Below are positions 1-64,000 of a stretch of DNA of 64,000 nucleotides, in pieces. Numbering within the stretch: position 1 is the stretch's first letter; each line of letters opens with the position of its first letter. Position numbers and translations under genes: made by a program. The stretch comes from Nitrospira sp. CG24E. Its GTDB lineage: Bacteria > Nitrospirota > Nitrospiria > Nitrospirales > Nitrospiraceae. Below the pieces are notes generated by a model. That model made no database searches, was not told where the DNA came from, and worked only from the letters and a program-made list of their open reading frames with translations. The DNA lies in NCBI GenBank assembly GCA_002869895.2, contig NEWP02000010.1, positions 1 to 64,000 of the forward strand, given 5' to 3'.

Positions 1-127
1 GGCACAGCGCAAATACAAACGATTTCGCACACACAAGGCGCGAGCATGGCAATGGTTGTGGCGGATCTACGCCCGACAGCCCGACCTGTTTGCGCATTGG
101 ATGGCGGGGTCAACGGTTGGACGATAG
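1..127 (+). CDS. C-terminal tail of a group II intron reverse transcriptase/maturase (partial)
   Basis: Reading from base 2, 41 codons are open to a TAG at 125-127. The peptide is very basic at first (RKYKRFRTHKARAWQW) and ends with a LFAHW motif and a short tail. This is the pattern of the C-terminal maturase/DNA-binding end of bacterial group II intron proteins. The 5' part lies outside the window, so the reverse transcriptase motifs cannot be seen. The stop codon lies directly before a domain V-like RNA fold, the normal arrangement at the 3' end of these introns. Function in the family: splicing and retrohoming of the intron. Only the tail is visible, so activity is unknown. Confidence 0.7.
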   Translation, partial: AQRKYKRFRTHKARAWQWLWRIYARQPDLFAHWMAGSTVGR

Positions 128-199
128 GAGCCGGATGAATCGAGAGGTTCACGTCCGGTTCTGGGAGGGCGTAGGAGTGCAATTCTCCCGCGCTACTCA
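128..199 (+). ncRNA. Group II intron domains V and VI, 3' end of intron
   Basis: Bases 128-161 form a 34-nt hairpin with outer strands GAGCCGGA and TCCGGTTC, which pair fully if one G-U is allowed. Size and sequence match catalytic domain V of bacterial group II introns. Bases 163-196 can form a second hairpin (GTAG/CTAC and GGAG/CTCC) in the place of domain VI, which carries the branch-point A. The exact 3' splice site is not certain; it should be at about 196-200. Seen directly: the fold and its place after the maturase stop codon. The intron class is not determined. Confidence 0.7.
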
Positions 200-250
200 A
201 CTTTGAAACGCTGATGTGACCCCAATTTCCACTGCATCAAGAGCAACCTC

Positions 251-622
251 TTACTTTCCCATCCCGCTCAATCCCCCGAGTAGGGGCGCCAAGGCTTCTT
301 CGCCTGGGCCTTTGCCGTTTTTCATGTCTGCGTTGATCTCATCGAACAACTGATTGGCTTCCGGGCCGAGGGAACGGATGGTCCGCTCAAGACCTCCGGA
401 CGCGAGTTGGTGCTGGATCAGTGCGTCGGTGATCTTGCCTGCCTTGATGTTTTGATCGAGTAGTTCGGAGAGTTGTTGGAGTTTCTTGTGCAGTTCCGGC
501 GGGAGGGAGTTCAGGATGCCGGCTGCGTCTGGTGGAAGATCGCCTGCAGCTGATTGGGCCAAAGCTGGCGTTGCAGCCAAGAGGGGCACGACCATCGCAA
601 TCGAGAGCATAATTTGTTTCAT
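251..622 (-). CDS. Small secreted protein of unknown function
   Basis: The 123-residue product has a clear Sec signal peptide (short basic start, hydrophobic core, ATPALA then Q at about residue 23). The mature part is helical and polar, followed by a Gly-rich end. The start is supported by GGGAGGA seven bases upstream of the ATG. No catalytic motif is visible. It is the last gene in a minus-strand run after the HD phosphohydrolase gene, 66 bases downstream of it. It is probably periplasmic; I do not recognise a family. Confidence 0.65.
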   Translation of the reverse strand: MKQIMLSIAMVVPLLAATPALAQSAAGDLPPDAAGILNSLPPELHKKLQQLSELLDQNIKAGKITDALIQHQLASGGLERTIRSLGPEANQLFDEINADMKNGKGPGEEALAPLLGGLSGMGK

Positions 623-688
623 GCTGTCCTCCCATCCATCAAGTAGACGGATAGTATCTCAGGACTTTTGTCGGAGGGACAAGGAATA

Positions 689-2110
689 CTAGAAACTGGT
701 TTCGAGGCTGGAGGGGGTCTTATTCAGCACCGTGGCGGCGGCGCGAGCGAGGGCTGCGTCGTGCTGGTGGTCGAGGGAGTAGATGCGGAATTGGACTAAG
801 CGAGTGGGAAGCAGATCGAGAAATTCTTCCAGTGGTTCTGTCGAGATGGTTTTGGTGCTGGGGTCGTAGACATAGAGGGGATTGCCGCGCCGGTCTTTCG
901 GATCCGGCCGTGGGTCGAGCGGGGCCATGTCGACGCGGAACTCTAGTTTCTGAAGCCGCCCCGGCAGTTCTTTTTTGATCTGTTCTTCGAACTGCTCGTG
1001 GCTGGGAAAGTCCATGCCTCGTTCCTGGCCTTTCTCTTTGAGCACGGCACTGTAGGCCATCTTCCATTTGACGTCGCGAACGAGGATCCGCTGCCATTCT
1101 GCACCGAGCCGCCGCTCGGCAGCGTGGCGCGAAGTCTTCCAGCCCCGTACCTGTTCAAGGAGAGACCAGTCGGTCAGAGTCAGGTAGTCCTCCATCTTCT
1201 TGCGAGGATCGTGGGGAAACAGGAGCTTCATGGTGTCGCCGAAGATGTCGCGCAGGTGGATGTCGATCGCGCGCGTGGTCCGGTGATAGTAGACGTTGGA
1301 ATAGAGATACATGCGGGTATTCAGGAACATCTGCAGGGCAGGAAGGCCTGTCTTATGAATCGTGAATCCCTTGTCCGTAACGATCGTGTAGTGAATGAGT
1401 CTGGAGAGATCGACTGGGCCGACCGCCACGCCGCACATGTAGGAATCCCGCAGGACATAGTCGAGGTTGTCGGCGGTGTAGCTGCCGGAAATGACCGGTT
1501 GGAGCATATTGAGCCAGCGGGGGATGCGGGAGTTGTCTTTGCCCTTTTCTTTGAGAATCACATGGGCGATCTGGTCGGGATTGAGTTCCTCGCCTTTGGC
1601 GAAGGGGCCGGACGGGCTGCGTCTGATCTTTCGGATGATCGGTCCCAGATGGTCGCGGATGATAATCTGTCCAAGTTTTTCGTGGCTGGCATGGAAATCG
1701 TGCAAATAGTTGTCGTCGAAGAAATGGCAGAAGGGACCATGGCCGATGTCGTGCACGAGGGCCGTGACTCGAAGAAATTCTTCGACATAATTTGCGGACG
1801 GAAGCTCCTTCATGGTTTTCTTGAGAAAGGGATAGAGGTGCTGCGCAAAGCGGCCTGCCACGTGCATCGTGCCGATCGAGTGGACGAAGCGGGTATGTTC
1901 CGCCGAGGGGTAGACCCAACGGGCGCTTTGGAGTTGATAGATGTACCGGAGTCGTTGGACCCAGGGAGAGTCGATCAGGTCCTTTTCCGTCCGTTCATGC
2001 GGATCGGCAGAGGAGAAGGGCACGGTGAAAGAGACGTATTGGTGGATCGGATCGGCGATCAGCGCAGATCCGTCGTAGGGAGCGGTGGATTGATGACGGG
2101 ATTCAGACAT
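689..2110 (-). CDS. HD-domain phosphohydrolase, SAMHD1/dGTPase-like
   Basis: The protein carries the HD superfamily metal site: an early His in a HTRFVHSIG segment, then HDIGHGPFCH around residue 120, and a later Asp in the helical core. Length (about 473 residues) and the RLRYIYQLQSA lead-in match the SAMHD1-like nucleotidohydrolase group. Members usually hydrolyse dNTPs or other phosphate esters; the substrate here is not shown by sequence. A TTG at 2119 could add three residues, but the ATG at 2110 is the more ordinary start. It lies 14 bases after the DUF2062 gene and is probably co-transcribed with it and thiL. Confidence 0.85.
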   Translation of the reverse strand: MSESRHQSTAPYDGSALIADPIHQYVSFTVPFSSADPHERTEKDLIDSPWVQRLRYIYQLQSARWVYPSAEHTRFVHSIGTMHVAGRFAQHLYPFLKKTMKELPSANYVEEFLRVTALVHDIGHGPFCHFFDDNYLHDFHASHEKLGQIIIRDHLGPIIRKIRRSPSGPFAKGEELNPDQIAHVILKEKGKDNSRIPRWLNMLQPVISGSYTADNLDYVLRDSYMCGVAVGPVDLSRLIHYTIVTDKGFTIHKTGLPALQMFLNTRMYLYSNVYYHRTTRAIDIHLRDIFGDTMKLLFPHDPRKKMEDYLTLTDWSLLEQVRGWKTSRHAAERRLGAEWQRILVRDVKWKMAYSAVLKEKGQERGMDFPSHEQFEEQIKKELPGRLQKLEFRVDMAPLDPRPDPKDRRGNPLYVYDPSTKTISTEPLEEFLDLLPTRLVQFRIYSLDHQHDAALARAAATVLNKTPSSLETSF

Positions 2111-2124
2111 GGCGAGCAATCATC

Positions 2125-2616
2125 TTAGCGTACATCTTGCGGAGGCGGCAATGGCTCCGTTTGGTGTGCTGGATGCGACTGTCGATATTTGGCGACAAAG
2201 AAGTAGGCAAGTGGGTAGGCGACTGCCGCACCGAGGAGACTCAACACACATCCGCCAAGAAAAAATGGCACGGCGTAGGGTATGACCTGTTCATAGATCG
2301 CGCTGAAGCTGACATCGTGCCAGTCGAAGGAGGGGCTGTCTTCCGATCGTCCGAGTAAGAGGGCTCCGACCCAGTAGGTGGCGCCGAGGATTGGAACCAC
2401 AGTCCAGGGATTGTTGAGAAAGGCGCCTGCCATGAGCGCGAGAAGGTTGAGTCTCAATGCCCAGGCGCAGACGATCACCATGACGGTATGGAGTCCATAT
2501 GCCGGAGAAAAACCGATGAAGACCCCAAGGGCGAAGGCCAGCGCCGTTCGCTGCGGAGACTCTTGCAGATGGAGGACCTGTTTCAGTAGGGATCGAAATG
2601 AGGGGATCTTGGCCAT
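2125..2616 (-). CDS. DUF2062 integral membrane protein
   Basis: The 163-residue product matches the DUF2062 pattern: an amphipathic start, then a FALGVFIGFSPAYGLHT segment, then a NNPWTVVPI motif between membrane segments. Three to four hydrophobic segments are visible at about residues 25-60, 75-90 and 115-145, so it should sit in the inner membrane. The biochemical role of the family is not established. The gene starts 21 bases after thiL and ends 14 bases before the HD phosphohydrolase start, which indicates one operon. Confidence 0.8.
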   Translation of the reverse strand: MAKIPSFRSLLKQVLHLQESPQRTALAFALGVFIGFSPAYGLHTVMVIVCAWALRLNLLALMAGAFLNNPWTVVPILGATYWVGALLLGRSEDSPSFDWHDVSFSAIYEQVIPYAVPFFLGGCVLSLLGAAVAYPLAYFFVAKYRQSHPAHQTEPLPPPQDVR

Positions 2617-2637
2617 GGCTGCCGTGAGGGAAGCTGG

Positions 2638-3696
2638 TTACGTGAAATGGCGGTAACTGGTATTTGCCAAACGGTGCCGTCGTCCGTGAGGGGAGAGGGC
2701 CTGTATCCCAAAGCGCAGGGGGTGAATCGCTCCGATGCAGGTGAAGGAGAATCCTTGCGTAAGGGCTGTCCGCTCGAGTTGTGAACGTTGTCGCGATGGA
2801 ACGGTAAAGAGCAACTCATAATCCTCGCCTCCGCTTAGTGCGAGGTTCACCGGATCGAGTTTCCGAGAGGCTGCATAGGCGCGACAGGCCGGCGAGAGCG
2901 GAAGAGCGCTCAGGTGGATTTCAGCTCCGACATGGCTTTCCTCGCATATATGGCGGAGGTCGCCGGAGAGGCCGTCTGAAATATCGATTGCGGAGGTCGC
3001 TAAGCGATGGGCACTAAGCCATTGGCCTTCTGCGATACGTGCAGTGGGACGCAGGTGCCGTCCGATCAGAAATTGCCTATGCTTAGTTGAGAGCGCAGCG
3101 GTGTTGCGCAGCTGCGTTTTTGTGCGAGATGGCTGTTCATTCGAGAGTTTCAAGCCGGCCAGTGAATCGCCGATGGTGCCGGTCACATAGAGGAAATCTC
3201 CACTCCGTGCGCCGCTCCGAAACAGGGCCTTCCGTGGAGAGGCCGTCCCGATCAGCGTCAGGCTGAGAAACCATCCGCTGCTCGAACCCGAGGTATCTCC
3301 GCCGATGAGTCCGACGCGGTGCGGGCGGCAGGCATCCATCATCCCCTGGTACAACTGATGAATCTGACGGCTGGTGCCGGTGCGGGGAATGGCCAAGGCG
3401 ACGAGCAGATGTTTCGGCGATCCTCCCATCGCCGCGATGTCGCTGAGATTCGCCGCTGCGGCGCGGAATCCGATATCGGCCATCGTGGCGGTTCGGAGGT
3501 CAAAATGGATTCCCTCTGTTAGGAGATCGGTGGTCAGCACCGTCCATTGGCCGGCCGGTGACGTGATGACCGCAGCATCGTCGCCGATCCCTTGAATCAC
3601 CGAGGGGCTCTGTCGGCTATGGCGTTTGTGGAGGGCACGAATGAGATCGAATTCGTGAATCTGGTGGCGCGCCTTCGTGCGGACCCTAGAGGTCAT
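2638..3696 (-). CDS. thiL: Thiamine-monophosphate kinase
   Basis: ThiL phosphorylates thiamine monophosphate to thiamine diphosphate using ATP, the last step of cofactor synthesis in the cytoplasm. The protein has the family N-terminus (E/DFDLIRAL), a GIGDDAAVI metal and substrate motif, the GGDTSGS segment, a SDGLSGDL stretch and the SGGEDYELLFTV motif near the C-terminus. The open frame extends upstream to 3738, but those 14 codons are translated word repeat (MNQIDEMNQINQ), so the ATG at 3696 is chosen. First gene of a minus-strand operon with the DUF2062 and HD genes. Confidence 0.92.
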   Translation of the reverse strand: MTSRVRTKARHQIHEFDLIRALHKRHSRQSPSVIQGIGDDAAVITSPAGQWTVLTTDLLTEGIHFDLRTATMADIGFRAAAANLSDIAAMGGSPKHLLVALAIPRTGTSRQIHQLYQGMMDACRPHRVGLIGGDTSGSSSGWFLSLTLIGTASPRKALFRSGARSGDFLYVTGTIGDSLAGLKLSNEQPSRTKTQLRNTAALSTKHRQFLIGRHLRPTARIAEGQWLSAHRLATSAIDISDGLSGDLRHICEESHVGAEIHLSALPLSPACRAYAASRKLDPVNLALSGGEDYELLFTVPSRQRSQLERTALTQGFSFTCIGAIHPLRFGIQALSPHGRRHRLANTSYRHFT

Positions 3697-3700
3697 GCTG

Positions 3701-3792
3701 GGCTGGTTGATCTGGTTCATCTCGTCTATTTGGTTCATTTAGTTGGTCTTGTTCAACTAAACAAACGAGACAAACCAAATAAACCAAATAAC
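3701..3792. repeat. GTTTG-word quasi-palindrome, copy 1
   Basis: A spacer of about 90 bases between thiL and lon with a G/T-rich left arm made of iterated words such as TGGTTCAT and TTTGGTT, a centre GTTCAACTAAAC, and an A/C-rich right arm of complementary words such as AAACCAAAT. The arms can fold on each other. Five related elements occur at 6358, 7441, 10775, 11681 (half) and 16491. Confidence 0.8.
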
Positions 3793-3827
3793 AATCTTCT
3801 TGCTCTGCGGACTAGTCCAGCACCTTG

Positions 3828-6332
3828 CTAGTGGAGTTGGAGGGGAGGCGTCGCTGTGCTGCTTGCATGCAGAGGCAGTGAGCGAGCCACTCGCCCTGCT
3901 TTTGCCCGCGTGGCCTGTTTTCTTGCCGGTGGCTCAGGCTGGTTGGGCTTGCCAGTTGGGCGTATAGATTTCGAGCCTCGCCTGAGCGCCACTTTCATGA
4001 CATCGTCCATGGTGTCGGCAAAGACGAGGTGGATCCCCTTCAAGATGTGTTTGGGGATTTCGTCGAGATCCTTTTTGTTTCGTTTCGGAAGGATCACGGT
4101 GGTCAGTTTGGCCCGTTTGGCCGCCAAGAGTTTTTCTTTCAACCCTCCGATTGGGAGCACTCTGCCTCGAAGCGTGATCTCGCCTGTCATGGCTAGGTCA
4201 CGGCGTACCGGGATTTGGGACAGGGTCGAGGCAATGGCGATAGCCATGGTAATGCCTGCCGACGGCCCATCCTTGGGTATCGCCCCGGCCGGAACATGGA
4301 TATGGAGATCCTGAGTGGTAAACACATCGGGGTTAATGCCAAGGGTCCGTTCGCGCGATCGGACGTAGCTCAAGGCGGCTTGGGCAGACTCCTTCATGAC
4401 GTCGCCCAACTGGCCGGTCAGGGTCAATTGTCCCTTGCCCTTCATTGCCGTGGCTTCAATGTAGAGGACATCGCCGCCGGATTCCGTCCAGGCTAAGCCG
4501 GTGGCCACGCCGATCTCATCCGCTTTCAATTCTTCCTCGGGCACGAACTTGGGGACGCCGAGATACTTTTGTAGATTAGCGGGATCCACGGGGAACCCGA
4601 CGCCTTTTCCTTCTGCTACTTTTTTAGCTACCTTGCGCATGACGTTTGCGATCTCGCGTTCAAGGTTTCGGACGCCGGCCTCTCTCGTATAGTTGGAAAT
4701 GATCAGACGTACCGCCGATTCGGCAATGTGGACGTGTTTCTCGGTGATGCCGTGTTCTGTGAGCTGCCGGGGGATCAGGTATTTCTGGGCGATCCCCAAT
4801 TTCTCTTCTTCGGTGTAGCCCGGGATTCCGATCACTTCCATTCGGTCGCGTAAGGCGGGCAGGATGGGATCGATCAGGTTTGCCGTGGTAATGAACATCA
4901 CTTCGGTCAGGTCGAAGGGCACGCCCAGGTAGTGGTCTGTGAACGAGTTGTTCTGTTCCGGGTCGAGCACCTCGAGCAAGGCTGCGGAGGGATCGCCGCG
5001 AAAATCCATCCCGACCTTGTCGACTTCATCCAGCATGAAGATAGGGTTGTTGGTGCCGGCTTGTTTCATGCCTTGAATGATGCGGCCGGGGAGCGCGCCG
5101 ACGTAGGTGCGCCGATGGCCGCGGATCTCGGCTTCATCGCGGACACCACCGAGACTGATGCGGACGAACTCGCGGCCGAGCGCGCGGGCGATCGACTTGC
5201 CGAGCGAGGTTTTCCCGACGCCAGGGGGGCCGACGAAGCAGAGAATAGGACCCTTCATCTTATCTTTGAGCTTCCGCACGGCAAGATATTCGAGGATCCG
5301 TTCCTTCACCTTCTCCAGATCGTAGTGGTCTTCGTTGAGCACTTTGGCGGCAGCCTTGAGGTCGAGGTTGTCCTTGGATCTCTTGGACCAGGGCAGTTCC
5401 ACGATCCACTCAATGTAGGTCCTGACGGTCGCAGACTCGGCAGTATCCGGATGCATTTTCTCGAGGCGTTTGAGCTGCTTTTCGGTTTCTTTCAGCACCT
5501 TCTCCGGCATCTTGAGTTCTGCGATCCGCTTTCGAAACTCGGTGATTTCTTCCGCGCGTTCGTCGAGCTCGCCCAGTTCTTTTTGAATCGCTTTGAGCTG
5601 CTCGCGCAGGAAGTATTCGCGTTGGGTCTTGTCCATTTCCCCCTTGGCTTGCGCTTGAATCTTTTGTTGCATGGAGAGGACTTCGATTTCTTTGCCGAGG
5701 ATCTCGCTGACATGCCGGAGCCGTTTGACCGGATCGACGATTTCCAGGACTGCCTGGGTGGCTTCGACCTTGAGCCCCAAATTGGACGCCACCATGTCTG
5801 CCAATCGCCCTGGATCTTCGAGATTCTCAATGACGATCATCACATCGGGGATCAAGACCTTGCCGAGACTCACGATCCGTTCGATCTGTTCCTTGACCGT
5901 CCGCATGGCGGCTTCGGTTTCAAGCGCAGTACTTGCCGGCTTGTGCTCGATGAGTTTGTCGATGCGGACGGAGTAGTAGGGGTCCGATTGCACATAACCG
6001 GTAATCTTGGCTTTGGAAAGCCCCTGCACGAGAATTTTGATGCGTTCATCGGGCAACTTCAGCATCCGCATGATGATGCCGACCGTGCCGATGGAATGGA
6101 TGTCTTCCGGTGAGGGATTCTCGACGTCCAACGCCTTTTGCGTCGACAGAAAGATCATGCGATTGCCGGCCACCGCTGCTTCAATCGCCTTGATCGACAT
6201 CTCCCGCCCGACAAACAAGGGAAGCACCATGTAGGGGAAGACGACGATGTCTCGGACCGGCAACAGCGGGAGCTGGTCTGGAATTTCGACGTTCTGGGGT
6301 AGCTGTAAGTCCTGTTCTGTCGGGTCGTTCAT
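3828..6332 (-). CDS. lon: ATP-dependent Lon protease
   Basis: Lon degrades misfolded and regulatory proteins in the cytoplasm. The 834-residue product has all domains in order: N-terminal substrate domain (residues about 20-220), coiled coil (225-300), AAA+ module with Walker A GPPGVGKT at 368-375 and Walker B FMLDEVDK near 432, and the protease domain with catalytic Ser691 in PKDGPSAG and Lys734 in GGLKEK. The last 50 residues are a family-untypical Pro/Arg/Lys-rich tail (from about 785). The gene is flanked by GTTTG-word palindromes on both sides, and galU lies upstream on the same strand. A heat-shock-type promoter is not obvious. Confidence 0.97.
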
Positions 6333-6357
6333 CGAAGTGGTCTCAGGGTGGTGTAAG

Positions 6358-6448
6358 TAGTTTCTTTTGTTTCTTTGGTCTATTTGGTTTGTTTGGTTGA
6401 ACTACACCTACCAAATGAACGAAACAAACCAGATAAACCAAATCAACC
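6358..6448. repeat. GTTTG-word quasi-palindrome, copy 2
   Basis: Between lon and galU. Left arm of TTTGTTTCTTTGG and TTTGGTTTGTTTGG words, centre GGTTGAACTACAC, right arm of AACAAACC and AAACCAAAT words. Same architecture as the copy at 3701. Confidence 0.8.
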
Positions 6449-6458
6449 TGCCGGCCTG

Positions 6459-7373
6459 TTAGGCTTTTCGTGATCGTGTGGTGCGGCGTCCGGCTCCTGA
6501 AGGCCGCATCCGATTCTGCAGATATTCGTCGAAGTCGGGTCCCAGAGAGGGGTTCTTGAGCGCGAATTCAACGGTCGCAATGAGAAATCCCAATTTGTCT
6601 CCGGCGTCATATCGCTGCCCCTGTATTTCCAGCGCATACATGGGAGACTTTTTTGCCAACTCTCGAAGCGCATCGGTGAGTTGGATCTCACCGTTTTTGC
6701 CCGGCCTGGTTTTTCGCAAGATGGAGAAAATATCCGGCGGTAAGACGTACCGACCGATGACTGCCAGATTGGACGGGGCCTCATCCGGCGTCGGCTTCTC
6801 AATGAGACCTTCGACTCGATGCAGTCCTGAGTCAATGGTCTTAGGCGACACAATTCCATAGCGGTTCACTTCATGGTGGGGCACTTCCTGCACACCGAGG
6901 ATCGCGCCATGTCGCTTTTTGTACGCATGGATAAGTTGGGCGAGGCCGGGAACAGGCGCATCGATGATCTCGTCGCCGAGTATCACCGCGAAAGGCTCAT
7001 CCCCGATCAGCCGTTGGGCGCAGAGGACGGCGTGCCCGAGTCCAAGGGCTTCCGTCTGACGGACATAGCAGAAATTCGCGAGGGTTGAGATATGACGCAT
7101 CTGGCTCAGCAGTTGAGCCTTGCCGCTGCCCTTGAGATTCTCTTCCAACTCGACGGAGCGATCGAAATGGTCTTCGATTGCGCGTTTGCCCCGCCCGGTG
7201 ATGATAATAATATCCTCGATTCCGGAGGCGACCGCTTCTTCCACGGCATATTGAATCAGCGGCTTGTCGACGAGCGGCAACATCTCCTTGGGAGAGGCTT
7301 TCGTCGCTGGTAGGAAGCGAGTACCGAGACCTGCGGCGGGGATCACAGCCTTGCGAACGTCGAAGCGTGACAT
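6459..7373 (-). CDS. galU: UTP--glucose-1-phosphate uridylyltransferase
   Basis: Makes UDP-glucose from UTP and glucose-1-phosphate for cell-envelope polysaccharide and galactose metabolism. The 304-residue protein begins with the nucleotidyltransferase signature AAGLGTRFLPATKASPKEML and continues with the family LVDKPLIQY, GHAVLCA and GLIEKP segments. Length is normal for GalU. The C-terminal last 15 residues are basic and probably disordered. It lies upstream of lon on the same strand, with a repeat of about 90 bases between them. Confidence 0.95.
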   Translation of the reverse strand: MSRFDVRKAVIPAAGLGTRFLPATKASPKEMLPLVDKPLIQYAVEEAVASGIEDIIIITGRGKRAIEDHFDRSVELEENLKGSGKAQLLSQMRHISTLANFCYVRQTEALGLGHAVLCAQRLIGDEPFAVILGDEIIDAPVPGLAQLIHAYKKRHGAILGVQEVPHHEVNRYGIVSPKTIDSGLHRVEGLIEKPTPDEAPSNLAVIGRYVLPPDIFSILRKTRPGKNGEIQLTDALRELAKKSPMYALEIQGQRYDAGDKLGFLIATVEFALKNPSLGPDFDEYLQNRMRPSGAGRRTTRSRKA

Positions 7374-7440
7374 GATTCGATACTATGTGATGGGGTAGGC
7401 GATGTCAAGGAAAGCAGGAGCTTGCAAGCGGCGCGCAACG

Positions 7441-7531
7441 AGTTGATCTGGTTCATCTGGTTTGTTTTGTTTATCTGGTTGGTAGGGTTCAACTAAACAA
7501 ACCAAACAGACCAAATGAACGAGAGAAACAA
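7441..7531. repeat. GTTTG-word quasi-palindrome, copy 3
   Basis: Left arm of TGGTTCATCTGGTTTG words, centre GGGTTCAACTAAAC, right arm AACAAACCAAACAGACC. It lies in the 445-base divergent spacer between galU and bamA. The rest of that spacer holds a promoter at 7582 and no convincing gene. Confidence 0.8.
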
Positions 7532-7581
7532 CTTGAGCTGCGAGTTTCATCCGATCTTCGAGAATTATGCGCATTGTCAGC

Positions 7582-7610
7582 TTTACATTCAAATACTTGC
7601 CCAATATAAT
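7582..7610 (+). promoter_or_regulatory. Sigma70-like promoter, probably for bamA
   Basis: TTTACA at 7582-7587 and a perfect TATAAT at 7605-7610 are separated by exactly 17 bases. Transcription would begin near 7617 and run toward bamA, giving a leader of about 200 bases. No other promoter-like pair as good was seen in this divergent spacer. The assignment to bamA is an inference from position. Confidence 0.55.
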
Positions 7611-7818
7611 TCAGAAGTTTTGCACGCATGTAGCCGTGAAGAATAGGTTTGCGCTGGCCACCGGCGACTCTCACGTCTGCAGCCTCCTCTACCGTCATTA
7701 TCGAACGCGCTTCAGATGCGGCATGTGTGCGAGTTAGAGATGCAGTGTCACAGCCATAGTCAGGGTTACCCATCATGCCGAGATTAGCGTTTGCTGCGTT
7801 ATATAGAATGCAGAACCA

Positions 7819-10146
7819 GTGAAAGAGGCTTGCTTTTCAGTTTGGTCTCGGTGGCTCTTCGGCCTGTTGCTCGTTACCCTGGCCTGCGGTCTTCCACCGG
7901 TGCTTGCGGTTGCTGCGGAGCAGGCCGAGGTCAAAGTGACGGCGATCGAGATTCGAGGGAACAAACGGATCGAGGTGCCGGCGATCGCCGGCCGATTGAC
8001 CTTAAAAGCGGGCGATCCCTACACTCCTGAGAATGTCCGTGGACAGATCAAAATTCTCTATGAAGCCGGGTACTTTGAAGACGTGCAGGTCGAGACAGAG
8101 TCGGGAACGGACGGGGTAGCGCTGGCATTTATTGTCCGCGAGAAACCGTTTATCACCGAGATTGTGTTCGATGGGAATCAGGCGCTCAGCGACGACAAGC
8201 TCAAGGAAAAGATCACGATCAAGAACCAGGCCTTTCTCGATCAGCCACAAGCTAAAGGGAGTGCGGAAAAGATTCGTCTGGCCTACCAGGGGGACGGGTA
8301 TTTCAGCTGTGAGGTGATTCCGATCGTGCAGACCTTGGATGAGGATCGGAAGCGCCTGACGTTTTTTGTGAAAGAAGGGGAGAAGGCCCGTGTCAGAACG
8401 GTCAATTTCGACGGACTGCACGCGGCGACGAAAGACGAGATGTTCAAGGTGATGGCGACCAGGGAATCAGTCCCCTGGTACGGACTGTTCACTCAACTGA
8501 GGTTGCCGTCGTTCGTCTCGGATGCCGGCGTCTTGAAGCGGGAAGAAATGAATAACGACGTGGAGCGGATCAAAGAGATCTTGCTCAACAAAGGGTATTT
8601 AAACGCCCGGGTCGGGATGCCGACTGTGGAGCTCATCGACGAGAAAAAAAGGTTTGTCGTGACCTACCCGGTGACGGAAGGGGAGCCCTTTACCATCGGC
8701 GAGATCGGGTTTCGCGGGAATACGGTGTTTGAGGATCCGGAACTCCGCGAGGGGTTGAAGATGAAGGTGGGGGAAATATTTCAACGGCAGAAGCTCCGCG
8801 ATGAGATTACGAGGCTCAACGATCTCTATGGGAGCAGGGGTTATTCGTTTGCCGATATTTCGCCCAATGTGATTCCCAATGCCGCAGATCGGACCGCAGC
8901 CGTCATTCTGACCGTCAAGGAAGGGGAGATGATGCGGATCCGTCAGATCAACATCCATGGGAACGAGAAGACCAAAGACAATGTGATTCGTCGTGAAATC
9001 CGTGTCGATGAACAGGATGTCATCGATACCCCTTCGTTGAAGCGGAGTTTTCAGCGGCTCAACAACTTGAACTTTTTCGAGACAGTGGAAATCCTTCCCG
9101 CGCAGGTGGCGGTGGATAAGGTCGATCTGAATGTGAAGGTGAAGGAGAAGCCGACGGGCCAGTTTAGCATCGGCGGTGGATTCAGCACGCTGGACCAGAT
9201 TGTCGCGATCGCCGATGTGACGGAAGGAAACCTTGGCGGGAACGGCTGGATGGGGCGAATCCGTGGTCAATTGGGCCAGCGGCGGACGATAGGGCAAATT
9301 ACCTTTCGTAATCCCTATGTGAATGACTCCTTGACCTCACTGCAGTTGGATGTCTACCGCACTCAAACGAACTTCATCACCTATTTTGAAACGAAATCAG
9401 GCGCCAGTGTGACATTAGGCCGGTGGCTTTCCGAATATACGACCGGCAGCGTGAGTCTGTTTGCGGAGGAGTTGAACTTTAAGAACCCACAGGCGGGGAT
9501 TTGTCCTGATCGATTTCCTCTTGTGTGCGGACAACTTGGAACTCAGACGACGACCGGGTTCCGCACCACCTTGGCCCGCGACACCAGAGACTACTTTATG
9601 GATCCCCGAACCGGGTGGCGGGCTTCTGTGGGTTTCGACGTTGGAACGCCCTACCTGGGAGGGACGAACAACTTCTATAAATATTACATCGATGTGGTGA
9701 ACTATACACCGTTGCCGTTCGATACCAGGTTCGCGATTCGCGCTCGTTACGGGGCCACGGTCGGGATCGACGGACAACCGGTTCCCCTGACCGAACGATT
9801 CTTTGTCGGCGGTATCAACACGATGCGCGGGTTTGTGTTCGGACGCGCGGGACCTGTGACCTCCAGCAACTCCCTGCTTGGCGCATCCAAGCAGTTGATC
9901 TTCAATAACGATTTTATCTTTACGATCTCGTCCGAGGCCAAATTGAACGGAGTGATTTTCTTCGACTATGGGAAAGGCTTTGACGACGACGAACCGCTTT
10001 CGACGAAGTTGCGGAAAACGGCCGGGTTGGAAGGACGATGGATTTCACCATTTGGCCCGTTGCGCGCTGCGTATGGGATTAATCTGGACCCCAATCCAGG
10101 AGAACGTAAAGGGGTCTTTGAGTTTACGATCGGTACGTTGTTCTAA
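7819..10146 (+). CDS. bamA: Outer membrane protein assembly factor BamA
   Basis: BamA inserts beta-barrel proteins into the outer membrane. The 775-residue protein has a signal peptide (to about residue 33, cut after AVAA), then five POTRA-type repeats (for example EIRGNKRIE, IVFDGNQALS, VNFDGLHA, IGFRGNTVFE, INIHGNEKTKD), then a C-terminal Omp85 barrel from about residue 430. The barrel includes a GGINTMRGF strand (the VRGF-type motif) and a terminal aromatic (GTLF). The GTG at 7819 is used because the upstream ATG at 7808 meets a stop after four codons. Two OmpH/Skp genes follow in the same direction, the usual bamA neighbours. Confidence 0.95.
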   Translation: MKEACFSVWSRWLFGLLLVTLACGLPPVLAVAAEQAEVKVTAIEIRGNKRIEVPAIAGRLTLKAGDPYTPENVRGQIKILYEAGYFEDVQVETESGTDGVALAFIVREKPFITEIVFDGNQALSDDKLKEKITIKNQAFLDQPQAKGSAEKIRLAYQGDGYFSCEVIPIVQTLDEDRKRLTFFVKEGEKARVRTVNFDGLHAATKDEMFKVMATRESVPWYGLFTQLRLPSFVSDAGVLKREEMNNDVERIKEILLNKGYLNARVGMPTVELIDEKKRFVVTYPVTEGEPFTIGEIGFRGNTVFEDPELREGLKMKVGEIFQRQKLRDEITRLNDLYGSRGYSFADISPNVIPNAADRTAAVILTVKEGEMMRIRQINIHGNEKTKDNVIRREIRVDEQDVIDTPSLKRSFQRLNNLNFFETVEILPAQVAVDKVDLNVKVKEKPTGQFSIGGGFSTLDQIVAIADVTEGNLGGNGWMGRIRGQLGQRRTIGQITFRNPYVNDSLTSLQLDVYRTQTNFITYFETKSGASVTLGRWLSEYTTGSVSLFAEELNFKNPQAGICPDRFPLVCGQLGTQTTTGFRTTLARDTRDYFMDPRTGWRASVGFDVGTPYLGGTNNFYKYYIDVVNYTPLPFDTRFAIRARYGATVGIDGQPVPLTERFFVGGINTMRGFVFGRAGPVTSSNSLLGASKQLIFNNDFIFTISSEAKLNGVIFFDYGKGFDDDEPLSTKLRKTAGLEGRWISPFGPLRAAYGINLDPNPGERKGVFEFTIGTLF

Positions 10147-10213
10147 GAGGGTGCTCGTTCAGCAGGAATGTTTTGCAGTACCTGCTCGTTGACCATGAGG
10201 GGGAGGTAGAGCT

Positions 10214-10768
10214 GTGATTCAGGCTAGCGTTGTCATGCGAAGGTTCTTCTTCGCTGGAGGGCTGTTGATGGCGGTCTGTATGCTGTCCGGCTGTGCGACG
10301 GGTGGGGCCAAGGTCGAGGGGAAGATGGGAGTCGTCGACACGGGCCGTGTCCTCAACGAGACGAACATGGGCAAGAAGGCCAAGGATTCTTTGAGCGCAT
10401 TCTCCAAGAATCGTCAGGCGGTCATTGAGATGGATGAGAAAGAGCTCCGTCGCATGGAAGAAGATTTTGGGAGGCAGGCCAGTGTGTTGAGTCCGACTGC
10501 GAAACGGGAGCGTGAAGAGCAGTTTCGACGTCGGGTGGCGGAGTATCAGCAGAAAGCGGGCGAAATGAACCGCGAGGTTCAGGAAAAACAGAAAGACGTA
10601 CTGGAGGGGTTTCGAGACAAGGTGGAACTCATCGTAGGAAAAGTGTCGAAGCGTTTGGGCTTGCAGGTCATCATGGAGAAGGGGAAAGGCGGCCCGACCC
10701 TCTTTAGCGAGGCAGGAATCGATATTACCGCACAGGTCATCGATGAATTTAATCGCGAATATCCGTAA
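10214..10768 (+). CDS. OmpH/Skp-family periplasmic chaperone, predicted lipoprotein
   Basis: The product has a hydrophobic leader ending in a lipobox (LSGC, Cys at about residue 27), then a long Lys/Glu-rich coiled coil (residues 50-140) and a C-terminal EKGKGGPTLFS to IDITAQVIDEFN end, the typical OmpH/Skp pattern. Skp holds unfolded outer-membrane proteins on the way to BamA. A lipid anchor is unusual, since Skp is normally soluble. The GTG at 10214 has a strong GGGGGAGGT site at the right distance; the ATG at 10235 is the alternative. It follows bamA by 67 bases. Confidence 0.88.
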   Translation: MIQASVVMRRFFFAGGLLMAVCMLSGCATGGAKVEGKMGVVDTGRVLNETNMGKKAKDSLSAFSKNRQAVIEMDEKELRRMEEDFGRQASVLSPTAKREREEQFRRRVAEYQQKAGEMNREVQEKQKDVLEGFRDKVELIVGKVSKRLGLQVIMEKGKGGPTLFSEAGIDITAQVIDEFNREYP

Positions 10769-10774
10769 CCGAGA

Positions 10775-10872
10775 CTGGTTGATATGGTTCGTTTAGTTTG
10801 TTTGGTTGATTTGGTTTTTGGTTGAACAAAACAAACCAAATAAACACGACAAACCAAACAAACCAGATAAAC
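10775..10872. repeat. GTTTG-word quasi-palindrome, copy 4
   Basis: Fills the spacer between the two OmpH genes. Left arm TTTAGTTTGTTTGG words, centre GGTTGAACAAAAC, right arm AACAAACCAAATAAAC words. It ends directly in the GGAGGAGG ribosome site of the next gene. Confidence 0.8.
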
Positions 10873-10885
10873 GGAGGAGGATTTG

Positions 10886-11422
10886 ATGCAACGGACGAAA
10901 ATGACAAGTTTCATCGGCACAGTCGCATTGTGGTTGGCGATGGTGTCGCCTGGGCTATCGTCTGATAGTTTCAGCGTAGCGGTGATGGACCAACAAAAGG
11001 TCATCGAGTCTTCGAAGGCCGGCAAACGGGCTATCGAGGAACTTAAGGCCTATTCCACGGCCAGGCAAAAGATCATCAGTGCCGATGAGCAGGAACTGAA
11101 GGAGCTACAGCAGGCGATGCAAGATGGAAAGTTGACTGACAGCGAAAAACAGGAGAAGCAAGGTCAGCTTCAAGTCAAGGTGGAGGCCTATCAACGTCGT
11201 CTGGCCGACTTTCAGCGCGAGATTCAACAGAAGCAGCGCGAAATGGTGACGGAATATTCGAAGAAAATCCAAGCGGCTGCGCAGGCCGTGGGGGAAAAGA
11301 ACGGATATGCCGCGATCGTCGACAAGGGAATTGAGGCTGCGATGAAGATTGTGATCTATCATCAGCCGACGCTGGATTTGACCGACCAGGTGGTGAAGGA
11401 GTTCGATCGACAAAACAAGTAG
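10886..11422 (+). CDS. OmpH/Skp-family periplasmic chaperone
   Basis: A signal peptide of about 26 residues (hydrophobic core, SPGLSS end) precedes an OmpH domain: VAVMDQQKVIESSKAGK start, coiled coil at about residues 50-130, and a C-terminal segment VDKGIEAAMKIVIYHQPTLDLTDQ. The ATG at 10886 lies five bases after GGAGGAGG. Nearest relative in the window is the protein at 52569, which shares the SKAGK start and the KIVIY then DLT end. It is probably one of the helpers of BamA in the periplasm. Confidence 0.9.
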   Translation: MQRTKMTSFIGTVALWLAMVSPGLSSDSFSVAVMDQQKVIESSKAGKRAIEELKAYSTARQKIISADEQELKELQQAMQDGKLTDSEKQEKQGQLQVKVEAYQRRLADFQREIQQKQREMVTEYSKKIQAAAQAVGEKNGYAAIVDKGIEAAMKIVIYHQPTLDLTDQVVKEFDRQNK

Positions 11423-11470
11423 AGGAAGCGGGGGTGGCCTGGTTGGCCCCTGTGCTCACGGAACAGCGAG

Positions 11471-11567
11471 GGGATGGAGCCTGATGATCTCCTGTGCTCG
11501 CGCAACGCGCGGCTTCCGAAAGCCCTCGTTGGACGCGCGCAGTGGGAGATCAATCAGGCCCCATCCC
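11471..11567. repeat. GC-core hairpin repeat, copy A
   Basis: A 97-base inverted repeat. The outer arms (11471-11492 and 11545-11567) pair over about 20 bases. The inside holds a constant core, TGCTCGCGCAACGCGCGG, and its partner CTCGTTGGACGCGCGCAG, around a small GGCTT/AAGCC loop stem. Related copies are at 14764, 42554 and 52283. An open frame through it (11474-11665) appears to be accidental. Confidence 0.85.
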
Positions 11568-11680
11568 TGAGAGATACCGAGCAAGCTTGGAGAAAACATT
11601 TATATCGTTCGATGCGCGCAGTCGAGGATCAGCTGGAGACACTTGAAAGTGCAATTTTGGAATGAATTCTCAGTCCGATT

Positions 11681-11715
11681 AACCAGACAAACTAGATAGA
11701 CCAGACGAACCAACA
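11681..11715. repeat. GTTTG-word element, right arm only
   Basis: A stretch of A/C-rich words (AACCAGACAAACTAGATAGACC) without the G/T-rich left arm, just before the gspF start codon. It is a half copy of the family seen at 3701, 6358, 7441, 10775 and 16491. Confidence 0.55.
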
Positions 11716-11717
11716 GT

Positions 11718-12956
11718 ATGCCCGTTTACCATTATAAGGGGTATAAGAACGACGGCGGGGCCGCGACCGGCATCATCGATGCCGAGAGTCCGAAGGTCGC
11801 CCGCGTTAAATTGCGCAAGGTCGGCGTGTTCCCCACCGATATGGTGGAACAGGGCTCTGCCACGACCGGCTCGACGACGGGAGTTTCCGGCAGATCCACC
11901 GTTGGAATCGGCCGCTCCCCTGCCCTCAGTACAACCGATGTGGCGATGATGACGAGACAGTTGGCCACCTTACTGGTCGCAGGACTACCGCTGGTCGAAG
12001 CGCTTGGGGTGATGGTGGAGCAAACCGAGAAGAAAGCCGTGAAGAGCCTCATGGCCGATATCCGGGAAAAAATCCGAGGCGGAGGATCCTACAGCTCGGT
12101 GCTGGAGACCTATCCGCGCGAGTTCTCACAGATCTACGTGCATATGGTCCGTGCCGGTGAAGCCAGCGGAGCCCTGGATCAGATCCTCTTCCGCCTGGCG
12201 GAGTTTTTGGAAAAACAGTTGGCGCTCAAACATAAAGTGACGAACGCCATTCTCTATCCTGCCCTGATGATGGTTGTCGGAATCTCGGTCCTCTTTTTTC
12301 TCATGACCTTCGTCGTGCCAAAAATCACCGCGGTCTTTACGAGTTTGAAGCAGGCCCTCCCCTGGCCGACCGTCGTGCTCATGAGCGTCAGCCATTTTCT
12401 CGCAGACTATTGGATGGTTATTCTCGGTGTGGTTGGGCTGAGCCTCTGGGCTATCCGCCGGGCCATGAAGACGGAAGCGGGACAGCTCACCGCCGATCGA
12501 TGGCTGTTAAAGGTTCCACTCATCGGCGAAGTCGGTCGCATGGTTGCCATTTCACGTCTCACGAGCACGCTTGCTACCATGCTGGCGAGCGGTGTCCAGT
12601 TGCTGGATGCAATGGATGTTGCAAAGCGCGTGATGAATAATCGTGTACTGGAACATGCGGTTGAGGGGGCCAGGCAAAATATCCGCGAAGGTGAAACGAT
12701 CGCCGAACCGCTGAAACGGAGCGGAGAATTTCCCGCGCTGGTCACGCATATGATTGCGGTCGGTGAACGGAGCGGTGAGATGGAAGAGATGCTCCGTCGA
12801 ATCGGACAGATCTACGATGGAGAAGTGGAGCGGGTCATTACCCGCTTCACGTCCCTCCTGGAGCCCATCATGATTTTAGTCATGGGTGTGATGGTATTCT
12901 TTATCGTCGTGGCCATCCTCTTACCCATCTTTGAGATGGGACAGATGGTGCGATAG
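11718..12956 (+). CDS. gspF: Type II secretion inner-membrane platform protein GspF
   Basis: GspF is the polytopic inner-membrane platform protein of the T2SS, which couples the GspE ATPase to pseudopilus growth. The 412-residue product has the family N-terminus (MPVYHYKGYKNDG), two T2SSF domains (about residues 75-200 and 275-400) and three hydrophobic segments near 180-200, 225-245 and 380-405. The MTRQLATLLVAGLPL motif and its counterpart ISRLTSTLATMLASGVQLL mark the two halves. It is the first gene of the T2SS cluster here. The cluster lacks gspE and gspD, which must be elsewhere. Confidence 0.95.
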   Translation: MPVYHYKGYKNDGGAATGIIDAESPKVARVKLRKVGVFPTDMVEQGSATTGSTTGVSGRSTVGIGRSPALSTTDVAMMTRQLATLLVAGLPLVEALGVMVEQTEKKAVKSLMADIREKIRGGGSYSSVLETYPREFSQIYVHMVRAGEASGALDQILFRLAEFLEKQLALKHKVTNAILYPALMMVVGISVLFFLMTFVVPKITAVFTSLKQALPWPTVVLMSVSHFLADYWMVILGVVGLSLWAIRRAMKTEAGQLTADRWLLKVPLIGEVGRMVAISRLTSTLATMLASGVQLLDAMDVAKRVMNNRVLEHAVEGARQNIREGETIAEPLKRSGEFPALVTHMIAVGERSGEMEEMLRRIGQIYDGEVERVITRFTSLLEPIMILVMGVMVFFIVVAILLPIFEMGQMVR

Positions 12957-12960
12957 GGAA

Positions 12961-13100
12961 GGTTGAGGCTTAGGTTGAGGTTAAGGGGAAGAGTATTGGA
13001 GGGTCGAGTGTTGAGAGCTGAAATGTTAAGGAAGAAGAGGCTCCTGATTTCTAATCCAGCCTCAAACCACCTTGACCTCAGCCTCAACCTTAACCTTATG
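12961..13100. repeat. AGGTTGAGG-word quasi-palindrome
   Basis: Left arm of AGGTTGAGGCTTAGGTTGAGG words (12961-12988) and right arm of CCTTGACCTCAGCCTCAACC words (13068-13097), with about 80 less regular bases between them. The arms are near-complementary. The element fills the gspF-gspG spacer. The same words recur in gspJ at about 14966-14990. Confidence 0.7.
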
Positions 13101-13117
13101 CTAACGGGAGGTGTTCG

Positions 13118-13669
13118 ATGAGCGATAGAGAACTGGCAGAGAATGTGCGCTTGCATTGGGGAAAGGAGCGCAGGTTTCTGAATTCCCACCACTCACCACT
13201 CACCACTTACCACTTGCGCAATGCTCGTGGCTTTACCTTCATCGAGATCATGGTCGTGGTGGCGATTCTCGCGATTCTCGCTGCTTTGGTCATTCCTCGC
13301 ATCATGGGGCGAACCGACGATGCCAAACGTACTGCAGCAAAGGTTCAAATTCGAAATATCGAAGGGGCCTTACAACTCTACAAACTGGACAACGGTGTCT
13401 ATCCCTCGACCGAGCAGGGGTTGAAAGCCTTGGTCGAAAAACCATCCGTCGGGGTGATTCCAAAGAAGTGGAAGATCGGCGGATACCTGCCGAAACTTCC
13501 TGAAGATCCCTGGCAAAACCCCTACAAGTACATGAGTCCCAGCCAAAGCCGTACCCAAGCCGGCGCCCCGGTCGGTGAATACGAACTGCTTTCCATGGGG
13601 ACCGACGGAGAAGTCGGCGGCGAAGGAGTCAACGCCGATATCACCAACTGGAATCTGGATAAGGACTAA
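13118..13669 (+). CDS. gspG: Type II secretion major pseudopilin GspG
   Basis: The major pseudopilin forms the T2SS piston in the periplasm. After a leader of 38 residues comes the cleavage site G|FTFIE with Glu at +5, the hydrophobic helix IMVVVAILAILAALVIP, and the GspG fold with YPSTEQGLKALVEKP and a calcium-loop-like end (LSMGTDGEVGGEG). The leader is far longer than the usual 6-15 residues and contains SHHSPLTTYHL, which is translated word repeat (13186-13217). GGGAGGTG precedes the ATG at 13118. The prepilin peptidase GspO is not in the window. Confidence 0.94.
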   Translation: MSDRELAENVRLHWGKERRFLNSHHSPLTTYHLRNARGFTFIEIMVVVAILAILAALVIPRIMGRTDDAKRTAAKVQIRNIEGALQLYKLDNGVYPSTEQGLKALVEKPSVGVIPKKWKIGGYLPKLPEDPWQNPYKYMSPSQSRTQAGAPVGEYELLSMGTDGEVGGEGVNADITNWNLDKD

Positions 13670-13672
13670 ACG

Positions 13673-14305
13673 ATGCGGCAAGTGGTAAGTGGCAAGTGGC
13701 AAGTGGCGCGGAAAACGCACCCGTCGGTTCCGCCTCTCAACTTACCACTTGCTACTTGCTACTTACGGTCTTCGGGCGGTTTCACCATCATCGAGATCAT
13801 CCTTGTCCTTTTTTTGCTTGCTGGATTGCTGGGAATCATCCTGCCTCGGATTTCGCTGGAGGAAACTCTTGGCTCTGTCGGCCGGCGCATCGTCGGAAAC
13901 GTGCGATCCCTTCAAAGTCTGGCGATGTCGACCCAAAAGACAGTCCACCTCTACGTCGATATCGATCGGGGAATCTATTGGCCCATGATTGTGGATGGCA
14001 ACCAGGAAAAGGCGCCGGCCGATGCAGCCTGGGTCACACCCGTAAAACTCCCGGAGACGATTCGTTTTTCAGATATCCTGGTGAGTCAGGGGAAAAAAGA
14101 ATCTGGTCGAGTGGATCTGTTTTTTTATCCCACCGGAAGGGTCGATACGGCGACGATGCATTTGATGAATACGAGCAACAACATTCTGGCCATTGCCATT
14201 GAGCCGGTCACAGGCGCGATCCGCATGAGCGATGAGCGGATCGAGCCCCCCAGACCACTCATCATTCCCGATCGTATCCGATCGTTGCTAAAAATCGGCG
14301 CATAA
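13673..14305 (+). CDS. gspH: Type II secretion minor pseudopilin GspH
   Basis: The gene starts four bases after the gspG stop. The 210-residue product has a 36-residue leader, a G|FTIIE processing site and a hydrophobic helix, followed by a beta-rich domain with RRIVGNVRSLQSLAMSTQKTV, as in GspH-type pilins. The leader again includes translated word repeat (VVSGKWQVA and LNLPLATCYL). GspH belongs to the tip or shaft of the pseudopilus. Family assignment rests on order and motif; the C-terminal domain is divergent. Confidence 0.85.
   Translation: MRQVVSGKWQVARKTHPSVPPLNLPLATCYLRSSGGFTIIEIILVLFLLAGLLGIILPRISLEETLGSVGRRIVGNVRSLQSLAMSTQKTVHLYVDIDRGIYWPMIVDGNQEKAPADAAWVTPVKLPETIRFSDILVSQGKKESGRVDLFFYPTGRVDTATMHLMNTSNNILAIAIEPVTGAIRMSDERIEPPRPLIIPDRIRSLLKIGA
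13677..13767. repeat. AAGTGGC-word quasi-palindrome inside gspH leader
   Basis: Left arm (13677-13707) iterates AAGTGGT/AAGTGGC; right arm (13738-13767) iterates ACTTACC and ACTTGCT. The two are complementary and are read through by the gspH frame, where they code for most of the prepilin leader. Confidence 0.8.
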
Positions 14306-14349
14306 CCACGCAACCAGCATAATGCTCTGCGATTGCAGAGTGGGCTTCT

Positions 14350-14754
14350 ATGGAAAGTGAACGGGGTTTCACATTATTGGAAGTCTTGATCGCGCTCGGT
14401 ATTCTTGCGTTGGCCTTGCCGATTTTATTGGGGCTCCGAAATTTTGACCTAGACCTCCATGCGAGAGCCAAAGAACTCACGGCCGCCACGATCCTCGCGC
14501 AGGAAAAGTTGATCGAAACGGAGCTGGGGGCAGCCTTGCCTCTCGGAGAAACGGGTGGAGAGTTTCTGCCAACTCCCCTAGGGTCGCAAGCGACCCCAGC
14601 GATCACCAATCGGCCGTCGAATTATCGATGGAAGCGCATTGTCACTCCCACGCCCTTGCCGATCGTGCGGGAAGTGAAGATTCAGGTCTTGTGGCCGCGG
14701 GGCGCGACGGAAGAAATGGTGGAGGTCAGTACCTATGTCTTCGCCACGAACTAG
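14350..14754 (+). CDS. gspI: Type II secretion minor pseudopilin GspI
   Basis: A 134-residue minor pseudopilin with a short normal leader (MESERG) and the site G|FTLLE, followed by the helix VLIALGILALALPILLG. Then comes a segment with ELTAATILAQEKLIE, typical of GspI. GspI initiates the pseudopilus tip with GspJ and GspK. It is the only one of the four G/H/I/J genes here whose leader is not extended by repeats. Confidence 0.9.
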   Translation: MESERGFTLLEVLIALGILALALPILLGLRNFDLDLHARAKELTAATILAQEKLIETELGAALPLGETGGEFLPTPLGSQATPAITNRPSNYRWKRIVTPTPLPIVREVKIQVLWPRGATEEMVEVSTYVFATN

Positions 14755-14763
14755 CAGAGGGAA

Positions 14764-14860
14764 GGGATGGAGCCTGATGATCTTCTGTGCTCGCGCAACG
14801 CGCGGTCGAAGACTCCCCTCGTTGGACGCGCGCAATGGAAGATCAATCAGCCCCCATCCC
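14764..14860. repeat. GC-core hairpin repeat, copy B
   Basis: A 97-base inverted repeat between gspI and gspJ. It shares the core GTGCTCGCGCAACGCGCGG and CTCGTTGGACGCGCGCA with copies A, C and D. The outer arms start GGGATGGAGCCTGATGATC and end GATCAATCAGCCCCCATCCC. The small loop stem differs (GGTCG...GACTCC) from copy A. Confidence 0.85.
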
Positions 14861-14889
14861 TGGAAAGACAACGAGCGGCCTCCGAAGGA

Positions 14890-15588
14890 ATGGCGCAAGG
14901 GGGTGAGGAGGTTGCGATCTTAAAACTCAGAACCCAGAACTCCGCACTCAGAGCCTCCCCGCTCAACCTTGACCTCAACCTCAGCCTGCACTCTGAGGGC
15001 GGGTTCACTTTAATCGAAGTCCTGCTGGCGGTCTCCCTGGTCGCCCTGATGGCTGCCTTGGTCTTTGGCTCTCTCTATGTCACAACGAGCGCAATCGATC
15101 GGGCACGCGCGAACTCTGCCAATGAGCAGATCGTCCGCAACACTCTGCGTGTCATGATCGACGAATTATCAGTCGCCAAGAGCTCTACCGTCGGCCCTTG
15201 GATGGGCATTAATGGCCAACAGGACGGTCAACCTGCCGACTCGATCGCCTTTCTCACGATGGGCCAGTTTCGAGGAGCGGAGTCGGCCAAAGACACCGAG
15301 CTGGTTCGTATCGTCTATACCAGAGAGGGCGAACTTCTCCTTCGATTTGTGCGAAAGAATCTCTACGGTCTGACAGATGGATCTGTCGAACGAGTCGAGC
15401 TGGCCAATAAAGTGAAGGGCTTCAACCTGCGGTATTACGACGGCCAGGGCAATCTCTGGGTGGACGAGTGGGATGGCCGTGGGAGTAAGAAAACCCCTCC
15501 GAAAGCGATCTTGATTGAGTTGACGTTGCAGCAAGAAAATGCCGAACTTCAGACCATTCGGCAATGGGTGGCCGTGGGAGCCTCATGA
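14890..15588 (+). CDS. gspJ: Type II secretion minor pseudopilin GspJ
   Basis: The product has the prepilin site G|FTLIE followed by VLLAVSLVALMAALVFGSLY, and a GspJ-type domain with RVMIDELSVAKSS and VKGFNLRYYDGQGNLWVDEW. The frame stays open upstream to 14767 inside hairpin copy B; the ATG at 14890 is the first start outside that repeat, so it is used, with the true start uncertain. Even so the leader is about 38 residues and consists largely of translated word repeat (LRTQNSALR and LNLDLNLSL). The stop overlaps the gspN start (ATGA). Confidence 0.88.
   Translation: MAQGGEEVAILKLRTQNSALRASPLNLDLNLSLHSEGGFTLIEVLLAVSLVALMAALVFGSLYVTTSAIDRARANSANEQIVRNTLRVMIDELSVAKSSTVGPWMGINGQQDGQPADSIAFLTMGQFRGAESAKDTELVRIVYTREGELLLRFVRKNLYGLTDGSVERVELANKVKGFNLRYYDGQGNLWVDEWDGRGSKKTPPKAILIELTLQQENAELQTIRQWVAVGAS
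14924..15000. repeat. Word-repeat arms inside gspJ leader
   Basis: A first stretch (14924-14957) of ACTCAGAACCCAGAACTCC words is the reverse complement of the element at 19682. A second (14964-14990) of CAACCTTGACCTCAACC words matches the right arm of the element at 12961. Both are translated in frame as part of the gspJ leader. Confidence 0.75.
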
Positions 15589-16490
15589 TCACCTGGCCGA
15601 TTATCCTGCCTGAGACATTGAAGATGAAGGCCCCCCTCGGTTGGGGGCTGGCTTCCTTGGCCTGCTTTATTGTATTTCTATTCCTGACTTTTCCCTATGG
15701 TCCACTCCAGAACCGCTTGCTGACTGAACTCAAGCGGGCGAGCGGCTGGGAGGTTCGGGCTGCCGATTGGTCGGTGGGTTTTCCTGTCGCCATCGAATGG
15801 CACGATGTCGTGATGACCGGACCGACGACAATGGGGGCGATTCCACTTGAGGCGGTACGGACTGCGGTTGGAGTCTTCCAGGCATTTGGAGGACAACTGT
15901 TGTTAGACTATGCCCTCCAACTTCCGGGGGAAACCAAAGCCGGAGATGGACGGGCGACTGGATCTGTGAGTTCGGATTCGTGGTCGTTACGGGGTCCGGT
16001 GGCCATCAAAGGCCATCTCCAACAGATGGATCTGGCGTCAATCCTGAAACCCTATGTGACGAGAGGGAAAATTCAGGGAGACTTTATGCATCGATGGGAC
16101 AGCGCGCAAGGCGACAATGCTGTCCTCAAGGGAGAAGGAACCGTGAAGTTCGACATCAAGGACCTCGCCGTCGAACGGATTCCTACCGGCGCCTCCTCCA
16201 TGCTCTCCCTCACGTTCGGCCGCATTCAAGCTGTACTCGCCTGCCGCGAGGCAGTCTGCGATGTAACGGAGTTGAAGGGCGACGGCGAAGATGGATCGTT
16301 TACGGCGCAGGGGCGCATGTTGTTACGCCAGCCGCTGCAGCAAAGCCTTCTGGACCTCACGGTCACTGTGGTGCCTGGCGCCGGATTTACCCAAAAAGCG
16401 GCAAGCCTCTCGTTGCCTCCGTTTCAGCCAGGAACTCCCATGACCTTCAAGCTGGTGGGTCCGATGATGAATGCAAGAGTGGCGCTCTAA
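15585..16490 (+). CDS. gspN: Type II secretion protein GspN
   Basis: A 301-residue protein with a single N-terminal membrane segment (about residues 20-40: GLASLACFIVFLFLTFPYG) and a periplasmic AsmA-like beta domain with alternating GxxxxxG segments (KGHLQQMDL, KGEGTVKFDIKDL). This matches the delta-proteobacterial/Nitrospira type of GspN found inside T2SS clusters. The ATG overlaps the gspJ stop by four bases, so the two are translationally coupled. Its role in secretion is accessory and not well defined. Confidence 0.8.
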   Translation: MITWPIILPETLKMKAPLGWGLASLACFIVFLFLTFPYGPLQNRLLTELKRASGWEVRAADWSVGFPVAIEWHDVVMTGPTTMGAIPLEAVRTAVGVFQAFGGQLLLDYALQLPGETKAGDGRATGSVSSDSWSLRGPVAIKGHLQQMDLASILKPYVTRGKIQGDFMHRWDSAQGDNAVLKGEGTVKFDIKDLAVERIPTGASSMLSLTFGRIQAVLACREAVCDVTELKGDGEDGSFTAQGRMLLRQPLQQSLLDLTVTVVPGAGFTQKAASLSLPPFQPGTPMTFKLVGPMMNARVAL

Positions 16491-16593
16491 ACTGGTTTGT
16501 TTTGTTTATTTGGTTTGTCTGGTTGGTTTGGTTGAACAAGACCAACTACATGAACTAAACAAACCAAATAAACCAAACCAACCAGATAAACGA
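16491..16593. repeat. GTTTG-word quasi-palindrome, copy 6
   Basis: Between gspN and gspL. Left arm TTTGTTTTGTTTATTTGG and similar words, centre GGTTGAACAAGACC, right arm AACAAACCAAATAAACC words. It stops at the GAGGAG ribosome site of gspL. Confidence 0.8.
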
Positions 16594-16604
16594 GGAGCCG
16601 GAAG

Positions 16605-18185
16605 TTGTCCATAACCGCTGAATGTGTCGGGCTCGATATCGGGCAGACGGCTATGAAGGCCGTGCGGTTTCGCCGGCGTCTGACCGGGCGCGAGTCGGTG
16701 GAATATTTCCACCAACCTGTTTCCTATGCGCGACGGGAACGGACGGAGCCGGCCCAGCAAGCAGCTCTGCTCAGAGAGTTCCTTTGGAAGTCGGGCTTAT
16801 ACGGGAGTGGGGACATTGTCACGGCACTCCCCTGCCAGGACGTCTTCGTCAGAACCCTCTCCTTTCCCTTTCGCGATGCCTCCAAGCTAAGTCAGATCGT
16901 CCCCTTCGAACTGGAAAACCTCATTCCCATGCCTTTGGAAGACGTCACGGTCGGAAGTCTGCTTTTGCCGGCGCGAGAATCCCAAGAAGGGGCCGCAAAA
17001 ATCAATGGCTCCGAAGTTCTGGTCTCGGCAGCACCCAAAGAAAAAATTGCTGAACATCTGCGGTTTATGGCCTCCGCTGAATTGAGCCCCTCCGCAATCA
17101 CGATTGACGGCATGGCGCTCTTTTCGGTCAGCCAATTCTTGAAAGAGGAAGGGGCCCAGGTTCCCGGCAACATGGCGATTATCGATGTCGGAGCCTCGAA
17201 GACAACCCTCTGCCTCGTGCATGAAGGTCGTCCTGTGCTGCTACGGACGGTGGTCTGGGGCGGCAATCACCTCACCCATGCACTCGCCGTGCGCTATACC
17301 TGCAACTTCGCTGAAGCGGAACGGCGGAAGCGAACCGTATCGGTGCAGGATATCGATTCCCTGCTTGAGCCGGTCCTCAGGGAGTTACGCGTCTCCCTCC
17401 ATTCCTATGAAGGCACGGTCCATCAGCGATTGACTCACTGTTGGGTCTCAGGCGGTGGCTCGAAGCTGAGGGATCTGAGCGGACATATCGCCCATCAACT
17501 GGGCCTGCTCCCGGTGAACTCGCGGCAAGGATTCGGATCGAACTGCCCGCGAGCCTTTTCGATTGCATTCGGGTTGGCCATCCATCCGAATATCGTTCGA
17601 CCCCGCTGGAAGTCGCGGCTGGCCGGGGGCAGTCTCGCCCTGGACTTCAAAACCGGCATCGAGGCAGTAGCGGGCTCGGGACAGGTCACGAAACAGGATC
17701 GCCGCTTGGCCTTGTGGGGAGGGATTATTCTGGCGCTTCTAGCGCTGACAGACCTCGGCCTGCGCGTGATGCTGAAAGACTCGACGGTCAAAAATCTGAA
17801 GCAAGAAATCCAGGCGCAATATGAGCAAACATTCGGGCCTGGAGCCAACCCAGGCGATGAACTGGACCAGGCCCGGTATCGCGTGTCGCAGGTGGAGAAG
17901 AGTCTCGCTGCGGTGGATGGCACACGCTATGACGTCCTTGCCGGCCTGGAGGAATTGGCGAAGCAGGCGCCGCAGGGCGTCCCATTGAAAATACGAGAGC
18001 TGACCATCGACGGAACCAGCGTCCACCTGGAAGGAGAAACCAGCACCTTCGATGCGGTCGAGAAGATCAAACAGGCGTTCGTGGCGAATGAGACGTTCCA
18101 AGATGTGTCCATCAGCGATACCCGTGTCGGAGCGGTGCCGAACCAAGTCGTCTTCCGCCTCACCTACAGGGTGCAACGGCCATGA
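16605..18185 (+). CDS. gspL: Type II secretion protein GspL (PilM/actin-like ATPase fold)
   Basis: GspL links the cytoplasmic ATPase GspE to the inner-membrane platform. The 526-residue product starts with an actin-like fold (VGLDIGQTAMKAV at residues 8-20; a second phosphate-loop-type IIDVGASKTTLCL near 191; a SGGGSKLRDLSGHI adenosine-type motif near 285). One membrane segment (about 374-392) follows, then a periplasmic ferredoxin-like domain with a coiled coil. The size is that of a PilM+PilN fusion. Start TTG at 16605, supported by GAGGAG seven bases upstream. It overlaps gspM. Confidence 0.88.
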   Translation: MSITAECVGLDIGQTAMKAVRFRRRLTGRESVEYFHQPVSYARRERTEPAQQAALLREFLWKSGLYGSGDIVTALPCQDVFVRTLSFPFRDASKLSQIVPFELENLIPMPLEDVTVGSLLLPARESQEGAAKINGSEVLVSAAPKEKIAEHLRFMASAELSPSAITIDGMALFSVSQFLKEEGAQVPGNMAIIDVGASKTTLCLVHEGRPVLLRTVVWGGNHLTHALAVRYTCNFAEAERRKRTVSVQDIDSLLEPVLRELRVSLHSYEGTVHQRLTHCWVSGGGSKLRDLSGHIAHQLGLLPVNSRQGFGSNCPRAFSIAFGLAIHPNIVRPRWKSRLAGGSLALDFKTGIEAVAGSGQVTKQDRRLALWGGIILALLALTDLGLRVMLKDSTVKNLKQEIQAQYEQTFGPGANPGDELDQARYRVSQVEKSLAAVDGTRYDVLAGLEELAKQAPQGVPLKIRELTIDGTSVHLEGETSTFDAVEKIKQAFVANETFQDVSISDTRVGAVPNQVVFRLTYRVQRP

Positions 18186-18730
18186 TGCAGATGCTGAAAG
18201 AGCGTTGGCAGCAATTCTCACAACGTGAGCGGCTCATCGTGGCTGCAGGCGGAGCCCTCGTCGCTGCGGCGCTGGTGTTTCTGCTGCTCATCGATCCGCT
18301 CATGGCGACGATCGACAAGCTCGATCGTCAAGCGAAACGAAAAGCGAAGGACAGCCAGGAGCTGGCTCTTGTCGCGCAGGAATATGTCGTCAAGCAGGCT
18401 CGCATTACCAAGCTCGATCAGCGCATGCCGGTTCCTCCGGCCCAGTTTTCACTGTTGGCCTTTATGGAAGAAGCGACAACGACGGCGCAGATCCGGGATC
18501 GTATTGTCGGCATGCAGCCCCAGGCCCCCATTGTCGTCCAGGGCTATGAGGAGACCTCGGTCGATCTTCGGCTGGACGGGGTGACGTTACCCCAGCTCTT
18601 GGCATTGTTGGTTGCCATTGAACAGGCCCCCTATGACGTGCAGGTCCACCATCTGCAGATGAAGCCGAAATACGATAATCCGGTCAACCTTGACGCCACT
18701 CTGAGAATCGTGACCTATGCGAAGGCCTGA
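18182..18730 (+). CDS. gspM: Type II secretion protein GspM
   Basis: The 182-residue product has a short cytoplasmic start (MLKERWQQFSQRERLIV), one membrane segment (residues about 20-40) and a periplasmic coiled coil followed by a small alpha/beta domain, the GspM/PilO layout. GspM partners GspL. The start overlaps the gspL stop by four bases, and the gene's end overlaps the gspK start by 14 bases. Confidence 0.88.
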   Translation: MMQMLKERWQQFSQRERLIVAAGGALVAAALVFLLLIDPLMATIDKLDRQAKRKAKDSQELALVAQEYVVKQARITKLDQRMPVPPAQFSLLAFMEEATTTAQIRDRIVGMQPQAPIVVQGYEETSVDLRLDGVTLPQLLALLVAIEQAPYDVQVHHLQMKPKYDNPVNLDATLRIVTYAKA

Positions 18731-19667
18731 CGAGCGTGGCATTGCCCTCCTGCTCACCCTCCTGGTTCTGACGATCCTGGTTGCGCTGATCCTGGAGTTC
18801 GATGCAGAGGCAAGGCGGGAATACCGTGACGCTGCTGCCTTCCGCGATAATTTCAAAGCCACGGTGCTCGCTCGCGCATCGGTACAGGCCGCCCGCGGCG
18901 TGTTGCAGCAGGATCTGCTGAAGGACAAGCAGGCCGGCCAGTCCTTCGACGCCCCCACCGACATCTGGGCCCTCCCCATCACGAATTATGTGATTGGTGA
19001 TGGCCTTCTGAATGCCAAAATCGAAGATGAATTGGGGAAGTTGAACCTGAATGACCTAAATGAACTAGCGGCCAGTGGAGATACCGTTGCCAAGGGTAAA
19101 AAGATCCAACAGTTCAAGCGATTGTTCGAGCTCTTGCAGATCAATCCGGATCTGGTCGATGCCATTGTCGATTGGGTGGATAAGGACGAGGACCAGGAAC
19201 CATCCGGCGCAGAGAGTCTCTATTATCAAACGCTGACTCCTTCCTACAAGGCCGCCAATGGTCCGCTGCAGACTCTCTTGGAACTGCGCCTAATTAAGGG
19301 GATGACACCGGAAATCATTGAAAAACTATCAAAGCTTGTCACGGTCTATCCGCAAGAGGGCAAAGCCCTGGTGAATCTGAATACTGCGGACCCACTCGTC
19401 ATTCAGACTCTCGATAATCGTATTACGCAAAGCATGGCAGCGGCGATCGTCCAGGGTCGCCCATTCAAAACCAAGGTGGATTTGGACCGTGTAAACAGCT
19501 TTCAGGAAATTGGACAGCAAATTCGACCTCTCTATGACGTCAAGAGCGATTTTTTCTTGGCCCGTCTGACGGTGAGTGTGAACGAAGTGACTAGAAACGC
19601 AACCGTAGTGCTCCGCCGCGATCCAAACAACGGAACAAGCTCGGTATTGTATTACCGTGTCCTCTGA
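18717..19667 (+). CDS. gspK: Type II secretion minor pseudopilin GspK
   Basis: A 316-residue protein with the GspK-type leader (MRRPDERG|IALLLTLLVLTILVALILE), where the usual Phe at +1 is Ile and Glu at +5 is absent, as is common for this family. It includes a large helical domain with LNLNDLNELA, VDAIVDWVDKDEDQEPSGAE (a calcium-binding type stretch) and a helix-hairpin-helix part LVNLNTADPLVIQTL. GspK caps the pseudopilus tip with GspI and GspJ. It is the last gene of the T2SS cluster. Confidence 0.93.
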   Translation: MRRPDERGIALLLTLLVLTILVALILEFDAEARREYRDAAAFRDNFKATVLARASVQAARGVLQQDLLKDKQAGQSFDAPTDIWALPITNYVIGDGLLNAKIEDELGKLNLNDLNELAASGDTVAKGKKIQQFKRLFELLQINPDLVDAIVDWVDKDEDQEPSGAESLYYQTLTPSYKAANGPLQTLLELRLIKGMTPEIIEKLSKLVTVYPQEGKALVNLNTADPLVIQTLDNRITQSMAAAIVQGRPFKTKVDLDRVNSFQEIGQQIRPLYDVKSDFFLARLTVSVNEVTRNATVVLRRDPNNGTSSVLYYRVL

Positions 19668-19681
19668 AGCGCGCGACGCGC

Positions 19682-19795
19682 GGAAGTTCTGAGTGCTGAG
19701 TGCTGGGTTCTGAGTTATAAGATCTGAGCTTCAGACATGAACCTTGCAACCTGGACCTTGAACCTTACCAACTCAACCTCTCTCCCTGCCTCCAA
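19682..19795. repeat. Word-repeat region after gspK
   Basis: Iterates GTTCTGAGTGCTGAGTGCTGGG words, then changes at about 19735 to ACCTTGCAACCTGGACCTTGAACC words. The first half is the reverse complement of the stretch at 14924. The G/T-rich and A/C-rich halves are only partly complementary. Confidence 0.65.
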
Positions 19796-19864
19796 TCTCG
19801 CATGTCTCGCAGGGCCTTTCACCCAGCCCACCTGCCTAAAGCTTTTTTGAACCTCCAAGCAGAA

Positions 19865-19918
19865 TTAACCATTCCGTAACACAGCCGTCATCTCATCTTA
19901 ATCGATTAGCCCTATCCT
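19865..19918 (+). promoter_or_regulatory. Candidate Pho box and -10 region before the porin gene
   Basis: Four related hexamers are spaced exactly 11 bases apart: TTAACC at 19865, GTAACA at 19876, GTCATC at 19887 and TTAATC at 19898. A -10-like TATCCT follows at 19913. PhoB binds 11-bp direct repeats placed over the -35 region, so this fits PhoB control of a phosphate-selective porin. The same pattern and -10 distance occur before pstS. Binding itself is inferred. Confidence 0.6.
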
Positions 19919-19971
19919 TCAAAACAGAGAGGCAATCGAGAGTTCTCAACTTGAAAGATGGAGGTATGGGA

Positions 19972-21264
19972 ATGAAACGACTGTGGCGCGCGACCCTCGC
20001 CTGCACGATCGGCCTTGGATTGATCGTCCAGGCCGACTTGGCTCGAGCCAATCTTGAGGATATCCTCTATGACAAAGGCCAGTTGACAAAAGAAGAATGG
20101 ATCAAAGCCAAAGCTGACAACGAAAAAAGCGCTGCCGAGCAAGACAAAGCGTTAGACCAAAAATTCTTCATTAAAGGATCATATGATCAAAAAAAGGGGC
20201 TCGTATTCAAAAGCAACGATGGAAACTTTTCGATGGAGCTGGGACTTCGATTTCAACTCCGCTATTCCTACCCGCAAGAAGGCGATTCCCTGAACGCAGC
20301 CAACCAGTTGACTCTCGACGACAAAGACGTGAGCTCTTTCCGTATTCGCCGCGCCCGGCTGAAAATGGGAGGGCATGCCTTCCAACCTTGGCTGAAGTAC
20401 TACTTCGAATATGATGTTCCGAGCAATACCTTGCTCGATTGGCGGGTGGATCTGGCCAAATTCAAGTGGGCGACACTCCGCGTAGGCCAATGGAAGGTCA
20501 ATTACAATAGAGAACGGGTGGATTCGTCCGGTGCGCAGCAGTTTGCCGACCGGTCGATTGTCAATTCGCCGTTTAACCTTGATCGACAAACTGGGGTTAT
20601 GTTGTCCGGCGCGTTCTTCGAAAGCACGCCTGCGTATATCATTTACCACGCCGGAGTTTTTACCGGCACAGGACTCAACCAATCCTTCAATGACGACAAA
20701 CGCATGCTCTATGTAGCCAGACTGCAATGGAACTTTCTCGGACGCGATCTTCCATTCTCTCAATCCGACGTAGAGTATACAGAGAATCCTACGGGCAGCC
20801 TTGCAGTGGCCGGGGCACATAACCGAGCTGACCGCTTCACCTTTCCCACAACCTCACGAGCAGCTGGTGTGGTCGATGGTCAATTTGCAATCAATCAGGC
20901 CGTGGAGGAACTCGCCTTTAAATACAGAGGATTTTCCCTCCAGCAGGAATTTCACGTCAAAGAGGTCACCAATAAAAACACTCAGGCGAAAACGAACCTT
21001 TTAGGGGCGTATGTACAAGCCGGGTACTTCCCACACTACATGATCGACTTCATTCCTCAACCGCTCGAAGTCGCCTTTCGCTACGCCTTTGTCGATCCCA
21101 ACGACACGGTCCGTAATGATGTACTGAGAGAGCAAACTGTTGCGCTCAATTGGTTCTTCGCCGGTCATCGCAACAAACTCACGCTTGACGCTTCACATCT
21201 ATCCCAAGCGGGTGGAGTCACACCAGAAGATCGCATCAGGCTTCAATATGACATCTCATTCTAA
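19972..21264 (+). CDS. Phosphate-selective porin, OprP/OprO family
   Basis: A porin that should let phosphate across the outer membrane. It has a signal peptide (cut near residue 24 after LARA), then a short coiled-coil-prone segment with ILYDKGQLTKEEW, then a barrel with the family's FRIRRARLKMGG and LRVGQWKVNYNRER strands, ending in an aromatic residue (YDISF). The ATG at 19972 is chosen because GGAGG lies seven bases before it; a TTG at 19951 and an ATG at 19966 are also in frame. Pho-box-like repeats lie 60-100 bases upstream and pstS follows. Polyphosphate and phosphate cannot be told apart by sequence. Confidence 0.88.
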   Translation: MKRLWRATLACTIGLGLIVQADLARANLEDILYDKGQLTKEEWIKAKADNEKSAAEQDKALDQKFFIKGSYDQKKGLVFKSNDGNFSMELGLRFQLRYSYPQEGDSLNAANQLTLDDKDVSSFRIRRARLKMGGHAFQPWLKYYFEYDVPSNTLLDWRVDLAKFKWATLRVGQWKVNYNRERVDSSGAQQFADRSIVNSPFNLDRQTGVMLSGAFFESTPAYIIYHAGVFTGTGLNQSFNDDKRMLYVARLQWNFLGRDLPFSQSDVEYTENPTGSLAVAGAHNRADRFTFPTTSRAAGVVDGQFAINQAVEELAFKYRGFSLQQEFHVKEVTNKNTQAKTNLLGAYVQAGYFPHYMIDFIPQPLEVAFRYAFVDPNDTVRNDVLREQTVALNWFFAGHRNKLTLDASHLSQAGGVTPEDRIRLQYDISF

Positions 21265-21332
21265 TGCGAGAGTGGCATACAGCCTGGACGCGACACCACT
21301 CCCGACAGGGCATTATTCTTACATTGCGGGAG

Positions 21333-21386
21333 TTAACACCGTTGTAACAGTCATGTAATGCCCTGGTAACAGGCCGCGACCATTCT
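21333..21386 (+). promoter_or_regulatory. Candidate Pho box and -10 region before pstS
   Basis: Four hexamers lie at exact 11-base steps: TTAACA at 21333, GTAACA at 21344, GTAATG at 21355 and GTAACA at 21366. A weak -10 candidate CATTCT begins 15 bases after the last unit, the same distance as at the porin gene. This is the expected layout for PhoB activation of the pst operon. Confidence 0.65.
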
Positions 21387-21418
21387 TAACCATGTGATTG
21401 ATGACGAAAGGAGTGTTG

Positions 21419-22411
21419 ATGAAACGATTAGCTGCTAAATCCAGTCTGTGGTGCGTCGCCCTCCTTGGGACTCTTGTAGCCGGTATGCCATTGGCCTATG
21501 CCGATGAGGCGATCAAGCTCGACCCAGCCTTGAAAGCCTACGCCAAAGTCAGCGGGGTATCCGGCAATGTCAACAGTATTGGCTCGGATACGCTCAACAA
21601 TCTCATGACGCTCTGGGCTGAAGGATTTCGCAAGCAATATCCCAACGTCAAGATCCAGATCGAGGGCAAGGGATCGAGCACCGCTCCTCCAGCCTTGATC
21701 GAAGGCACGGCGCAGCTTGGACCGATGTCCCGCCCGATGAAAAATACCGAGATCGATACCTTCGAAAGAAAATTCAAATATAAACCCACTGCGATTCCGG
21801 TCGCCATCGATGCACTCGCCGTCTACGTCAACAAGGACAACCCAGTCAAAGGACTCACGATGGCGCAAGTCGATGCGATTTTCTCAAAGAGCCGGCGCTG
21901 GGGCCACAATGAGACCATTCAGTTGTGGAAACAGGTCGGCGTGGACGGAGACCAGGGCAACGATCCCATCAGTATCTATGGACGGAATTCGGCCTCCGGC
22001 ACCTATGGATTTTTCAAGGACCACGCGCTCAAGAACGGAGATTTTAAAGACGAAGTCAAAGAACAACCTGGATCAGCCTCTGTAGTCCAAAGCGTAAGCG
22101 AAGATCAATCCGGCATCGGCTACAGCGGCATCGGGTACGTCACGTCAAACGTGCGCCCCATTCCGCTCGCGGAGAAAGACGGCATGCCGTTTAAGGAACC
22201 TAGCCAACAAAATGCGGATAATGGGTCCTATCCGCTCTGGCGTCATCTTTATCTCTATGTCAACAAGGCGCCCAACAAACCGCTGGATCCGATCATCGGA
22301 GAATTCATCAAGTTTATCTACAGCAAAGAGGGACAGCAAGTCGTGGTCAAGGACGGATTCTTCCCGCTGAGCGCCGAGATCATCGAGAAGGAACTTAAAA
22401 AACATAATTAG
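21419..22411 (+). CDS. pstS: Phosphate ABC transporter substrate-binding protein PstS
   Basis: Periplasmic phosphate receptor for the PstCAB importer. A signal peptide ends at about PLAYA|D. The mature protein has the phosphate-contact segments [26 protein letters not shown] and [13 protein letters not shown], characteristic of PstS. The ATG at 21419 follows AAAGGAG at a good distance; the frame also opens at 21398. The predicted size of about 330 residues is normal. Candidate Pho box upstream. Confidence 0.95.
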
Positions 22412-22621
22412 AAGACGTTTTCTCAACCGTGTTCGAGCAGGCGCAATCATAAGGCAGTTATAAGTCGAATGATAGGAAAGCCATTCGGGAATGCGAGAGG
22501 ACTCATAGACTAAGGACGGCGAAATAGAACGCACGTGTGGGTCTTGATCAATGCAAATCGGTTTCACGATCATACCGTTTGACCATCGGACAGGATCGGC
22601 ACACCCTAAGAGGAGGAGATT

Positions 22622-23005
22622 ATGACAATGTGGAGACAATGGGTTCAGCGCGGTGTGCTGTGCGGCGTAATGTTGGGCGGAACCACTGCGTGCGCAATGC
22701 TTGAGCATCCTCACGTAGATCAGATTTCCTCGGATGATCACTCTAAATTGGCAAGCTGGTATGAACAGGAAGCGGCGCTTCTTCGGCAAAGTGCCAAAGA
22801 CGAGATGGTAATGGCAGACGCCTATCGAAAAAAACTAAGCAACGGCGCCAAGGGCGATAATGCCAAGAGTGCCCGCAAAACCGATCTTGTCCAGCACTAC
22901 GAGGCCCTTGCCGGATGGTATATGAAGGCAGCTGAAGAAACCGACCATTTGGCCAACGAACATCGCAGCATATTGAAGTACGGCCATATTTACGAAGGCA
23001 ACTGA
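22622..23005 (+). CDS. Small exported helical protein, probably C-terminally shortened
   Basis: The 127-residue product has an N-terminal hydrophobic segment with a possible lipobox-like TTAC at about residue 24, then a helical body (DDHSKLASWYEQEAALLRQ, ETDHLANEHRSILKYG). The site GAGGAGGAG precedes the ATG. A 57-base segment at its 3' end (22924-22980) is repeated 70 bases later (22994-23050), where it codes in another frame for a very similar peptide ending in its own stop. A frameshift near 22981-22993 probably removed a second copy of this helix from the C-terminus. It lies between pstS and pstC, so a Pst-linked role is possible but unproven. Confidence 0.65.
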   Translation: MTMWRQWVQRGVLCGVMLGGTTACAMLEHPHVDQISSDDHSKLASWYEQEAALLRQSAKDEMVMADAYRKKLSNGAKGDNAKSARKTDLVQHYEALAGWYMKAAEETDHLANEHRSILKYGHIYEGN

Positions 23006-23050
23006 GGACGCCAACCTGTTGGCGAACCAACATCGCAGCATGTTGAAGTA
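22994..23050 (+). repeat. Duplicated 57-base tail of the preceding gene
   Basis: Matches 22924-22980 over its whole length, with identical runs such as AACATCGCAGCAT and TTGAAGTA. In the +1-shifted frame it codes for KATEDANLLANQHRSMLK and stop. The changes are mostly conservative, which suggests it was once translated. The rest of the spacer to pstC (to 23295) shows no gene. Confidence 0.75.
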
Positions 23051-23295
23051 ACTGAAGCGATATGTGCTGTAGGCGTTTACTGTGCAAATCGGGGTGGACG
23101 CATGTCCCTCCCATGATTTATCAGATCCTTCAATAAGCATGGAGAGAATGAGGAAATCAGGACATTGTGAGTTGTGAATTTCTGGTGTGCCGAGATACCA
23201 AGAAGCGACGATCCGATCCCGCTTCGTTTCCACTCGTAACCGTGAATGCGTTGGCGCTGGATACATAGAAAGGAGTCACGGACTGAAGGTGAAAG

Positions 23296-25596
23296 TTGTC
23301 TGATAGACAGTCTAACGACAGTTCTCCTGCTCTGGCCCCCTCCCATACTGCCACAGGGGCGTATAGTTCTACGCCCTTGCACACGAGAGCACACCATTCA
23401 ATCAGCGTGGCGCGACGCCGCATCTTCGATCGGCTAGCTCAAGCCGTCATCACCATGGGTGGGATTGCCGTCATCCTGAGCATCGTCTGTATTTTTATTT
23501 TCCTGGTGAAAGAAGTGATTCCTGTGTTTTTCCCCCCGCATGGGACGCAAGTCGGTCACGTGGCCGGCGCTCCTCCATCGGCAGCATTCCCGCAATCCAG
23601 CCTTATTGGAATGGATGAATATCAAGAGATCATCTATCAACTCACGGCGGGATCCGATCGTCAGATTCGCTTCTTCAATGTGCAATCCGGTGCGCCCATC
23701 ATCCTTGACCTTCCTCCAGAATTAGCTACCGTTCACGTTACTGCCATTGCTCGCGCGGTAGGAGTCGGCAATCGATTTGCCTTCGGCACGGACGATGGCC
23801 GTATCGTTCCAGTGACAATCGATTTCACCGCCGGTTACGAAGCGGGGGTGCGCCTCATCGTTCCCGCAGTCACCCTTGGCATTCCGATACAATTGACGCC
23901 CGCTAAAGAACCGATTATTCGGCTGGCCTATCAACCGACGGAGCGAGGCACATTCACCGCAGCCCTGACGGATCATGGACGCCTGTGGTATGCCGCCTTG
24001 CCATCCGACGATACTCCGATTGCTCTGACCGGTCATGGCTCTGAATCCGTGACGGCCGTAATCTTCGACAGCCGAGGCGAAACCCTGTCGATTGGAACGG
24101 CTGCTGGGAGCCTCTATCACTATGAGGTGCGGGAGGGATCCCCTCCGAGCCTGGTCGAAACCGCATCCGTGGTTCCTGGCGCCTCAGTCACCGCCCTCTC
24201 CTACTTGATTGGAGACCGTTCGCTGGCCATCGGCAGCAGCGCCGGCGATGTCTCAGTCTGGATGCCCGTGCGCCAGGCTCAAGAAAGTTCGACGACTCGC
24301 TTTCGATTGATTCATCGGTTCGACGCGCATCCCTCTTCCGTCACCGCCATCTCTCCCTCGCTTCGCGACAAAGGATTCATCACCGGCGATACCCAAGGCA
24401 ATCTTTTTGTCCATTACTCCACTTCCTCTCAGACCTTGTTGAAGCTTCAGGGAAACCAGCAGGCGATTCGCACCCTGACTTTCTCTCCCAAGGCCGATGG
24501 AGCCGTGGCTCTCACCGATCGGGGAGAATTGCTCACCTACACGATCCACAACCCACACCCTGAGGTTACATTCGCAGCCTTGTTCAAGCCCGTCTGGTAT
24601 GAAGGCTATGAGAAGCCGGAACATGTATGGCAATCCTCCAGTGGCGCCGATGATTTTGAGGCGAAGTTCGGCCTCATTCCGCTGATCTTCGGCACGCTGA
24701 AAGGGACGCTATACGCCATGCTGGTCGCCGTGCCTCTGGCTCTGTTAGGCGCCATCTATACGTCGATGTTCATGCACCCAAATATTCGAGCCAAGATCAA
24801 ACCGACCATCGAGATCATGGCGGCACTCCCGACCGTCATTCTAGGGTTCCTGGCTGGTTTGTGGCTGGCGCCTATGCTCGAACGGATGTTCCCCGCGATA
24901 GTCGCCATGATTGTGGCCGTTCCCGCGAGCGTCGTAATCGCGACGGTTCTTTGGCAGTATCTTCCAGCGGCAACCGTTCGCCGCCTTCGCCCCGGGATGG
25001 AATCTTTTGTCTTGGTTCCTGTCATCATCTGCGCCGTCTGGGCCTGTCTGGGATTGAATCAACAGATCGAATCATTCCTGTTCGGAGCCGACTATAAAAG
25101 CTGGTTTGCCACCCATTGGGGACTGAGGTACGACCAACGAAATGCCCTTGTCGTGGGATTTGCGATGGGCTTTGCCATCGTTCCGATTATTTTCAGTATC
25201 TCCGAGGAAGCGCTCTCTAACGTCCCGCGACATTTGATTGCCGGGTCTCTGGCGCTGGGAGCCACCCGCTGGCAGACCCTGGTCAAACTCGTGCTCATCT
25301 CGGCAAGCCCTGGGATTTTCTCCGCATCGATGATCGGTTTTGGACGGGCCATCGGAGAAACCATGATCGTTCTCATGGCCACAGGCAATACCCCCATTAT
25401 GGATTGGAGCCTGTTCAATGGCTTTCGGACGTTATCGGCCAATATCGCCGTGGAAATTCCAGAGGCTCCTCATGGAGGCACGCTCTATCGTATCTTATTT
25501 TTGGCGGCGATGCTCTTATTTGTGTTTACATTTTTAATCAACACCGTGGCGGAAGTCGTCCGACAGCGGCTGCGGACAAAGTACAGTCAATATTAA
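23296..25596 (+). CDS. pstC: Phosphate ABC transporter permease PstC with periplasmic beta-propeller insert
   Basis: Inner-membrane subunit of the phosphate importer. The 766-residue product has a membrane helix at about 48-75, then a large periplasmic insert (about 85-440) of WD-like blades (repeats such as DRQIRFFNVQSG, GDVSVWMP, GNLFVHYS), then six permease helices and the coupling motif ALGATRWQTLVKL near 653. Standard E. coli PstC is about 320 residues; long forms are known in Pseudomonas and Nitrospira. The TTG at 23296 has AAGGTGA seven bases upstream. The gene's end overlaps the pstA start by one base. Confidence 0.92.
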   Translation: MSDRQSNDSSPALAPSHTATGAYSSTPLHTRAHHSISVARRRIFDRLAQAVITMGGIAVILSIVCIFIFLVKEVIPVFFPPHGTQVGHVAGAPPSAAFPQSSLIGMDEYQEIIYQLTAGSDRQIRFFNVQSGAPIILDLPPELATVHVTAIARAVGVGNRFAFGTDDGRIVPVTIDFTAGYEAGVRLIVPAVTLGIPIQLTPAKEPIIRLAYQPTERGTFTAALTDHGRLWYAALPSDDTPIALTGHGSESVTAVIFDSRGETLSIGTAAGSLYHYEVREGSPPSLVETASVVPGASVTALSYLIGDRSLAIGSSAGDVSVWMPVRQAQESSTTRFRLIHRFDAHPSSVTAISPSLRDKGFITGDTQGNLFVHYSTSSQTLLKLQGNQQAIRTLTFSPKADGAVALTDRGELLTYTIHNPHPEVTFAALFKPVWYEGYEKPEHVWQSSSGADDFEAKFGLIPLIFGTLKGTLYAMLVAVPLALLGAIYTSMFMHPNIRAKIKPTIEIMAALPTVILGFLAGLWLAPMLERMFPAIVAMIVAVPASVVIATVLWQYLPAATVRRLRPGMESFVLVPVIICAVWACLGLNQQIESFLFGADYKSWFATHWGLRYDQRNALVVGFAMGFAIVPIIFSISEEALSNVPRHLIAGSLALGATRWQTLVKLVLISASPGIFSASMIGFGRAIGETMIVLMATGNTPIMDWSLFNGFRTLSANIAVEIPEAPHGGTLYRILFLAAMLLFVFTFLINTVAEVVRQRLRTKYSQY

Positions 25597-27245
25597 TGCT
25601 CACCTCTTTTAAGAAGTTCCTCGCCTCCGGCAATGTCTTCATCTGGGGATGCGCCGCCGGCGTATCGATTTCACTGCTCATGGTTTTCGGGCTGTTGTTG
25701 TTGATCATGATCAACGGTCTGACCTACTTTTGGATTTCTGACATCGTCGAACTCACTTTGAAGGATAAACAGCATGTGATGGGGCAACTGGCCGGACGCG
25801 AGATTATCCCTCGCTCTATTACTCCGGATCGCCCCGAAGGCAAGGGGCGCCTGCGGGTAAAGATCGGAAACCGCGATATATACGGGCTCGATTTTAAATG
25901 GGTCAACGACGACCAAATAGTGTCGGAAGTCTATCCCGCGGATGTTGTGCTCTTGGAACGCCGTGAATGGGGCAACATGTATGCCAGGATTAAGACTCTC
26001 AATAGAGGAGAGGCTGTTCAGGCTGAAGGAAATGAAGCTGGATGGATTGCCTTGGCGCCACTAATCGACGCAGCCAGTGATCTTCATCGACAGATCACCA
26101 GGATTGAAAAAGTTGAAATCGGTTCTATTAACGCAGACATCGAACAGGCCAGGTTGAAAATCCGCGCATTCGAGATTGGCAATCCTTCTGCACCCGATAC
26201 GAGGGGGAGAGGACACATCGATGATCTCAAAGCCCAGGTTGTTGCTGCTGAATCCCGTTACCAGGAAAAAACCGCTGAATTGGAGGCGCTTCGCACTCAA
26301 TTCGATGAGTACTCTGTCGTCATGGTGGATGCGAACGGGCGGGAAAAGCAGATTCCGGTAGGGCAAATCATCCGCGCCCTGCGTCCTAACGAGATGGGTT
26401 TGTTTCACAAAAGCTGGATCTATCTCGCAAATGTGTGGTCTGTCCTCAGCAACGAGCCGCGAGAAGCCAACACGGAGGGTGGAATTTTTCCGGCCATATT
26501 CGGGACCGTGATGATGGTCATCATCATGAGCCTGATCGTCGTCCCCTTCGGTGTGCTGGCCGCCCTCTATCTGCGAGAATATGCCAGACAAGGCGTCATG
26601 GTGCGTCTCGTGAGAATCGCCGTCAACAATCTTGCCGGCGTTCCCTCAATTGTGTTCGGGGTATTCGGATTGGGATTTTTTATCTATGCGATAGGCGGAA
26701 CCCTCGATACACTTTTCTTTCCTGAACGACTTCCGACACCGACGTTCGGCACCGGTGGCATCTTATGGGCGTCACTCACGCTGGCCCTACTGACGGTGCC
26801 GGTGGTCATTGTTTCAACGGAAGAGGGGCTGGCTGCCGTGCCCAGAGAGTTTCGCGAGGGATCATTGGCTCTTGGCGCAACGAAGTTGGAAACCATGCTC
26901 AAAGTCGTGATACCCTCTGCCCTGCCCGGCATTCTGACCGGGTTGATTTTGGCAATGGCCAGAGCGGCCGGCGAGGTGGCGCCTCTCATGCTGACAGGGG
27001 TGGTGAAGCTGGCTCCTTCGCTCCCCGTCGACGGTTCGTGGCCGTTTTTTCACTTCGATCGAAAGTTCATGCACCTGGGATTTCATATATACGACGTAGG
27101 CTTTCAGTCCCCGAATGTGGAAGCAGCGAAACCGATGGTCTATATCACCACCCTGGTCTTGATCACCGTCGTTGTGCTGTTAAATTGCACTGCGATCGTC
27201 CTCCGTAATCATTTGCGCAAGAAGTATGCAGGCTCAGTGTTATAG
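25596..27245 (+). CDS. pstA: Phosphate ABC transporter permease PstA, long form
   Basis: Second permease subunit of the importer. The start ATG shares its A with the pstC stop (TAATG). The 549-residue protein has a membrane helix at about 13-40, a periplasmic region with a coiled coil (about 155-245: [30 protein letters not shown]), and then the permease core with an [16 protein letters not shown] coupling motif near 430. The long periplasmic part is paired with the propeller in PstC. The frame extends further upstream, but only inside pstC. Confidence 0.93.
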
Positions 27246-27253
27246 AGGATGTG

Positions 27254-28123
27254 ATGTATCCATCTCCACCTGTGACGCAACAGCCGTCTCAATCACAGCC
27301 GCTCAGCTCGCAAAGGCTTGACGTGCCAGACGCTCAACTCCACTCGTCTGACAATCGGTCCAGCGGTCAGGCCGTGAAACTTGCCTTACAACAGGTCAAC
27401 TTTTTTTACGGAGCCAGCCAGGCTCTCTTCAAGATCAATATCGAGATCATGAAGAATCAGGTCACGTCGTTTATCGGGCCATCCGGTTGCGGGAAATCTA
27501 CTCTGCTTCGATGCCTCAATCGGCTGAACGACTTGATTGAAGGCGCCCGGATCGAGGGAGCCATGCTGCTTGACGGCGTGGATATCAATGGCCCCGATGT
27601 GGACATCACCGATCTTCGAAAACGCGTCGGCATGGTCTTTCAAAAATCGAACCCCTTCCCGAAATCGATCTACGAAAACGTGGCCTATGGACCGCGTCTT
27701 CATGGCATCCGAAACCGCGCTCAGTTGGATCAGATTGTCGAAGAGGGGCTCAAAGGCGCAGGGCTGTGGGAAGAAGTGAAAGACCGCCTGCACGCAAGCG
27801 CCTTCGGACTCTCCGGAGGGCAACAACAACGACTCTGTATCGCCCGCGCCCTTGCGGTCAAACCGGATGTCTTGTTGATGGACGAACCCTGCTCGGCTCT
27901 GGACCCGGTCGCCACCGCGAGAATCGAAGAATTACTCTTTTCCTTGAAAGAAGAGTTAACCGTGATTATTGTGACTCACAACATGCAGCAGGCCGCGCGG
28001 GTGTCCGATTGGACGGCCTTTATGTACCTCGGTGAAATGGTGGAGTTCGGCCTCACCAAGCAGATCTTTACCAATCCATCCAAAAAACAGACTGACGACT
28101 ACATCACCGGACGATTTGGATAG
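27254..28123 (+). CDS. pstB: Phosphate ABC transporter ATP-binding protein PstB
   Basis: ATPase of the PstSCAB importer. It has Walker A GPSGCGKS, the Q-loop region [18 protein letters not shown] (typical of PstB), signature LSGGQQQR and Walker [14 protein letters not shown], and ends with [12 protein letters not shown], the PstB C-terminus. An N-terminal extension of about 40 residues, rich in Ser/Pro/Gln, precedes the ABC domain. A GTG at 27251 is directly before the ATG used. It follows pstA by eight bases. Confidence 0.97.
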
Positions 28124-28128
28124 ACCAC

Positions 28129-28806
28129 ATGCCACACCGCCATTTTGATGAAGAGCTCGAAGATCTGAAAACAAAACTCCTGCGCATGGCCGGGCTGGCA
28201 GAAGAGCAGATCGACAAGGCCCTCACCGCCCTGATGACGCGGGACTCGACACTGGCCCGTGAGGTCATCGAACGGGATCGCGCGGTCAATACCTTGGACG
28301 TAGAGATCGACGAAGAATGTATCCGGTTGTTGGCTCTCCACCAGCCTGCTGCGCGTGATTTGCGGCTGGTAACGACGGCGATGAAGATCTCCACCGAGCT
28401 CGAACGAATCAGCGACCTGGCGGAGAATATCTCCGAACGGGCCATTGAGCTGAACGAAGAACCGCAGCTCAAACCCTACATCGATATCCCGATGATGGGT
28501 AAGATGGCTCGCGCGATGGTGAAGGAGAGCATCGATGCCTTTGTCAAAGACGATGCCGCGGTTGCCAGGAAGGTGCTGACGAACGACGATTTTGTCGACG
28601 ATCTGATGGAGCAGATATTTCGCGAACTGCTCTCCTTCATGATCGAGGATACCCGCACGATTACCAGGGCCATTCGCCTCAGCTTCGTCGCCAAATATCT
28701 TGAACGGATCGCCGACCATGCCACCAACATCGCCGAGCTGGTCGTCTATCTCGTGGAAGGCAAGATCATTCGCCACACCATCCCGCCAGGATCTCAAGAA
28801 GTATAG
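28129..28806 (+). CDS. phoU: Phosphate signalling regulator PhoU
   Basis: PhoU links Pst transport to the PhoR/PhoB sensor pair. The 225-residue product has the two three-helix PhoU repeats, each with the metal-binding E/DxxxD motifs (ELERISDLAENISERA in the first, YLERIADHATNIAELVVY in the second). It starts six bases after pstB. No PhoR or PhoB gene is present in the window. Confidence 0.95.
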   Translation: MPHRHFDEELEDLKTKLLRMAGLAEEQIDKALTALMTRDSTLAREVIERDRAVNTLDVEIDEECIRLLALHQPAARDLRLVTTAMKISTELERISDLAENISERAIELNEEPQLKPYIDIPMMGKMARAMVKESIDAFVKDDAAVARKVLTNDDFVDDLMEQIFRELLSFMIEDTRTITRAIRLSFVAKYLERIADHATNIAELVVYLVEGKIIRHTIPPGSQEV

Positions 28807-28819
28807 TAATACTGCGCCG

Positions 28820-29554
28820 ATGAGTCGATTATTCACATTCCCGCGGCAGCTGGCATGGCTCTCCCTGGGATTCACCGTACTTGCCGGATGTGCCTCAGGG
28901 CAATTCCCTACCCTGACCATCTATGATTCGCCGCACGCCTTCGTGCGCCTCGAAACCGATCGCACGATCTGACAACATACTGAATATAGCCATCCAGCCA
29001 ATATTTCCACTGAACAAATGATGGCAGCCCTCAGAGGCATCATTGTTCAAGAGCCGCTGATTCGATTGCCGCTCTACAACGATCTTAGTGTTCCCCGTCG
29101 ACACCGTGCGTTTGACGAACAATCCGTCATACTCTTGGCTCCATTGCTGAGTCAGGCTTTACACAAGGCCACTTCCGAAGAACTCGTCACGTTCTACCAA
29201 TCACGGCCGCTATCTGGAGTTGCGCAGGAAGTCACATCCGGAGGAGTTTTCCTAGTTGGAGAGAACCTGCACTTCATCCTGAGCAATTACAGATCGAACA
29301 GCCGTTTCACTGCCGACACCGGTTCGGCCTCCACTCTAGACGACCGACTCACACCCATGCAGCCCCTGGCGCCGCAACAGGCACAACTTGATTTCGAGCC
29401 TAGTGCGGCCTTGGAACCCAAGCCTTCAAGCCTATGGATGAATATTCTACAGACTGATAAGCGGGAACTGATTATCCGCTCACGACAACTTGTGCTCCAA
29501 CCCCAGAGCGAAACACCAACCAAATCACCAGTATCCACTGACACCGGACGTTAA
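28820..29554 (+). pseudogene. Lipoprotein gene interrupted by an in-frame TGA
   Basis: An ATG at 28820 begins a lipoprotein-like leader (lipobox LAGC, Cys at residue 24) followed by QFPTLTIYDSPHAFVRLE. At codon 51 there is a TGA (28970-28972). The same frame continues without another stop to 29554, with a plausible protein body (TEQMMAALRGIIVQEPLI, VTFYQSRPLSGVAQEVTSGGVFLVGENLHFIL). Full length would be about 244 residues. Simplest reading: a single nonsense change in a former lipoprotein gene, or a sequencing error. It follows phoU by 13 bases. I do not recognise the family. Confidence 0.7.
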
Positions 29555-29646
29555 GATCTTTCCGGCTCCTCCCGTAGCCTCGATTCCTCGTGACCTCTAA
29601 CAGCCGAAGTGAGAGTAATGCGATGTCGTGGGTCAGCGTACTTCTA

Positions 29647-29913
29647 CTACTCCACGAAATATGCTGAGAAAATCATGTATTCAAATCGATATCGGCGGAG
29701 GACGATTTTCTTGCACCGGGAAAGTCGGTCTATCCGGTAGAAAATCTGATTCCAGGTATATTGGGGCATCAGGCAAACAAGCGTGTCCATGCTGATGACA
29801 GCCTGTTCATTGAGATGATCGAGGATAGAGGCCGTGAGAACATCGCTCTGGGGTCTCTCCCATTCTAACCCATGAATATCCGGATCCGACTCAAGAAGGG
29901 AACTTGTAGGCAT
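29647..29913 (-). CDS. Small protein, possible winged-helix type
   Basis: An 88-residue product whose centre (DVLTASILDHLNEQAVISMDTLVCLMPQ to TWNQIFYRIDRLSRCKKIVLRR) has the pattern helix-helix-turn-helix-strand seen in small winged-helix DNA-binding proteins. The family is not recognised. It lies 18 bases downstream of the PsiE-like gene on the same strand. The frame is the only long one here and its composition is normal, so it is probably real. Confidence 0.5.
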   Translation of the reverse strand: MPTSSLLESDPDIHGLEWERPQSDVLTASILDHLNEQAVISMDTLVCLMPQYTWNQIFYRIDRLSRCKKIVLRRYRFEYMIFSAYFVE

Positions 29914-29931
29914 GGACTTCTCCCGATGTGT

Positions 29932-30486
29932 TTAGGGGACTGAGTATTCCCGTCGATCGGCCTGCTGCGCGAGAATCGACTGTGCCGGGCTATACCGAAT
30001 GGCCACGACACGCATGACTCCCAATGTGAGTATGATGCTTCCAAGTATCGCGAACTGATGCCATTCACCGCTCGTGAACCATCGTGAAATTACTTCCGTC
30101 AACATGACGACAAGGACTGTATCGATAATAAAGGTGACCCGGACGCGGCCATCGGAACAGTATGCGAGGGTAGTTTTTAACACTTCGACGACCGCCAGTA
30201 GAGTCAGGGTATCCACCAAGACTTGCCTGAGCGCCACTTCCACGTCCGTGGACAAAAGCAGCCGCAGGTCGAGAAACGTTTTCACTACGCCGCCCGCCAG
30301 ACCAAGGAGAATCGTCAAGGTGAGGAAGCTCAGGATGAGTCTCGTGCCCGCTTCCCAGACACGTGCGATGTCATAGGCAATAAGCCGCATGATGAATCGC
30401 TTAGGCCGACTAGGTGGCAGAATCGGTTCCATTGTAGTTTGGGTCATCGCTTGTACTGCCCCCAAAACTCGCTCCAGATATTTCAC
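29932..30486 (-). CDS. PsiE-like phosphate-starvation membrane protein
   Basis: A 184-residue protein with four hydrophobic segments (about 50-70, 80-100, 115-135 and 145-165) and the PsiE-family stretch DGRVRVTFIIDTVLVVMLTE. PsiE is induced by phosphate starvation in E. coli, with no known activity. Its place next to the pst operon fits that. I see no clear 11-bp repeat array before it. Confidence 0.75.
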   Translation of the reverse strand: MKYLERVLGAVQAMTQTTMEPILPPSRPKRFIMRLIAYDIARVWEAGTRLILSFLTLTILLGLAGGVVKTFLDLRLLLSTDVEVALRQVLVDTLTLLAVVEVLKTTLAYCSDGRVRVTFIIDTVLVVMLTEVISRWFTSGEWHQFAILGSIILTLGVMRVVAIRYSPAQSILAQQADRREYSVP

Positions 30487-30730
30487 CCAATTCCCTGCGT
30501 TACCTGGACCTAGCCTAACTGGAGCACATTCCAGTCCTGTGAACTTCCAGTAAACAATGTGTAAATTGTCGTTTGAGGAGAAGGGACTATGCCGGGCAGA
30601 AAGTCACGCAAAAGCGCCGACTAGTCAGAGGCGAGTGAGGCATCGCTTTAGAAATCTTGCGTTTCAATATGTTATGGCACTTGCATCAATAATTACATTA
30701 CCTACCCATTCGTATAATTGTTCAACGACT

Positions 30731-31021
30731 ATGGACTCTGCTACTGTGCCCCTTCAATTACTAATTGATGACGAGGCGCCTATGACCGCTGTCGATAGTC
30801 TCATGCTGGACGCAAAACAAGCGATCATGGATGAACATCATCGACGCTTTCAGTCCCTCCACCAGGAGGGACGAGTAGAGGAGGCACTACAACAAATCCA
30901 TGTGACCCTGAGCTGTGCGGCCGACCTGCTCAATGAATCGCTCAGAGTCCTTGACGAAACCATTGAAACTCACAACCGAGTTCCTGTCGATTGCCCTATC
31001 CCCCCTCCTCCAACAACCTAA
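30731..31021 (+). CDS. Small hypothetical protein
   Basis: From the ATG at 30731 the frame codes 96 residues with two helical stretches (SLMLDAKQAIMDEHHRRFQSLHQ and VEEALQQIHVTLSCAADLLNESL) and a Pro-rich end. The frame is open upstream to 30557, but that part looks unlike protein. No strong ribosome site is visible. Unknown function; it may be real because the helices are amphipathic and charged. Confidence 0.4.
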   Translation: MDSATVPLQLLIDDEAPMTAVDSLMLDAKQAIMDEHHRRFQSLHQEGRVEEALQQIHVTLSCAADLLNESLRVLDETIETHNRVPVDCPIPPPPTT

Positions 31022-31210
31022 CAGCAGAATCGCAGAAGTGGCAGGGTCGCTTGAAAGCTTGCGCTAGAAGCCGAGAGAGCAAGAGTCTGATCGACGCGTA
31101 ACCTCGAACTACACCAGCACTACCTGTCGGTCTCAAAAGTGTTCCGCTTGACAGCTTCATATTCAGTTGTTAGGTTCAGCGAAACTGCGGGAAGTCCCCA
31201 TCTGATTCTG

Positions 31211-31285
31211 GCTGGCGTAGCTCAATGGCAGAGCAGCGGTTTTGTAAACCGCAGGTTGGAGGTTCAATTCCTCTCGCCAGCTCCA
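31211..31285 (+). tRNA. tRNA-Thr (anticodon UGU)
   Basis: A complete cloverleaf: acceptor strands GCTGGCG and CGCCAGC, D arm with AGCTCAATGGCAGAGCA, anticodon stem GCGGT/ACCGC with loop TTTGTAA (anticodon TGT), T arm GAGGTTCAATTCCTC, and an encoded CCA after a T discriminator. It reads ACA codons as threonine. Confidence 0.97.
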
Positions 31286-31734
31286 ACCTTTCCAAGCACG
31301 TACAACTTGCACCGTTCCATCCGAATGGGTAGATGTTATTAGGGTGCGAAAAACCTTGTCTCCGCCGTTCGAAAGGAGACATGCCTGTTGGTGCTGAAAG
31401 AACCCGATCTCCCAGGGTTCATTTCACCTTTCTAAACGCCCAGGCCTAACCTTTCTCCCCTTGCTGAACCAGATTAGCCTCTTTGTGGCTGATGTATCGT
31501 TCGCTGGGTCCTGGACAAGGAGCACCGCCTAGAAACCTTGGTGATTAACAGGCAGTCCCAGAATCGAGTGCACCATCTCCTCCGACAACTCGAACAGGCG
31601 GCCCTGGACAGCCTTGGATGAACCACAGGCGCCCCCTATCCGTGGGAATGGCGGAGGAGAAATACAAAGGGCTATATTGTATGTGTGACCGTGACGCTTC
31701 AGTTCCCGGCGCTGTTGGGACTATCGAAAGGTAG
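31286..31734. other. Spacer after tRNA-Thr, no clear gene
   Basis: No complete reading frame of note. A start-less fragment at about 31497-31622 codes for WVLDKEHRLETLVINRQSQN and so on to a TGA, which could be the tail of a decayed gene. A short inverted repeat, GTCTCC...GGAGAC, is visible at 31358-31380. Confidence 0.4.
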
Positions 31735-32250
31735 GTGCATCATGCGGTGTGGTCTCTTCGCAGTGATCTTGTTCCTAACCTATGTGCAAGCGCGGCAGCA
31801 GATTCATTCGAGGACGCAGTCTCTGCTCTTCAGCGTGGAGATTCCACTCTAGCGGCGCAACTCTTCCGTCCGCTCGCTGAGCAGGGCGATCTACAGGCAC
31901 AGATCAAACTTGGCTGGCTATATGAGAAGGGCCAGGGCGTCCAGCAGAGCGATCAGGAAGCCGTGAAGTGGTATCGCAAGACGGCGGGGCAGGGCAACGC
32001 AGAGGCACAGGCCTTTTGGGGAGCGATGTATTTCAAGGCAGTTCCTCAGGATCATGTGCGCGCCTATCTGTGGTCCGATCTCGCGGTCCAGGAATACCTC
32101 CGACAAGGCGGGAAGAATATGGAGACGGAGCAACGGCGAGATGCAATAGCTACACAGCTCACTTCCCCACAGATTGCGGCAATCCAGCGACTTGCGCGAC
32201 AGTGTCGAGTGTCACACTATAGAAACTGTGAGTCGCTCGCTATTTACTAA
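31735..32250 (+). CDS. Sel1-repeat protein, signal peptide out of frame
   Basis: The frame from a GTG at 31735 codes Sel1-type repeats (AEQGDLQAQIKLGWLYEKGQGVQQSD, then a second unit GNAEAQAFWGAMYFKAV). Sel1 proteins are scaffold proteins, often periplasmic. The N-terminus in this frame is poor, but the ATG at 31743 in the next frame gives a perfect leader (MRCGLFAVILFLTYVQA). Joining that leader to ASAAADSFEDAV of the first frame needs one frameshift near 31780-31800. So the gene is either recently broken or misread. Confidence 0.65.
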   Translation: MHHAVWSLRSDLVPNLCASAAADSFEDAVSALQRGDSTLAAQLFRPLAEQGDLQAQIKLGWLYEKGQGVQQSDQEAVKWYRKTAGQGNAEAQAFWGAMYFKAVPQDHVRAYLWSDLAVQEYLRQGGKNMETEQRRDAIATQLTSPQIAAIQRLARQCRVSHYRNCESLAIY

Positions 32251-32674
32251 AACCCGGCCTTGCCCACACCATCACGAAGAGCTGCCATTCCTCCCCCGCC
32301 CGGAAAAGCGGGGCTCTTTCCTGTCTTCTATTCTTCACAAGCCGTCGGATAGTATCAGGATAGAGTGCTCATTCTAAAATCCAGCACCCTCGTATTGGCT
32401 TTTTTATCTTCCTCCCTCTTCCACCGTATACCGGTGGTCTTCATGCCATACTGGTTCGTGCGGGTTTCGTGCCATTGCTGTCTGTAATATTACTGAACGG
32501 TCTTGCAGAATTCTGCGCATTTGCCAGACTGAATCAATGCTTTACCCTGAAGCTTCAATGGCATAGATGTAATCTGCAATAATCTCGCTCTTGCGAAACA
32601 AGGAGGCTGTGGGTCATCACCTGGCAGGTAGGGCATCTGCAGAAGGAGTGAATCAAGAAAAGCGGACTGATGAG
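32251..32674. other. Spacer between convergent genes
   Basis: Contains the terminator-like hairpin at 32294 and otherwise A/T-richer sequence without a supported gene. Frames on the plus strand that begin here (32591 onward) are shadows of the gene on the other strand. Confidence 0.5.
32294..32322 (+). terminator. Possible rho-independent terminator after the Sel1 gene
   Basis: Stem CCCCGC (32294-32299) pairs with GCGGGG (32308-32313) around an eight-base loop, followed by a T-rich CTCTTTCCT. It lies 44 bases after the stop. The T run is short, so strength is uncertain. Confidence 0.45.
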
Positions 32675-34021
32675 CTAAAAGGCCTGGGCGAGGCTCAGCT
32701 GCACCATGTGGCGTTCGATCAGGAACTCCTGCCCTCCGAACGACTGATTGTTATGCGAATAACTGTACGTTGCTCCCAGATAGGTCTCCGGGGTCAACCG
32801 ATAGTTCAGGCCTCCGGTGCCGCCCCATGCGGTATAGGAGAATCCCGTCGTCCCCGCCCCGATCTGATCCCCGCGCCCGTAGTTCACCCCGACTACCCCG
32901 ATGAGCTCCGGAATTACGGTCTGTTGCACCAGGGTCAATGTCACCACTTGCGTGCGTAACGTGGCACTCTGAAATTGATACGAGGGCGTGACCCCGATGT
33001 TATAGGCCGCTGTCAGGGCCGTCGTCCGGCCATTCCAAAGCAACGCCACATTCCCTACAGGCGCCACCGTGGACGCCGACGACGCCCCTGTCGTGAGACT
33101 CGGCTCCACCACGAGCGCCCCGGCCGTCGAGTTCAGCGTGACATTCGGCGTAAACCGACGGATCCATCCGACCGTCCCCCCATGCGTGGTGAAGGTCCCC
33201 CGCGTCCCATAGGAATAGTCCGCCCCCACGAAGTTCACACTCACCGTATCCTGCCGCGACAGGTCCAGCGCCAGCCCGGTCGTGTACGTCTGGTAATGTG
33301 TATCCAGCAGCTGGCCCGGTTGTTGTGCCTGGGAGGCCCCAAACTTAATAAACCCATTCGTGTAGGCGCCGGTCACGTTGAGCACCTGCGTGAGCGGCGC
33401 CGTCAGATTGACGTTGAACACATTGGTCTGCGTATTGACTCGCCCCACTTGAAACCCACGTACAAACGGATTGGCCCCTTCCCCCGATAAGTCGCCCGTC
33501 AGGAAGGCCGGCGGTTGCGGGGTGTAGCTATAGGTATTCGAGAGACGCAGGCGCGTCCCCTCCCACACCCGACTCACCAACCGGCTCACATCCAGCAGCC
33601 CGCCCACCCGCGTCCCCACATAACTGAGCCCCGTATTCTTGGCGTAGTATTCCCCGACTGCACTGGCCTGCGCCTCCACCGTGGCAAGGCTGCCGGTATA
33701 CAGCCCCCGCACCTGCGGAATCGCGGTCGTGACCCAATCTTCCTTGCTCAGTCCAGGCGTACTCCGCCCCTTGGCCATAAAGAGCACATTGCTGTCGTAC
33801 CGCTGCCCCACCAAAATCGAGGGAATCAGGCGAAACCCTTCGGCCAGGGGCCCCGCACCCGGATCAGTGGCGCCGCCGAAGGCAGTCCCCGGAATCTGCC
33901 CCACGCCGCCTCCTATCCCGCCGCCCGCGCCTGGGCCGCTCCCCACCTGGGCCTGACCCACCGACACCAGCCCCAACATGCAGGCTAAGACGATCCCGAC
34001 CACACAGCGTCGTTGCATCAT
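32675..34021 (-). CDS. Outer-membrane beta-barrel protein
   Basis: A signal peptide ends near SVGQA|Q. Next come a Gly-rich linker (about residues 30-60) and a long series of amphipathic strands rich in Thr/Tyr/Gly (TRLRLSNTYSYTP, VNFVGADYSYGT, TYLGATYSYSHNN), ending with LSLAQAF, a terminal aromatic as in outer-membrane barrels. The general layout resembles outer-membrane proteins of exopolysaccharide/PEP-CTERM systems, but no partner genes are nearby. Starts at GTG 34030, ATG 34021 and ATG 34018 all fit one ribosome site (GGTGAG); 34021 is used. Unknown function. Confidence 0.75.
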   Translation of the reverse strand: MMQRRCVVGIVLACMLGLVSVGQAQVGSGPGAGGGIGGGVGQIPGTAFGGATDPGAGPLAEGFRLIPSILVGQRYDSNVLFMAKGRSTPGLSKEDWVTTAIPQVRGLYTGSLATVEAQASAVGEYYAKNTGLSYVGTRVGGLLDVSRLVSRVWEGTRLRLSNTYSYTPQPPAFLTGDLSGEGANPFVRGFQVGRVNTQTNVFNVNLTAPLTQVLNVTGAYTNGFIKFGASQAQQPGQLLDTHYQTYTTGLALDLSRQDTVSVNFVGADYSYGTRGTFTTHGGTVGWIRRFTPNVTLNSTAGALVVEPSLTTGASSASTVAPVGNVALLWNGRTTALTAAYNIGVTPSYQFQSATLRTQVVTLTLVQQTVIPELIGVVGVNYGRGDQIGAGTTGFSYTAWGGTGGLNYRLTPETYLGATYSYSHNNQSFGGQEFLIERHMVQLSLAQAF

Positions 34022-34030
34022 TTTGCTCAC

Positions 34031-34410
34031 CTATAGGAAAACGAAGACTTCACTCACAGCACCTTCATCCTAACTCTCTTGGCAAGGGTGTAAACCCACC
34101 ATCGAGTAAAATCCCTTGCATGCATCGGCCTTAGGACTTCACCAGCTATTTGCCGGGCGCCGGAACTCCACCCAAGACATCGCTAACGTAACTATTTAAC
34201 TCGATGATGTCACGATACTTGTGGAAATCGGCACGCGTGAGCCTGATCCGCTTGAGCTTGCTCCGAGCGCAAACACTTCGCGCAAGAAGATGGATAGCGT
34301 AGAATGGGGTCCGTATGGGCAAGAGGAGGGGTCTGGATTCCTTTTCGAGACGTGGGCCATCTCAGAGCAGGATCACTGCGAGCAGTGGTAAAGAGCAGGT
34401 TGAGTGTCTT
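34031..34410. other. Spacer without a clear gene
   Basis: No supported reading frame. Two plus-strand frames (34304 and 34315 onward) mostly mirror the response-regulator gene on the other strand. No strong terminator is seen. Confidence 0.4.
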
Positions 34411-35304
34411 CTACTTCCGATCGAGAACTGCATTCCTGGCCGAGGCGAGAAGGGCCGAACGGGAGGTCTCTTCTGTTGGATTCGTCGTCGCCGCTCCTAC
34501 GGCAACGAGAGGGCCCAGATCCAACGCCTCTATGCTGTCGTGCAGATGCTCTGCCATGAGTTTCGCATCCTCGGCTCCTGTGCCGAATAGCAAGACCACA
34601 AACTCCGCACCCCGAGCCCGTGCCACGACCTGACCAGGTTTGGCAAACGTCTCTTGGACAATCTGAGCGATTTTCTGTAAACACTCATCGCCCGTGAGGT
34701 ACCCATAGCTGTCATTAAAATTCTTAAAATTCTCGAAGGTAACAAGGAGAAGCGAAAGAGGAAGCTGTTCTTGTGCCGCGCGTCCCCACTCTTGCTCGAA
34801 GAGCTCGTCGAAACTCCACCAGTGCATCAGTCCCGTTAAGACGTCGATCGTCGGGGCGGGGTGGATATTCGCCTTCTGGCGGGCCGTCTTCTCTGACTCC
34901 AGGCGAAGTTTGGCGTCTTGCTGGGCCCTGAGTATCATGGATACCTTGGCCAAGAGCTCCACCTTGATGACTGGCTTTCGAATATAGTCGACAGCGCCTC
35001 GTCGAAAGGCCAAGAGGATCGTCCCCTGAGTCGTATCGCCAGAGACCATTAAGATCGGAACCGCTTCAAATTGCTGCATGGATTTAATCCGCGTACAGAC
35101 ATCGAGCCCATCGAACCCCGGCATCTTGATATCCAGCAAAATTAAATCGATGGCGGCCAGAGACTCACCCGATGATAACCGCGCTAAGTAATGTATCGCT
35201 TCTTTCCCCGAGCCGGTGGGGACAACGACATATCCTGCCGACTTCAGGTAGGCCCCGATGAGCAGGCAATCATCCAAGGAATCATCGACAAGTAAGATGG
35301 CCAC
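34411..35304 (-). CDS. Response regulator with a degenerate GGDEF domain
   Basis: The N-terminal receiver domain has the acidic pair DD at 7-8, the phosphate-acceptor Asp58 (LILLDIKMPG) and Lys110 (RKP). The second domain (about 150-290) follows a DVLTGL start like GGDEF diguanylate cyclases, but the signature is RGAEF at 231-235 in place of GGDEF, and the metal-binding Asp before FKxxND is missing (FENFKNFND). It is therefore unlikely to make cyclic di-GMP. It may bind GTP or act by contact. No histidine kinase is adjacent. Confidence 0.88.
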   Translation of the reverse strand: MAILLVDDSLDDCLLIGAYLKSAGYVVVPTGSGKEAIHYLARLSSGESLAAIDLILLDIKMPGFDGLDVCTRIKSMQQFEAVPILMVSGDTTQGTILLAFRRGAVDYIRKPVIKVELLAKVSMILRAQQDAKLRLESEKTARQKANIHPAPTIDVLTGLMHWWSFDELFEQEWGRAAQEQLPLSLLLVTFENFKNFNDSYGYLTGDECLQKIAQIVQETFAKPGQVVARARGAEFVVLLFGTGAEDAKLMAEHLHDSIEALDLGPLVAVGAATTNPTEETSRSALLASARNAVLDRK

Positions 35305-35460
35305 GCAGCGTGCTCCGGATCAATGACTGTACCCTAGCCCTTGACTCATTCTGCCTAGACGCATACGTTAAAAAGGCTGAGCGGCTGTTTGCAGAAAAAT
35401 ACGGGCTGTTCGTCTGATACGAATGGATGATAGTCACATCTACGTAAGGAGGCAAGCATT

Positions 35461-35646
35461 ATGCGATTTGTCAAGGTGAAGGATGAAGAACGTGCCGGCG
35501 AAGTGGCAATCAATCTCGACCTCGTCCGAGAAGCTCACTTCGGAGGGGGCCTGCTACATCTCTATTTTGAGCGGAGTTCCACGGCACAGGATGACATGAC
35601 ATTCACCGGCGAAAATGCGCAAAAAATCTGGGCTGCGATGGGCTAG
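35461..35646 (+). CDS. Small conserved-looking protein (61 residues)
   Basis: Starts with MRFVKVKDEERAGEVAINLD and ends TFTGENAQKIWAAMG. The ATG follows a good AAGGAGG site. The strand pattern suggests a small beta fold. No known family or motif; cytoplasmic. Confidence 0.6.
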   Translation: MRFVKVKDEERAGEVAINLDLVREAHFGGGLLHLYFERSSTAQDDMTFTGENAQKIWAAMG

Positions 35647-35744
35647 TGCCGGAGGCTAGACCATCTGAAACCGTTGCTCTTCCCACATCTTTCAAGATCG
35701 ATGAAGACCCTGTATAGTAAGCGCTCATTTTTTGAGGTTTCCAC

Positions 35745-36050
35745 ATGGACATGTTGATGCTCGTGTTTCGTACGTCACTGAAAGAGCGTGTGCATGAGTT
35801 ATTGCGGATAAGCGGGGTCAATGCCTACACTGAAATTCCGGAAACGATTGGAATGGGGCAATCCGGATCGACGGAAGGGATCTCGTTCCACGCGGGGGGA
35901 AACAGCGTGATCCTCGCCTCGCTCGAATCGGCTCAACGTGACAAGGTTGCTGCCGCGGTGAATGACTGGCGCGCAGAGGCGCTGAAAGCAGGATGGGACA
36001 AACCAACCATCCGGGTATTCTCCTGGCCTTGCACGCAGCTCACGGTATAG
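35745..36050 (+). CDS. PII-like small protein (PG0541/DUF3240 type)
   Basis: A 101-residue product with the pattern of PII-like proteins linked to transporters: MLMLVFRTSLKERVHELLRISGVNAYTEI at the start, a flexible GMGQSGSTEG loop, and a C-terminal strand (RVFSWP). Such proteins usually regulate a neighbouring exporter, but none is next to it here. Family placement is by general pattern only. Confidence 0.6.
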   Translation: MDMLMLVFRTSLKERVHELLRISGVNAYTEIPETIGMGQSGSTEGISFHAGGNSVILASLESAQRDKVAAAVNDWRAEALKAGWDKPTIRVFSWPCTQLTV

Positions 36051-36119
36051 CGGCTTGGTTCATGCATCCGGCTGGTTGCAGAGTCTCTGTACCAAATTGC
36101 CGCCCCTTCCGAGGCTTGC

Positions 36120-36449
36120 ATGGCACGACGCACCCAGGCTCAGTTGCAGCAGGGCTATCGGGAGCAAGCGCTCAAACTGTTTCCATGGATCTGTGCGCAT
36201 TGCGGTCGCGAATTCGACGGCAAGAAGCTGAGCCAACTCACCGTTCATCACAAAGACCATAACCACGACAATAATCCGCCGGACGGCAGCAACTGGGAGC
36301 TGCTCTGTCTTTATTGTCACGACAATGAGCATCAGCGGACCCAGGGGGACCATCCGTCCGGCGAGACGCTGCCGAGCCGGGAGCAGGATCAACCTTCGAC
36401 CTTCTCGCCCTTCGCCCGTCTCGCGGACCAACTCAAACGCAACCGCTAG
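36120..36449 (+). CDS. yajD: YajD-family HNH nuclease
   Basis: The 109-residue protein has a CAHCGREF zinc pair, an [20 protein letters not shown] active-site stretch (HH at about 42-43) and a second [10 protein letters not shown] pair, the compact HNH layout of YajD. The family's substrate is not established. The C-terminal 35 residues are a polar tail. Confidence 0.9.
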
Positions 36450-36500
36450 TTGTCCTTTGGCTTGTCGGTTGGGTAGATTTCTCAAGTGGCTCTTGGCTCC

Positions 36501-36567
36501 TGCCATATGCTATAGGCTAGTAGCCATTCACCTTCGGCCATTGGTCCATGCCATTCGCCATACGCTC
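36501..36567. repeat. GCCAT-word repeat before the VF530 gene
   Basis: Iterates words of the type GCCATATGC, GCCATTCACC, GGCCATTGG, GCCATTCGCC and GCCATACGC. It resembles the other word-repeat spacers in this window, but no long complementary arm is present. Confidence 0.5.
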
Positions 36568-36789
36568 ATGACTACGTCTCATCCCCGCGATCCATTGCAC
36601 GGGATCACACTGGAGACTATCGTCAAGGAACTTGTCGAGCGGTACGGATGGTCGGAGATGGGCCGGCGCGTCCCAATCCGCTGTTTTCTCTACGACCCCA
36701 GTGTAAAATCCAGCCTCACATTTCTTCGGAAAACGCCCTGGGCGCGCGAGCGGGTCGAGGGGTGGTACATCGCGTATAAAGACATGTGA
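36568..36789 (+). CDS. VF530-family DNA-binding protein (DUF2132)
   Basis: The 73-residue product matches the VF530 pattern throughout: [24 protein letters not shown], then [21 protein letters not shown]. This family has a small helical fold and is annotated as DNA-binding from its structure. The ATG at 36568 is the natural start; the frame is open to 36325 only because it shadows yajD. Confidence 0.88.
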
Positions 36790-36844
36790 GCGAGACCTCG
36801 GCTCTATACATTCGAATCGTTCTGGAATAGGAAATCACGACCCG

Positions 36845-37405
36845 ATGGCTTCAAACGCCACTATTTTCAAAGCGACCCTGCACATCTCCGATATGGACCG
36901 CCAGTATTACGAGGACCATATTCTCACTCTGGCTCGCCATCCCTCTGAAACCGACGAGCGTATGATGGTGCGTCTGCTGGCGTTTGCGCTGCACGCGCAC
37001 GAAGCCCTGTCGTTCGGACGCGGACTTAGTGCCGAAGAAGAGCCTGCTCTTTGGCAGAAAGATTTGACCGGGGCCATTCAACAGTGGATCGAGGTCGGCC
37101 AGCCTGAAGAGAAAACCATTCGCCGCGCCTGTGGACGTGCGAAAGAGGTCTGCGTCTATACCTATGGAGGTCGTGGCGCCGACCAGTGGTGGGAGAAACA
37201 GATGACTACACTTAGCCGTCTGGAGAATCTGGCCGTCATGAATCTACCCCTGGACGGCAGCCAGGCCCTCGCCTCACTCGCACAGCCCAGCATGCAACTG
37301 CAATGCACCATTCAAGAGGGACAGATTTGGATGGCTGGTGGAGAGAACAGCGTGCACCTTGCATTGACGGTCTTAAAAAGCGCTTCCGGTCGACTTGCGC
37401 AATAA
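36845..37405 (+). CDS. yaeQ: YaeQ family protein
   Basis: The 186-residue protein begins with FKATLHISDMDRQYYEDH and contains HPSETDERMMVRLLAFAL, the hallmark of YaeQ, a PD-(D/E)XK-fold protein of uncertain function. Length is typical. It lies between the VF530 and YciH genes. Confidence 0.92.
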   Translation: MASNATIFKATLHISDMDRQYYEDHILTLARHPSETDERMMVRLLAFALHAHEALSFGRGLSAEEEPALWQKDLTGAIQQWIEVGQPEEKTIRRACGRAKEVCVYTYGGRGADQWWEKQMTTLSRLENLAVMNLPLDGSQALASLAQPSMQLQCTIQEGQIWMAGGENSVHLALTVLKSASGRLAQ

Positions 37406-37444
37406 CGCTACCCTGCCTGCCGTGCTGAGGGAGAAGAGTCCGCG

Positions 37445-37840
37445 TTGAATAAGAAGAAACGCATTTCTACAAGTGGTCCGCCGGATGCATGGATGAATCC
37501 CTTCGCAGCCTTCAAGAGCCTGGGCCTGACTCCGACTCCAGCGATGCAACCTACGGCTGCCCCATGCGACGTGGTGTCCACCACAGCAAAAAAGAATCGA
37601 GGACGGGTGGACATCATTCGCCAGACTGCCCATCGCGGTGGTAAGACCGTGACGGTGATCACTGGTTTCACTGGCATCGGTCTAGCCGAAAAAGAGAAAC
37701 TCGCGAAGGAGATGCAGAAGGGCTGCGGCGCCGGGGGGACGGTAAAAGAGGGGCGAATCGAAATTCAAGGCGACCAGTACGAGACAGTCGCTCGCATTCT
37801 GACCAACGCCGGTTTTCGTCCTGTGCGTGCTGGAGGATGA
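37445..37840 (+). CDS. yciH: SUI1/eIF1-like translation factor YciH
   Basis: The C-terminal 80 residues form the SUI1 domain (RQTAHRGGKTVTVITGF, KEMQKGCGAGGTVKEGRIEIQGDQ). The N-terminal 50 residues are a linker with Pro/Thr. Bacterial YciH is an eIF1 homologue that affects start-site selection. The TTG at 37445 is the only upstream start with a purine-rich site (GAGGGAGAAGAG) in front. Confidence 0.9.
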   Translation: MNKKKRISTSGPPDAWMNPFAAFKSLGLTPTPAMQPTAAPCDVVSTTAKKNRGRVDIIRQTAHRGGKTVTVITGFTGIGLAEKEKLAKEMQKGCGAGGTVKEGRIEIQGDQYETVARILTNAGFRPVRAGG

Positions 37841-37841
37841 C

Positions 37842-37990
37842 AGGCGGGACGAGCGAGACATGCGGGACTGGCGAGAGTTCGAGATTTTCGGAACTTCGAA
37901 ATCCGAACGTCGAACTTCGGATCGCGCTTGTCGCGCTAGGTGTGCACGTCGCGCCTTTCCCGCATGTCTCGCCTGTCTTGCGTGTCCGTC
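37842..37990. repeat. GCGGGACGAGCGAGAC-word quasi-palindrome
   Basis: Left arm (37842-37875) of GGCGGGACGAGCGAGACATGCGGGAC-type words, a middle of TTCGAGATTTTCGGAACTTCG words that is itself self-complementary, and a right arm (37948-37990) of CCCGCATGTCTCGCC words. A related element is at 43928. Confidence 0.7.
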
Positions 37991-38081
37991 GATTGACTTC
38001 TTCCTCTACCCAGGGTACAGGTTGTATCGTGATTCAAACAGGGCTTGCGCAGCCTATATCCACCACTGAGAGGCAACCATC

Positions 38082-38258
38082 ATGAAGAACGTGGAGATGA
38101 CCGTCGAAGGGACTTTATTGACCATCAAGGTAGATCTGTCCAAAGAGTTCGGGCCGTCCGCCTCGGGAAAAACGATCATCATTGCCTCGACTGAAGGAAA
38201 TGTGACCATTCCAGATCGAACGGAGAAAGTGGGACTGAACGTATACAGGAAGAAATAG
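38082..38258 (+). CDS. Small conserved-looking protein (58 residues)
   Basis: An ATG at 38082 opens a frame of 58 residues: MKNVEMTVEGTLLTIKVDLS, an FGPSASGKTIIIASTEGN segment and a NVYRKK end. Composition and alternating strand pattern are those of a real small beta protein, and I believe very similar small proteins exist in other bacteria. GSGK-like SASGK is not a Walker motif in context. Function unknown. Confidence 0.65.
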   Translation: MKNVEMTVEGTLLTIKVDLSKEFGPSASGKTIIIASTEGNVTIPDRTEKVGLNVYRKK

Positions 38259-38395
38259 TCTGCGGTCGAAGACCGCCCTTCCGGCTTTGCTTGTCGATTG
38301 GATAGGTACGCGCAACTAACAAGGTCCGTTTCACGCTGTTGAGAACTGAGCTGACATCATGACTTCAGGAAGGTGGAAGGCGTATACTGGCTGCC

Positions 38396-38695
38396 GTGAG
38401 CAATCTAGCCAAGTTTGACGTGGTTCGCCTCTACCTGCGCCAGCAATTCCCCAAACACCTCATCACCGATTCTCAAGATGGAACCCGTCGGGCCCAGATC
38501 TTCCGTGTCGATGGACCTCACGGCCATCCCCTCCACTACGCAGTCATCGGACTCGATTTCCTCCTCGATCAGACGACCGAAAGCCTCCAGGAAGTTCTTG
38601 TGTCATCCAGCTTGGGGGACAAATTAAGGAATGCTGGAGCGTCAGCTGTCATGGTCACCAAAACCGGGATCATGGTGAAGACAACATCGCCGTAA
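38396..38695 (+). CDS. Small hypothetical protein (99 residues)
   Basis: From a GTG at 38396: MSNLAKFDVVRLYLRQQFP, a beta-rich middle (AQIFRVDGPHGHPLHYAVIGLDFL) and an Ala/Val-rich end (VMVTKTGIMVKT). Normal composition. No family recognised. Confidence 0.5.
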   Translation: MSNLAKFDVVRLYLRQQFPKHLITDSQDGTRRAQIFRVDGPHGHPLHYAVIGLDFLLDQTTESLQEVLVSSSLGDKLRNAGASAVMVTKTGIMVKTTSP

Positions 38696-38931
38696 GCCGG
38701 TTATAGCTGACGGACGTTACCTCATCAGGCCCGCAACATCACCAGCAGGAGCAACCATTCTTACGTCTGTCCTCAAAGGAGGCCTCTCCAAAGCAAGATG
38801 GTCTAACCGGTTGGTTCGATTCTTACAGTAGAAAAAGGCATCCAGATGAGTCGTACGGAATGAAGAGCGGCTTGGAACATGTCCTTCGACATGTTCGACA
38901 AGCCGCTGATGCACATCGATGGGCAGGCGTA

Positions 38932-39030
38932 TTACCCCCGCTGCTTGGCAACCTTATCGGCTCGCTTTTCCTTCGCCGTTTTGGCCGGCTTTTTCTTCGT
39001 CGCCTTCTTCTGCGTCATCCCTTTAGCCAT
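38932..39030 (-). CDS. Tiny lysine-rich protein (32 residues)
   Basis: A minus-strand frame codes MAKGMTQKKATKKKPAKTAK and then EKRADKVAKQRG. The start has a GAGGAGAG site. The sequence is almost all Lys/Ala/Thr and must be highly basic; small proteins like this are common in proteobacteria and Nitrospira, and may bind nucleic acid. The plus-strand frame here (38860 onward) is its shadow. Confidence 0.65.
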   Translation of the reverse strand: MAKGMTQKKATKKKPAKTAKEKRADKVAKQRG

Positions 39031-39232
39031 TGCGTCTCTCCTCTACTTGTGTGGTTGAGTGATAGTGACCTGCGACGCACTCGCCGCCCCCACTTCATAC
39101 CCCAATCACCGGAAAAATGGAATAGGGCATCCGACGTTTCGCTCTCGATTGACTTCGCTTCTTCCCCACTGTACAGCTTGCACCGTTCGGACAATCTGTT
39201 TTGTCAGACGGAAGTTGCAACGGAGGTACAGC

Positions 39233-39487
39233 ATGGGAAATCCAGAGGGCCATAAGGAACGGGAAGGGTTCGCCGATGCAATCAATCGCGCGGCATTCGG
39301 CAACGAGCGTGTGCTGTTGCGCCGTCGTGGCCGGGCAGTTGCCGCCGTGGTGCCGCTCAGTGACTTACGGCTCTTGCAAGCGTTGGAAGATCGCATCGAT
39401 CTCGTCGATGCCCGCGCGGCCTTAGCCCAGGCAAACAAAAAGGGCGCCCAGTCGCTCGATGCCATCTTGAAAGAGCTGGGTGTCTGA
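39233..39487 (+). CDS. Antitoxin, Phd/YefM type
   Basis: The 84-residue protein contains the Phd/YefM core (DAINRAAFGNERVLLRRRGRAVAAVVPLSDLRLLQALED), which binds operator DNA, and a C-terminal helix that would wrap the toxin. CGGAGG lies just before the ATG. The toxin gene starts directly after its stop codon, so the two form one operon; the antitoxin probably represses it. Confidence 0.85.
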   Translation: MGNPEGHKEREGFADAINRAAFGNERVLLRRRGRAVAAVVPLSDLRLLQALEDRIDLVDARAALAQANKKGAQSLDAILKELGV

Positions 39488-39757
39488 TTGCACCAGTCTA
39501 GCTTCACAATTTTCTTGGCTCCTCCTGCCGAGCAACAACTCCATGCAGTCGCCGAGCCCCGCCGAAAAATTCTCCTGAAACAGTTCCAGGCACTCCGTAC
39601 CAACCCTCGTCCCCCAGGTGTCGAAACAATCGATGGGATGGACCATCTCTATCGAATTCGTGAGGGCGACGCTCGTGTGATCTATACGATACGGGGTCAG
39701 GAGATCCTCATACTTGCCAGCAAGAACAGCCCATACATGGATGGCCCTCTCTCTTGA
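39488..39757 (+). CDS. Toxin, RelE/ParE family
   Basis: An 89-residue product with the ParE/RelE fold pattern: PPAEQQLHAVAEPRRKILLKQFQAL, a turn, MDHLYRIREGDARVIYTI and a final strand LILASKNSPY. Usual toxins of this family are mRNA interferases or gyrase poisons; which one is not decided here. The TTG at 39488 follows the antitoxin stop with no gap. Confidence 0.82.
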   Translation: MHQSSFTIFLAPPAEQQLHAVAEPRRKILLKQFQALRTNPRPPGVETIDGMDHLYRIREGDARVIYTIRGQEILILASKNSPYMDGPLS

Positions 39758-39768
39758 ACGGCTTCGGT

Positions 39769-40950
39769 TTATTCTCCTCGCTCAATCTCATGATAATAGG
39801 ACTCCAAGATCTGCTTCCTGGCTGGTTCGACAATCACCAACTGACGTTGATCCAGGCTGTTGGCGCAATAGAGATAGACTCCTTCCTCTGACTGCCCAAT
39901 TTCGACATGCAATTGACGACCATCTGCTTCTTTTCTGGTAGTCTCTTTGAAGATATGCCTCTTGTGCAACTGCTCCCACGCCTGCTGCGCGGAAGGACAA
40001 TGGCTCTCATAGAGCGGCATGTCAGGATGGGCTAATCCAGTCACCAGCTCCGTAGGATCGAAGGGACGACCCTCGTCTGGGTCAGGCAATTCATTCCATT
40101 GAATGCTGCGAAACGCTCCCTTCCCCAGTACAAAGAATGGCCCATCGTCGACGATTTCTTCGACAAGATTGTACCGGATCAATTCCGGCTGCTCGATCAA
40201 GCCAAGATCCCGTGCAGCCAAGGCCCGCTGGAACGGAATTCGTCGTGACAACTGTCGGGTTTTTTCACAGACGACCATGCGCCCGTGTGCAGCGAGCAGA
40301 TCGTTCAGGCAGTCGAGCTTGGGGCCGATCCCTGTCCGCCGCTCAAAATCCGCTTGATGCTGATTTTCTGCGGCGCGCTCGAAGGTCTTCCAGCTGTGAC
40401 TGGGAATGCCGGGATCCTGTTCAGCCTGCACGAGGGCATGTGTGGCAAGGATCAAATCGGCGGAGTGAGCAGCAGCTAGATCCGTACAATCGAGACATTC
40501 GAACCGTACATTCGTCAGGCCGAGCGCTCTGGTTTGTTCCCGGGCTCGTGCAATCGAAGCTGGTGAGCGATCCACTCCCACAATAGTCTTGTTGGGAAAC
40601 TGCCTGGCGTAGAATGTTGTGAGAATACCGACCCCGCAGCCAACATCGAGTATGGACTGGGCTTCACCGATGCGATCCGCCACCCGTGCACCAATGGCCA
40701 GATAATAGTCGTACTGTTGGCTATACAGAACCGGCAAGATTCTTGGCTGTGCAGTGGCATCGTAGAACGAGATCTCGTCGGCAGTGGATCCACGGCGTTT
40801 CTGCTCCATCAGCCGATGCAAGGTGGTGAGCTCCGCAAGAGAGAGAACCTGCCGCTGCCACTGAAAATAGGCTTCATCGGAGGCGAACTGCCGGAGCCCC
40901 CACCAAGCCAGGTGCGAATGCAGCAAGTGTAATAGTGCGTCGTTGCTCAT
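39769..40950 (-). CDS. SAM-dependent methyltransferase
   Basis: The central part has the class I methyltransferase fold: SILDVGCGVGILTTFYARQFP (motif I), IVGVDRSPASI (acidic loop), VRFECLDCTDL and DLILATHALV. The N-terminal 110 residues and C-terminal 150 residues are not recognised and may define the substrate. The frame extends to 41025, but the ATG at 40950 (MSNDALLHLL) is more natural. Substrate unknown. Confidence 0.78.
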   Translation of the reverse strand: MSNDALLHLLHSHLAWWGLRQFASDEAYFQWQRQVLSLAELTTLHRLMEQKRRGSTADEISFYDATAQPRILPVLYSQQYDYYLAIGARVADRIGEAQSILDVGCGVGILTTFYARQFPNKTIVGVDRSPASIARAREQTRALGLTNVRFECLDCTDLAAAHSADLILATHALVQAEQDPGIPSHSWKTFERAAENQHQADFERRTGIGPKLDCLNDLLAAHGRMVVCEKTRQLSRRIPFQRALAARDLGLIEQPELIRYNLVEEIVDDGPFFVLGKGAFRSIQWNELPDPDEGRPFDPTELVTGLAHPDMPLYESHCPSAQQAWEQLHKRHIFKETTRKEADGRQLHVEIGQSEEGVYLYCANSLDQRQLVIVEPARKQILESYYHEIERGE

Positions 40951-41089
40951 TGAGCCAGCCTCAGCGCGCCTGCTCAAAACGTTTTCCAGCGAGGCCGCAA
41001 GGAGCACGAACCACGAGGCGTACACGGTGAGGGTACGTTGAGTGTTTCGGACGACTGAGAACGAAACTGGAGAGCGTTTTCAGCAGGCA

Positions 41090-42454
41090 CTACGGTCGTT
41101 TGAGCATGATCGCATCAAAATAGGTCTCCGGCACAGGATGCGGGTAACGGAGTTGGCCTGACCCAAAGGCGACATACTTCTCGCAAGTCAATTGCGCAAG
41201 GCCGATCGGACCCTTGGCATGGAGACGTGAGCTACTAAGCCCGATATCCCCGCCCATCCCGTAACTATCGCCCGCATTCAGCCGTGACGATGCATTGACG
41301 AGCACTGCGCTGGCATCCACTTCACGCGTGAACCGCATGGCCGCCTGATAGCTCGTGGTTGCGATGACGGCCGTCAGGCAGAGCCCTTGCGCCACAATAT
41401 GCTCCAGCGCCTCATCCAAGTTGGCGACCATTTTGACGGCCAGCACCGGCCCCTGAAATTGTGTGCGCCAATCCTCCTCTTTTGCCGGGACGATCGAGGT
41501 ATGCCCGGTCATGGCCATTTGGCCCATCAGGGCCATCGTCTTGGGACAAGCCCGCACCTCGATCTTAAACTCTTCGAGCATACGGTTGATCAGAGGAGGT
41601 AAGAACTGCCGCCCTATGACCTGTTGCACGAGCAAGGTGTCGAGCGAGTTCGACGCGGCAGCCATCTGCACTTTGGAATTGATCGCCACGTTTTGAGCCA
41701 GCGGCATATCGGTGTCGGCATCCACATACATCTGAGTGAGCCCTCCGTCGAAGCAGAGTACCGGCATCTTCGCCTGCTCGATGACCGCTTTGCGGAGACC
41801 GGCGCCTCCACGCGGAATAATGGCATCGAGACTCCTGCCGGACCTGATGAGTTCGACTGCCACTTCTTTGTCAGGCCGTTCGACGATGATCCATGCGCCG
41901 ACCGGCACTCCATTCTGTTCCGCTGCGTCGCTCAAGCAGACCCCGATAGCCTGCTGGGTCAGGCTCCATTCAGGGGCGCCGCGAAACACACAGAGGTTGC
42001 CGGACTTGAAGCACAGCCCGATCGATTCCACAGTGACGAGCGGACTCAGTTCCGACACAACCCCGATCACCCCGATCGGGACGCGAACACGGCTGACTTG
42101 CAATCCATTCGGCTGTTCCCACCTTGAAGTGACGGCGCCGACCGGATCAGGCAGCTCCGCAATCATGCGCAGGCGATCAGCCATCTCCTTAATATGGTCC
42201 GCCGTCAGACGCACACGAGCCACAGCAGCTTTCATGCGATCTTTCATGACATCGGCTTCAAAGGACTTCCCGACCGCATCCACATCTTTTTCGTTCGCCG
42301 CGAGGATCTTTTTCTCGTCGGCAGCCAATCGATCCGCCATCGCATAGAGCGTTTTGTTTTTAATAGGGCCCGGTAGAAGCGAGACAGTCCGCACGACTTC
42401 CCTGCATTCTTTCAATAGCTTATCGATATAAATCTTAGCTGGAACTTCAGCCAT
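41090..42454 (-). CDS. Gamma-glutamyl phosphate reductase-like protein (ProA-like) without the catalytic Cys
   Basis: The protein aligns with ProA along its whole length: VRVPIGVIGVV, LDAIIPRGGAGLRKAVIEQ, YVDADTDMPLA, NSKVQ...NSLDTLLV, VDASAVLVNASSRL and the LHAKGPIGLAQLT end. ProA makes glutamate semialdehyde for proline synthesis through a Cys thioester, in the segment that in E. coli is RPSTCNTVETLLV. Here that segment is AAASNSLDTLLV, so Ser268 replaces Cys (codon 41651-41653). The nearby His of CHIYVD is also lost (TQMYVD). It is therefore either a non-catalytic paralogue or an enzyme with another chemistry. Confidence 0.85.
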   Translation of the reverse strand: MAEVPAKIYIDKLLKECREVVRTVSLLPGPIKNKTLYAMADRLAADEKKILAANEKDVDAVGKSFEADVMKDRMKAAVARVRLTADHIKEMADRLRMIAELPDPVGAVTSRWEQPNGLQVSRVRVPIGVIGVVSELSPLVTVESIGLCFKSGNLCVFRGAPEWSLTQQAIGVCLSDAAEQNGVPVGAWIIVERPDKEVAVELIRSGRSLDAIIPRGGAGLRKAVIEQAKMPVLCFDGGLTQMYVDADTDMPLAQNVAINSKVQMAAASNSLDTLLVQQVIGRQFLPPLINRMLEEFKIEVRACPKTMALMGQMAMTGHTSIVPAKEEDWRTQFQGPVLAVKMVANLDEALEHIVAQGLCLTAVIATTSYQAAMRFTREVDASAVLVNASSRLNAGDSYGMGGDIGLSSSRLHAKGPIGLAQLTCEKYVAFGSGQLRYPHPVPETYFDAIMLKRP

Positions 42455-42553
42455 TGTTTCCTCGTTACCATGAACCCTTCATGAATAATGCGGGCTAGGG
42501 CTCAAAAAATATCGGCGACTATACCACGCGGTTTTTTCACAGGTAAAGCAGGG

Positions 42554-42648
42554 GGGATGGGGCCTGAGGATCTTCCGTGCTCGCGCAACGCGCGGCCTCA
42601 GAAGGCCCTCGTTGGACGCGCGCAGTAGAAGATCCACAGCCCCCATCT
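42554..42648. repeat. GC-core hairpin repeat, copy C
   Basis: A 95-base inverted repeat in the divergent spacer between the ProA-like gene and the threonine aldolase gene. Core GTGCTCGCGCAACGCGCGG and CTCGTTGGACGCGCGCAG as in copies A, B and D; inner stem GGCCTC...AAGGCCC. Outer arms GGGATGGGGCCTGAGGATC and GATCCACAGCCCCCATCT. The rest of this 410-base spacer has a short stretch of ACGCTTCACG words at about 42765-42782. Confidence 0.85.
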
Positions 42649-42865
42649 CTAAAAGGTGGGTGAGAATGTTTCGCGCAGTGAAGGACAGTCCGGCGACTCC
42701 CTTTGAAGACGAAGTGGGGAACAATGAACTCAGAACCTTCGCCTGTCCCGCACGAATAACGATATACGCTTCACGCTTCACGGGTGTCGAGAACGATGCT
42801 GGCGGACTTTCTAAACAGCCTGCTAGAATGCGACGACTCACTCTTGTCAACCTGTAGGACCTCAT

Positions 42866-43897
42866 ATGATCGACCTGCGGAGCGATACGGTCACCAAGCC
42901 CACAGAAGCCATGCGAGCGGCAATGGCCCGAGCGGACGTGGGAGACGATGTCTATGGCGAAGATCCCACCGTCAATCGTCTCCAAGAAATGATGGCCGCC
43001 ATGTTTGGGAAAAAAACCGCGCTCTTGGTGCCGTCCGGCACGATGGCCAATCAACTGGCCATACGCCTCCATACACAGCCGGGCCAGGAAGTCATCGTCG
43101 AGAGCAAGGCGCATATTGTCCGGTATGAGCAGGGCGCAGCAGGAGCGCTGGCAGGCGTCCAACTCCATTGGATCGTGGGAGATCGGGGCCTCATCTCAGC
43201 CGAGCAGGTGGAAGCGGCGATCCGCCCTAAGGAGCCCCATACGATTCAAACAGGGCTGATCTGCATCGAAAACACCCATAACAGCGGGGGCGGGACCATT
43301 TATCCGCTGGCAACGATTGAACGGATTCGTGCAGTGGCAACAACCCATGGCATCCCGATGCATTTAGATGGGGCACGCCTGTTCAATGCCATCGCCGCAA
43401 CCTCACTCCCTCCTGCATCCTATGCCCAACATTTCGACAGCCTCTCAGTCTGCCTTTCGAAAGGACTTGGAGCGCCGGTCGGCTCGGTTCTCATGATGAA
43501 CGATCTGACACTTCTTGAGAAAGCCAAGCGGGTACGGCGTATGTATGGCGGCGCAATGCGGCAAGCCGGCATTCTCGCCGCCGCCGGCATCTATGCCCTC
43601 GAACACCATATCGAACGATTGCAAGAAGACCACGACCACGCCAAGCAGCTGGCACGACGACTACAACAGATTTCGACGGTTCGAATCAGCCCTCACGACG
43701 TCGACACGAATATCGTCATCTTCGATGTCATCGGTCACCGTTTGGCTCCTCCGGCAATCGTTGCCGCCTTGAAGAAAGAGGGGGTCTTGATCAATGCGAT
43801 CGGTGGAGAAAGTTTTCGCGCCGTCACTCATCTGGATATCTCCAATTCTATGGCCGACGAGGCCTGTGCGATCTTTACCCGTGTGTTGGCGGTCTAG
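42866..43897 (+). CDS. ltaE: Low-specificity L-threonine aldolase
   Basis: A PLP enzyme that splits threonine/allo-threonine to glycine and acetaldehyde. The 343-residue product starts with [17 protein letters not shown] and contains the active-site His region, the Asp motif [10 protein letters not shown] and the PLP Lys in [16 protein letters not shown]. Length and order are typical. No close functional partner is adjacent. Confidence 0.93.
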
Positions 43898-43927
43898 CCT
43901 GAAAACGCGTTCCTCGTGAAGTGTGAA

Positions 43928-44035
43928 TCGTTATGCATTCGAGACTCGCGAGAAAAGTGGGACGGGTCGGAAGTCTCATCTACCCGAATCTCGCCTGTCG
44001 CGCTTTTCCCGCCAGTCTCGCTCGTCTCGCGTGAA
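43928..44035. repeat. GAGACTCGCGAG-word quasi-palindrome
   Basis: Left arm of GAGACTCGCGAGAAAAGTGGGACGGG (43940-43966), right arm of CTCGCCTGTCGCGCTTTTCCCGCC and GTCTCGCTCGTCTCGCG (43989-44032). The arms are partly complementary. Same word family as 37842. Confidence 0.7.
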
Positions 44036-44098
44036 TCAGGCATCTGCTCATTGACACATCCCCCACTGAAATCTAGAATGCCGCGTGATGGAGCATCC

Positions 44099-44326
44099 AT
44101 GCCGCTAGACGTTGTGTCGTTCAAACAGATCGGCCAGATCCTTGGAGTCACCGACTCGCTTGGGCTCAACCGGGAATGGGTCGAAATCCCCTTGTCCCCG
44201 GAAAGCCCAGGAGTGGTCAGGCGATTGACCAACGGAAAATTGGAAATTGTCGTCGATGCGGATCAACCGTTCGAGGACTGGTTACAATCGCTCCCGAAAC
44301 ACATTCAGCTCATACAGAAAGCCTAA
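44099..44326 (+). CDS. Small hypothetical protein (75 residues)
   Basis: MPLDVVSFKQIGQILGVTDS and so on, ending KHIQLIQKA. GGAG lies about seven bases before the ATG at 44099; an ATG at 44078 is also in frame. It ends two bases before the nucleotidyltransferase gene, so the two are probably coupled. A helix-turn-helix look in the first 25 residues is possible but weak. Confidence 0.55.
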   Translation: MPLDVVSFKQIGQILGVTDSLGLNREWVEIPLSPESPGVVRRLTNGKLEIVVDADQPFEDWLQSLPKHIQLIQKA

Positions 44327-44328
44327 CA

Positions 44329-45114
44329 ATGGATAGCCCCGTCGCTCAGCCTGTTCCCACGTCAGAAGAATTGAAGGCAGAACTCTTGGCGATGCCCGAG
44401 CCGCCGGAGCAGCCGGACCCGATCGACGAGCCGGGATTTGAGGATCTTGTCGCGATTGCTGTGCGCCATGTCCGTGGCCGTCGTGGAGGCGATCTCGTCA
44501 GTGTCATCCTGGTGGGATCCAGCGTCAGACGCGCCATCACCTCTCATAGCGATATCGATCTCATTGCCCTTGTCAAAGGACAGGCCGACGGTCACGAAAT
44601 CGTCCGTGTCGCCGATCGTCTGGCCGATATCCGCTATCGCGGACATCAAGAATTCGAGGAGGACCTCCCCTACTCCCCTCGTCTCCCCTCTCTCCTGCGG
44701 AAAGCCCGCATCCTGTTCGACCACGAGAGCATCGGCGCGAAGCTGATCGAACGGGCCAACCATCGGTTCAGACAGGGGCCGCCCCCTGTCAGCATCAATG
44801 AGCAGATTCGGATGAAAGCAGAGTGTTTCCATTGGCTGGGAAAGGCCCGGGATCTGGCGGACAAACCGGCGACTGCCCAATACCTGCTCTCCATTTTCTT
44901 CGATGACGTCGTGAGCGCATTCTTCCGGCTACGGGGCTTTTGGCTGACTGCGCCGGCGGAGGCGCCCAAGTTCATGGCCTCGCGCGATGCGGAGCTGGGC
45001 GACCTGGCCGGGCGCTTCCTCACTGCAGGCACCTTGCCGGAACGGCTCAACTTTGGCCGCGACCTCGCCGATATTCTATTTAAGGACGTACCGAATCCTG
45101 CCAGAATCGACTGA
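44329..45114 (+). CDS. Nucleotidyltransferase-fold protein
   Basis: The segment SVILVGSSVRRAITSHSDID (about residues 55-75) has the GS...DxD pattern of the polymerase-beta superfamily. A helical C-terminal half follows (KAECFHWLGKARDLADKPATAQYLLSIFFDDVVSAFF), as in MNT-HEPN-like or kanamycin-type fusions. The first 30 residues are Pro/Glu-rich. The exact substrate is unknown. It may work with the small protein just upstream. Confidence 0.72.
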   Translation: MDSPVAQPVPTSEELKAELLAMPEPPEQPDPIDEPGFEDLVAIAVRHVRGRRGGDLVSVILVGSSVRRAITSHSDIDLIALVKGQADGHEIVRVADRLADIRYRGHQEFEEDLPYSPRLPSLLRKARILFDHESIGAKLIERANHRFRQGPPPVSINEQIRMKAECFHWLGKARDLADKPATAQYLLSIFFDDVVSAFFRLRGFWLTAPAEAPKFMASRDAELGDLAGRFLTAGTLPERLNFGRDLADILFKDVPNPARID

Positions 45115-45259
45115 CAGGACTTGGAAGTTGATCGGCAGACTGCTGTCGCCTAGACATATCAGTGAGCACTCGATCCAGGTCTGAACAGCCATCAGGCCCT
45201 TCACAGAGAGCCTGATCCATCGGTCCAGTCCAGTCATGACCGTACCAGAAGGAGCCACT

Positions 45260-46153
45260 ATGGAAATCGGTTTTATCGGCCTAGGGAAAATGGGGATGAA
45301 CATGGTCACCCGGTTGCAACGCGACCGACACCGGGTGGTGGTCTACGATCGATCGGCAGATCTGATCAAGCAAGCGGAAGCAGTCGGCTGTATCGGCGCC
45401 ACGTCCTTGGCCGACCTTGTCGGCCAGCTCAAGGCCCCACGCGCGGTCTGGATCATGGTCCCATCCGGCGCGCCGACGGAGGAAACCATTCAAGCCGTTG
45501 CGGCACTCCTCCAAGCAGGCGACACGGTGATCGACGGAGGCAACACCAGATTCCACGACGATGTTCGACGGGCGGCAGAGCTCAAGAAACAACAGATTCA
45601 CTATGTCGATGCCGGCACCAGCGGCGGCATTTGGGGGCTGAAAATCGGTTACTGCCTGATGGTCGGCGGCGACGAGGCGCAGGTCAAACACCTCGCACCG
45701 ATCTTTACCACCTTGGCGCCGGAACAGGGCTGGGCCCACGTTGGCGGAGTGGGCGCCGGACATTATGTAAAAATGGTCCATAACGGCATCGAGTACAGCA
45801 TGATGCAGGGATATGCAGAAGGGTTCGAGCTCATGGCAAAAAGCGACTACCGGCTCAACCTGGCAAAGATTGCAGACCTCTGGATGCACGGCAGCGTGGT
45901 CCGCTCCTGGCTCTTGGAGTTGGCGGCCGGGGCTCTGAAAGAAGATCCAAAGCTGGAACAGTTGAAAGGTTACGTGCAAGATTCCGGCGAGGGGCGTTGG
46001 ATGATCGCCGATGCGATCGAGAAAGATGTCCCGGTCCCGACCCTCGCGACTGCGTTGTTCACTCGATTCCGCTCGCGGCAAAGCGAATCCTTTGCGGAAA
46101 AAATGCTGGCTGCGTTACGCAATGCCTTCGGCGGACATTCGGTCCGCCGGTAA
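45260..46153 (+). CDS. gnd: 6-phosphogluconate dehydrogenase, short NAD-type
   Basis: Oxidises and decarboxylates 6-phosphogluconate to ribulose-5-phosphate. The protein has the nucleotide fold GFIGLGKMGMNM, the substrate motif GGNTRFHDD, DAGTSGGIWG and the active-site Lys/Asn region KMVHNGIEYSMMQ. Its 297 residues place it in the short (YqeC/GntZ-like) class rather than the 470-residue E. coli form. AGAAGGAG lies before the ATG at 45260. It is followed 12 bases later by zwf. Confidence 0.92.
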   Translation: MEIGFIGLGKMGMNMVTRLQRDRHRVVVYDRSADLIKQAEAVGCIGATSLADLVGQLKAPRAVWIMVPSGAPTEETIQAVAALLQAGDTVIDGGNTRFHDDVRRAAELKKQQIHYVDAGTSGGIWGLKIGYCLMVGGDEAQVKHLAPIFTTLAPEQGWAHVGGVGAGHYVKMVHNGIEYSMMQGYAEGFELMAKSDYRLNLAKIADLWMHGSVVRSWLLELAAGALKEDPKLEQLKGYVQDSGEGRWMIADAIEKDVPVPTLATALFTRFRSRQSESFAEKMLAALRNAFGGHSVRR

Positions 46154-46165
46154 CATCGGATCTCT

Positions 46166-47710
46166 ATGCCACCGAATAGTCCACGTATCGATATCAGCCC
46201 GTCGCAGGAAACGATCCCTCCGGTCGCCCCCTGCACGCTCGTCATCTTCGGCGGTTCCGGCGATTTGGCTCGCCGGCGTCTCATTCCCGCCCTCTACAAT
46301 TTGCTTCTCGACGGACTCCTTCCGCCGCACTATGCGGTGATTGGGTTGGGTCGCAAATTGATGACCGACGAAGAGTTCCGTGCCACGGTTCGCGACGGCG
46401 TCGTCTCACATTCCCGGCAAGCCTTGGCGGAGGACAGATGGAAGGACTTTGCGCCACATCTGTTCTATGTGTCAGGGGGAAATGACGATCCAGATACCTA
46501 TGCCAGACTCAAGTCCCGCGCAGAAGAGATTGAACGAAAGTTTCAATTACCCGGCAACAGAATTTTTTATCTCAGTATCCCACCCAGTTCGTTTACGTCA
46601 GTATGCGAGGGACTGGAGCAAGCAGGATTGGCGGCCAAGCCGGAGACTGTAACCCCTTACGCCCGCATCATCGTTGAGAAACCGGTCGGCCGAGATTTGG
46701 CCTCCGCCCAAGCCATCAACCGCGTGACGGGACGTGTGTTCGACGAGTCCCAGATCTTCCGCATCGATCATTATCTCGGAAAAGAAACCGTTCAGAATTT
46801 GATGGTCGTCCGATTCGCCAACAGCATCTTCGAGCCGCTTTGGAACCACAAATATATCGATCATGTGCAGATCACGGTCAGCGAAGCGGAAGGCGTCGGA
46901 ACCAGGGCCAGTTACTACGAGGAGGCCGGCGCATTGCGCGACATGGTGCAGAACCATATGCTGCAGCTGCTCTGTTTGGTCGCGATGGAACCTCCCTACT
47001 CGCTCGATCCGGATGTCGTGCGCAACGCAAAAATGGAAGTCCTTCGCTGCCTCAGGCCCATCACCGATCAGGATATCGAGCAGGTCACCGTTCGCGCCCA
47101 ATACAGCGCAGGCACAGCCCAGGGCACGGCCATCCCGGGCTATCGGCGCGAGCCAGGAATTCATCCCGATTCCACAACGGAAACCTACGTCGCCCTTAAA
47201 TGTTTCGTGGAAAACTGGCGTTGGGCCGGCGTCCCATTCTATCTGCGAACCGGGAAAGCCCTCCCGCATCGCGCCAGTGAAATCTCGGTGCAATTCAAGG
47301 ACATCCCGCAGATCCTATTCAATTCCAATGCGCAACAACCGCAGCCGCCGAACGTGTTGGCATTACGCATCCAGCCGGAGGAAGGGCTTTCCCTCCGTAT
47401 CGTCTCACGCGTGCCCGGAACTCGCGCCCAAACGCATCCGGTGGAGATGGATTTTCAATATAGCGACGTCTTCGGCCGTCCCTCACCGGAAGCCTATGAA
47501 CGATTGCTCTTGGATGTGATGGCCGGCGATGCCTCACGCTTCATGCGGCGCGACGCCGTTGAAGCCTCCTGGGCCTGGGTCACCAAGATTCTGGAAGGAT
47601 GGCACCGGCAAGGGTTGCGGTGGCTGCCTGAATACCAGGCAGGAACCTCTGGGCCAATCGAGGCCAATCGCCTCATTGAAAATGATGGACGGACCTGGCG
47701 GACGTTATAG
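46166..47710 (+). CDS. zwf: Glucose-6-phosphate 1-dehydrogenase
   Basis: First enzyme of the oxidative pentose phosphate pathway. It has FGGSGDLARRRLIPALYNL at the coenzyme site and the RIDHYLGKE active-site motif (His base), followed by the typical KYIDHVQITVSE and a C-terminal region of normal length (514 residues). It pairs with gnd directly upstream. Its last six bases overlap the convergent thioredoxin gene. Confidence 0.96.
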   Translation: MPPNSPRIDISPSQETIPPVAPCTLVIFGGSGDLARRRLIPALYNLLLDGLLPPHYAVIGLGRKLMTDEEFRATVRDGVVSHSRQALAEDRWKDFAPHLFYVSGGNDDPDTYARLKSRAEEIERKFQLPGNRIFYLSIPPSSFTSVCEGLEQAGLAAKPETVTPYARIIVEKPVGRDLASAQAINRVTGRVFDESQIFRIDHYLGKETVQNLMVVRFANSIFEPLWNHKYIDHVQITVSEAEGVGTRASYYEEAGALRDMVQNHMLQLLCLVAMEPPYSLDPDVVRNAKMEVLRCLRPITDQDIEQVTVRAQYSAGTAQGTAIPGYRREPGIHPDSTTETYVALKCFVENWRWAGVPFYLRTGKALPHRASEISVQFKDIPQILFNSNAQQPQPPNVLALRIQPEEGLSLRIVSRVPGTRAQTHPVEMDFQYSDVFGRPSPEAYERLLLDVMAGDASRFMRRDAVEASWAWVTKILEGWHRQGLRWLPEYQAGTSGPIEANRLIENDGRTWRTL

Positions 47711-48034
47711 AGAAAGATTTAGTATCGATTCAAGCTGTTTGAGAATTTCCCCTCTCGTTCCGAGACCACCGATAAATCGCTCGAACTCTCCCCGGTGATA
47801 GAGCGCCAAGACCGGCAATGACCGGATCTCCAGCTCCGCCGGAATCTGAAAATTTTCCTCGACGTTCATTTTCAGGATCAGTACCTTTCCCGCCACATTG
47901 GGCTCCAGTTTCTCGATCTCGGCCATCAGTGCGCGGCAACTTCCGCATCCCGGTTTCCAGAACTCCACCAGCACCGGAATCCCTGGCTGTTTGACAACCT
48001 GGTCGAAATCCCGATCGGTCACGTCATGCATCAT
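47705..48034 (-). CDS. Thioredoxin-like protein with CGSC active site
   Basis: A 109-residue thioredoxin-fold protein: PVLVEFWKPGCGSCRALMAEIEKL, VEENFQIPAELEIRSLPVLALY and a Gly-rich end. The active-site pair is C-G-S-C, not the usual C-G-P-C, which usually changes redox potential. No signal peptide, so it acts in the cytoplasm. Convergent with zwf. Confidence 0.9.
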   Translation of the reverse strand: MMHDVTDRDFDQVVKQPGIPVLVEFWKPGCGSCRALMAEIEKLEPNVAGKVLILKMNVEENFQIPAELEIRSLPVLALYHRGEFERFIGGLGTRGEILKQLESILNLSL

Positions 48035-48046
48035 GAGCTCCTTATC

Positions 48047-48682
48047 TCATAATCCACTTGAGCGCAATGGAGCAAAGACCTCCTGGTACAACCGGTCAGC
48101 AAACAGTCGATATCCGGACGTGCTCAGATGCAACCCGTCATTGGAATACCGAGCAGCAAGCTGCTGTGTTTCTGGCTCTACCGTTGCGGAAAAAAGATCG
48201 AATGCTGCCAGTTCATTCGACTCGGCATAGCGTAAAATCAACTCGTTGAGCTCCTGCCGGCGATTGAGATGTTCTGCGTACCACTGACGCCCCTCCTCAC
48301 TGCGAAGATCGTCACCCACTCTGATCGAGGGAACGGTTACCGGCACCGGCGTGATTCCAGACGCCGTAGCCAGTTCATACATCTTGAGGAGATTACGCAT
48401 AATATCTGCAGTCAGCGCATTCCACCCGAGGTCATTCGTTCCGCCCAGAATCACCACATGAGTCGGTTGCTGCGCGAGTACAGTCGACCGAAAGCGCATC
48501 GCCATTTCACCGGTCAATTCACCGCAGACACCGCTCACAGACACACGCACGGCAGGCCCGGTCAGTTCTTGCAGATACCGCCCGTAGGGCGTCGCGGCGC
48601 CTTGCGGATTATCCTCAGTAGCTGCCTGAAACCCCGCCGTGAGACTGTCTCCAAAACACACAATGTGGCTCGTCGTCATCAT
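48047..48682 (-). CDS. SGNH/GDSL hydrolase
   Basis: Motifs of the SGNH family in order: FGDSLTAGF (Ser nucleophile), the Gly of GVCGELT, the Asn in ILGGTNDLGWN, and the Asp/His of NDGLHLS. Members are esterases or lipases. The ATG at 48682 is the start before MTTSHIVCFGDSL; an upstream extension to 48871 is unlikely. Substrate not predicted. Confidence 0.88.
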   Translation of the reverse strand: MMTTSHIVCFGDSLTAGFQAATEDNPQGAATPYGRYLQELTGPAVRVSVSGVCGELTGEMAMRFRSTVLAQQPTHVVILGGTNDLGWNALTADIMRNLLKMYELATASGITPVPVTVPSIRVGDDLRSEEGRQWYAEHLNRRQELNELILRYAESNELAAFDLFSATVEPETQQLAARYSNDGLHLSTSGYRLFADRLYQEVFAPLRSSGL

Positions 48683-48834
48683 CGATTCGGTAGATTCTAC
48701 CGGCTTGGCCAATGGGTTCACAATGCCATAGTCCAACGGTGGGAGGAGTGAATGGCACACTGACAATTTCTCCCTATGCGAAAGGTAAAGAGCGGCTATT
48801 TTCTTGACGATTCGGCACCTCCACGGTACGACTA

Positions 48835-50679
48835 ATGACCATGGATGAGGCAAAGACAGAGGGCGGTGCACAGCTGTCCGCGCCTTCGAAAGAGCCTGCC
48901 AACCCTGAGTTAGCTTCCGTCAAGCGAGTTCTCGCGCTGTTGGACAAAACCGCGAAATCCCGTCGGACATACGGGGCAGCAAATCCCGTGGCCCAGAAGT
49001 TCTTCCAACAATTGTTCGAGGGACTCACGGCTCATCTCACAACCTACGTCAAACTGGCATTTCTCATTCAACGCTCTGAACTCTACTTCAACGGGGAAGT
49101 TGTCTACCGATCCGAGCAGGATTCAAGCAATGAAAGCGTCGCCTTCAAGCTCTATTCAGATGGCATTCGGGAACTCACATTCATCGAGGGCCTTTCTGAG
49201 GAAGATCTCACCTTCTTGCTCGATTCGCTCTGGGACAGTCTGGACTCGGATGAAGATGACGACGATATTGTGACTCGTCTATGGTCCAAGAATCTCTCCA
49301 CCATCACAATCGTGACCGCCGAAGAAATCGCAAAATCTTCAACAACCGCCGACATCTTTTCGCTGGCTACAGGCGGAATGATGGAAGCGCCGGAGTCGAC
49401 CCTCAGGGACCTTCTGGATCGAGAGCAGACGCGCATCAACAAGGGGGCAGGAACAGGACTTGAGGACGGCCCTGGCGCTGGAACCAGTGATGGCGGGATA
49501 TCAGCCGGAGAGAAAGCCGGAGGGGGCGTCGGCAGACAAGCGAGCCGATTTAAGTCCGGCCAAGTAGGCTACGAAGTCTCCGACGAAGAATTTGCCAAAC
49601 TGGCGAAGGAAATTGCGTCCGAGAGTGCCAGAGACAATACGACGTACATATTGGATATGCTGACCGCGATTCTGGCCTCGGAAAAATCACCCGCGATCCT
49701 GACCAAGTTACTCGCCCTTTGGGGACAGGTCCTGGACTCATTGACGGCTCAAGGCAAATGGACTGTGTTAGACAGTGTGCTGGGACTATTGCAAACCACA
49801 GCTGAAATGAGACCGGATCTGGGCGACGATCACAAAGAACAGCTGGCATCCCTGCTCGACTCCCTCGGTCGACCTGAACGAATAAAGATGATCGAGGCCT
49901 ATTTAAACAGAACTCTCAATGCAACCACAGACGGATTGCCCACGGTTTTGTTGTCGATGGCGCCGACAGCCGTTCCTGCTCTATGCGCTCTCCTGGCTAA
50001 TCTCGAAGCGCCGGCCCATCAGGCTGTCGTCGCTGAAGCGCTTGAGACACTCGCAAAGGATCAACCGGATTACCTGCTCCGGGGCTTAGCAGATCGCCGT
50101 CCCCGCTATGTCAAAAACTTACTTGCCATTCTACTCAAATGGAACAATCCCCGTTTTGCTGAGTCCATCGAAAAGCTGGTCCGCTATCCGGACAGTCAGG
50201 TGCGGAAGGAAGTCGTGCGGGCCATCGGGATATTTCGGCCCAATGGAAATGGGGCGAAACTCTTGGCATTCTTGACTGATAGCGAAGAGTCGATTCGGTT
50301 TGCGGCGCTCAAACTGCTCACGACCGGTCAATATACCGCTCCATACCCTCTCTGGGCGCCCCTCGTATCGGCGGACACATTCATGGAACGATCGCTCGGC
50401 GAAAAACGCGCGGTGTTTCAAGCCATGCGCGCGACCAGTGGCGACGAGGCAGTTCCATTTTTCGAAGGTTTGATCACAGAATGGTCCTGGACCAACCGGA
50501 AAAAAAAGGACGAACTCGCGGCACTCGCCGCTGAAGCATTGGGAAAACTCGGCACCCCTGCCGCTTTCGCCGTCCTTGCGCTGGGACAGAAAAAAGCCAG
50601 TGCCGCCGTGAAGCAAGCCTGCGCTACGGCGCTCATACAGGCTCAACGGCAGCAGCATCTCAAGCAGGCTGCATCATGA
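48835..50679 (+). CDS. HEAT-repeat protein with an N-terminal module shared with the next gene
   Basis: The 614-residue protein has an N-terminal alpha/beta module (about residues 28-135: VLALLDKTAKSRRTYGAANP, LYFNGEVVY, IRELTFIEGLSEEDLTFLLD), an acidic stretch DSDEDDDD, a Gly-rich linker (about 210-245), and a helical repeat region from about 260 that looks like HEAT/ARM (VRKEVVRAIGIFRPNGNGAKLLAFLTDSEESIRFAALKLL). The N-terminal module resembles residues 45-155 of the HD-GYP protein that follows. A signalling or scaffold role is likely. Confidence 0.7.
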   Translation: MTMDEAKTEGGAQLSAPSKEPANPELASVKRVLALLDKTAKSRRTYGAANPVAQKFFQQLFEGLTAHLTTYVKLAFLIQRSELYFNGEVVYRSEQDSSNESVAFKLYSDGIRELTFIEGLSEEDLTFLLDSLWDSLDSDEDDDDIVTRLWSKNLSTITIVTAEEIAKSSTTADIFSLATGGMMEAPESTLRDLLDREQTRINKGAGTGLEDGPGAGTSDGGISAGEKAGGGVGRQASRFKSGQVGYEVSDEEFAKLAKEIASESARDNTTYILDMLTAILASEKSPAILTKLLALWGQVLDSLTAQGKWTVLDSVLGLLQTTAEMRPDLGDDHKEQLASLLDSLGRPERIKMIEAYLNRTLNATTDGLPTVLLSMAPTAVPALCALLANLEAPAHQAVVAEALETLAKDQPDYLLRGLADRRPRYVKNLLAILLKWNNPRFAESIEKLVRYPDSQVRKEVVRAIGIFRPNGNGAKLLAFLTDSEESIRFAALKLLTTGQYTAPYPLWAPLVSADTFMERSLGEKRAVFQAMRATSGDEAVPFFEGLITEWSWTNRKKKDELAALAAEALGKLGTPAAFAVLALGQKKASAAVKQACATALIQAQRQQHLKQAAS

Positions 50680-50694
50680 TTCGGAGCATGTACA

Positions 50695-52272
50695 GTGAGT
50701 AACTTGAAAATCAAAGAGACTCCGGTCGAGGAGGGACAAGCTCAACCGATCCTGACCCATGAAAGGTCTCTATCGAAAAAAATCGCCCAGGGATCTGAGG
50801 CCAGAGACATTCTTGACCAGCAAATGGTCATACTGGGCATTCAGCTGGTCACACAGTTGAACGTATTGATTAAGACCTCCCGCATTTATGAGCGCACCAA
50901 CACAGCGCTGGACAAACCGGTTGAAACGATGCTGACCTTGATCAAAACCATGGCGCAAGATCAGCCGCTCACGCTTCGCCTCCAGAACGATTTCTTGTTT
51001 CTCGGGGATAGCCACTTGAAAGTGAATGCGCAGCAGATGGCTGTGGCCACCAGTATCATCGACGTCTTGAACCATTGGAAGATCGGCGGAGTCACGTTCT
51101 CGTTGGCTGTTGAATCGAAGGATCTGCGTGAATTCGCCGCTCTTTTCGTCAGCCTTGATCCTGCAAAAAACACCATCGAAGACCTCCAGAGAGAAATCAC
51201 GACACGGCAGATCGCCGGCATTGAGTTAGAAGAACAACGGGAACTTCAAATCCGGCAAGGAACCGACGCGGCAGGCGGCGCCGGAGCAGGAGCTGGCACA
51301 GAAAGCCCCGACCAAAAAGCACAACGAAAGATGAACGCCAAGAATGGCTATACCAAAGTGGCAGGAGCAGTCGGATCGTTAACGCAAGCAGCTCGTGAAG
51401 GAGGAACGGTCAGTTTTAAGCAGGCCAAGCGCGCGATCCAAAACATTATCGATCTCATGCAGGACGATGAATCTACGGTCCTCGGTCTGACAACCCTTCG
51501 TTGCCACGATGAATATACGCATAACCATTCGGTCAATGTATCTCTGCTCTCCCTAGCGCTGGCTAATCGTGTCGGCTACCCCAAAGTGGAGCTCGCGGAC
51601 CTAGGCCTCGCAGCCCTATTTCACGACATGGGCAAGTCCACCATTCCTCTGGAGGTCCTGAACAAACCGGGAGAGTTCACCGATGATGACTGGACGCTTA
51701 TGCGCAGTCACCCTACGGAAGGAGTGCTGATCCTCTCGAACATGAGAGGTATTACGAATCTACCAGGACGCATGGCGGCGGCCTCCTTCGAACACCATAT
51801 GAACCAGGACTTCTCCGGCTATCCGAAGCTGGCTGTGCCTTGGACGCTTTCACTAACCGGCCGTATCCTGACAATCGCAGACTGTTACGACGCCATGACA
51901 TCTTCCCGTGTCTACCGTCGAGAACCCATGTCGCCATCGAAAGTGTTGAACATGATGTTCTCAAAGTCCGGGAAGGCCTTCGACCCGGTGCTCCTCAAGC
52001 TGTTCGTAAACTGTGTCGGCATCATCCCAATCGGCAGCCTGGTCATGCTGGAAACGAACGAACTCGCTGTCGTGCTCAAGCCGGCTACGGACAAGGTGAA
52101 TGCCGAACGACCATTCGTGAGAGTCATCACCGATCCGGAGGGAAATTCGATCGAGAACGGGCGTGAACTGGACCTGACAGAGAAAAGCGAGATCGGAGAT
52201 TTCCGTCATACCATTATCCGTCTGATCGACAACACCGAGTATAAGTTTGACACCAGCCGATACTTCGTTTAG
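50695..52272 (+). CDS. HD-GYP domain protein (cyclic-di-GMP phosphodiesterase type)
   Basis: Residues 45-155 form the module shared with the HEAT protein (IKTSRIYERTNTALDKPVET, FLFLGDSHLKV, VTFSLAVESKDLREF). A Gly/Ala linker (about 193-202) leads to the HD-GYP domain with HDEYTHNHSVNVSLLSLAL, HDMGKSTIP at 310-311 and HHMNQDFSGYP at 367-377. The GYP part lacks the usual Glu and Gly of HHExxDGxGYP (Met and Phe are present). It may still cleave cyclic di-GMP. GTG start at 50695, 15 bases after the HEAT gene. Confidence 0.85.
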   Translation: MSNLKIKETPVEEGQAQPILTHERSLSKKIAQGSEARDILDQQMVILGIQLVTQLNVLIKTSRIYERTNTALDKPVETMLTLIKTMAQDQPLTLRLQNDFLFLGDSHLKVNAQQMAVATSIIDVLNHWKIGGVTFSLAVESKDLREFAALFVSLDPAKNTIEDLQREITTRQIAGIELEEQRELQIRQGTDAAGGAGAGAGTESPDQKAQRKMNAKNGYTKVAGAVGSLTQAAREGGTVSFKQAKRAIQNIIDLMQDDESTVLGLTTLRCHDEYTHNHSVNVSLLSLALANRVGYPKVELADLGLAALFHDMGKSTIPLEVLNKPGEFTDDDWTLMRSHPTEGVLILSNMRGITNLPGRMAAASFEHHMNQDFSGYPKLAVPWTLSLTGRILTIADCYDAMTSSRVYRREPMSPSKVLNMMFSKSGKAFDPVLLKLFVNCVGIIPIGSLVMLETNELAVVLKPATDKVNAERPFVRVITDPEGNSIENGRELDLTEKSEIGDFRHTIIRLIDNTEYKFDTSRYFV

Positions 52273-52282
52273 CAGGGTGAGT

Positions 52283-52373
52283 GATAGCCCGGTGAATCCC
52301 CTGTGCTCGCGCAACGCGCGGTCTCGGAAGACCCTCGTTGAACGCGCGCAGTTGGGGACTCAACCGGGCTATC
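52283..52373. repeat. GC-core hairpin repeat, copy D
   Basis: A 91-base inverted repeat. The outer arms GATAGCCCGGTGAATCCCC and GGGGACTCAACCGGGCTATC are quite different from copies A-C but pair fully with each other. The core (CTGTGCTCGCGCAACGCGCGG and CTCGTTGAACGCGCGCAG) is kept. It lies between the HD-GYP and ompH genes, as part of a 296-base spacer without a gene. Confidence 0.85.
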
Positions 52374-52568
52374 AGTAGGGTAATAAATGAGCGAGCTTGG
52401 AAGAGCTATCTTTGGTCACTTGCTTCGGCCTTGCTGACGGTCTTTGTGAGCATCCTGTTAGCACAATACTACCCGCGCTGCGATCGACTCTCTTGACAGA
52501 GCATGGTCCCCCAGCTATTCTCCGGCGGTCATGCCGTTCGCTTTATTTTCCAACAAGGAGCGCGTGTT

Positions 52569-53132
52569 ATGCATATGACGGAAATTCTCTTGAGGCGTGT
52601 GGCTATCCCCGTGATTGCAGCCGGCATGCTGATGCTCGGATCCCTTCCTGCTGCACAGGCTGCCGACGCTTTCAAGATGGGTGTCGTAGATCCTCAGGCC
52701 GTCCTGGAAAAATCGAAGGCGGGCAAGAAAGCCTTGGATGGGCTCAAAGAATACGTCACCACCCGTCAGAAGTTGCTGTCCGGAGATGAAGAGGAGCTGC
52801 GTAATACGGAAAAAACGCTCAAGGAGCAGGCAGCAAAGCTAAGCGACACGGAAAAAAAGGAAAAAGAGAATCAGTTTCGAACAAAGGTTCAGGACTACCA
52901 GAAACGCGCGCAGGAATTTAATCAGGACTTGCAGGGAAAGCAGAAGGAATTGGTCGATGAATACATGAAGAAAATTGCGTCAGCCACGAAGATCGTAGCT
53001 GAAAAAGGCGGATTTTCTCTTGTCGTCGACAAAGGCAGCGAACAAACGGTCAAGATCGTCATCTACAATAAAGACACCATCGATTTGACCGAGCAGGTGA
53101 TCAAGGAGTTCGATCGAGCCAGCAGCAAGTAA
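52569..53132 (+). CDS. OmpH/Skp-family periplasmic chaperone
   Basis: A signal peptide (cut near AAQA|A) precedes an OmpH domain: FKMGVVDPQAVLEKSKAGKKALDG, a Lys/Glu-rich coiled coil, and a C-terminal VDKGSEQTVKIVIYNKDTIDLTEQV. It is closest to the protein at 10886. The ATG at 52569 follows AAGGAG by eight bases. A third OmpH gene away from bamA suggests a special client or condition. Confidence 0.9.
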   Translation: MHMTEILLRRVAIPVIAAGMLMLGSLPAAQAADAFKMGVVDPQAVLEKSKAGKKALDGLKEYVTTRQKLLSGDEEELRNTEKTLKEQAAKLSDTEKKEKENQFRTKVQDYQKRAQEFNQDLQGKQKELVDEYMKKIASATKIVAEKGGFSLVVDKGSEQTVKIVIYNKDTIDLTEQVIKEFDRASSK

Positions 53133-53200
53133 CGGTTCCGAGCCTATTCGTCTGATATTGTAATCCAACATGGATGGGACCTCGGCCCCCTGAGGTTCCA

Positions 53201-53569
53201 TCAACACTCCATCGGATAGCCTGCATCCCTCCAGGCTTTGATTCCCCCATCCATCGACAAGACATTTGTATAGCCCATTTGCTGAAGTGCATCTGCCGCC
53301 AGTACGGATCGATAACCGCCTCCGCAATACAACAGAATGGCCTCCTCTTTATCGGGGATACAGGTCTCGACATCGCGCTCAATAATCCCTTTTCCCAGAT
53401 GACGGGCGCCTTTCGCATGATCCTTTGCAAATTCGCTCTCCTCGCGCACATCGAGAAAATGCCGCACCTCACCACGATCGAGCCTGACTTTAGCCTCTAC
53501 GACTGTACATTCTTTGACCCTGGCTCGTGCCGCATCCACCAACTTGAGAAACCCAGGATTATGCTTCAT
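53201..53569 (-). CDS. Rhodanese-domain protein
   Basis: A 122-residue single rhodanese domain: VRHFLDVREESEF, IIERDVETCIPDKEE and the active-site loop YCGGGYRS with the sulfur-carrying Cys. It should transfer sulfane sulfur in the cytoplasm. The ATG at 53569 (MKHN) is preferred; 53575 is an alternative. Confidence 0.88.
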   Translation of the reverse strand: MKHNPGFLKLVDAARARVKECTVVEAKVRLDRGEVRHFLDVREESEFAKDHAKGARHLGKGIIERDVETCIPDKEEAILLYCGGGYRSVLAADALQQMGYTNVLSMDGGIKAWRDAGYPMEC

Positions 53570-53592
53570 CGTCACTCCCTTACTCGTCCGGT

Positions 53593-54594
53593 TTAAAATA
53601 AGACCTGCTGTTCGACCCCAGGCCTACGAAAGGTGGCAGGAATCGTCTCATTACAGAATGCCGATAATCCGACCTTTCGCCTGGACACTTCGAACAACTG
53701 CTCGATCATGGACCAATAGGGACCTGCGCCACGATGACGTTCAAAAAAGGCCCCGTCACTGATTGCGCCGCCTCGCACCGCTCGAATCCGATTCGTAATC
53801 TTGGCGATTCGATCAGGAAATGCCGCCTCCATACGCTCCATAAACACCGGCTCCACAGAGCCGGACAGACGCAACAGCGTCGCCGTCGCTGCAACGGCTC
53901 CGGCTTCTTTCGCCCGGGCCAATAAATCTGGCACATCCTCATCGTTGAGGCCAGGAATGATCGGCGACAGTGAGATTCCGGTGGGAATCCCCGCATGCGC
54001 TACGGTCGCCATCGCCTCAAAGCGCTTCCGGCTCGACGGTACATGGGGCTCGACCTTGCGCGCCACCTCATCGTCCGAGAACGGTATGCTGAAATACACC
54101 AGAACCGACGCCTCCTGCTGCAACTGACACAAGACGTCAAGGTCTCGCAGCACCAACAGCCCTTTCGTAATGATCCCGACAGGATTCCGATACTCCGCAC
54201 AGACCTCCAGGCAGGCTCGCGTCAACTCGAGCGACGCTTCCAGCGGCTGGTAACAATCCGTGTTCCCCGAAAACAGAATCAATTCGCCTTTCCATGAAGG
54301 CTTTTCGAATGTCCGACGGAGTAAAGCCGAGGCGTCCCGCTTCACGACGATCTTGGACTCGAAGTCAGTTCCTGCGCCGAACCCCCAGTACTCATGGGTT
54401 GGCCTGGCATAGCAATAGGCGCAGGCATGAAAACAGCCGCGATAGGGATTGAGACTCCATCGAAAGGGCAGGTCAGGACTCTCGTTCCGACTGAGAATCT
54501 CACGGGTCGCATCGTCGAACATCTGTACCTGCACATGGGGAGCAGGCTCTAAGAGATCTCGGTGCTGTGATTCAAATGGATTGGGTGGATTCAT
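53593..54594 (-). CDS. PA0069-family radical SAM protein
   Basis: The cluster-binding motif CFHACAYC follows the family phrase FRWSLNPYRG, and a YWGFGAGTDFESKIVVK segment is also typical of this SplB-like group. Function is not established; members resemble spore photoproduct lyase. The start is uncertain among 54594, 54606 and 54642. It ends 24 bases before the rhodanese gene on the same strand. Confidence 0.85.
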   Translation of the reverse strand: MNPPNPFESQHRDLLEPAPHVQVQMFDDATREILSRNESPDLPFRWSLNPYRGCFHACAYCYARPTHEYWGFGAGTDFESKIVVKRDASALLRRTFEKPSWKGELILFSGNTDCYQPLEASLELTRACLEVCAEYRNPVGIITKGLLVLRDLDVLCQLQQEASVLVYFSIPFSDDEVARKVEPHVPSSRKRFEAMATVAHAGIPTGISLSPIIPGLNDEDVPDLLARAKEAGAVAATATLLRLSGSVEPVFMERMEAAFPDRIAKITNRIRAVRGGAISDGAFFERHRGAGPYWSMIEQLFEVSRRKVGLSAFCNETIPATFRRPGVEQQVLF

Positions 54595-54709
54595 CGCCGT
54601 ACGCATGTGGATTATGGTCTTCGATCCGCCTGCTCCTGTCAAGACGAGCTATCACGGCCCTTTGATTGACTACGCCCTACCCCGATGTTAGATTCCAGCC
54701 GCTTTCTGA

Positions 54710-56020
<1,311 letters not shown>

Positions 56021-56087
56021 GAATGTCCTTCGTTATTAGTCAACCGTCGATCATGGAAGATGGAAAGATATTCTGTTCCCCCAGCAA

Positions 56088-56166
56088 GAAGGACTGACGC
56101 TTGACGAGTCACGAATGACGCTTTATCTTCACAGACGAGTGACGCTTGACGATTTACGAGTATTTG
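56088..56166. repeat. GACGCTTGACGA-word repeat
   Basis: Iterates GACGCTTGACGAGTCACGAATGACGC and ACGAGTGACGCTTGACGATTTACGAG words. It separates serS from the tRNA fragment. Words like ACGCTTCACG near 42765 are of the same type. Confidence 0.6.
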
Positions 56167-56172
56167 ACGTCC

Positions 56173-56213
56173 GGAGGGGTGACGGAGCGGCCGAACGTGC
56201 CAGTCTTGAAAAC
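56173..56213 (+). other. 5' half of a tRNA-Ser(UGA) gene; probable island attachment site (attL)
   Basis: The sequence has the acceptor strand GGAGGGG, T8-G9, a D arm of the Ser type (ACG...CGT with GAGCGGCCGAA), the 5' anticodon stem CCAGT and the loop CTTGAAA with anticodon TGA at 56207-56209. Then only AC of the expected 3' stem ACTGG is present; from 56214 the sequence no longer fits (CAAATTT). No variable arm, T arm or 3' acceptor strand follows in the next 300 bases. This is what is left when an element has integrated at the anticodon loop. Confidence 0.72.
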
Positions 56214-56518
56214 CAAATTTGCCCCATTTTGTAAGTCCCTCACAAACCACGTAACACCGTATGAACACTGGGGGAAATTAACTTTGGCCTTTCTCCAACT
56301 TTCCTCAGCTTTCCCTCGTTTTCCCCACTCATTTCACAACGCTTTTCACAACACTTTTTACGATAGATTTTCTTGGGATTAGCGGTGCGTATCTCGAACG
56401 GCTCGGAGTGGTCATATTAGCGACACTTCTAACAGAGATCGGCAGCTGGCGAGCCTTGCTAGTGAGCTTTCTAGGAGAGATCTGGCCCGATAGGTCTGAT
56501 GGCTCTTGAGGACCTGCA
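56214..56518. other. Spacer at left end of the presumed island
   Basis: A/T-richer than the chromosome before it. It contains a run of C/T-rich words (TTTCCTCAGCTTTCCCTCGTTTTCC at about 56302-56326) and a short repeat of TTTCACAAC...TTTTCACAAC (56333-56353). No gene seen. Recombinase core and arm sites would be expected in this stretch. Confidence 0.45.
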
Positions 56519-58183
56519 ATGAAGATTGGAAGAAACGATCCTTGCCCCTGTGGTAGCGGGAAGAAATTCAAGAAATGCCACGATAATATTCGCAGTGAAC
56601 TTCCATATCTCATTCATCAAGATCGCAACGAAAAACACATTAAAGAAGAGGGCACACGCCTCCTCGAATTACAACGGGGGAAAGAGATTCAACGTCAGGC
56701 TCAGCAGGGCCTTGGACGACCAATTATTTCAACGGAACATCGAGGCTACCGGTTCGTGGCAGTTGGCAATAAAATTCACTATGGTAACTGGAAGACTTTC
56801 CCCGATTTTCTTGGCCATTACATGTCAGGAACTCTGAGCGCAGATTGGGGAAATGCTGAACTTCGAAAGCCCCTTGAGGAGCGGCATCCAGTATTAATAT
56901 GGTATCACCATCTCTGTGAACTCCAACGCAAGCACATAATCATTCCTGGTCAGGTTTCTTCTGGGCCAATGAATGGCGCTGCATCCGCCTATTACAGACT
57001 CGCCTACAACCTCTATCTCATCGCCCATAATGGGGCTGATATTCAAACAACACTACTGTCACGTTTGAGAAACCGTGATCAGTTCTCCGGCGCCTTCTTT
57101 GAAACTCAGGTAGCAGCCTGGTTGATCAAAGCTGGGTTTGAGCTTGAATTTGAGAATGAATCTGATGGATCAACGTCGCACTGTGAATTCACAGCAACGC
57201 ACCCTCCCTTGAACACGAAGTTTTCGGTCGAGGCAAAATCTCGCCAGCCTGGTAAGGACAACCAAGGCCCAAAGCGTCTTAACGTCGGTCGTCAGTTACG
57301 GTTGGCACTTGAAAAGAATGCAACCCATACGAGGCTCGTGTTTCTGGATTTAAATCAACCCATCATGTCCGAGGAGCAGGCGAGAAGAATTGGTGATCGT
57401 GCTGAATATCTCCTCAAGAAGTGTGAGGTCATCAAGATCAAAAACCAGCCAGCTCCCCCGGCCTATATTTGCGTCACGAATATTTCTGACCATTATTTCT
57501 TGGAGAATCTACAAGCAAATGTATTTGCATCCTTCTATGGTTACAAAATCCCTGACTTTCAAGGGATATTCAGGAACCGGAGTCTCAGAGACTCAGTGAG
57601 GGCGAGAGAGCGGCATCCCGGAATTATTGCATTGATGCGGTCCATGGAAAAGCACGCCCACATTCCACAGACATTCGATGGGGAACTGCCGTCGTCAGCA
57701 TTCTCGGTTGGAGAAGTCCCTCGCATGTTTATCGGTCAGACCTATATGATACCTGGTCCCGATGGAATCGAGGTGCCAGCACAGCTAACCACCGCAACTG
57801 TAAGTATAAGCAAACGTGAAATGATTCTCGCATTCCATGACTCTCGAACCGACAGGGCATGGATCTCGAAAGCGCCTATGTCTCAGGCTGAGTTAGATGA
57901 TTATAGTATTTCCCCCGACACCTTCTTTGGTATCCACTCTCAACAGGGGAAAAATGCGGGCACACCACTTGACCTTTTTGACTTCCTTCACAGAAGTTAT
58001 ATGAACACACCGAAAGAGCGGCTTCTTGAACTTATGGCGAACGCGCCAGATATCGCAGAATTGAAAAGCTATACTCAAGCCGAGTTGAGCGAAATATTCT
58101 GCGAGCGATCTGTTTACAGCATAATGGCCGCTCAGGAGAAGGTCAGAGCTCCGAAGGAAGCAACTGATGGCACGTCTAGCTGA
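56519..58183 (+). CDS. SEC-C motif protein with a PD-(D/E)XK-like nuclease region
   Basis: The 554-residue protein begins with the zinc-binding SEC-C motif (RNDPCPCGSGKKFKKCH, residues 5-21). A central part (about 195-245: GAFFETQVAAWLIKAGFELEFE, CEFTATH and then FSVEAKSRQPG) has the order Glu, acidic residue, E-x-K of PD-(D/E)XK nucleases. The C-terminal 300 residues are not recognised. Codon use is less G/C-rich than upstream genes. It overlaps the next gene by 17 bases. I infer a nuclease in a defence locus; not proven. Confidence 0.7.
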   Translation: MKIGRNDPCPCGSGKKFKKCHDNIRSELPYLIHQDRNEKHIKEEGTRLLELQRGKEIQRQAQQGLGRPIISTEHRGYRFVAVGNKIHYGNWKTFPDFLGHYMSGTLSADWGNAELRKPLEERHPVLIWYHHLCELQRKHIIIPGQVSSGPMNGAASAYYRLAYNLYLIAHNGADIQTTLLSRLRNRDQFSGAFFETQVAAWLIKAGFELEFENESDGSTSHCEFTATHPPLNTKFSVEAKSRQPGKDNQGPKRLNVGRQLRLALEKNATHTRLVFLDLNQPIMSEEQARRIGDRAEYLLKKCEVIKIKNQPAPPAYICVTNISDHYFLENLQANVFASFYGYKIPDFQGIFRNRSLRDSVRARERHPGIIALMRSMEKHAHIPQTFDGELPSSAFSVGEVPRMFIGQTYMIPGPDGIEVPAQLTTATVSISKREMILAFHDSRTDRAWISKAPMSQAELDDYSISPDTFFGIHSQQGKNAGTPLDLFDFLHRSYMNTPKERLLELMANAPDIAELKSYTQAELSEIFCERSVYSIMAAQEKVRAPKEATDGTSS

Positions 58184-59687
58184 CCGAATGTTGGACGGCT
58201 GCGAGCCCTGCCGACCATACCATCTCTGGCCCAATGAGTTGGACTCTTGGTTGCGAGACAAGATATCCCGTGACCTGACCGGTCCCTCCTCTTCCCAACA
58301 ACTCGAGAAGCTCTTCCAAAGTGAACGAGCGAAATATCTTCAGATGCAAACAGTAGCGACTGTCAGGTTTGATCCATCAACTTTCGTCAATACTCCAATT
58401 TTTGCCGCAGACGATGTCGCAATTTATCAAGAGTCACTTCCATTGGGTACAACAATGCCTGATGTTGTCGCGAGTATGGCACCTCCTTTCGATAACTTTT
58501 TTATTGAATTTCAGGGAGTGCCGAACAAGGCGAACCTGTATGCATGGGGAGTGTTTGTTTTGGCCCATAATTATTCGGAAGCGTATCGCCGGTGCAAGGA
58601 TGATCACGACACACCGCGATGGATACTGGAATTCCAAACATTTATGGAAAGAGAAAAAGGTAAACCGTTTGGACCTGTCTCTAGGCATTTTATCGGATTA
58701 GCCGAGGATGGGACTTGGTTCAGGCACTCAAATGGACTTCATTGGTCCGAGGGCCAATCAATCCAATATAAGGGTAGCACCCCAATCCCGTTGGAGCTCA
58801 GCAGTACCCTGGTGGATAATGTCGCTCTGTTGATATTTCCTGCCCTGCTAACGATCTCCTTCATGCATTGCAAGAGCGTGACAGTGCGCGATTGCGTGCC
58901 ACCGGAGAAGCTTTCATTAAGTCATGAAAAGAAATATGGCCATAAATTGACTCGTTACCATGTACTAGACATACAACCGTTACGTAAGCTGCTCGACCAA
59001 TATAGATCGGGTTCGCCAAGCGATCTTCGACACGCACTCCATATCTGCCGAGGGCATTTCAAGACCTTCACGGAAGATGCTCCCCTCCTCGGGCGCCATA
59101 CTGGGACGTACTGGTGGGCACCCCAAGTCCGTGGGGCAAAAGAAGTTGGACTCGTTGTCAAAGATTACCGAGTGAAAGCACCGGCGGAATTTGGAACGGC
59201 ATACCGAGACGCGAACGAGGTTCCGGCAGTCCATGAAAGGCAGGTAGCAGACACCGACGATCCAGACCGTATAGGTCTTGGGCTAGCGGCCCACAACCGA
59301 ACACAGAACACAATCGCGGAGGTTGTGAGAACCCTTGGATGGAACCCGCGGTCACCAGCAGCGAACGAGCCGGAATATGACCTGGCCTGGCAAACAGAAA
59401 GTGGTTTGTTCGTTTGCGAAGTCAAAAGCCTTTCTGTGGCGAACGAGGAGCGGCAGATGCGAATGGCCATTGGGCAGGTGATCAGGTACAGGCAAAAGCT
59501 CACCGCAGCCGGATATGAACCGGTTACGGCTGTTATTGGGATAGAGAAGCATCCTTCCGATACTTCGTGGGAGGAACTCTGTAGGGATGAGGACATTGTC
59601 CTGATTTGGCCGGATACGGCAGAGAAAATACTTCGCACTGAATTTGAGAATCGCCGAAGTTCTGAATCGAATGATGTGGTCCACTGA
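58167..59687 (+). CDS. Unknown protein with C-terminal PD-(D/E)XK-like domain
   Basis: The 506-residue product has no recognised N-terminal domain. A middle motif (about 290-320: RGHFKTFTEDAPLLGRHTG and TYWWAPQVRG) occurs, to my knowledge, in several unassigned bacterial proteins. The C-terminal part (about 400-490) has YDLAWQTESGLFVCEVKSLS and then QMRMAIGQVIRYRQKL, the D...ExK...QxxxxxGQ pattern of Mrr-like nucleases, with Asp403 and E-V-K near 415-417 as candidate catalytic residues. Overlaps both neighbours, so co-translation is likely. Confidence 0.68.
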   Translation: MARLADRMLDGCEPCRPYHLWPNELDSWLRDKISRDLTGPSSSQQLEKLFQSERAKYLQMQTVATVRFDPSTFVNTPIFAADDVAIYQESLPLGTTMPDVVASMAPPFDNFFIEFQGVPNKANLYAWGVFVLAHNYSEAYRRCKDDHDTPRWILEFQTFMEREKGKPFGPVSRHFIGLAEDGTWFRHSNGLHWSEGQSIQYKGSTPIPLELSSTLVDNVALLIFPALLTISFMHCKSVTVRDCVPPEKLSLSHEKKYGHKLTRYHVLDIQPLRKLLDQYRSGSPSDLRHALHICRGHFKTFTEDAPLLGRHTGTYWWAPQVRGAKEVGLVVKDYRVKAPAEFGTAYRDANEVPAVHERQVADTDDPDRIGLGLAAHNRTQNTIAEVVRTLGWNPRSPAANEPEYDLAWQTESGLFVCEVKSLSVANEERQMRMAIGQVIRYRQKLTAAGYEPVTAVIGIEKHPSDTSWEELCRDEDIVLIWPDTAEKILRTEFENRRSSESNDVVH

Positions 59688-59925
59688 AAACCTACACGAA
59701 CCGGCTGGTACCGATCAGGCCGTGGGGCTTGCAGCCGTGATCCTGCGTCACTGGGACACCTACGACGCCGAACTCAAGGCAGACCTGCTGCACCTGGCGG
59801 AGCGCTTTGGCTGCAACTGGTGGGATGTGGTGATCGACTGTTGTGTGAAACAATGGGACATGGCCTGGCAGCAGACAACCCATCTCACAGACCCGCTACT
59901 CTCTGATGAGTCCCCGCGTCCCTAG
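59671..59925 (+). CDS. Small unknown protein (84 residues)
   Basis: Starts at an ATG inside the end of the previous gene and codes MMWSTENLHEPAGTDQAVGL, a helical LILRHWDTYDAELKADLLHLAERF-type body and two Cys (DCCVK). A TTG at 59644 would lengthen it by nine residues. It has the composition of a real protein and sits in the island operon. It could be an immunity or adaptor protein, but nothing in the sequence shows that. Confidence 0.55.
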   Translation: MMWSTENLHEPAGTDQAVGLAAVILRHWDTYDAELKADLLHLAERFGCNWWDVVIDCCVKQWDMAWQQTTHLTDPLLSDESPRP

Positions 59926-60187
59926 TGGGACGGACCCATTTCCTCTCCACAAGACCATGGAGTCGGTAGCTATTCGATTCTTCAGCCATTCCCTGCGCCT
60001 CACCTTGCAGTTTCCTCAGTACCTGCCTAGAATACGCATCCCTGCGAGGCACCTATGCCTTCCCTAAGTCGTCCGCATCATCGTTTCACTGCGCAGCTCC
60101 TCGTCAATTACAACAATGGCCGACAAACCGGAATCGCTTCTACTTGGAATCAGTCTTTGACTGCCCCCTCACTCGGCGGGAAGCCTT

Positions 60188-63100
60188 ATGTCTGAGCCTA
60201 CCCCCCGGGAAGCAAACCAGCCTGACTTCTCTCGCATAGTGCACGATGGCATTGAGAGATTGAGATCGCGTCTACTCGATCTGTCCCTTGGCAACCGACT
60301 TCTAAACTATAAACATTCGGACAAATCTCGAACTCATGTGCGAATTATTGATGAAGTGCCGGAAATCCTGATCGACAAATTGGACCAGGGCCGGCAGCTC
60401 ACATTCGCATGGATCGAAGAACCGGAGTCTGAGCTTGCGGATGAACAAACGTTTGAGTTCCGTGCTGCGCTGAGGCAGGCGAAGGAAAGCGAGGCACTAT
60501 ATATAGAACAGAAACAAGCCTTAGGGCGGCGTCCCTCAGACCGCCAGTTAGCTCGGATCGAACGAGCACTACGAGACCGGCTTAGAACGAAACTAGGGAT
60601 GGCTGCCCGAATTGAGAGAACCGTGGCGGATCGGGCTAGGGAGCTGGGGATCAATCCAAGCTATGACCTGCCGGAACCGAATGGAACTCTTCCAAGACGG
60701 CACACGGACATGAAAGTCCAGACCTTGCACTATCGTGAACAAATGGAAACAAAACTTGCCGCGATACGTGATGGAGACCGAACATTGCTGCAAGATGCTG
60801 GCATCAATGCTCTGCACTGTGCTTTCGGCTTTGTAGAGTGGTACGAAACTCCTGAGTCGGAGACTGCCCTATATGCGCCGCTACTATTTTATCCTGTCGA
60901 GATTGCACAAAAGCTCCAAGGTGGTCGATACACGTATGTCCTTGATTCTAGGGATGGCGATATTGAGCCCAACACTACGCTTGGTGAACTTCTAAGAAGG
61001 CAATTCGGTCTTGAACTTCCCGAATGGGAATCTGAAGAGCAGGAACTGTCAGAATACTTCCTAAAGGTTATAAAAGTAATTTCACGAGAACGGAGGTGGA
61101 AGCTAAGAAGATGGGCAACAGTGGGACTCTTCACATTCTCGAAACTGGCTATGTATCGGGATTTGGATTCAAAGAATTGGTCAGGGGATAGGGCTCTCAC
61201 CGGCCATCCAATTCTTCAAGATTTACTGATGGGCAGTGAGTCGGTTACTGAATCGGCGCTTGCTCCGGAGTATCCTATTGACTCCCAGCCTGTCACTCAA
61301 ACGACTCCTTCCCTAGTGACTGATGCTGACTCGTCCCAGCATAGTGTGGTGATCGATGTATTGAAGGGAAAAAATCTTGTCGTCCAAGGTCCTCCGGGAA
61401 CTGGGAAGTCCCAAACGATTACCAATTTCATCGCAGCAGCCTTAGGCGAAGGCAAAAACGTCCTCTTTGTGGCCGAAAAGATGGCGGCTCTGGAGGTGGT
61501 CAAAAAAAGGCTCGACAATTTCGGCCTTGGCCATTTCTGCCTCGAATTGCATTCCAGCAAAACCCGAAAGAGCAATGTGCTTCAATCCCTAAAAGAAAGA
61601 TCAGACTTTTCAGGCCCACGGCACAATGCCACACAGCTCCGTCAGCTAAGACAAGCTTGCGAGGAAGCCAAAAGCGCGCTAATGCATTATGTTGAGCGAA
61701 TGAAGGAGTCGGTGGGAGAAACCGGCCTGACAGTGCAGGAGGTTCTTCTCAAAAACTGTACCTTTGTATCCTCAACTCGAGACTTTCCGCGAGAACTGAG
61801 ACAAGTGCGAATAGAAAAGTCTCACCAAATGGGTGAGTTTTCCCGTAGGGAACTGAAACAGCTCGCTTCGGGGCTTCAGGAAAAAAGCGCAGCAATTACC
61901 AATTGGGGAAGCCAAAGTCATCACCCCTGGCGGGGTCTGCAAAATGATCAACTTGATCTCTTCCGTTTCGACGAGCTGACTACGATCTTGCGCGATTGGT
62001 CACAGTCACTTCAGGCTATTCAAGAAGCCATCTCTCAAGCTGTAGCACAGACGGGATGGCCGACCGGCTACTGCAGGCGAGACCTAATACCATTCCTAGA
62101 GGCAGCTCGAAGCATTTCTGGACTACCTGATGAGTTCGCCGAAGATGTGTTTCGGAAAATGAAGTCGCCTAGTGACTGCACCAGACTGGAGAAATTAGTA
62201 GCAGGCATACAAGAGATTGCCGAACTTTGTTCAGAAATCGACCGTTTGGGGATGAACAGGGACCTTCTGCTAAGAGCGGGGAGTAGTTTCTTGAGAGAGG
62301 TAGTCAAAGAGGCTAGGGAATTGGGATTGAGAGAGGTACGGGTGCCTGACATCAAAAGAGCAACCGAGGACGCGAGACAGCAAGCGGTGGCATGGGAAGA
62401 AGCGCACTCAATTGGAGAGAAACTCAGTGCTCTGTTCGCTGCAACAGAAAACAGTCCGCCAGCGCTATCTATCATGGCTACTGGGGTGTCATTACTGCAG
62501 GAACTACCGAGGAGTACACTTCGCTTTCGAGTTCCGGAGGTGATCAATGAGGATAACCTCCCCACCCTTGAGGAGGCAGTACGTCAAAGAGAACAGCTAC
62601 TCCAAGAAAAAACCCGACTGAGCGAAACGATCGAAACCTCCCTGCTTCCCTCTCTGGAAGAAATTAAATCGGCGGCACGTGAATTAAAGTCCGCAGGATT
62701 TTTCAGGAGACTATTTAGTCGTGAGTACCGCCGCGCACGTCAACTGTATTATAGCCTTGCTAAGGATGGAAGAAGGGTAAACGGATTCGAAGCTGGACGT
62801 ATCTTGACAGATTTGGCGAACGTTCTTGAGCAGATACAAACGTTTGAGTCGGATGCTAGGTTCAGCATTGTGGCGGGTTCATTTTATCGAGGCAAGAACA
62901 CGCCCTGGAAAGAGCTAGTAACCATCACTCGGTGGGCACAGAAGGTTCGCCAAGCACTACCATCACAACTTAGCGATTGGGCCCATCATGTTCGGAATCA
63001 TCTGCTATCAGCAGATATTTCTCGACTTGAAGATGTCCTTGCATTTGCTGAAACCTCCGAATGGGACCGATTCCGCAATGCATTACAATTGCTCGAGGGA

Positions 63101-64000
63101 AGCTCTGCCTCCTCCTTCCAAACCGCAGCTTCAAGGGAGCGACAGCGGGAATCCGCGTTGACCACACTTCTTCAAAATCTAACAACCATCGGAGTCGGTT
63201 TGCTAAATTCCGTGGCTGATCTAGATCACCTTCCTGAAGCTGTTGGAAGAATCGAGGATGTAAAGAACAGGCTTTTGGGGTGCGACATCGGTTCTTTCAT
63301 AACGGGCGATGAACTCTACTGGATCAAAGAGCTACCTAGACTACAGTATACACTGGAGTTCGCGAGGAAATTGATTGAGGCTGGGGTTCAGGAGCCTGCT
63401 TGGCAGGTGCTTGTCAACGGCGATATAGCTCATGGATTATCCAAATTAAATGAACATGCAGGAATCATCTCAGATCGGCTGGGGGCAGCATTAACTCATC
63501 AAGGTCTAGCGTGGTCTCTTGGACGTCTCGATAGCTATCTGTGGACTGGATCTAAGAATTTTTCTGACACCTCGTTCGACAAGTTGCAAAGGCGAGCTGC
63601 CCTTGCCGCAGAACACATCGATGCGCTGCCCACATATCTTGATTTCCTTCGGGTAGAGAATCAGGCAAAATCCAGTCTGCTAGCTCCGATCCTGAAGGCC
63701 TTTACTGATGCCGAATCTGACTATATTAGGCTAGAAGAGGTTTTCGAGTTCGTCTTTTATCGGTCAGTTGCAGAAACGCTTCTGCATGAAGACCCACAAC
63801 TAAACTCACATTCTGGGTCCACCCACGAACAATTGCGGAATCGTTTTCAGCAGTACGATCGAGAAATCCTAAAGCTTCAGCGCCAGGAAATTGCGAGCAA
63901 GCTAAGGACACGGGAAGTCGATCCGGGTGTTTCCAGAGGGAGAGCTTCTGATCGAACCGGATTAGCTTTACTTATGCATCAAATGACACTGCAAAGGCGA
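60188..64000 (+). CDS. DUF4011/superfamily 1 helicase-like protein (partial, continues past the window)
   Basis: An open frame of 1271 codons without stop runs from an ATG at 60188 to the window end. The N-terminus (IERLRSRLLDLSLGNRLLNY) is that of DUF4011. Walker A GPPGTGKS lies at residues 401-408, followed by NVLFVAEKMAALEVVKKRLD, as in AAA_11-type SF1 helicases. A long helical region with coiled coils follows. In full-length relatives, later helicase motifs and often a nuclease domain come after it; they would lie beyond 64000. Many such proteins are in defence islands. A 46-residue frame (60055-60195) overlaps the start; it may be meaningless. Confidence 0.85.
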   Translation, partial: MSEPTPREANQPDFSRIVHDGIERLRSRLLDLSLGNRLLNYKHSDKSRTHVRIIDEVPEILIDKLDQGRQLTFAWIEEPESELADEQTFEFRAALRQAKESEALYIEQKQALGRRPSDRQLARIERALRDRLRTKLGMAARIERTVADRARELGINPSYDLPEPNGTLPRRHTDMKVQTLHYREQMETKLAAIRDGDRTLLQDAGINALHCAFGFVEWYETPESETALYAPLLFYPVEIAQKLQGGRYTYVLDSRDGDIEPNTTLGELLRRQFGLELPEWESEEQELSEYFLKVIKVISRERRWKLRRWATVGLFTFSKLAMYRDLDSKNWSGDRALTGHPILQDLLMGSESVTESALAPEYPIDSQPVTQTTPSLVTDADSSQHSVVIDVLKGKNLVVQGPPGTGKSQTITNFIAAALGEGKNVLFVAEKMAALEVVKKRLDNFGLGHFCLELHSSKTRKSNVLQSLKERSDFSGPRHNATQLRQLRQACEEAKSALMHYVERMKESVGETGLTVQEVLLKNCTFVSSTRDFPRELRQVRIEKSHQMGEFSRRELKQLASGLQEKSAAITNWGSQSHHPWRGLQNDQLDLFRFDELTTILRDWSQSLQAIQEAISQAVAQTGWPTGYCRRDLIPFLEAARSISGLPDEFAEDVFRKMKSPSDCTRLEKLVAGIQEIAELCSEIDRLGMNRDLLLRAGSSFLREVVKEARELGLREVRVPDIKRATEDARQQAVAWEEAHSIGEKLSALFAATENSPPALSIMATGVSLLQELPRSTLRFRVPEVINEDNLPTLEEAVRQREQLLQEKTRLSETIETSLLPSLEEIKSAARELKSAGFFRRLFSREYRRARQLYYSLAKDGRRVNGFEAGRILTDLANVLEQIQTFESDARFSIVAGSFYRGKNTPWKELVTITRWAQKVRQALPSQLSDWAHHVRNHLLSADISRLEDVLAFAETSEWDRFRNALQLLEGSSASSFQTAASRERQRESALTTLLQNLTTIGVGLLNSVADLDHLPEAVGRIEDVKNRLLGCDIGSFITGDELYWIKELPRLQYTLEFARKLIEAGVQEPAWQVLVNGDIAHGLSKLNEHAGIISDRLGAALTHQGLAWSLGRLDSYLWTGSKNFSDTSFDKLQRRAALAAEHIDALPTYLDFLRVENQAKSSLLAPILKAFTDAESDYIRLEEVFEFVFYRSVAETLLHEDPQLNSHSGSTHEQLRNRFQQYDREILKLQRQEIASKLRTREVDPGVSRGRASDRTGLALLMHQMTLQRR

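Follow-up and report, generated by a model that had tools for sequence, protein, structure and literature searches.

Intergenic repeats are probably tolerated in the predicted leader peptides of the prepseudopilins GspG and GspH of Nitrospira

The T2SS operon

The window, meaning the whole stretch of 64,000 nucleotides that was analysed (C2:1-64000), is part of a 3.45 Mb genome with Nitrospira as its nearest relatives. It carried a T2SS operon with the gene order gspF, gspG, gspH, gspI, gspJ, a GspN-like gene and a gspK-like gene. The operon features described here lie on the + strand. The upstream gene gspF (11718..12956) matched PF00482 (3e-62) and TIGR02120 (8.5e-141). The gspF-gspG spacer (12959..13096) held a word hairpin between genes, recognized as an inverted repeat and by TRF, with arms at 12959-12986 (AAGGTTGAGGCT) and 13057-13096 (CAACCT). 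Terminators and promoters predicted in the region did not exceed the shuffled level.

The gene gspG (13118-13669) encodes the major pseudopilin, whose mature part (13232..13666) matched PF08334 (5.9e-37) and TIGR01710 (3.1e-49). It is followed by gspH (13673-14305), encoding a mature GspH-like minor pseudopilin (13781..14302; N-terminus FTIIEII). This protein had no match in Pfam or NCBIfam and was named from its operon position and its G/FTIIE motif (the slash marks the processing site); its orthologs were collected by tblastn. Next come gspI (14350..14754; PF02501, 1.2e-5) and gspJ, which ends at 15588 and encodes a mature minor pseudopilin (15004..15585; PF11612, 5.2e-11). The gspK-like gene (18717..19667) was assigned from its sequence.

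The N_methyl domain PF07963 was matched in GspG, GspI and GspJ. The marks of a class III signal peptide, namely a leader ending in Gly, a hydrophobic stretch and a Glu at +5, were present, in GspH by sequence as G/FTIIE. A prepilin peptidase gene is encoded in the genome (PF01478, E 7.4e-23, G000:C6:71940-72266). GspI had the usual leader of six residues (MESERG/F), as originally predicted, and the predicted GspK leader of 8 residues (MRRPDERG/I) was likewise normal. Seven other prepilin genes of the same genome had repeat-free leaders of 10-20 residues; two further weak matches were unreadable.

Leaders of GspG and GspH

The start of gspG, ATG 13118, lies 4 nt past a strong Shine-Dalgarno (SD) sequence, GGAGGTG (13107..13113), which is kept across the genus. 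The predicted leader of 38 codons (13118..13231) reads MSDRELAENVRLHWGKERRFLNSHHSPLTTYHLRNARG, ending in LRNARG/F, with the F codon at 13232; it was open and in frame in orthologs of many lengths. Within it, a heptamer array of CCACTCA/CCACTTA/CCACTTG (13187..13217; TRF period 7, 95% matches) reads SHHSPLTTYHL, and this array (CACCACT x4) makes up 27% of the leader. For gspH, the conserved SD AAGGA (13661..13665) overlaps the end of gspG, and ATG 13673 follows 7 nt on. The 36 codons of its predicted leader (13673..13780) read MRQVVSGKWQVARKTHPSVPPLNLPLATCYLRSSGG, ending in LRSSGG/F, with the F codon at 13781; most orthologs had an open, in-frame leader here, of 12-129 residues. Both arms of a heptamer hairpin lie in frame in this leader, a G-rich one of GGCAAGT x4.4 (13677..13707) and a C-rich one of ACTTGCT (13740..13766), both recognized by TRF and in the RNA fold. 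The original prediction had given leaders of 38 and 36 residues, and the SD-preceded starts agree with both lengths. It had also called the leaders largely repeat, which suits GspH, where the two arms together take up 54%, and overstates the case for GspG.

The leader words were specific to the species; the window has CCACTYR, and other species have TCACGCC or CATCACC. In the closest relative, L031 (G023), the mature GspG was 99% identical, yet the leader and its word differed. In the groups compared, dN/dS was 0-0.03 for mature GspG versus mostly 0.3-0.8 for the leader halves, with a single leader value of 1.1 from a shallow group. These values fit the proposal, already in the original prediction, that repeats are harmless because the leader is cleaved off. 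Net charge averaged +4.5 in 46 GspG leaders and +3.7 in 68 GspH leaders, and about 94% of the two sets were net positive; the leaders were hydrophilic and mostly of positive charge.

GspG leaders were mostly clustered at 33-48 residues across lineages, which suggests that their length may matter, whereas the length of the GspH leader was almost unconstrained across relatives. Repeat-free Nitrospira lineages also had a GspG leader of ~37 residues (MTDSEQ...); in f4, a family outside that of Nitrospira, it was six residues long (MRDQRG/F). We reject the repeats as the source of the long GspG leader. Because leaders of about equal length exist without repeats, the long leader is probably older than the repeats or arose independently of them, and the words would occupy a leader that was already long.

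Start of gspJ

Most orthologs start gspJ inside gspI and have 13-residue leaders; a short GspJ leader with a start at or within the gspI end was found in 41 of 52 genomes. The corresponding ancestral start in the window, ATG 14735, now opens a 62-codon frame (14735..14923), which is not in phase with gspJ. A copy of a ~120-bp dispersed repeat (14758..14877) lies between gspI and gspJ, and word arrays of AACTCCGCACTCAG and CTCAAC (14924..14987; TRF) stand in the gspJ frame ahead of G/F. The ancestral start was out of frame behind inserted repeats in the window and in L031-L033. Among the genomes with a displaced gspJ it was in frame in three and out of frame in four, so frame retention was not the rule for this gene. 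In the cultured relative N. moscoviensis (L114), an inserted palindromic repeat left the ancestral start in frame, giving a GspJ leader of 59 residues; the predicted GspG leader of this species has 41.

The GspJ leader of about 38 residues in the original prediction was not supported: it presupposes ATG 14890, and no usable SD precedes that codon. Rival starts are ATG 14767, with 79 residues, and a non-standard ATC (14917..14919), 5 nt past the SD GAGGAGG, with 29 residues. In L031, no ATG, GTG or TTG was found across 50 open gspJ codons. Judged by the comparison of the two sequences, GAGGAGG plus ATC is the best candidate for a gspJ start common to the window and L031. GspJ may be poorly made in the clade of the window.

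Repeats in the genome and the genus

Statistics for the window's own genome were taken from 560 kb (16%), by means of pattern searches and of genes called with a simple program of our own. Strand-skewed word arrays numbered 99 in these 560 kb, 70 between genes and 29 in called genes, with ~84% of the sequence called coding, a pattern beyond chance. The only period-7 arrays within called genes of the 560 kb were those of gspG and gspH. Of 14 arrays of the leader's word outside the operon, 12 were intergenic; of the other two, one fell in a long called gene and the other in a short gene of doubtful status. CCACTYRCCACTYR occurred 28 times versus 9 for the reversed control. The words did not belong to a single heptamer family: periods of 6, 7, 9, 14 and 18 and many sequences were found in one genome. 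We dropped the notion that only the C-rich strand of the arrays can code, as the bias was modest (stop-free in all frames in 20/70 versus 9/70 arrays).

Longer elements were dispersed as well. The 120-bp element between gspI and gspJ had 46 matches in its own genome, with another copy at 11465-11582. The palindromic core GTACCCCAGAGGGTAC had 26 copies there, 1-88 copies per genome in the genus and 0 in controls. The palindromic-core element was found in frame in the GspH leaders of L040, L042 and L050 and in the GspJ of N. moscoviensis, L144 and L169, where the leaders reached 59-86 residues; here the open frame of a repeat runs on, in the same phase, into a conserved protein.

Further repeats were seen at other sites. 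Intergenic hairpins of a 9-nt word, with a G/T-rich arm such as TGGTTTGTT first and AACCAAACA after it, were located at 3703-3791, 6360-6448, 7442-7529, 10776-10872 and 16493-16591, and they recurred across the window and the remaining contig. In L031, a 9-nt word hairpin had replaced the usual gspH start, and the sole in-frame ATG lay inside the repeat, without an SD. At L194:2059-2086 a CCACTCA array stopped three bases short of the ATG of a gene, occupying the place of the Shine-Dalgarno sequence.

Retention of the reading frame

Orthologs were gathered from related genomes and 80 named GTDB records, 91 after removal of duplicates. Starts of gspG were recognized by their Shine-Dalgarno pattern; for gspH we took the first ATG, else GTG, at most 24 nt from the gspG stop. 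The gspG start was in frame and stop-free to G/F in 56 of the 57 genomes with a recognized SD-start, over 14 lengths of 18-180 nt (both leaders of 18 nt being from the outgroup). For gspH, with the outgroup excluded, 68 of 74 genomes were in frame and open, over 33 lengths of 36-387 nt. In six genomes the nearest start was out of frame, and about a dozen lacked a start in this place. Counted by distinct lengths, 14 of 15 were in frame for gspG and 33 of 39 in frame and open for gspH, with binomial probabilities at 1/3 of about 2e-6 and 6e-11, in tests that treat the lengths as independent, which kinship makes only roughly so, and that use starts picked by motif or nearness. The chance of meeting no stop codon was 0.03 to 0.7 per leader sequence, and since this demand adds to that of the frame, in-frame openness by chance is less likely still. 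On a tree of the concatenated mature proteins, dozens of leader length changes were implied, and the repeats of the GspH leader varied among species while the frame stayed open. The comparison of leader lengths in related Nitrospira, which the original prediction had called for, found gspG and gspH mostly in frame through varied repeat lengths and words.

That prediction would have fallen with starts just ahead of G/F, which would leave the repeats untranslated. In GspG and GspH, predicted upstream starts instead stayed in frame and open, and of 46 long GspG leaders, 43 had no ATG, GTG or TTG 4-12 codons ahead of F. Because the frame is kept over many lengths and start codons near the site are absent, the leader repeats of gspG and gspH are very probably translated, and then cut off, in Nitrospira.

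Discussion

We consider it probable, from the comparison of sequences, that intergenic repeats are tolerated in the leaders that the GspG and GspH prepseudopilins are predicted to lose by cleavage, with the reading frame kept across the genus. Both genes would yield prepseudopilins with long cytoplasmic leaders. Translation would initiate upstream, at the conserved GGAGGTG-ATG of gspG and directly past the gspG stop codon for gspH, and the ribosome would pass through short word repeats, elsewhere intergenic, to G/F. The prepilin peptidase, whose gene is present, would then remove all residues ahead of F. Such a leader would need little more than a hydrophilic character, a mostly positive net charge and a final Gly. 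As the leader would be removed and would meet few demands, insertion of repeats is expected to be cheap, and word arrays and other dispersed repeats could be inserted, lengthened or swapped at little cost while the frame stays open. The in-frame retention, the genus-wide spread, the turnover of the repeats and the lack of nearer start codons are observed; for the use of the upstream starts in the cell, for cleavage after Gly and for the neutrality of the repeats, we infer from these patterns. An effect of the repeats on expression is possible; for altered targeting, also raised by the original prediction, the analysis gave no evidence in either direction.

The repeats could instead have their effect in the mRNA, where the hairpin at the gspG-gspH junction would shield the gspG message or damp gspH translation, so that more major than minor pseudopilin is made and translation of the repeats is a by-product. 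The junction in the window folds into a very stable hairpin (-51.7 kcal/mol, z -4.9 versus shuffles) whose base holds the gspH start, and in several relatives z was -4 to -6 with hairpins built from different words. Across the genus, however, z was below -2 at this junction in only 20 of 73 genomes (mean -0.8), some species had one arm only, and the gspG start region had no excess folding (mean z -0.3; 26 genomes). We therefore regard this explanation of the repeats as unlikely. A role of the predicted hairpin in the clade of the window is possible; as a genus-wide function, a conserved RNA hairpin was rejected, unusual folding being limited to a subset.

Improbable to a greater degree is a contingency locus, in which the heptamer tract, by gaining or losing a single 7-nt unit, would shift the frame and turn GspG and the T2SS off or on. 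Variation in unit number was seen between species: G018 (L046) has exactly one extra 7-nt unit compared with its relative G009 / L048, which puts gspG out of frame and leaves an open frame without a start codon, and G012 has exactly three units (21 nt) fewer, with the frame kept. The +7 nt case is the only genome of 57 out of frame, however, and comes from one assembly, possibly with an assembly error. The units are also few (about 3-5) and degenerate, so that slippage is expected to be rare, and heptamers are absent from many lineages. We give slightly less credence still to the GspG tract as an on/off switch of the T2SS in populations, for which the cleaved leader would be a costless site when on.

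The least credible reading, with true starts close to G/F at rare start codons and the repeats as untranslated spacer, could draw on a TTG six codons ahead of F in the GspG of the window and on the ambiguous GspJ start, but the TTG has no SD, its position holds CTC, CTT, TGC, TTC and others in relatives, and this reading would not explain why the frame is kept over many lengths.

Translated and removed repeats, the reading that we favour, would show clearly in nature, with dozens of genomes from a single genus as examples, how non-coding repeats can enter proteins by way of a disposable peptide. Prepilin leaders would then appear to extend to 60-129 residues, so that one could test how long a leader the peptidase and membrane targeting tolerate. 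Tests at the protein level are feasible since N. moscoviensis carries the trait. Automatic calls of pseudopilin starts in Nitrospira may be wrong.

Comparison with known systems

In-frame dispersed repeats (Rickettsia and others), long prepilin leaders and intergenic heptamers are each already known separately. We found no relevant literature among open papers on Nitrospira leaders or their repeats, nor on the combination of repeats in a removable leader with the frame kept throughout a genus.

Long class III (type IVb-type) prepilin leaders are known up to about 30 residues. Class III leaders are hydrophilic, cytoplasmic, variable in length and end in Gly, and are removed by the peptidase (PMC10191384); those of S. 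sanguinis have 8-18 residues (PMC6497953). Compared with long class III leaders, the predicted Nitrospira ones reach 60 (GspG) and 129 (GspH) residues, bear repeats and are part of a T2SS.

Heptanucleotide repeats have been described in bacteria as TAACTGA in Beggiatoaceae, GGGAATC in Xanthomonas and as cyanobacterial heptamers, mostly intergenic (PMC4679880, PMC4692102). They share with the Nitrospira words the mainly intergenic location, the proximity to starts and stops and unit-size indels among relatives. The known repeats have one main heptamer per genome and are rare in coding sequence, whereas the Nitrospira words are degenerate, many per genome and species-specific, and appear to be translated in two genes.

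Rickettsia palindromic elements (RPE) and other bacterial MITE-type repeats are dispersed, hairpin-forming and mainly intergenic, and they are also translated in frame within conserved genes (PMC2229807). The Nitrospira leader repeats resemble them in being dispersed, hairpin-forming and apparently coding in frame. Unlike RPE, they are mostly short degenerate words of 6-7 nt, as arrays or hairpin arms, and specific to the species. RPE lie in the mature protein, whereas all Nitrospira inserts found sit ahead of G/F, in a peptide that is expected to be removed.

Follow-up and report, generated by a model that had tools for sequence, protein, structure and literature searches.

An integrative island that restores the 5' half of the single tRNA-Ser(UGA) gene of a Nitrospira genome

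Introduction

Genetic elements that integrate into tRNA genes usually carry a copy of the 3' half of their target, and therefore the promoter of the host still drives the gene after integration. The locus described here concerns the reverse case, in which the element carries the 5' half. The window, a stretch of 64,000 nucleotides from Nitrospira sp. CG24E, comprises bases 1-64000 of contig C2, a 244-kb contig of a 3.45-Mb genome in 99 contigs; coordinates above 64000 are those of C2, on the same scale as the window. An earlier note on this DNA had recognised a tRNA-Ser(UGA) gene that breaks off within the 3' anticodon stem after its first 41 nt, and had proposed that an element entered there, that it should rebuild the tRNA at its other end with its own 5' half, and that a tyrosine integrase should be found beside the rebuilt gene. 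We asked whether the far end of such an element exists, and how the integrase and its relatives are oriented towards their tRNA genes.

Results

A split tRNA-Ser(UGA) gene and the extent of the island

The sequence confirmed the truncation. Positions 56173-56213 read GGAGGGGTGACGGAGCGGCCGAACGTGCCAGTCTTGAAAAC and include two bases of the 3' anticodon stem; the match to the tRNA is lost directly after them, and neither ARAGORN nor Rfam detected a complete tRNA there. A complete tRNA-Ser(UGA) gene at 71429-71518, further downstream and on the same strand, contains the predicted second copy. The two halves (56173-56213 and 71429-71469) differ by a single mismatch at tRNA position 16, and the chance expectation of such a 41-nt match in a genome of equal size is approximately 1.8e-16. 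The island between the left half and the complete tRNA spans 15,256 bp (15.26 kb) and reaches approximately 71469, past the window, whereas the earlier note had ended its feature at 56518, the base preceding the first cargo ORF. The expected tyrosine integrase gene is located between the fragment and the complete tRNA and ends 19 bp before the latter. The change in base composition noted downstream of the cut was also recovered, the G+C content being lower in the island (0.517) than in its left (0.556) and right (0.563) flanks. The features are listed in Table 1.

Table 1. Features of the tRNA-Ser(UGA) island and its left flank, and other complete islands of the same plan
Feature	Position	Strand	Remarks
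serS	54722..56020	+	host flanking gene left of island; 432 aa ORF
stranded host 5' half of tRNA-Ser(UGA), left end (attL)	56173..56213	+	40/41 identity with C2:71429-71469
island part within window	56214..64000		continues on C2 to ~71469
left pair of arm-type repeats, TTTCACAAC twice, 12-bp period	56332..56352	+	part of 25-bp exact repeat
cargo ORF, 554 aa	56519..58183	+	N-terminal SEC-C motif
cargo ORF, 506 aa	58167..59687	+	partial match to phrog_20769 (unknown function)
cargo ORF, 93 aa	59644..59925	+	no function assigned
Hhe-like 1723 aa protein gene	60188..65359 (C2), in window to 64000	+	DUF4011, SF1 helicase, MTES_1575 nuclease
primase-like (Toprim/DUF3631)	C2:66931-69057	-
HTH_17 excisionase-like	C2:69054-69344	-
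integrase (int), 356 aa tyrosine integrase	C2:70339-71409	+	PF00589 and PHROG integrase matches
right arm-type repeats	C2:71355-71375		in 3' coding end of int; same 25-bp exact repeat
IHF-like site	C2:71407-71419		before restored tRNA; resembles consensus
restored tRNA-Ser(UGA)	C2:71429-71518	+	5' 41 nt = second copy (40/41)
sibling island L008, tRNA-Ser(CGA), same genome	contig C10 2707-10955		8.2 kb; same plan
complete island in G171, Ser-CGA			16.2 kb
complete island in G247, Ser-CGA			8.8 kb
complete island in Acidobacteria MAG, Arg-UCU			10 kb

A full-length search revealed one tRNA-Ser(UGA) gene in the genome; the other returns were its stranded 5' half, the tRNA-Ser(CGA) gene (74%) together with a displaced 5' half of its own, and two short fragments. 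In 27 other genomes of the same genus, an uninterrupted tRNA-Ser(UGA) gene lies a short distance after serS. Thus, a complete copy exists downstream and island-free relatives possess an intact tRNA, which is the opposite of the two outcomes that the earlier note had named against its own reading. In one of these relatives, G008, both flanks are collinear with those of the genome studied here; on the right side, the collinear genes start 8 kb from the tRNA here and 2.8 kb from the intact tRNA in G008. The right neighbour of tRNA-Ser(UGA) differs between relatives, which show no gene synteny over the ~1.3 kb directly right of the tRNA; collinearity of the right flank further out was found in one of six genomes, so the right flank there rests on that one genome. 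Because the serS flank adjoins the left half, the left copy is the host's own, and the complete tRNA on the right therefore consists of the 5' half of the element and the 3' half of the host.

Two further features were observed on this contig. A dispersed repeat of ~130 bp at C2:71554-71689, just right of the restored tRNA, recurs across the genome in at least 40 copies (40 scored, 212 candidates), and by eye a similar stretch occurs near the outer end of locus L008. Near the start of C2, window positions 126-201 (+) match an Rfam group II intron family at 58.1 bits; any intron body on the 5' side would fall past the contig end.

The integrase and its attachment sites

The catalytic domain of a lambda-type tyrosine recombinase was detected in the integrase (PF00589 at 1.5e-28), and R201, K229, H286, R289, W312 and Y321, which form the pattern R, K, H-x-x-R, W, Y, are invariant among its relatives (alignment A1). 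A pair of putative arm-type repeats is situated ~117 bp inside the left end, and a second pair falls within the 3' coding part of int. Three sibling islands have similar pairs at equivalent places, and the arm repeats of L058 have a different sequence. A search of nine genomes for the arm motif, allowing three mismatches, returned mostly noise as judged by a reversed-pattern control. In the predicted attP, the restored 5' half runs directly into the left end, ...GTCTTGAAAAC|CAAATTTGCCCC....

In several members of the family, a site resembling the IHF consensus was observed 22-24 bp upstream of the tRNA. Among 16 loci, it is perfect in 3 (0.02 expected from shuffles) and within one mismatch in 7 (0.33 expected), where the shuffles preserve base composition only and the related loci are not independent. 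The genome encodes a HimA-like protein that scores just below the family cut-off, and attP may be bent by IHF or HU. Because the motif shows extra conservation (TAAGTTATTGA in several loci), it may alternatively represent a promoter element or overlap with one. No sigma-70 consensus promoter was found just before the restored tRNA. At two other loci (L079 and L080), a promoter-like pair, TTGACA-17-TTAAAT, was noticed by eye between the integrase and tRNA-Ala(GGC), ~40 bp upstream of the tRNA, and is a candidate for a tRNA promoter supplied by the element.

Sibling islands and related junctions

Including the tRNA-Ser(UGA) island, five complete islands with 41-43-nt duplications of the 5' half were identified, and the siblings show the same plan. 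The integrase of the sibling in the same genome, L008, is 54-55% identical to that of the tRNA-Ser(UGA) island. No far-end 5' fragment turned up on the remainder of the L052 contig, or within reach of L054, L056, L057 and the Ala(GGC) loci. In Nitrospira sp. ACE_NIT9, an integrase gene is followed by a tRNA-Ser(UGA) 5' half fused straight to non-tRNA sequence, which would be the structure expected of an attP or of a tandem junction. This genome contains four tRNA-Ser(UGA) 5' halves on separate contigs, one of them within the complete tRNA, which suggests a tandem array. In the same genome, a distant integrase (24% identity; L119, G321:C354, 938-2431) lies upstream of tRNA-Ser(UGA), and its stop-free frame continues through the complete tRNA gene.

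Orientation in the integrase tree

In nearly all members of the close integrase clade, the 3' end of the gene is next to the 5' end of a tRNA on the same strand, or overlaps it slightly. The clade comes from MAGs of Nitrospirota, Acidobacteria, Deltaproteobacteria and Rokubacteria, and its targets are tRNA-Ser (UGA, CGA, GCU), tRNA-Arg (CCU, UCU), tRNA-Lys (UUU) and tRNA-Thr (CGU). The more distant relatives in Nitrospirota mostly face the 3' end of a tRNA on the opposite strand. With labels taken from both mapped ends in five members and from adjacency in most, orientation changes three times on the tree, compared with 11.3 times in shuffles, and the starred branches by themselves force three changes. 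On the integrase tree, orientation is an inherited trait that switched at least three times. The sole exception in the main clade, G227, branches at its base; its island has a 3' fragment of tRNA-Thr starting from position 29, the tRNA lies 1.2 kb from int, and the label of G227 was set by hand from this fragment. Two more reversed cases outside the main clade, at Ala(GGC) and Leu(CAA), were assigned by adjacency only. At locus L082 (G016:C266) of the same genus, a tRNA-Ser(UGA) 3' fragment (positions 26-90) is present ~0.9 kb downstream of the gene (features at 8580-8644 and 9499-9588), and this tRNA gene seems to be used in the usual orientation too.

Fragments of the usual orientation begin at position 26-29, in the anticodon stem, and reversed ones finish at 41-43; the part shared by both is thus the palindromic anticodon stem-loop. 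A change of orientation by a flip on this symmetric core would fit the fragment ends. A broader reading is that a subfamily of bacterial integrases, spread over Nitrospirota, Acidobacteria and further phyla, holds to the reversed orientation even as it moves among tRNA-Ser, tRNA-Arg, tRNA-Lys and tRNA-Thr genes, arose from usual-orientation relatives by a flip on the palindromic anticodon stem-loop, and takes over the transcription of host tRNAs, sole copies included. We regard the chances of this reading as about even. If it is true, the takeover amounts to a built-in dependence of the host on the element. An orientation that is inherited and yet switches makes it testable how integrases change the orientation of their tRNA sites, and also who controls a needed tRNA after integration.

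Cargo and backbone genes

The 1723 aa protein resembles the anti-phage protein Hhe (NF042953) over its full length, with DUF4011, an SF1 helicase and a C-terminal nuclease. Its score against the Hhe equivalog is 1382.9 bits against a curated NCBIfam cut-off of 2000 bits, and it is therefore called Hhe-like only; in PADLOC, PDC-S37 gives the better score. This small mobile element probably carries an Hhe-like module for phage defence as its cargo. The HTH_17 protein and the primase form a backbone common to the sibling islands, some of which also contain phage genes: a prohead protease and a small terminase in L008, a capsid protein, a small terminase and a tape-measure-like protein in L052, a tape-measure-like protein in L077 and a weak capsid E match in L058.

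Discussion

Origin of the truncated gene

This locus displays its two boundaries, a duplicated 5' half, a single gene copy, paired arm-type repeats and, at the far end, the integrase, and relatives show the empty site. We consider it almost certain that it is an integrative island which restores the 5' half of tRNA-Ser(UGA) by means of a lambda-type tyrosine integrase. The shared plan of the sibling islands and the attP- or tandem-like junction in Nitrospira sp. ACE_NIT9 also speak for this, but no excision of the tRNA-Ser(UGA) island itself was observed. In this scenario, the attP of the 15.26-kb island would have recombined with an attB within the anticodon stem-loop of the tRNA-Ser(UGA) gene that follows serS. 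The attP would have carried a copy of the 5' half of the tRNA (~41 nt) instead of the usual 3' half; the 5' half of the host and its promoter would then have been stranded at the left end, while the 5' half of the element joined the 3' half of the host at the right end to give an intact tRNA. The crossover, which the earlier note had placed in the anticodon loop, is confined by the identity of the two halves to tRNA positions 17-41, and it probably lay within that loop. With the 5' half supplied by the element, the promoter region of the sole tRNA-Ser(UGA) gene has been replaced by mobile DNA. As the gene is single, its expression would therefore depend on upstream DNA supplied by the element, and the restored tRNA is probably transcribed from a promoter in or before int, or by read-through from int.

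The truncated tRNA might have been thought an unrelated pseudogene or tRNA-derived duplication, with an integrase nearby by coincidence, since island-free genomes do contain tRNA fragments. The fragment, the integrase, the arm repeats and the complete tRNA are exactly coupled in five islands, however, and the site is empty in relatives; these comparisons refute that explanation in practice and leave it a negligible probability. Another proposal concerns the cargo rather than the origin of the cut: the stranded tRNA promoter at the left end could drive the cargo genes, as the first cargo ORF (56519) reads in the same direction as the stranded half. This seems improbable here, as promoter-like matches upstream are at chance level. 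It was rejected as a feature of the family, because the leftmost genes of the siblings point in either direction, the leftmost sizeable gene being reversed in L008, L055 and L058.

The nature of the element is less settled than its mode of integration. It is a substantial possibility, though we place it somewhat below an even chance, that the island is not autonomous but a phage satellite or decayed prophage, with an integrase/excisionase/primase backbone moved by a helper phage and the defence module as its cargo. The backbone is shared with siblings that have matches to phage genes (L008, L052, L077 and L058), which speaks for such an origin, but no match to a phage structural gene was found in the tRNA-Ser(UGA) island and an IMG/VR scan for the integrase returned distant integrases only. 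A satellite-like nature is plausible; it refines the explanation of the locus as a 5'-restoring integrative island and leaves the integration mechanism unaffected.

Comparison with known systems

Restoration of the 5' half is the rarer orientation, a point that was absent from the earlier note, and the tRNA-Ser(UGA) island belongs to a known, uncommon kind. In the passage of PMC6563490 that cites Zhao and Williams 2002, 5'-distal recombination is considered considerably rarer, and the element cited there likewise restores the 5' and not the 3' part of its target. The integrase of Pseudomonas phage D3 is among the best phage matches (30.5% identity over 93%), and its attP also follows int directly; unlike the predicted attP of the island, that of D3 reads by eye as a tRNA-Ser 3' half on the opposite strand, which is the usual orientation. 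Archaeal pTN3-like integrases resemble the present one in having the att site in the 5' half of the tRNA, and their restored tRNA is said to be expressed from the integrase promoter, which is seldom so in bacteria (PMC8371274). They differ in that the archaeal integrase gene is split on integration, whereas here int is whole and upstream of the tRNA. In a limited search of open-licence papers, we met no account of an integrase subfamily that keeps to the reversed orientation.

Close known counterparts are the 5'-fragment islands with an anticodon-centred att site in Islander, which lists 3760 islands with 3' and 159 with 5' tDNA fragments, 3919 in total (PMC4383910). As in these islands, the tRNA and its displaced 5' fragment (56173-56213 and 71429-71518, both +) have the same orientation, with the fragment on the correct side, the integrase gene (70339-71409) between them, a size in range and an empty site in related genomes. 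Only 159 of the 3919 Islander islands have a 5' fragment, whereas the reversed trait described here runs through an integrase clade.
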